Shown here piece by piece: positions 1 to 21,009 of a DNA stretch of 21,009 bases (position 1 is the stretch's first letter; each line of letters starts with the position of its first letter). This stretch comes from a bacterium (GTDB lineage Bacteria; JALSQH01), in the NCBI GenBank assembly GCA_026985515.1, contig JALSQH010000009.1, forward strand, positions 1-21,009, given 5' to 3'. Below the pieces are notes generated by a model. It did no database searches. It saw nothing but the letters and a program-made list of their open reading frames with translations, and was not told the DNA's origin. The position numbers and the translations under genes are program-made.

Positions 1-2
1 CT

Positions 3-577
3 TTTTCCTTTGTTTACAGGGAGGGGTATGGATACGAAATAAAGGTGACAAACCTCTCAGACATTTATGCGGGAACGGCGAAGCTCACCACTTTCACAAT
101 GCTCTTGAATTTTTACGATAGTTTTGTGCCTGACACTTATGAGTTTGCCACTCTCTACAGGATGGATTCCTTTTCTTTAGGAGTGAGGGTGAGATACAGT
201 GAATGGCATGCACTTGAGAAATTGATTAAAGTAAAAACGTTTTTTCTTATGCTGTGGCTTTAAGGCAGTTTATAGGGGGGCCGAAAAGAATTTCACTTTA
301 TTACTCCCTGGGCTATGATCCCTCCCCCCTGGTTTCAACCTATACTCCAAGGGTTAATTTTGTTGACAGTGGTAGGTTTCTGGTGGGGGTGGGGGCAGAG
401 ATTTTCTACGTTAATCCGACTTACTTGTATAAGCCACTCAAGTTTGAAATAGGCTATCAGTTTTCTCGCCTCAACAGGAGGAAGTTCATAATTGAAGATG
501 CTGATCAAAATAAAGCCACCACAACCATCAGTGGATATACCAACACCTTATCTTTCATGTTTTCCCTGAATTTCTGA
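3..577 (+). CDS. C-terminal part of a FadL/OMPP1-like outer-membrane protein, interrupted by an apparent frameshift
   Basis: The reading frame is open from the window edge (first codon at 3) to a stop at 261-263. A second frame, open from 230 to 577, continues the same kind of protein. Inserting one base in the A-run at 233-237 joins them into one chain of about 190 residues with no stop. The downstream half has the end-region look of FadL/TodX transporters: GYDPSPL, then TPRVNFVDSGRF, then alternating beta-strands, ending LSFMFSLNF. A C-terminal Phe is the usual recognition signal for outer-membrane barrel assembly. FadL proteins carry long-chain fatty acids or hydrophobic compounds across the outer membrane, which would fit the acyl-CoA genes nearby. 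The N-terminus lies outside the window. The break may be a sequencing error in a homopolymer or a true inactivating mutation. The barrel class is clearer than the FadL assignment. It converges on the next gene with a 6-bp gap. Confidence 0.6.
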
Positions 578-583
578 GTATTT

Positions 584-1087
584 CTATTTCTTTGCTGCTT
601 CCACAATCATTTTTATCAGGCGAGGCATGGCGGAAGGATCCGTTCCGGTAAAGAGATTCCCGTCAGCTTCAACATCCTTGCCAGTATAGATGGCACCTGC
701 GTTTATGAGGTCATCTTTTATGGCGTAGTATCCCGCAATCTTTTTGCCTTTCACTATTCCAGCTGATATTAAGACCCACGGTCCGTGACAGATTGAACCA
801 ACGATTTTTCCACTGTTGTAAAAATCTCTCACAAATTTTAAAACCTTTTCATATCTTCTCAGCCTGTCTGGTGCGTATCCACCCGGGATAAAGAGAATAT
901 CGTAATCATCCGGAGAAACCTCATCTATTGATTTGTCTGATTTGTGCGTCATGCCTTTTTTACCTTTAAATGTTCCTTTCTGTGGAGAGATCACATCCAC
1001 CTGCCATCCTTCTTCCTGAAATCTGTAATATGGGTAGAGGAATTCAACATCCTCAACGAATTCTTCAATGAAAATGGCAACCTTCAT
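584..1087 (-). CDS. PfpI/DJ-1 superfamily protein (intracellular protease/deglycase-like)
   Basis: This 167-residue protein matches the length and layout of PfpI/YhbO proteins, whose best-known member is Pyrococcus protease I. Visible features are an N-terminal EDVEFLYPYYR segment, a GGYAPDR turn at 69-75, and the nucleophile elbow SICHGP with Cys100 followed by His101. It ends with KDDLINAG and a short helical tail. In PfpI the catalytic triad uses Cys100, His101 and Glu74 from a neighbouring subunit. Here position 74 is Asp, a conservative change. Family members are reported as peptidases, or as glyoxalase/deglycases that repair glycated proteins, so the exact activity is open. The start ATG overlaps the meaB stop in an ATGA motif (1084-1087), indicating translational coupling. 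It is the last gene of the mutase operon, perhaps protecting against reactive aldehydes or damaged protein. Cytoplasmic; no signal peptide. Confidence 0.88.
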   Translation of the reverse strand: MKVAIFIEEFVEDVEFLYPYYRFQEEGWQVDVISPQKGTFKGKKGMTHKSDKSIDEVSPDDYDILFIPGGYAPDRLRRYEKVLKFVRDFYNSGKIVGSICHGPWVLISAGIVKGKKIAGYYAIKDDLINAGAIYTGKDVEADGNLFTGTDPSAMPRLIKMIVEAAKK

Positions 1088-2043
1088 TTTTCTTCCTCCT
1101 TCAGGAGTTCTCTGGTGATTTTTTCACCCAGTGTGATGGGATCTACCTCACCATTTTCCATTTTTGAAATAAGGGATTCCATTTTCTCCTGAATTTTCCT
1201 GTAAATTTTTTCCTTGATCAGACTCGTAATTGTATTTTCAAATTCCTTTTCTAACTGCATTCTGATTTTTTCTTTTAATTTACCCGATTTTTTCAGGTAT
1301 TCAAAATGATTATCAATGGCAACAGCAAGTTCTTCAATTCCTTCCCCTTTTGTGGCTATTGTTTTTATCACCGGTGGTTGCCACTCTTTATCTTTTATGC
1401 CCGCCATTTCAAGCATAAATTCAATTTCTTTTACAAGTCTGTTTGCTTCAGGTCTGTCAGCTTTGTTTACCACAAATATATCAGCAATTTCAAGTATTCC
1501 TGCCTTGATTGCCTGAATATCGTCTCCAAGGCCCGGCACAAGGACGACCACTGAAGTGTGGGCGAGTCCGATTATTTCAACTTCATCCTGACCCACTCCC
1601 ACAGTTTCCACAATTATTTTTTCTTTACCCATTGCATCAAGGACTTTTACCATTTCCCATGCTGATTTTGAGAGTCCTCCAAGGTGGCCCCTGGTTGCCA
1701 CTGATCTGATAAACACCTCTGGATCTGTGCTGTGGCTCTGCATTCTGATTCTATCACCTAAGATTGCTCCACCTGTGAAGGGACTTGTCGGATCCACTGC
1801 AATTACACCAACTTTCAGAGACTTCTTCCTGTAAAGTTCAATCAGTTTTGAAACCAGTGTACTTTTCCCTGCCCCCGGGGCTCCCGTAATACCAATAATG
1901 TGAGCTTTCCCTGTGTAGGGATAAATTTTCTTCAGGATTTCTCTTGCTTCTGGAAGTTCATCATCTATCATTCTAAGTGCTCTTGCAGTGGCCACATCAT
2001 CACCACTGAGGATCTTTTCAATGAGAGAGCTATCCAACTGCAA
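1084..2043 (-). CDS. meaB: MeaB/ArgK-family GTPase, chaperone of B12-dependent acyl-CoA mutase
   Basis: This 319-residue protein is of normal length for MeaB. A helical N-terminal region precedes a G domain with Walker A GAPGAGKST at 54-62, a VDPTSPFTGGAILGDR switch segment, a VETVGVGQDEVE stretch and the guanine-specificity motif NKAD. The C-terminus is helical and charged, as in family members that dimerise through it. MeaB proteins bind acyl-CoA mutases, gate loading of adenosylcobalamin and protect or exchange inactivated cofactor, using GTP. It lies 9 bp downstream of the small mutase subunit and overlaps the PfpI gene by 4 bp, so it is clearly part of the same transcript. MeaB-like chaperones serve both methylmalonyl-CoA and isobutyryl-CoA mutases (the latter sometimes called MeaI), so its presence does not decide the mutase substrate. 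Confidence 0.93.
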   Translation of the reverse strand: MQLDSSLIEKILSGDDVATARALRMIDDELPEAREILKKIYPYTGKAHIIGITGAPGAGKSTLVSKLIELYRKKSLKVGVIAVDPTSPFTGGAILGDRIRMQSHSTDPEVFIRSVATRGHLGGLSKSAWEMVKVLDAMGKEKIIVETVGVGQDEVEIIGLAHTSVVVLVPGLGDDIQAIKAGILEIADIFVVNKADRPEANRLVKEIEFMLEMAGIKDKEWQPPVIKTIATKGEGIEELAVAIDNHFEYLKKSGKLKEKIRMQLEKEFENTITSLIKEKIYRKIQEKMESLISKMENGEVDPITLGEKITRELLKEEEK

Positions 2044-2052
2044 CTCCTTTGA

Positions 2053-2466
2053 TTATTTTCTCTTGTGGCGAGGTTTTACGTGTTTTTTGACCCATTCGAT
2101 TGTTTCGCTGACAGGAGTTCCCGGAGTGAAAATCTCAGCCACCCCCTGAGATTTCAGAAATGGGATATCATCATCAGGAATAATACCTCCACCAAAAACA
2201 ATTATATCATCTGCTCCTTTTTCTCTGAGCAGTTTTATAACTGCAGGCATCAGGGTATTGTGTGCTCCAGATAGTATGGAAAGACCAATTGCATCTACAT
2301 CCTCCTGAATGGCTGCATTCACTATCTGTTCTGGAGTCTGGTGAAGGCCTGTGTAAATCACTTCAAAGCCTGCTTCTTTCAGTGCCCTTGCAATGATTTT
2401 TGCTCCTCTGTCATGTCCATCAAGTCCAGGTTTCGCAATTAGTATCCTTACTTTTTCTTCTGGCAT
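2053..2466 (-). CDS. icmB: B12-binding small subunit of acyl-CoA mutase (IcmB-like)
   Basis: This 137-residue protein is a complete cobalamin-binding domain. It carries the DxHxxG motif as DGHDRG at 16-21, where His18 would be the lower axial cobalt ligand. LSILSGAH and [10 protein letters not shown] segments follow, which line the nucleotide tail pocket. The length equals that of stand-alone mutase small subunits such as IcmB (about 136 residues), whereas many methylmalonyl-CoA mutases have this domain fused to the catalytic barrel. The gene starts 11 bp after the large subunit, with AGGAGG just before the ATG. Together the two would form the heterotetrameric, adenosylcobalamin-dependent carbon-skeleton mutase. 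The symbol is chosen because the large subunit carries isobutyryl-CoA-mutase-type substrate residues. Split archaeal methylmalonyl-CoA mutases have a similar small subunit, so this chain alone does not settle specificity. The C-terminus ends in a basic tail (RHKRK). Confidence 0.85.
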
Positions 2467-2477
2467 CTGTTTCCTCC

Positions 2478-4151
2478 TTAGAAGTACGCTGGATCTCTGT
2501 ATTCTCCAAAAGCTTCCTTTAATGTGTTGATTATCTCTCCTTCTGTGGCATATTCTCTGACGGCATTTATTATGTAGGGCATCAGATTTTCTGAGTAATC
2601 CTCAGCAGCTTCCCTTAACAGCTTCAGGGCTTCTTTCACCTTTGCGTTATTTCTATCCCTCTTTACCTTTGCCAATCTTTCCTTTTGTTTTTTTTCAAGA
2701 TCATCGGGTATTTTAAGTATGGGTATGGGAACATCTTCATCAATTACATATTTGTTTACTCCTACAATTATTTTTTCACCTTTTTCAACCTGCAGCTGGT
2801 AGTGATATGCTGCATCCTGTATCTCCTTCTGAGGATATCCCAATTCAATTGCTCTCAGCATCCCTCCCATTTCCTCAATTTTGTTTATATACTCCCAGGC
2901 TTTTTCTTCCATTTCATTGGTCAGTTTTTCAATGAAGTAACTGCCACCAAGTGGATCAATGGTATTGGGAATACCGCTCTCGTAGGCAATGATCTGCTGA
3001 GTCCTAAGTGCAATGGTAACTGCTTCTTCAGTTGGTAGGGCATAGGTTTCATCCATGGAATTGGTGTGGAGAGATTGTGTACCCCCCAGAACAGCAGATA
3101 GAGCCTCAATGGCCGTTCTGATAATATTGTTGTAAGGTTGCTGCGCAGTTAATGAACACCCAGCAGTCTGTGTATGAAATCGCATCAACCATGAAGCTGG
3201 ATTTTTCGCTTTAAATCGTTCTTTCATTATTTTTGCCCACATTCTTCTTGCTGCTCTGAATTTTGCAATTTCTTCAAAGAAGTCCATGTGGGCGTCAAAA
3301 AAGAAAGATAAACGGGGAGCAAAAGAGTCAACATCAAGACCTTCTCTGGTAAAATAGTCAACATAACTTATTCCATCCATTATGGTGAATGCAAGTTCCT
3401 GAACAGCAGTTGAACCAGCTTCTCTAATATGATACCCTGAGATGGAAATCGTATTCCATCTGGGTACATGCTCACTTGCATAGGCAACTATGTCTCTTAT
3501 TATTCTCATGGAAGGTTCGGGCGGGTATATCCATGATTTTTGGGCAATATATTCTTTGAGGATGTCGTTTTGAATTGTACCACCTATCTTATTGGAAGGA
3601 ACTCCCTGCTTTTCCGCCACAACAATGTACATAGCCCATAAAATGGCTGCTGGTGCGTTGATTGTCATTGAGGTTGTAACTTTATCAAGGGGTATCCCTT
3701 TAAACAGTGTTTCCATGTCTGCAAGAGTGTCAATAGCTACACCACATTTTCCCACTTCTCCTGTAGCCCTGGGATCGTCTGAGTCAACCCCCATAATTGT
3801 TGGCATGTCAAAAGCAACTGATAAACCTGTTTGACCCTGTTGAAGAAGGTAATGATAACGTTGATTTGTCTCTACAGCTGTTCCAAAACCTGCAAATTGT
3901 CTCATGGTCCAGAGTCTTCCTCTGTACATATTTGGATAGATGCCTCGTGTAAAAGGATATTCTCCCGGAAAACCAAGATCCCTCATGTAATCCAGATCTG
4001 CTATATCTTCTGGTGTGTAAATTTCCTTTATTTCGTGATCAGAAATTGTTGAAAATCTTTCCATTCTTTCCGGATGTTTTTCTATGTGTGGCTTGAGAAT
4101 CTTTTCTTCCCATTCTTTTTTTGCTTTTTTTATTCTTTCAATATCGTCCAT
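2478..4151 (-). CDS. icmA: Acyl-CoA mutase large subunit, isobutyryl-CoA-mutase type (usually annotated methylmalonyl-CoA mutase)
   Basis: This 557-residue protein is the TIM-barrel catalytic subunit without the B12 domain, close in size to IcmA. Family motifs include [21 protein letters not shown] with Gln194, [11 protein letters not shown] with His241, [17 protein letters not shown] and DPLGGSYF. The key observation concerns specificity. Methylmalonyl-CoA mutase uses Tyr89 and Arg207 to hold the substrate carboxylate; isobutyryl-CoA mutase has Phe80 and Gln198 instead. Here the equivalents are Phe86 (in RQFAGF) and Gln204 (in YIAQKSW). The 118-residue spacing is identical in all three, so the alignment is secure. 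The expected reaction is isobutyryl-CoA to n-butyryl-CoA by a radical rearrangement. The gene lies 12 bp after the adenosyltransferase, with AAGGAG before its ATG. I am sure of the family and fairly sure of the ICM-like pocket. Activity on related acyl-CoAs is possible. Confidence 0.85.
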
Positions 4152-4163
4152 TTTCCTGCTCCT

Positions 4164-4721
4164 TTAAAATTCAATTCCCTCCCTTGCATCCACCCCCTGG
4201 TAGTAGTAATGTTTTATCTCCTTCATCTCTGTTACCAGATCAGCTTTCTCTATGAGTTCTTTCGGTGCTCCTCTACCTGTTATGACAAGCTCCATATTTT
4301 CAGGTTTGCTTTCCACAATTTTCATCATATCTTCAAGTGAAATTAAATTAAACATGTAAGCCACATTCAGTTCGTCAAGTATAAGAATATCTACTTCATT
4401 TCTCTGCATAATTTCCAGTGCCCGTTCGACTCCTTTTTTTGCAAGTTCTATATCTTCTGGTCGTGGATTTTTGGGGTTCACGAAAGCAGGTCTTCCAAAG
4501 GGCTCAATGGTGAAGAGATCACCAAATTTCCTTGCAGCTTTCCATTCACCATATTCGCTCCACGCCATTTTTTCAGTGCCTTTTCCCTTTAAAAACTGAA
4601 TCATGTGAACTTTAAAACCGTGTCCGAGTGCTCTGAAGGCCAGGCCAAGGGCTGCTGTAGTCTTACCTTTGCAATCCCCAGTGTAGACCTGAATATATCC
4701 CTTTTTGATTTTTTTACTCAA
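4164..4721 (-). CDS. cobO: Cob(I)alamin adenosyltransferase, CobA/CobO/BtuR type
   Basis: This 185-residue protein has the family's N-terminal P-loop variant GDCKGKTT at 15-22, followed by ALGLAFRALGHGFKVHMIQFLKG. A DILILDELNVAY segment and VITGRGAP come later, all diagnostic of CobA/BtuR enzymes. It transfers the adenosyl group of ATP to cob(I)alamin, making the cofactor needed by the mutase encoded just downstream. Mutase operons more often carry the unrelated PduO-type enzyme, so the pairing is mildly unusual. No other B12 synthesis gene is in the window, which suggests salvage or local cofactor supply. The start is TTG at 4721, supported by GGAGGT with a 5-nt spacer at 4727-4732. It is the first gene of the operon, behind a sigma70-like promoter. 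Cytoplasmic. Confidence 0.9.
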   Translation of the reverse strand: MSKKIKKGYIQVYTGDCKGKTTAALGLAFRALGHGFKVHMIQFLKGKGTEKMAWSEYGEWKAARKFGDLFTIEPFGRPAFVNPKNPRPEDIELAKKGVERALEIMQRNEVDILILDELNVAYMFNLISLEDMMKIVESKPENMELVITGRGAPKELIEKADLVTEMKEIKHYYYQGVDAREGIEF

Positions 4722-4741
4722 CTTAAACCTCCGTTTATTTA

Positions 4742-4770
4742 AATTTAAACTATAAGCACTTTGAAGTCAA
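4742..4770 (-). promoter_or_regulatory. Candidate sigma70-type promoter of the mutase operon
   Basis: On the minus strand TTGACT (4770-4765) is followed after 17 nt by TAAATT (4747-4742). Transcription would start near 4735 and give a very short leader that carries the GGAGGT site of the TTG-started adenosyltransferase gene. No cobalamin riboswitch core is seen between here and the gene. Assigned by consensus similarity only. Confidence 0.4.
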
Positions 4771-4804
4771 GAGAAGATAGGGTCTTATTCCTGATTGACT
4801 GTGA

Positions 4805-4945
4805 AGTAATCGTTACCAGGTAGAACTTGAAGAAATAAAAAAATTTTTGGATGTTAAAATTTTTTACATCAGGGCAGCTTCTATGAAAATATCATTATCT
4901 TATAACTACTTGATAAAAGAGCTTTTTGAAGTGAAAAGAGATTAA
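4805..4945 (+). pseudogene. Short open stretch, possible gene remnant
   Basis: A 46-codon frame is open between a TGA at 4802 and a TAA at 4943. Its translation is protein-like, with alternating charged and hydrophobic residues (for example VELEEIKKFLDVKIFYI). It has no good start codon or ribosome site near its beginning; the only ATG (4882) is late. It may be the tail of a decayed gene upstream of the orphan pair, or chance in AT-rich DNA. No family recognised. Confidence 0.15.
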
Positions 4946-4996
4946 GGAATCTTCTGGCACATACATTGCAAATGGTAGAAAAAATCTGAGGAAGTT

Positions 4997-5656
4997 ATGA
5001 AAGTACTTGATAGGGAAGATCGAGTTACGAAATCACTTAAGGAAAAAATTTTTCAGATGGATAGAAGGGAGCTTCTTACTAAAATGGGTTACCATAATCT
5101 GGAGAGAGGAAATTACACTCTCGAACGATTTTTAAAAACCCCCAGCCTCTACAGATGGCTTGAGAAAGGTAATTATGATTTTCTCTATACTTCGGGGGAA
5201 TTTGTAAAGAAAGTGGCAGAAGTTGTGGGATTAAAAAGAGAAGAAGTAGAGAAAGCAATCCGTTTTGCAAAGGATGAGATGAAGAGGATAAGAAGCTTGA
5301 AAACACCACATATCTATGTAGATACTCATTTTGTAAGAAAAACTGAGCCAGTTTTTGTACTGGCTTTTACTGAAGGATTGAGAAATATAGTTCTGGACAA
5401 AGAAGAATTTGCATATTTATCTCTGGAAGAAGCCCTTAAAAAAGTGGGGGAGTTTGTCAGAAATCATTATATCCAGAATGATGGGTATCTTGAAGTCTGG
5501 GGAAAAATTTACACTTATGTTTATTATCATGTTGATGGCAACAAGTACTATTTTGATCCCAGTGGGAATTTAATACATGGTGATGTCAAAGTTTACTATT
5601 CAAAAGCCTTTTTGAGAATTGGCAATAAAGAGGTATCCCACGGAAATAATGAATGA
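4997..5656 (+). CDS. Hypothetical protein, unknown function
   Basis: This 219-residue soluble protein has no signal peptide or membrane segment. I do not recognise it as a named family. Residues about 20-100 are predicted helical and basic (MDRRELLTKMGYHNLERG, then FLKTPSLYRWL, GNYDFLYTSGEF, and a KREEVEKAIRFAKDEMKR helix). The block at 103-180 is beta-rich and aromatic (PHIYVDTHFVRKTEPVFVLAF, then LEVWGKIYTYVYYHVDG), ending near YYFDPSG at 184-190. The regular pattern of aromatics and glycines suggests a conserved two-domain fold, perhaps a helical binding domain plus a small beta-domain. The ATG has GAGGA 6 nt upstream. It starts a plus-strand pair with the gene at 5739 and sits between two unrelated minus-strand metabolic units, so it looks like accessory cargo. 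No function is claimed. Confidence 0.75.
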   Translation: MKVLDREDRVTKSLKEKIFQMDRRELLTKMGYHNLERGNYTLERFLKTPSLYRWLEKGNYDFLYTSGEFVKKVAEVVGLKREEVEKAIRFAKDEMKRIRSLKTPHIYVDTHFVRKTEPVFVLAFTEGLRNIVLDKEEFAYLSLEEALKKVGEFVRNHYIQNDGYLEVWGKIYTYVYYHVDGNKYYFDPSGNLIHGDVKVYYSKAFLRIGNKEVSHGNNE

Positions 5657-5667
5657 GTATACTTATT

Positions 5668-5742
5668 ATGCTGCGGGTGTTGGGTAAAGATGAAATATTA
5701 TGCTTTGAAAAAGAAAAAAATGAACTGGAGGATAGGGAATGA
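5668..5742 (+). other. 24-codon micro-ORF overlapping the next start codon
   Basis: An ATG at 5668 opens 24 codons, ending with a TGA at 5740-5742 that overlaps the ATG of the following gene in an ATGA motif. The C-terminal half is highly charged (EKEKNELEDRE). No clear ribosome site precedes it. The strong GGAGGATAGGG just before the stop serves the downstream gene. It may be a leader peptide for translational coupling or a chance frame. Confidence 0.25.
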
Positions 5743-6446
5743 ATGAGAATTTCTTTGGAGATGAAAGGGATTTCAGGAAATATCTTTTATTGAAAACATT
5801 GTTGGAAAATAATCGTAGCAAGAAGTTCCTGGTAGCATGGTATCTCACAGAGGAAGAGTCTAATGAGAAGAAAAACAGATGGAGTTATTTAGATAGTAGC
5901 GCTTATATAAATCTTGATGCGGAATTATCAAGCTGGTTAAAAGATTGTGTCAAAAAGAACGATACATCTAAAATCAATTGTATTGAAAATAAATTTCTTT
6001 ATTTTTCTTACAACATAACTTTTTATACTGAACCAGTTCCGAAATGGAAAAAAGAGAGGGAACGATGGTTTAACCAGCTTAAGGATAAGGCTCAGGAAAG
6101 TGGCGTAGTTTTTCTGGATCCGGATACAGGAATAAATTTTGACTCAAAGCGTAATTCAATAAAACATGTGTACATAAATGAGATAGTAGAACTATGGGAG
6201 AGTGGAAAATCATTGATTGTATTTAATTATTTTCCACGTATTAATCATGAAATTTTTGTTTATGGAACCATGATGGCATTTTTGGTGAGAATACCTGACG
6301 CAATTGTGAAGAGTATCTATGAAGATAAGGTTGCCTATTTTTTTATTTTGCAGAGAAATGATGGAAAAATTTTTGAAAATTTGAAAAAAGGAATAGAAAA
6401 TATGAGCAACAGGGTTTTTAAAATAGCTGAAATTAACCTGTGTTAG
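5739..6446 (+). CDS. Hypothetical protein with GDxRDFxKYxLL and FLDPDTG motifs
   Basis: This is a 235-residue soluble protein. The N-terminus reads FFGDERDFRKYLLLK (5-19), followed by an AWYLTEEES segment. VVFLDPDTGI lies at 123-132, and KHVYINEIVELWESGKSLIVFNYFPR at 142-167. From memory this resembles a widespread, uncharacterised family with an N-terminal GDxxDYxKYxLLR block and a central FxDPDxG motif, often found in variable regions. The DPD-G loop after a beta-strand recalls the substrate or cofactor loop of Rossmann-type enzymes such as methyltransferases, but the glycine-rich cofactor motif is not evident. An enzymatic role is therefore speculation. GGAGGATAGGG precedes the ATG by a few bases. 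The gene's 3' end overlaps the convergent molybdopterin gene by 14 bp. Codon use is notably A/T-rich compared with the metabolic neighbours, consistent with acquired DNA. Confidence 0.75.
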   Translation: MNENFFGDERDFRKYLLLKTLLENNRSKKFLVAWYLTEEESNEKKNRWSYLDSSAYINLDAELSSWLKDCVKKNDTSKINCIENKFLYFSYNITFYTEPVPKWKKERERWFNQLKDKAQESGVVFLDPDTGINFDSKRNSIKHVYINEIVELWESGKSLIVFNYFPRINHEIFVYGTMMAFLVRIPDAIVKSIYEDKVAYFFILQRNDGKIFENLKKGIENMSNRVFKIAEINLC

Positions 6447-8532
6447 CTACCTTTTCCACCCTCACCTTAACCCCACTGAAAGCTGCGTTACCTGTTAGTT
6501 TATCGATGAATTCGTCATCTGTTATGTCATTTACACTTACTCCAGGATGTTTCTTTGCCACCCTCAATTTAACTCCTTCCCTGCTGTGCCCCCATCCGTG
6601 AGGAATACTGATCACTCCCTCCATTACATCTTCTGTAACCTCCACTTCAATTTCGATTTCGCCTGTCCGGGAGATGATTTTTACTGTTTCTCCATTTTCT
6701 ATTTCCAGGTTTTTTGCATCATTAATGTTTATCAACGCCTTACATCTATTTCTCCCTTTAACCATTCTTTGAGAATTGTGCATCCATGAATTGCTGGATC
6801 GAATGTCTCTTCTTCCAATAAGTAAAAAAGGAAAATGGGGATCTCTTTTATTATTCTCAATTGCATTTTTAAGCCTTTTCACATCACTGACAAATTCCCG
6901 GGGTGCAAGATGAATCAACCTGTCTTCTGTCATGAGCCTGTGTGGAAGAACAGGTTTTAATTGGCCCAGGTCTTTTCCATGCGGATTTTGTTTTAGTTTC
7001 TCGATTGTTAAATTGTAAGGGCTGAATTGAAGGATGAAATCAATCATTTGCTCCGGTTTCTGTGGTGAAAAATCCTGTCCCGAAATTCTGGCAGAAAGAT
7101 CAGCAAGAATTTCCCAGTCATATTGCTGCCATTCATTTTTCTGAAAAAGTGGAGGTGAATATTTCACAAAATTTCTAACTGAAAGGTGATAAAAGAGAAT
7201 TTCAAAAACTGGTGTCTCAAGTCCTGTAGCGGGTGGGAGAATTATGTCTGCAAATCTTGTGGTTTCATTGATATATATGTCTATTGCCAGCATGAATTCA
7301 AGCGATTCAAGGGCCTTTTCAAGTTTTTTGCCGTTTGGTGCAGAAAGAACGGGATTGCCTGCTATTGTGATCAGTCCTTTTATCTGTCCTTCGCCCGGAG
7401 TAAGAATCTCATCTGCGAGAGTGGCGACAGGAAATTCACCAGCAAATTCAGGTAATTTTCTGACTCGTGAATGCCTTCTTGCAAATCCACCCTTGCTCCC
7501 TGTCATCCGGGACATGGCAATAAGATCAGCGGCAGGGAGGGTAAACATTGCTCCCCCTTCTCTATCCAGGTTGCCAGTTACTATATTCAGAAGATTTATC
7601 AACCATTGTGTAATTCCTCCAAATTGTTGAGTTGATGCTCCAAACCTGCCATAAATTACAGCCCTGTCTGAAAGAGCAAATTCCCTTGCCAGAGACTTTA
7701 TTTCCTCAGCTTCTATTCCTGTGAATTCTGCTACTTTCTCCGGCGGAAAATCATCAGCAATTTCTCTTACGGTCTCAAAATCCCTTGCAATTTCGGTCAA
7801 TCTTCCCGGTTTTTCCAGATTTTCTTTGAAAATAACATTGAGCATTGACAGGAGGAGAGCCGCGTCTGTACCAGGTCTTATAAAAAGGTGCTTTGAGCCA
7901 AGTTTTGCTGTTTCCGATTTTCTTGGATCAATCACAGCAAGCTTACCACCCCTTTTCAGGAGTTCTTTTATTCTTGAAACAAAACCTGGAGCAGTCATTA
8001 TGCTTCCGTTGGAAACAGCGGGATTCCCTCCAAGTATGATCATGAAATTTGTTCTATCAATATCGGGTACCGGAAGCAGGAGATAGTGACCAAACATCAA
8101 GTATGCAGCTAAATTGTGAGGGAGCTGATCAATTGATGTGGCAGAGTATCTCTGTTTTGTTCCAAGTGCTTTATGAAGAAAAGGGATAAAAAGCATTGTT
8201 CCGAAGTTGTGAGCAACTGGATTGCCAAGGTATGTTGCGATGGAATTTTTTCCATATTTTTTCTGAATTGTTTTTATTTTTTCAGCAGCTTCATTGATTG
8301 CTTCATCCCATGAGATTTCCTTCCAGCTGTTCTTTATTCTTTTAACAGGTCTTCTGAGCCTGTCAGGATCATTGTAAATGTCCACAAGAGCCACAGCTTT
8401 GGGGCAGATATGTCCCCTGCTCAGTGGATCCTGTTTGTCACCACGAATCGAAATAATCCTGTTGCCATCATATTTAATTTCAAGCCCGCATGTTGCTTCA
8501 CAGATGTTGCATGAGCGATAGTGAACATGCAT
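6433..8532 (-). CDS. Molybdopterin-dependent oxidoreductase, single catalytic subunit (DMSO reductase superfamily)
   Basis: This 699-residue protein begins with the [4Fe-4S] motif Cys8-x2-Cys11-x3-Cys15-x27-Cys43 followed by PKA, as in formate dehydrogenase and nitrate reductase relatives. Cofactor-binding stretches follow: LGGNPAVSNGS, VIDPRKSETAKLG, FIRPGTDAALL and GRFGASTQQFGG. A C-terminal molydop-binding barrel includes NINDAKNLEIENGE and VSIPHGWGHS. No twin-arginine signal is present, so it should be cytoplasmic. At the position where relatives have a metal-binding Cys or selenocysteine, the sequence reads RYSATSIDQLP (about 128-138), so the metal ligand is probably Ser or Asp. No electron-transfer or membrane partner subunit lies beside it. 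The substrate is unknown; formate, aldehyde and hydratase-type reactions all occur in the superfamily. AGGAAAGGA lies upstream of the ATG. It is divergently placed relative to the acyl-CoA synthetase. Confidence 0.88.
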   Translation of the reverse strand: MHVHYRSCNICEATCGLEIKYDGNRIISIRGDKQDPLSRGHICPKAVALVDIYNDPDRLRRPVKRIKNSWKEISWDEAINEAAEKIKTIQKKYGKNSIATYLGNPVAHNFGTMLFIPFLHKALGTKQRYSATSIDQLPHNLAAYLMFGHYLLLPVPDIDRTNFMIILGGNPAVSNGSIMTAPGFVSRIKELLKRGGKLAVIDPRKSETAKLGSKHLFIRPGTDAALLLSMLNVIFKENLEKPGRLTEIARDFETVREIADDFPPEKVAEFTGIEAEEIKSLAREFALSDRAVIYGRFGASTQQFGGITQWLINLLNIVTGNLDREGGAMFTLPAADLIAMSRMTGSKGGFARRHSRVRKLPEFAGEFPVATLADEILTPGEGQIKGLITIAGNPVLSAPNGKKLEKALESLEFMLAIDIYINETTRFADIILPPATGLETPVFEILFYHLSVRNFVKYSPPLFQKNEWQQYDWEILADLSARISGQDFSPQKPEQMIDFILQFSPYNLTIEKLKQNPHGKDLGQLKPVLPHRLMTEDRLIHLAPREFVSDVKRLKNAIENNKRDPHFPFLLIGRRDIRSSNSWMHNSQRMVKGRNRCKALININDAKNLEIENGETVKIISRTGEIEIEVEVTEDVMEGVISIPHGWGHSREGVKLRVAKKHPGVSVNDITDDEFIDKLTGNAAFSGVKVRVEKVANTG

Positions 8533-8588
8533 TTTTTGTTCCTTTCCTGAAGGTCTAATGATAACATATTATTTCAACTTCCTCAATT

Positions 8589-8621
8589 GGTATGGGTGGG
8601 ATTGCAAACACCATTTATACC
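8589..8621. other. Imperfect hairpin in the divergent intergenic region
   Basis: GGTAT at 8589-8593 pairs with ATACC at 8617-8621, and inside this GGTG (8595-8598) pairs with CACC (8609-8612). The arms are offset by unequal bulges. It lies about 60 bp upstream of the molybdopterin gene start, within the roughly 300-bp stretch 8533-8829 that otherwise holds only the synthetase promoter. It could be an operator or leader structure; weak. Confidence 0.2.
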
Positions 8622-8764
8622 CTACTTTAATCCGAAACCATTTAAAAAGGCTAATTTCATTTTTTATCCAAAGAAGCTGGTTATTGCTTTTTTCCCTCTT
8701 AAGAAAAGTTTTAATGTTCAACTCCCTGTAAAATCATTCTATTTTGACTGGAGATGATGAGGTC

Positions 8765-8793
8765 TTGACACGACTCTTTTTTTATTTTAATTT
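8765..8793 (+). promoter_or_regulatory. Candidate sigma70-type promoter of the acyl-CoA synthetase gene
   Basis: A perfect -35 box TTGACA (8765-8770) is followed after 17 nt by TAATTT (8788-8793), which keeps the essential TA---T of the -10 box. The predicted start is near 8800, giving a leader of about 30 nt that contains AAAGGAGG (8816-8823) before the ATG at 8830. Confidence 0.5.
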
Positions 8794-8795
8794 AT

Positions 8796-8815
8796 AAGTG
8801 AGTGTTAACTTACTT
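8796..8815. promoter_or_regulatory. Candidate operator: 8-4-8 inverted repeat at the synthetase start site
   Basis: AAGTGAGT (8796-8803), a 4-nt spacer, then ACTTACTT (8808-8815). Seven of eight positions are symmetric. The repeat covers the predicted transcription start of the acyl-CoA synthetase, an ideal repression site. The architecture resembles TetR-family operators such as those of FadR-type fatty-acid regulators. The window's TetR gene at 14488-15099 is a candidate binder, by inference only. Confidence 0.4.
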
Positions 8816-8829
8816 AAAGGAGGTTTGAA

Positions 8830-10797
8830 ATGGGAGAATTTGAATTTGGAGGAGGAATTGTATGGAGACCCACTGAGGAATATATTGAAAAAAGCAGGCT
8901 TAAAGAGTTTATGGATATTCACGGGATAAAGACCTGGGATGAGTTGTGGGAAAAATCGGTAAAGGAAACGGAGTGGTTCTGGAAAGCAGTTCTGGATTTT
9001 CTGAAAATTGAGTTTTACGAACCCTATGAGAAAATCGTTGATTTTTCTAAAGGCTATCCATGGACCAGATGGTGTGTTGGGGGGAAGATGAATATTGTCC
9101 ATAATTGTCTTGATAAGTGGATTGGAACACCCAGAGAGAATAAGGTTGCACTTATCTGGGAAGGCGAGGAGGGAACTGTCAGAAAATTGACATACAGGGA
9201 ACTGTGGCGGGAAGTTAACAGGGTGGCAAATGGTCTGAAAAAGCTGGGGCTCGGTAAAGGAGATGCAATTGGTCTTTATATGCCGATGATTCCTGAAATA
9301 GCAGTGGCGCTTCTGGCAATAGTTAAAATTGGAGGAATTGTACTTCCTCTATTTTCAGGTTACGGTGCCAAAGCAATAAGTACAAGACTGGCTGATGCTG
9401 ATGCAAAGGCACTCTTTACCGTTGATGGAGCGTACAGAAGAGGGAAAATAGTTCCAATGAAGCCCACGGCTGATGAGGCACTTAAGAATGTACCCACCAT
9501 TGAAAAGGTGATCGTTTACAGAAGGACAAATATTGAAGTTAACATGAAGGATGGCAGAGATATTTTCTGGGAAGATTTTCTGAAAGATACTTCTGAGGAA
9601 TTTGAAACTGAAAAAACTGATGCTGAGGATGTGTTGATGATTATTTACACGAGTGGGACCACAGGTAAACCAAAAGGTGCAGTTCATATTCATTGTGGTT
9701 TCCCGATAAAAGCTGCACAGGATATGGCTCATGGACTTGATCTGCACGAGGATGACATACTTTACTGGCTCACAGATATGGGATGGATGATGGGGCCATG
9801 GGAAGTGTTTGGAACCCTGTTACTTGGGAGTACATTTGTCCTTTACGATGGGGCCCCTGATTATCCTGATGTTGACAGGTTGTGGAGTCTTGTAGAGAAA
9901 CACAGAATAACTGCTCTGGGAGTTTCACCCACTCTGATAAGGAGTCTCATGAAACATGGAGATGGACCTGTTAAAAAACATGATCTTTCATCCCTCAGAC
10001 TTGCTGGATCTACTGGTGAGCCATGGAATCCCGAACCCTGGATGTGGTTTTTCAAAACTGTTCTTGAGGGCAGAAAGCCAATCATAAATTACTCAGGTGG
10101 AACGGAGGTTTCCGGGGGAATCCTCATGGGAAATGTGATGAAGCCTCTAAAACCTGCTGCATTTTCAGGTCCTCTTCCCGGCATGTATGCTGATGTTGTT
10201 GATGAAAATGGAAATTCCGTTAGAAATCAGGTTGGGGAACTTGTGGTGAGAAAGCCCTGGCTCGGTATGACCTATGGTTTCTGGAAGGATCCAGATAGAT
10301 ACATAAGAACATACTGGTCAAGATTCAAAGATGTATGGGTTCATGGTGACTGGGCTGCAGTAGATGAGGATGGTTTGTGGTACATACTTGGAAGAAGCGA
10401 CGATGTCATAAAAGTGGCAGGTAAAAGACTCGGTCCTGCAGAGGTGGAAAGCATCGTGGTTGAACATCCAGCTGTGGTTGAGGCTGCGGCTGTGGGTGTA
10501 CCTGATCCAGTGAAAGGGCAGGTTGTGGTTGTCTTTGCAGTTTTAAAAGAGGGAGCTGAAGACAGAGAGAAGATAAAGGAGGAAATAAAAGACCTGATTG
10601 TTAAGGAGATGGGGAAGGCTCTTGCTCCAAAGGATGTACACTTTGTTTCGCAGCTGCCTCAAACACGTAATGCCAAAGTGATAAGGAGAGCAATAAGAGC
10701 TGCATATATTGGAGAGGATCCAGGAGATCTCAGTTCCCTTCTGAATCCTGAAGCACTGGAGGAAATAAAGGAACTGGGCAGGAAATACTACCGTTGA
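8830..10797 (+). CDS. AMP-forming acyl-CoA synthetase (acetyl/propionyl-CoA synthetase-like)
   Basis: This 655-residue protein has the length and layout of short-chain acyl-CoA synthetases of the ANL superfamily. An N-terminal ACAS-type segment precedes the adenylation domain. The phosphate loop YTSGTTGKPKG is at 273-283. Further motifs are GWMMGPWEVFGTLLLG, NYSGGTEVSGG, VHGDWAAVDEDGLWYILGRSDDVIKVAGKRLGP (spanning the hinge region) and TRNAK, with Lys616 as the expected catalytic lysine of the C-terminal domain. It would convert a carboxylate, ATP and CoA to acyl-CoA, AMP and pyrophosphate. The acyl pocket reads WMMGPW rather than the canonical acetyl-CoA synthetase sequence, so propionate, butyrate, isobutyrate or acetoacetate are all possible substrates. 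AAAGGAGG sits just before the ATG. A strong promoter and possible operator precede it, and a terminator-like hairpin follows. It is probably monocistronic and regulated by acyl-CoA status. Confidence 0.88.
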   Translation: MGEFEFGGGIVWRPTEEYIEKSRLKEFMDIHGIKTWDELWEKSVKETEWFWKAVLDFLKIEFYEPYEKIVDFSKGYPWTRWCVGGKMNIVHNCLDKWIGTPRENKVALIWEGEEGTVRKLTYRELWREVNRVANGLKKLGLGKGDAIGLYMPMIPEIAVALLAIVKIGGIVLPLFSGYGAKAISTRLADADAKALFTVDGAYRRGKIVPMKPTADEALKNVPTIEKVIVYRRTNIEVNMKDGRDIFWEDFLKDTSEEFETEKTDAEDVLMIIYTSGTTGKPKGAVHIHCGFPIKAAQDMAHGLDLHEDDILYWLTDMGWMMGPWEVFGTLLLGSTFVLYDGAPDYPDVDRLWSLVEKHRITALGVSPTLIRSLMKHGDGPVKKHDLSSLRLAGSTGEPWNPEPWMWFFKTVLEGRKPIINYSGGTEVSGGILMGNVMKPLKPAAFSGPLPGMYADVVDENGNSVRNQVGELVVRKPWLGMTYGFWKDPDRYIRTYWSRFKDVWVHGDWAAVDEDGLWYILGRSDDVIKVAGKRLGPAEVESIVVEHPAVVEAAAVGVPDPVKGQVVVVFAVLKEGAEDREKIKEEIKDLIVKEMGKALAPKDVHFVSQLPQTRNAKVIRRAIRAAYIGEDPGDLSSLLNPEALEEIKELGRKYYR

Positions 10798-10819
10798 GCA
10801 GTAATTCTCAAATAAAAAA

Positions 10820-10847
10820 GCTGGTTAGTCCAGCGTCTCTCTTTTTT
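10820..10847 (+). terminator. Candidate terminator after the acyl-CoA synthetase gene
   Basis: GCTGG (10820-10824), a 5-nt loop, CCAGC (10830-10834), then a pyrimidine stretch with six T residues at 10842-10847. An A-run precedes the stem. The stem is short and the T-run is displaced by 7 nt, so termination may be partial. Confidence 0.4.
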
Positions 10848-10866
10848 ACTTGTAAATCAGACCTCA

Positions 10867-10895
10867 CCTGCCGTCACTTTTGGAGTGACGGCAGG
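10867..10895. repeat. Perfect 12-bp GC-rich palindromic hairpin, REP-like
   Basis: The arm CCTGCCGTCACT (10867-10878) and its exact reverse complement (10884-10895) enclose a 5-nt loop, TTTGG. It is much more GC-rich than its surroundings and has no T-run on either side, so it is not a standard intrinsic terminator. It resembles repetitive extragenic palindromes or small non-autonomous elements. Only one copy is in this window. Confidence 0.5.
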
Positions 10896-10940
10896 ATATT
10901 GAGTGTGTTTTAAAAATGATAAATTTTAGCTCCCCAAAAT

Positions 10941-10954
10941 ATCTTAATTGAGAT
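10941..10954. promoter_or_regulatory. AT-rich dyad upstream of the thiolase gene
   Basis: ATCTTAATTGAGAT is a 14-bp palindrome with one mismatched pair. CCCC (10932-10935) and GGGG (10957-10960) flank it and form an outer, slightly offset arm. It could be a regulator site or a nested stem. Functional meaning is unknown. Confidence 0.25.
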
Positions 10955-10974
10955 TAGGGGTTAAATTTGACTTC

Positions 10975-10993
10975 TTTTCCTTTAAAAGGAAAA
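10975..10993. promoter_or_regulatory. Perfect 9-1-9 palindrome, candidate operator of the thiolase gene
   Basis: TTTTCCTTT (10975-10983), one central base, and its exact complement (10985-10993). A TTGACT -35-like box at 10967-10972 directly precedes it, so the palindrome would fill the -35/-10 spacer. No good -10 box is seen at 17 nt; the best is AATGAT at 10992-10997. It ends 27 bp before the thiolase ATG. Confidence 0.35.
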
Positions 10994-11020
10994 TGATAGA
11001 AAAAGAAACGGAGGTATTAA

Positions 11021-12208
11021 ATGAGTAGAAGGAGAAGTGTAATTGTTTCTGCTGCCAGAACCCCGGTTGGAGCATTTCTGGGAGGACTCAGCAGTGTTCC
11101 TGCCCCAAAACTGGGAGCTGTGGCCATCAAAGAAGCCATAAAGAGAGCAGGAATTGAACCGGAAAAGGTGGATGAGGTAATAATGGGGAATGTCATTACA
11201 GGTGGAGAGGGTCAAGCACCGGCAAGGCAGGCAACTATTTTTGCAGGATTACCTGTAACCACGCCTGCAATGACAATTAACAAAGTTTGTGGCTCAGGTT
11301 TGAAAAGCATCATGCTTGCTGAGCAGATAATTGCTGCAGGGGATTCAAACATCATTGTGGCAGGTGGTCAGGAAAATATGAGCCTTGCTCCGTATGCGCT
11401 GCATAAAGCGAGAACCGGATATAGACTCGGGAATGGGGAACTGGTTGATCTTATGATTAAAGATGGGTTATGGGATGTTTACAATGATTTTCATATGGGA
11501 GAGGCGGCTGATATATGTGCTAAGGAGTGTAACATTTCCAGGGAAGAGCAGGATGAATTTGCTGCTGAAAGCTATAGAAGGGCTCTTAAAGCCATGGACG
11601 AAGGATGGTTCAAGGATGAAATAGTGCCGGTAGAGGTACCTGGAAAGAAAGGTGAAGTAATTGTGGTGGAAGAAGATGAAAGTCCCAGAAATGTTAAATT
11701 TGATAAAATTCCTAAACTAAAACCAGCCTTTACACCTGATGGTACTGTAACAGCTGCCAATGCATCATCAATTAATGATGGCGCTGCAGCTGTTGTTGTG
11801 GTTGCTGAGGAGGTGGCTGAAAAAATGAATTTGAAGCCAATGGCAAGGATAATTGCCCATGCTCAGGCTTCAACTGAACCAAAGTACTTCACGAAAGCTC
11901 CCGTCTATGCCATTAAAAAGGTTCTTGAAAAGGCTGGTATGAAAATTGAAGACATTGATCTCTGGGAAATAAATGAGGCATTTGCGGTTGTCACTCTTCT
12001 TGCCATAAGGGAACTTGGTCTTGATCCTGCAAAGGTAAATGTTCATGGTGGGGCAGTTTCAATAGGTCATCCAATTGGGGCAAGTGGAGCAAGAATTCTT
12101 ACAACTCTTCTCTATGCCCTGAAGAGGTATAATAAAAAGTATGGTGTTGCTTCGCTCTGTATTGGTGGTGGTGAAGCAGTGGCTATGATTGTGGAGAATA
12201 TTGATTAA
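11021..12208 (+). CDS. atoB: Acetyl-CoA C-acetyltransferase (thiolase)
   Basis: This 395-residue protein has the standard length of biosynthetic or degradative thiolases. The nucleophile is Cys90 in NKVCGSGLKS. GGQENMS follows, and NEAFAVV holds the active-site Asn-Glu pair. His350 lies in GGAVSIGHPIGASGARIL and the second catalytic Cys380 in SLCIGGGEAV, so the active site is complete. It condenses two acetyl-CoA to acetoacetyl-CoA or runs the reverse cleavage. Chain-length preference cannot be told from motifs; a 3-ketoacyl-CoA thiolase role is the alternative. AAACGGAGG lies 10 nt upstream of the ATG. It has its own promoter-like palindromic region and a strong terminator, so it is probably monocistronic. 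With the neighbouring synthetase and mutase it fits butyrate- or branched-chain acyl-CoA interconversion. No hydroxyacyl-CoA dehydrogenase or crotonase is in the window. Confidence 0.92.
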   Translation: MSRRRSVIVSAARTPVGAFLGGLSSVPAPKLGAVAIKEAIKRAGIEPEKVDEVIMGNVITGGEGQAPARQATIFAGLPVTTPAMTINKVCGSGLKSIMLAEQIIAAGDSNIIVAGGQENMSLAPYALHKARTGYRLGNGELVDLMIKDGLWDVYNDFHMGEAADICAKECNISREEQDEFAAESYRRALKAMDEGWFKDEIVPVEVPGKKGEVIVVEEDESPRNVKFDKIPKLKPAFTPDGTVTAANASSINDGAAAVVVVAEEVAEKMNLKPMARIIAHAQASTEPKYFTKAPVYAIKKVLEKAGMKIEDIDLWEINEAFAVVTLLAIRELGLDPAKVNVHGGAVSIGHPIGASGARILTTLLYALKRYNKKYGVASLCIGGGEAVAMIVENID

Positions 12209-12232
12209 AGAAGAGATTAAAATGAGCATTTT

Positions 12233-12259
12233 CCCTCTCCTTCGGGAGAGGGTTTTTTT
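12233..12259 (+). terminator. Strong intrinsic terminator of the thiolase gene
   Basis: CCCTCTCC (12233-12240), a TTCG tetraloop, GGAGAGGG (12245-12252), then seven T residues. It ends the thiolase transcript. The T-run overlaps the stop codon of the convergent O-antigen ligase gene (ends 12258). On the minus strand the hairpin is not followed by a T-run. Confidence 0.93.
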
Positions 12260-14495
12260 ATTTTTTGAGGAAATTTTGAAGTTCGGGAAAGTCTTTGAAG
12301 AGTTTTGATCTCTCAGCTTTTAATTTCAGCGTTGGGTCAAGGATAAAAGCTTTTTTCAGAGAATTAAGGGCCTTTTCTTTTTCTCCTAACCTGTAGTAAG
12401 CCTCTCCAAGATTGTACCAGGCTTTCGCTGAACCAGGTTTCATGGTGACGGCATCTGAGAGGACAGTGACAGCCCTGCTGTAGTTACCGAGCCTTATCAG
12501 TGTTAATCCGAGATTTATCATTGCGTCAGGTGTCTTTCTGTATTTGAGGGAATCTTCGAACATCTTTGCGGCAAGCTCATATTTCCCTGAAAGAGTATAT
12601 ACATCCCCTAAAGCCTGGAGGAACTCGGCGTACTTTTTATAGTATTTCTTCCTGTATTTTATGTTTCTCCTCTGAATTCTCATTAGTTTTGAGGTTGCTC
12701 TTTTGTAAGCTTCAGCTCCAAACTCAATAGCCTTCTTTATTTCACCCTTCTTTATGTAGCATGAAAGAATGTATGTGGCGTATTTTAATGGTGCAGTGTA
12801 GTATATTCTGTATGCTGTCAGAAGATGAGGTAGAGCTTTATCGCAATTGCCCATCTGATAATAGAAGTAACCCAACTGCTGTCTGCCGATGCCGTAGTAT
12901 GGAACCATTCTGGCAGTCTGTTCAAGGTCTCTCAGGGCAGCATCCATCTGCCCCATTTTTATCAGACTCACAGCCCTGTCGTAATAGAAACCTTCCATGG
13001 TGGGATTGTTTTTAATAGCGTCATCAAGGAGTATCTTGGAATAATCCCACTTTCTGATGGATTTCAGAAGTCTTGCTTCTTTGTAAAATACCTCTGCCTT
13101 CCATCCTCGAAACGACAGAATTACGGTTAGCAGAAAGATGAAAGTTGCAAATGTGGTGAGTCCAATTCTCACAGCTGTACTTTTCACAGAAATAAACCTT
13201 CTTTTCTCTGCGTAATTTCTGTGCATTACCTCCAGCAGGCCCAGAAAACTCCAGAAGTAGAGAGAAGCAGTTGGTTCCTGCAGAGGGAAGGAAAAGAACA
13301 TCACAGTTAAGAAGCCCACAATTCCCGTTGAAATTGACCAGAAAAGCCAGAAATCATCCCATTCTGTTATTTTTTTCACGAGAGTCCAGAAGATCATGAT
13401 TATGGCTGCAATTATCCAGAGAAGGATGAGAAATCCCTCAATTCCAAGATCCACAAGTGTCTGTATGTAGTCATTGTGGCTTCTTACCACTCTTGTATTG
13501 TTGTGAAGAGTCATATTGATGAGATAGGGTGTGTAATAGAGTGGAAAGTATATCTCAAGATTTGCCAGTCCAAGTCCAAATGGGTGTTCCTTCACTATCT
13601 GAGGTGCCCTGCTCCATGTTTCCAGTCTGAATCTGATTGAATCATCCTTGACTGTTTCGAAGTGTATAACCGTGGAAAATTTCTTTCTTATTTTTCTTCC
13701 ATTTTCGGTCTGGAACAGGATAAGATAAGCACCACCAATGAATAAAATTGTGAACCACACAATAGTTGCAGTTGAAAATGGTAGTTTTTTCCTTTTTATT
13801 CTCACATAGAGAATGAGAATAAATATGGCAAAAATGATTTCCACTATTGCACCCAGAAGACTTGCCCTGTTTTTGGCAATGAAAAAGTAGTAATAAAGAG
13901 GGAGCATACCTGAGAGAATCAGGACTCTTTTCAGATTGCTTTTTGTAACTCCAAGAAGACCAATATAAGAAGGCAGGAGAACTATTACATAGTGGAGAAC
14001 GAAGTTTGTTAATCCTATTGTGGAGGAAGGGTCACTCTCTCCATACTGGTCCTTTGGAAGGTAAAGAATCTGAGTGTACTGCAATAGACCATAAAGGATG
14101 ACTATAAAGGTTGCGACAAATGCAATTTCAATGAAAGAAATGATATCCTTTCTGTCTTCAAAACTGTTCAGTATCAAATAATAAATACCAACACTACCCC
14201 CCACCTTTAAAATCAATTCAGCTCCTTTATAGTAGTTGTAGCTCCAGAGAAGCGAAAGGGCAGCAAGAGTTATGAAGAGGGTAACAGGAATTGTGGTCTT
14301 ACCAATGTAGAAAGACCATTTCTCTTTTTTAAGTGAATCGATAAGCCAGTAAAGGATTCCTCCATACGCCAGCAGGTTGAGCCAGAAAGCCTTTGACCAG
14401 AAATATTCAGTTGAAACTCTGTTGTCAAAATAAAGAACAGGAATGAGAAAAATTGCAAGATATGGAAATATTTTGAGAGAGATTTTTTTATCCAT
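12258..14495 (-). CDS. O-antigen ligase/polymerase-family membrane protein with C-terminal TPR repeats
   Basis: This is a 745-residue protein. Residues 1 to about 460 hold many hydrophobic segments. A large periplasmic loop carries RSHNDYIQTLVDLGIEG, matching the HxxxxxxxxELG-type region of the Wzy/WaaL-like (O-antigen ligase, PF04932-type) family. RNRASLLGAIVEI and HPFGLGLANLEIYF precede it. Residues about 462-745 are helical repeats with TPR spacing (AWYNLGEAYYRLGEKEKALNSLKKAFILDP near the end is typical), probably soluble. Such ligases join polysaccharide or O-antigen to an acceptor at the outer face of the inner membrane; some relatives glycosylate proteins. The TPR part may recruit partners. 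The start codon overlaps the upstream TetR gene (ATGGATAA), so the two are co-translated. No other polysaccharide gene is nearby. Confidence 0.85.
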   Translation of the reverse strand: MDKKISLKIFPYLAIFLIPVLYFDNRVSTEYFWSKAFWLNLLAYGGILYWLIDSLKKEKWSFYIGKTTIPVTLFITLAALSLLWSYNYYKGAELILKVGGSVGIYYLILNSFEDRKDIISFIEIAFVATFIVILYGLLQYTQILYLPKDQYGESDPSSTIGLTNFVLHYVIVLLPSYIGLLGVTKSNLKRVLILSGMLPLYYYFFIAKNRASLLGAIVEIIFAIFILILYVRIKRKKLPFSTATIVWFTILFIGGAYLILFQTENGRKIRKKFSTVIHFETVKDDSIRFRLETWSRAPQIVKEHPFGLGLANLEIYFPLYYTPYLINMTLHNNTRVVRSHNDYIQTLVDLGIEGFLILLWIIAAIIMIFWTLVKKITEWDDFWLFWSISTGIVGFLTVMFFSFPLQEPTASLYFWSFLGLLEVMHRNYAEKRRFISVKSTAVRIGLTTFATFIFLLTVILSFRGWKAEVFYKEARLLKSIRKWDYSKILLDDAIKNNPTMEGFYYDRAVSLIKMGQMDAALRDLEQTARMVPYYGIGRQQLGYFYYQMGNCDKALPHLLTAYRIYYTAPLKYATYILSCYIKKGEIKKAIEFGAEAYKRATSKLMRIQRRNIKYRKKYYKKYAEFLQALGDVYTLSGKYELAAKMFEDSLKYRKTPDAMINLGLTLIRLGNYSRAVTVLSDAVTMKPGSAKAWYNLGEAYYRLGEKEKALNSLKKAFILDPTLKLKAERSKLFKDFPELQNFLKK

Positions 14496-15099
14496 TTTCT
14501 ACAGCAATACCCTTCATAACTAAATCCACAATTTTCTCTTTGAGTTCATCTTCATTTTCAAAATCTTCAATGGCCAATCCTTTTAAAGCAAAACCTGAAA
14601 AAATCATTTCCAGAGAACCAAAGATCATGATTGTTGTTAGCCTTAAATTTATATCTTTTTTGATTTCATTCCTTTCTGAATGTTCCTTAAGAGCTTTTTC
14701 AACAATGAGAAAAGATTTCATAAACCCTTTCAGGTATTCTTTCCTCTTAATTCTGTTAGAGTGGATAACTTCAATGATGATTACCTCTATTAATTCTGGA
14801 AAATTTACGTATGAATTTATAAGGAAAGAAACGAGATTGTAGATCTTTTCTTTAAAGGTTATTGTGTCATCGCTGAATATCTCTTCAAGGACTTTGAGGA
14901 AAATGTTCCATGTTTCGGTGAATATTACATGCAGAATTTTGTCCTTGCCTTTGTAATAATGATACACAAGACCATATGCGACCTTTGCCTCTCTTGCTAT
15001 ATCGGAAATCCTCGTGTTATCAAAACCCTTTCTTGCAAAGACTCTGATAGCTGCTTCAAGAATAATTTTCTTTTTCTTTTCAGACTTTTTTAACTTCAT
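14488..15099 (-). CDS. TetR/AcrR-family transcriptional regulator, FadR-like
   Basis: This 203-residue protein is of normal length. The N-terminal helix-turn-helix is clear: ILEAAIRVFARKGFDNTRISDIAREAKVAYGLVYHYYKGKDKIL, about residues 14-58. The ligand domain has a FGSLEMIFSG stretch near 155-165. This resembles the FGTIDE region of the Bacillus FadR-type TetR proteins that sense long-chain acyl-CoA. A role controlling fatty-acid or acyl-CoA genes is therefore plausible and fits the acyl-CoA enzymes in the window. The gene overlaps the O-antigen ligase by 8 bp and is divergent from the porin gene, with 102 bp between. It would usually repress itself and neighbours. The ribosome site is weak. 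The ligand is inferred by resemblance only. Confidence 0.9.
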   Translation of the reverse strand: MKLKKSEKKKKIILEAAIRVFARKGFDNTRISDIAREAKVAYGLVYHYYKGKDKILHVIFTETWNIFLKVLEEIFSDDTITFKEKIYNLVSFLINSYVNFPELIEVIIIEVIHSNRIKRKEYLKGFMKSFLIVEKALKEHSERNEIKKDINLRLTTIMIFGSLEMIFSGFALKGLAIEDFENEDELKEKIVDLVMKGIAVENG

Positions 15100-15151
15100 T
15101 TTAACTTATTCTATGATTATGGTCTGGTAATGTCAAGATAGAAAATTGAAG

Positions 15152-15167
15152 TTAATCCGAAGATTAA
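15152..15167. promoter_or_regulatory. Inverted repeat in the TetR/porin divergent region
   Basis: TTAATC (15152-15157), a 4-nt spacer CGAA, then GATTAA (15162-15167), perfectly symmetric. It sits between the divergent TetR and porin starts, 35 bp from the porin ATG. It is a candidate site for autoregulation, or a small RNA stem with a CGAA loop. It differs from the 8-4-8 repeat at the synthetase gene. Confidence 0.3.
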
Positions 15168-15201
15168 TATAATTTTACTGAAACTTGAAAAGGATGATAA
15201 A

Positions 15202-16353
15202 ATGAAGAGAGTTCTGTGCTACCTTGCTTTTTTGAGTCTCCTTTCTTCCGTTTACCTGTATTCTTACTCCTTACAGGTTACCGGACCGGTGAAGGACATT
15301 AAATTTCATCCTGTGGTATTTTTTCAGCCTGGATACAGAGTTGTGGGAAACACTTCATTTAACAGGTATGATCAGAACGGTTTCTTTTTTGGAAAGGCCA
15401 AGGTTGGGGGAAAGGTTGAAAGTAAGTTTATGAATAGAAAGGTTATTCTGAAAAGTGTGGCAAATATTTCCACAGGGGTTTTTGAGTTAAACGATCTTTT
15501 CATTGATATTGAATTTTTACCTCAACTTGTCCTGAGAGTCGGTCAGTTTAAGGTACCTTTCCTCGAAACGAATGAAATTTCTGAATGCAGGAGTCAGTTT
15601 ACCAGTAAGCCTTTTTTGTCCACTCTTTCTTTTAAAAGGGACAGGGGTGCCGCAATTAAAGGTAAAATTTCTTTGCTTAAAATAGATTATTTTGCAGGAG
15701 TATTCAACGGAGAAGGCACCGGTCAGCAGGTTAACATTAATGAAAAATATCTCTTCACTTTCAGGGTTGGTTTTTCTCCTTTTGGATATTTTAATTTTAA
15801 AGATTCTTCTGACCTGGAGAGGGTCAGAAACTGGAAGATCAGAATAGGTGTTGGATATGCCTATAATCCTGATGATTCGCGCTCAAAATTTCATAACAGG
15901 AATATAAGATATACCGCGGACTTAATGGTAAAATTCAGAGGATTTTCAATGACAGGTGCCTATGCAATTTCAAATAGATTGAGAACTGGCAACGACACAT
16001 CCTTTAAACCTTTCAGTCAGAAAGGATGGTTTGTTCAGTTTGGATATATTGAACCCTTTTTAAATATTGTTGAGCCTGTTTTCAGGTATGAGAGGTACGA
16101 CAACAATGACAGAAGTGATGGTTTTGTGGAGAAGGAAATAAATGGTATAACCATGAAGGAGTGGAAGGTACCTGATGATGCAGCGAGGGAGAGATATCAG
16201 TTTGGTTTAAACTTTTACTTTGCAAAACACAATCTTGAATTGAAAGCAATTTATTCAATTTTCAATTTTCTTGAAGGTCCCCGAACAGACCTGAATGGAG
16301 ATCCACTTATAGGAGACAGTTTTGAATTGCAACTGCAATTCGGAATTTTTTAG
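15202..16353 (+). CDS. Outer-membrane porin, OprP/OprO-like (Porin_O_P type)
   Basis: This 383-residue protein has an N-terminal signal peptide of about 20 residues (LCYLAFLSLLSSVYLYSYS). The remainder alternates beta-strands with aromatic belts. The block LFIDIEFLPQLVLRVGQFKVPFLETNE, then FKRDRGAAIKGK, is the characteristic region of phosphate-selective-type porins: a GQFKxPF turn followed by an Arg-rich constriction segment. It ends LQLQFGIF with a terminal Phe, the barrel-assembly signal. Family porins conduct phosphate, polyphosphate or other anions. The gene lies 9 bp upstream of a phosphatase-domain lipoprotein, so uptake of released phosphate is a plausible role. AAAGGATG precedes the ATG. 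The region upstream is shared with the TetR gene and holds a dyad. Confidence 0.8.
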   Translation: MKRVLCYLAFLSLLSSVYLYSYSLQVTGPVKDIKFHPVVFFQPGYRVVGNTSFNRYDQNGFFFGKAKVGGKVESKFMNRKVILKSVANISTGVFELNDLFIDIEFLPQLVLRVGQFKVPFLETNEISECRSQFTSKPFLSTLSFKRDRGAAIKGKISLLKIDYFAGVFNGEGTGQQVNINEKYLFTFRVGFSPFGYFNFKDSSDLERVRNWKIRIGVGYAYNPDDSRSKFHNRNIRYTADLMVKFRGFSMTGAYAISNRLRTGNDTSFKPFSQKGWFVQFGYIEPFLNIVEPVFRYERYDNNDRSDGFVEKEINGITMKEWKVPDDAARERYQFGLNFYFAKHNLELKAIYSIFNFLEGPRTDLNGDPLIGDSFELQLQFGIF

Positions 16354-16362
16354 GAGGATAAG

Positions 16363-17406
16363 ATGAGGAAAGTATGGTTTCTTGGATTTTTACTCTCTAT
16401 ATTCATCGTTACAGGGGGTTGTCGGAAAGGTAAACCTAATGCAGACTGGATTGGTAGTGAAAGATATGTTCAAAAAAGTGTTTTTGAATGTCCCTATCCT
16501 GATAGAGGAAATTTGCCATTTAAATTAGAGGCATCATCTTTCAGACATCCATCTGTAGTTAAAGAGGCGAAAAATGGGGGAATAATTGGATATTTTGCCC
16601 CTGACATTCTTTCCAATAAGAGAGGAGAATCAATCGTCCTGAAAGGAGTAATTGGATATGGAAATGGAATATCGCTTTCATCTCCTTTATCAGATGAGTA
16701 TGTCAGCGTATGGTGGTATGATGGTGAAAAATGGAAGATGATTGGAAGAACTCTGACAGATAGTGATGGAAACTACAATATAGAGGTGCCTGGCGAAATT
16801 CTTGAAAAGTGGGGAAATTACAGATTTTATGTTTTTGTTGAGGGGGATGCAACATGTACAACCCAGCTTGTTATGCAGCATCCTGAAGGTTCGAAATTTG
16901 TTATAACGGATATTGATGGGACATTGACAATCGATGATAATCAGGTCCTTTTACAGTTGCAGGATCCTTCATATATACCTCAAAGCTGGGATGGTGCTGT
17001 GGATGTGATGAATGGCTATGCCAGGAAGGGTTACTATATAATTTACCTCACTGCGAGGCCCAGGGCACTTGATCTTTTAACAAAATCATGGCTCATTGCA
17101 GAGGGATACCCGGAAGGAGCTGTTCATACTGCTACTAATTTTGTATATGGTGAATCTGCTGCAAGATACAAAACTGAATTTCTTACCCATATAGTGGATG
17201 ATTTAGGCTGGAAGATTGTCGCGGCTCATGGAAATGCTGAATCTGATATTGAGGCTTATCAAAATGCAGGTGTACCCGATGACAGAATATTCGTGATCGG
17301 GGAAAATGCAGGATTAAATGGTTCCACACCGGTCAGTAACTATAAAGATTTTATGAATTCAGATTTTTACAGAAATCTCCCTCCAGCAGAACAGCCGGAT
17401 AGGTAG
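16363..17406 (+). CDS. Lipoprotein with lipin/APP1-type (LNS2) phosphatase domain
   Basis: This is a 347-residue protein. A signal peptide runs into VTGGCR, giving a lipobox-like site with Cys20 (the -3 residue is Thr, less usual). Residues about 65-170 look like a beta-sandwich (VKEAKNGGIIGYFAP, then VSVWWYDGEKWKMIGRTLTDSDGNY). Residues 178-320 form a HAD phosphatase domain: motif I DIDGT at 183-187 (Asp183, Asp185), motif II YLTARP with Thr230, Lys270, and GNAESDIEAY near 290-299. This matches the lipin/Ned1/Smp2 and APP1 phosphatidate phosphatase group. It would act in the periplasm or at the outer membrane, removing phosphate from phospholipid or another ester. It is co-transcribed with the porin upstream (9-bp gap, AGGAGG). 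Substrate is unproven. Confidence 0.82.
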   Translation: MRKVWFLGFLLSIFIVTGGCRKGKPNADWIGSERYVQKSVFECPYPDRGNLPFKLEASSFRHPSVVKEAKNGGIIGYFAPDILSNKRGESIVLKGVIGYGNGISLSSPLSDEYVSVWWYDGEKWKMIGRTLTDSDGNYNIEVPGEILEKWGNYRFYVFVEGDATCTTQLVMQHPEGSKFVITDIDGTLTIDDNQVLLQLQDPSYIPQSWDGAVDVMNGYARKGYYIIYLTARPRALDLLTKSWLIAEGYPEGAVHTATNFVYGESAARYKTEFLTHIVDDLGWKIVAAHGNAESDIEAYQNAGVPDDRIFVIGENAGLNGSTPVSNYKDFMNSDFYRNLPPAEQPDR

Positions 17407-17496
17407 AATCAACCTCTTCCTTTCAATTCTCTACTTTTGTGTTAAAATAATAAGAAAATTGCCATGAGGAGTTTTGGTTAAAGAAGGAGGTTTGTA

Positions 17497-17886
17497 ATGA
17501 GGATCATGAGACTCGCTATTCCAAGTGAGGATGACAGGGGACTGAACAGTAGCGTAAATGAACACTTTGGGAGGGCAAAATTTTATACTTTGATAGATGT
17601 GAGTGATACGGGGAAAATATTGAATGTGGAAGTTGTTCCTGTACCCTTTTCAGATCATGGGCCCGGTGATATTCCTCACTGGCTTAAAGAGCAGGGAGTA
17701 AATGTTGTTCTGGCGCTGGGTATGGGTGGAAAGGCAGTTGATTTCTTCTCTTCTCTGGGTATAGAGGTAATAAGGGGAGTTACTGGAAAGATAAGAGAAG
17801 TAGTTGAAGGATATTTGAGCGGAAATCTTGTGACAGTTGAATGGCACAGTGATAAACATGGAGAAGGACATGGGAAACACCATTAA
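17497..17886 (+). CDS. NifX/NifB C-terminal-like protein (dinitrogenase iron-molybdenum cofactor family)
   Basis: This 129-residue protein matches the small NifX/VnfX/MTH1175-like fold. It begins with MRLAIPSEDDRGLNSSVNEHFGRAKFYTLIDV, followed by GPGDIPHWLKEQGVNVVLALGMGGKA and GIEVIRGVTG. The C-terminus is His-rich (WHSDKHGEGHGKHH), suggesting metal binding. Such proteins carry or store metal clusters; many genomes without nitrogenase have them, and no nif gene is in this window. The ATG at 17497 is chosen because GGAGG lies 7 nt upstream; an in-frame ATG at 17506 is the alternative. It overlaps the HAD gene that follows by 17 bp. Upstream TTTCAA and TAAAAT with a 16-nt gap (ending near 17446) form a weak promoter. 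It may assist the molybdenum enzyme elsewhere in the window, but this is speculative. Confidence 0.85.
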   Translation: MRIMRLAIPSEDDRGLNSSVNEHFGRAKFYTLIDVSDTGKILNVEVVPVPFSDHGPGDIPHWLKEQGVNVVLALGMGGKAVDFFSSLGIEVIRGVTGKIREVVEGYLSGNLVTVEWHSDKHGEGHGKHH

Positions 17887-18532
17887 AGGTGTTGTCTTTG
17901 ATCTTGATGAAACATTGATTGATTCAAAAGATTCAATTGTTGCATACCACAGAGAACTGTTTAAATATCTGGGACTGGAATTTCCCGAAGATCATGCATA
18001 CTGGTTCTACACCCTGCCTGCAGAAGAAATAACCAACAGGTTATTCCCCGATGAGTCTTACAGGGAGAAGGCAAGGGAATTCAGGAAAAATTTTGATTTC
18101 AGGAAATTATTCAAAATGATCAGATTAAAACCCGGGGTTCCTGAAATTCTCAATCGTTTAAGAGAATCTGGGAAAAAGCTGGCAGTGGTAACCAATAGAG
18201 GAATATCCACCAGACCTGTGCTTGAACACTTTAATCTGCTTGATTTGTTTGATATTGTTCTTCCTGCAAATGAGGTGAAATTTCCCAAGCCCGATCCCTA
18301 TCCTTTAAAGGTTATTATGGAAAAATGGAAAGCAGAAAGGGATGAAATCATTTATATTGGTGATTCTGAAATTGATGTGGAGACAGGAACGAGAGCCGGA
18401 GTGTACACTGTTACAGTGGGGAGGAAATTTTCAGGTGTTAATTACATTCCAACCCTTGAATATCTACCTGACCTGATAAGAAAATTTGAAAAGGAAAAGG
18501 TAAGAGAGGGGGTGGCAGGTGAGAAATTCTAA
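17870..18532 (+). CDS. HAD-superfamily phosphatase (phosphoglycolate phosphatase-like)
   Basis: This is a 220-residue protein from the chosen ATG. Motif I is VVFDLDETLIDS (Asp11 nucleophile, Asp13 acid/base). Motif II is VVTNRG. Motif III is the Lys in KFPKPDPYPL. Motif IV is IYIGDSEIDVETG. A helical cap lies between motifs I and II (residues about 18-85). This is the Gph/PgmB-type layout; the natural substrate cannot be told. The start at 17870 is preferred because GGAG lies 6 nt upstream inside the NifX gene. In-frame starts at 17858 (ATG), 17849 (GTG) and 17837 (TTG) lack a ribosome site. The gene overlaps the preceding gene by 17 bp and the following one by 14 bp, so all three are tightly coupled. 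Cytoplasmic. Confidence 0.88.
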   Translation: MGNTIKGVVFDLDETLIDSKDSIVAYHRELFKYLGLEFPEDHAYWFYTLPAEEITNRLFPDESYREKAREFRKNFDFRKLFKMIRLKPGVPEILNRLRESGKKLAVVTNRGISTRPVLEHFNLLDLFDIVLPANEVKFPKPDPYPLKVIMEKWKAERDEIIYIGDSEIDVETGTRAGVYTVTVGRKFSGVNYIPTLEYLPDLIRKFEKEKVREGVAGEKF

Positions 18533-19901
18533 GATATTCTGGTTACTTTTTCTTTTCCCTTTATCGCTTTTTGCCAGTGGAAACATAATAAAATGGAGTG
18601 GGGGAAACAGGATTCAACTTTTTTATCTCTCCTCCCCTGATCTGGCCTTTGAAGGTGAAAATTATCTTCTTGTAAAACCATGGATTGAAGTTCCAGGTTT
18701 TGAAATAGATTTCCTTCCTTTCCTGAAGGTGAATGTTAAGTTATTCAGGAAAAATGAGCGAATTTATGAAACTGCTCTTTTACCTGCATTGATAAGTGAG
18801 TATGGCCTCGTGTACTGTGCCACCATAGGAGAGGAGTATTTGGAATCAGCTGATAAAATGGTACTGGTAATAGGTCCCGATAGGGGAATGGTGAAGGATG
18901 AAATTGAGGATGAAGGATCCATACTCGATTCAACTTATATGGTGACCCTCTATCAAATTTCAGTGAGTGATGCTACCCTTGTATGGAAACAGCATTCAGT
19001 GAAAAGAATAAGTGGGATTTTCTATCCCTGGGATTTTCATGAAGATATCCTCAGGATAGTAAATGTAATTGTGCAGGCTGGGAATGACAGTGGAAGTACT
19101 CTTGCAAATGATATCACCCTTCTAAAGAAAAGATACATTTTTGAGGATAATGATGAGAAGCAGCTTATCTCTCTTGCCTCTAATTTTCTTGCAGAAGGAA
19201 AGGAAACTTCTGCAAGAATGATTCTGAAGGCGTTGAGTTTTTATGCGATAAAGGAAGTTCTTCATGGAACTGTCACATCTTATGAGGATGTTGAAAAGAT
19301 CTGGGTTTGGGGAAAGGGTTTTTACAGTTTGCTGGGTAAATGTGGAAAGTCAGATGAATGGGATTCTCTTCTGTACAGTGCAAGAATTGAAGTGTTGATG
19401 GGTGAAGATCCCCTTGCAAATATTCTTGGAAGCTGGGGGTTACTGCTTAACTGTGCAGGAGATAGATATTACAGAGATGTAACCTCAGCCACTTATGAAG
19501 CGTTAAGCGAAGCTGAAGGGTTGCTTTACTTTTTCAAACCTGTTGCTGAGGAAATATCATTTAATACAGAATCATGGGAGAAGTCTCTTACAAGTTACTC
19601 TCATCCATCAACTGAACCTGTTTTTTATGTATTCTCATTTTTGAGAGAGGCTATTTCTTATTACATGGACAGAAGCGAAGAGGGTGAATCCTACTTCCTG
19701 AACTTTGTTTCAGGTCTGGTGGAACTTGCTGGAAACTGGGTTTTTGAGAGATTGGGTGGGGATGCCTTTTCGACATTTAACAACGATTTCAATATATGGA
19801 AATCTGCTGTGCTTTCAGAGAATTATGCTGTGGCGAGGGATGCCAGACTGGATCTTCTTGGTATCATGAATCAACTCATTGAGAGTGTGGGAGGGAAATG
19901 A
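18519..19901 (+). CDS. Exported protein of unknown function
   Basis: This 460-residue protein starts at a GTG, with GAGAGGGGGTGG just upstream inside the HAD gene. A signal peptide (KIFWLLFLFPLSLFASG) with probable cleavage after LFA suggests export to the periplasm or outer membrane. Residues about 25-175 look beta-rich (RIQLFYLSSPDL, then VKVNVKLFRKNERIYETALL and YMVTLYQISVSDATLVWKQ). Residues about 200-460 are predicted helical, with hints of repeat-like packing but no clear TPR motif. I do not recognise the family. The gene overlaps the HAD gene by 14 bp and the small lipoprotein by 4 bp (ATGA), so it and the lipoprotein are probably made together and may form an envelope complex ahead of the sigma-factor gene. 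Function is not claimed. Confidence 0.8.
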   Translation: MRNSKIFWLLFLFPLSLFASGNIIKWSGGNRIQLFYLSSPDLAFEGENYLLVKPWIEVPGFEIDFLPFLKVNVKLFRKNERIYETALLPALISEYGLVYCATIGEEYLESADKMVLVIGPDRGMVKDEIEDEGSILDSTYMVTLYQISVSDATLVWKQHSVKRISGIFYPWDFHEDILRIVNVIVQAGNDSGSTLANDITLLKKRYIFEDNDEKQLISLASNFLAEGKETSARMILKALSFYAIKEVLHGTVTSYEDVEKIWVWGKGFYSLLGKCGKSDEWDSLLYSARIEVLMGEDPLANILGSWGLLLNCAGDRYYRDVTSATYEALSEAEGLLYFFKPVAEEISFNTESWEKSLTSYSHPSTEPVFYVFSFLREAISYYMDRSEEGESYFLNFVSGLVELAGNWVFERLGGDAFSTFNNDFNIWKSAVLSENYAVARDARLDLLGIMNQLIESVGGK

Positions 19902-20443
19902 TGAAAAAGTTTTTGGTCCTGCCCATCTTTTTGTTCCTCTTCTCCTGCTCTTCAAGTGTAATTGACATTCCCAAAGATTTTCACCCACATGTAATTTTTT
20001 CAGGTATTGCTGATGAAATGATAGAATACTCCCTCACAGTTTATCCACCCATGAGATTAAGGTACAGTGGTGAGCTATTTCTACCGGTTAGAGAAGATGC
20101 TGATCTGAGTTTTGTCTTCACTGCAAAATTTGCAAAAAGAATAGGAAACCTGTCAGAATCAACTTTCTTACCCGATTTAAAGGTAACCCTCTACATCAAA
20201 GAAAAGAGCGGAAAAAACTGGTACGAATATACATTTGTGCCTTTTCTTCTCAACGGGGAGTGGAGTTACCTCGCTCAAATAATTTTGCCCTTCAGTTCAA
20301 ATGAATACAGAATGAAACTGAGAGTAGTCAAAGGAGATATGAAATTCTCAACTGATCTGATGATGCTTTTCAGAAACACACCTATGATTGGTGTCCCCTT
20401 TGAGAAGGAGTTTACCCTTAATCGGATAGATCTCATCGAATAA
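19898..20443 (+). CDS. Small lipoprotein of unknown function
   Basis: This is a 181-residue protein. The N-terminus MMKKFLVLPIFLFLFSCSSS has a lipoprotein signal with Cys17 preceded by LFS. Ser residues after the Cys fit export to the outer membrane. The mature part is beta-rich (YSLTVYPPMRLRYSGELFLP, then LKVTLYIKEKSGKNWYEYTFVPFLLNGEW), consistent with a small beta-sandwich. No named family is recognised. Its start overlaps the stop of the exported protein in ATGA, and the sigma-factor gene follows after 37 bp, so it belongs to the same transcript. It probably partners the preceding exported protein, whose N-terminal domain is also beta-rich with similar phrasing (FLPFLKVNVKLF there, FLPDLKVTLYIK here). 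This may indicate related domains. Confidence 0.78.
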   Translation: MMKKFLVLPIFLFLFSCSSSVIDIPKDFHPHVIFSGIADEMIEYSLTVYPPMRLRYSGELFLPVREDADLSFVFTAKFAKRIGNLSESTFLPDLKVTLYIKEKSGKNWYEYTFVPFLLNGEWSYLAQIILPFSSNEYRMKLRVVKGDMKFSTDLMMLFRNTPMIGVPFEKEFTLNRIDLIE

Positions 20444-20480
20444 GAAGAACAATTTTAATGGAAGAGGAGTCCTAAAAGAC

Positions 20481-21009
20481 ATGAAGCAATTCCCGGTACT
20501 GTACGAAGATAAAGCACTCCAGAAATACATTAAGGAAATTGAAAAAATTCCTCTCTTAACACCGGAAGAAGAGTTTGAACTTGCCAGAAGGTATTATGAA
20601 ACAAAGGATCCAGAAGCTGCAAAGAAATTGATCCTTTCCAATTTGAGGTTTGTGGTGAAAATTGCAATGGAATACAGGAATTATGGTGTGAGACTTCTTG
20701 ATCTTATTCAGGAGGGCAACATAGGGTTGATGACTGCTCTTCAGAAATTTGATCCATATAAAGGATACAGGTTTATCACCTACGCTGTGTGGTGGATACG
20801 CGCCTACATCCAGAGATATATTTTGAAAAACATGAAAATTGTGGGGATGGGGACAACGGAACTTGAAAGGAAGCTGATTTACAAACTTGGACCAACGAAA
20901 AACGCACTTATGTTACAGGCTGGAGAACAGGTTTCGTCGGAAGATGTGGCGAAGGAGCTCGGTGTTTCTGCCAGAGATGTGGAGGAGATGGAAAACAGAT
21001 TGTTCACAC
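20481..21009 (+). CDS. rpoH: RNA polymerase sigma factor, RpoH (sigma-32) type, 3' truncated by window edge
   Basis: At least 176 codons are open to the end of the window. Region 1.2 reads LQKYIKEIEKIPLLTPEEEFELARRY. Region 2 is strongly conserved: NLRFVVKIAMEYRNYGVRLLDLIQEGNIGLMTALQKFDPYKGYRFITYAVWWIRAYIQ, covering core binding (2.1-2.2) and -10 recognition (2.3-2.4). GTTELERKLIYKL follows in the place of the RpoH box of sigma-32 proteins. QVSSEDVAKELGVSARDVEEME starts region 3. The missing part would hold the rest of region 3 and region 4. RpoH directs heat-shock and protein-quality genes. The ATG at 20481 has GAGGAG about 11 nt upstream. It lies 37 bp after the lipoprotein gene with no terminator between, suggesting at least partial co-transcription with the envelope genes. 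Confidence 0.88.
   Translation, partial: MKQFPVLYEDKALQKYIKEIEKIPLLTPEEEFELARRYYETKDPEAAKKLILSNLRFVVKIAMEYRNYGVRLLDLIQEGNIGLMTALQKFDPYKGYRFITYAVWWIRAYIQRYILKNMKIVGMGTTELERKLIYKLGPTKNALMLQAGEQVSSEDVAKELGVSARDVEEMENRLFT

Follow-up and report, generated by a model that had tools for sequence, protein, structure and literature searches.

A predicted isobutyryl-CoA mutase operon with a B12-binding subunit that is probably shared with a methylmalonyl-CoA mutase encoded elsewhere

Gene content of the mutase operon and its surroundings

The stretch of bacterial DNA analyzed here (hereafter the window) comprises 21,009 nucleotides. Its minus strand carries a run of five tightly packed genes (584-4721): successive genes lie 12, 11 and 9 nt apart, and the last two overlap by 4 nt. 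The first gene (4164-4721) encodes a cob(I)alamin/cob(I)yrinic acid adenosyltransferase of the CobA/CobO type (NF004637, 190 bits, cut-off 185), an enzyme that produces adenosylcobalamin, and ends 12 nt ahead of the gene for an isobutyryl-CoA-type mutase large (substrate) subunit of 557 aa (2478-4151), in which F86, A113, Q204, K205 and H241 were identified. These genes are followed by those for the mutase small (B12-binding) subunit of 137 aa (2053-2466; TIGR00640, 186 bits), the G-protein chaperone MeaB for cobalamin loading (1084-2043; TIGR00750, 377 bits) and a PfpI/DJ-1 family protein (584-1087; TIGR01382, 168 bits), the last of which shares 4 nt with the end of meaB. An identical gene order, including the PfpI/DJ-1 gene beside meaB, was observed in the single relative of the same family, a member of a sister genus, in which the mutase gene is interrupted by a contig end. 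No isobutyrate-specific pathway gene was found inside the operon.

Two plus-strand ORFs adjoining the operon (4997-5656 and 5739-6446) have zero Pfam matches. Farther along the plus strand lie an AMP-forming acyl-CoA ligase of the acetate-CoA ligase superfamily (8830-10797; NF001208, 655 bits, just below the cut-off of 657) and an acetyl-CoA acetyltransferase/thiolase (11021-12208; TIGR01930, 477 bits, over the cut-off). It is possible that the former activates the acid and that the latter catalyzes the final step of butyryl-CoA oxidation, which would tie both to the mutase. The window also contains a lipoprotein-like ORF (16363-17406, plus strand) with a eukaryote-named, PITPNM-type LNS2 domain (PF24694, 99 bits); its match to the PITM beta-sandwich is weak and falls below the cut-off.

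Gene clusters for isobutyryl-CoA mutase (ICM) of this type have already been described, and the window operon adds a member. In Syntrophothermus lipocalidus TGB-C1, an isobutyrate isomerizer, the ICM gene cluster is Slip_0757-0760 (PMC5017805), and such clusters are also known from other prokaryotes (PMC5017805, PMC6687939). Compared by content rather than by sequence, Slip_0757-0760 equals the window operon (adenosyltransferase, large subunit, small subunit and MeaB). However, S. lipocalidus belongs to a different lineage, and the substrate there rests on the physiology of growth on isobutyrate, whereas the window enzyme is known from its genes alone.

Substrate residues, phylogeny and gene neighborhoods

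An earlier note on this DNA had proposed that the large subunit carries Phe86 and Gln204, 118 residues apart, at the two positions that distinguish ICM (Phe/Gln) from methylmalonyl-CoA mutase (MCM; Tyr/Arg). Reading of the minus-strand ORF 2478-4151 bore out both residues and their spacing, and the columns were matched by alignments to solved structures: human MCM (PDB 2xij) has Tyr/Arg (Y/R) at window columns 86 and 204, 2-hydroxyisobutyryl-CoA mutase (HCM; 4r3u) has Ile/Gln (I/Q), and the fused ICM aligned to 4xc6 has Phe/Gln (F/Q) in the equivalent columns. The same two sites are given in PMC7238569, citing Jost et al. 2015, with Tyr-92 and Arg-210, again 118 apart, in an MCM. Thus, the window protein has the Phe and Gln of ICM, neither the Tyr nor the Arg of MCM (F86, Q204), and neither the Ile nor the Asp113 of HCM (F86, A113).

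Among 119 mutase sequences, the window's included (a 120th row of the set is a distant beta-type paralogue and lies outside this number), 59 have F+Q, 58 have Y+R and two have I+Q, and both of the latter have Asp at position 113. Since the mixed pairs F+R and Y+Q are absent from all 119, the pairing of these residues is not due to chance. Position 205 co-varies with the pair, being Lys and sometimes Asn, His or Arg in F/Q proteins versus Gly or Asn in Y/R proteins. One genome (G090; loci of G090 and G197, L242-L246) holds three mutase types, namely F/Q, Y/R and I/Q with Asp113; its F/Q and I/Q genes are each flanked by their own small subunit, and the F/Q mutases of G090 and G197 have Arg at 205.

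Several characterized enzymes can be compared with the window protein. HCM (4r3u) is its best PDB match, the nearest solved structure by sequence, and shares the split form, but has Ile for Phe86 and Asp for Ala113. IcmF, the fused ICM (4xc6), has F/Q in the same columns, and the same reaction is predicted for the window enzyme; unlike it, IcmF is a single chain fused with a G-protein and is ~34% identical to the window protein. IcmA and IcmB of Streptomyces cinnamonensis, which supply polyketide precursors, resemble the window enzyme in both their split large and small subunits and their Phe/Gln pair. The Streptomyces mutases from plasmid records, among those inspected, were Y/R only. An AlphaFold model of the large subunit has the mutase fold and matches 4r3u best (TM 0.86); its pLDDT falls below 50 at residues 68-87, so that the active-site loop holding F86 is unreliable in the model.

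To separate the residues from the phylogeny, positions 86, 113, 204 and 205 were masked in a tree of 59 rows, whose root was not inferred. A single branch (SH-aLRT 98) parts the F/Q and I/Q proteins from the Y/R proteins and human MCM, and the residue labels change once, compared to 20 times in shuffles. In a FastTree phylogeny of 109 rows, the Y/R label changes twice, compared to 37 times in shuffles. Both trees leave out the characterized IcmA of S. cinnamonensis and the S. lipocalidus mutase. The solved HCM forms a derived branch on the F/Q side. The window protein sits within this side, and thus is not placed among proven MCMs, a position that the earlier note had named as refuting its reading; it lies outside the Y/R group that holds human MCM even with the specificity columns masked.

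Gene neighborhoods were counted for 83 mutase genes at 80 named loci (41 Y/R and 42 F/Q genes). An epimerase gene lies within 6 kb of 22 of the 41 Y/R genes versus 1 of the 42 F/Q genes (p = 6e-8), and a carboxylase gene is near 15 and 3 of them, respectively. Genes for acyl-CoA dehydrogenase (p = 0.12) and adenosyltransferase (p = 0.26) are commoner near F/Q genes, neither difference being significant. Residues, the tree built without them and the neighborhood statistics all group the protein with mutases of the ICM and HCM types rather than with MCM, and the window gene very probably encodes an isobutyryl-CoA mutase.

Automatic annotation would favor MCM, roughly as the earlier note had expected. 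The family model that the protein matches is indeed named "methylmalonyl-CoA mutase N-terminal domain" (TIGR00641, 840 bits). However, the score against NF006944, the MCM equivalog, is 693.5 bits and thereby lower than that model's cut-off of 876; this model was built for the full-length fused form, and a split MCM might also fail it. Besides the TIGR00641 name, the adjoining MeaB and small subunit genes would suit an MCM. Nevertheless, with neither Tyr nor Arg at the substrate positions, a place outside the Y/R group in the masked tree and a separate Y/R protein encoded in the same genome, we consider it very improbable that the window enzyme is an MCM. Misannotation of ICM as MCM is already known for IcmF (PMC7764203). 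The split into 557 and 137 residues, which had also been taken as a sign of ICM, did not hold up as one: most Y/R relatives found are split as well, and this layout was dropped as evidence because many MCMs share it.

A narrower doubt concerns the substrate. To our knowledge, few members of the broad F/Q clade have been assayed, and an F/Q mutase acting mainly on some other branched acyl-CoA that lacks a second carboxylate (pivaloyl-/isovaleryl-CoA, 2-methylbutyryl-CoA or similar) may be envisaged. Crystals of the F/Q enzyme IcmF have been obtained with isovaleryl-, pivaloyl-, butyryl- and isobutyryl-CoA (PDB titles 5cjv, 5cjw, 5cju and 5cjt). Against such a substrate speak the operon content, which matches that of the S. 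lipocalidus cluster, and a VorB (2-oxoisovalerate) match over the cut-off in the genome, the enzyme of which would supply isobutyryl-CoA. The F/Q proteins whose function is known to us also have isobutyryl-/butyryl-CoA as substrates, and we regard a different main substrate as unlikely.

A second mutase and a single small subunit

The genome encodes a second standalone large subunit on another contig (C52:2689-4371, L140). This protein is 560 aa in length, similar to the window protein and 67% identical to it, but has Tyr/Arg/Gly in place of Phe/Gln/Lys and appears to be a split MCM. Neither a small subunit nor MeaB was found near its gene. Further matches include an epimerase (contig C10), an mmdA/propionyl-CoA-carboxylase-like subunit (contig C2) and ~15 acyl-CoA dehydrogenase regions. 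The earlier note had predicted isobutyryl-CoA metabolism instead of a propionate pathway. The window gene is of the ICM type, as predicted, but the "instead" does not stand: since the genome holds the Y/R large subunit, an epimerase and a carboxylase, a propionate pathway is encoded too, by other genes. The genome thus appears to encode a valine/isobutyrate route as well as a propionate/methylmalonate one.

In contrast to the two large subunits, only one mutase-type standalone small subunit scored over the cut-off genome-wide, that of the window (2053-2466), and MeaB was found in a single copy, in the window operon. A genome search with PF02310 returned the window small subunit, a MetH-like ORF of 819 aa and one weak match. 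In the mutase family, adenosylcobalamin is bound at the interface of the B12 and substrate domains. Because no small subunit of its own was found, the MCM on C52 probably depends on that of the window.

The same pattern is found in dozens of unrelated bacteria. Typing at the DNA level yielded 36 genomes that combine F/Q with Y/R standalone large subunits and in which further unfused types were not seen (in G157 the type of a third family match was not shown, and G119 also has a fused third protein). A single standalone small subunit was detected in 35 of them, the exception being G153, where two small subunits each adjoin their own large subunit. In 19 of the 35 genomes, the lone small subunit is less than 300 nt away from the F/Q gene; in four it is farther off in the same cluster, and in 12 it lies elsewhere, often with MeaB. 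In none of the 35 is it beside the Y/R gene. By comparison, among genomes whose only split enzyme is of the Y/R type, 12 of 23 have the small subunit immediately adjacent to the large one, versus 1 of the 36 (Fisher p = 1e-5, with positions read by hand and related genomes weighted equally). In G010 (L155), both large subunits and the lone small subunit are in one cluster on one contig. G043 encodes one F/Q and three Y/R proteins, yet one small subunit; genomes with at least three mutase large subunits (G090, G197, G115 and G025) have two or three. Another genome (G033; 2.5 Mb, 89% complete, 4% contamination) shows nineteen large-subunit matches, many of them fragmentary or divergent.

Could the MCM's own small subunit simply have been missed? 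The genome is in 268 contigs, and C52 ends 293 bases past the MCM gene. However, these 293 bases contain the apparent start of a membrane protein and no small subunit, and the search was sensitive enough to reach the B12 domains of MetH-like proteins. Moreover, the pattern persists in the single-contig genome G058 (L154/L168), and in G075 (L200/L201) and G010, where a lone B12-binding domain was found genome-wide. An assembly or detection artefact is therefore improbable.

In a test for co-evolution, F/Q and Y/R large subunits resembled each other slightly more when both came from one genome than when they came from different genomes (residual 0.91 points, reached in 1 of 10,000 permutations). 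With G+C controlled and one genome per family, this likeness is weak (p ~0.02 overall), and residues 361-470 give p = 0.016 before correction for five regions.

From the position of adenosylcobalamin between both domains and from the gene counts, an active MCM in such genomes would have to use the small subunit of the ICM, and the window B12 subunit probably serves the separate MCM as well. More generally, it seems fairly likely that one B12 subunit and one G-protein chaperone serve both ICM and MCM, with the large subunits as interchangeable substrate modules, and that this is usual where both split enzymes occur. No report of a shared small subunit was found in the open-access literature; most subscription papers could not be searched and may contain one.

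Proposed role and implications

According to our preferred explanation, the operon would produce an adenosylcobalamin-dependent ICM composed of the F/Q large subunit and the small B12 subunit, loaded by the adjoining adenosyltransferase and MeaB. Isobutyryl-CoA, probably derived from valine via a 2-oxoisovalerate:ferredoxin oxidoreductase encoded elsewhere, would be interconverted with butyryl-CoA, the substrate and the direction of flux both being predicted, and butyryl-CoA would enter beta-oxidation. The lone small subunit and MeaB would also serve the Y/R large subunit of the MCM encoded elsewhere. We hold this explanation as a whole, an ICM operon whose small subunit and MeaB also serve the MCM, with considerable confidence.

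Two substrate residues sort an often misnamed family cleanly, in agreement with phylogeny and neighborhood, and genomes annotated with MCM only can therefore be re-read for valine/isobutyrate metabolism. If the small subunit is shared, the rule of a small subunit next to its large one becomes unusable for assigning function, and a bacterium deprived of its ICM operon should lose propionate metabolism as well.
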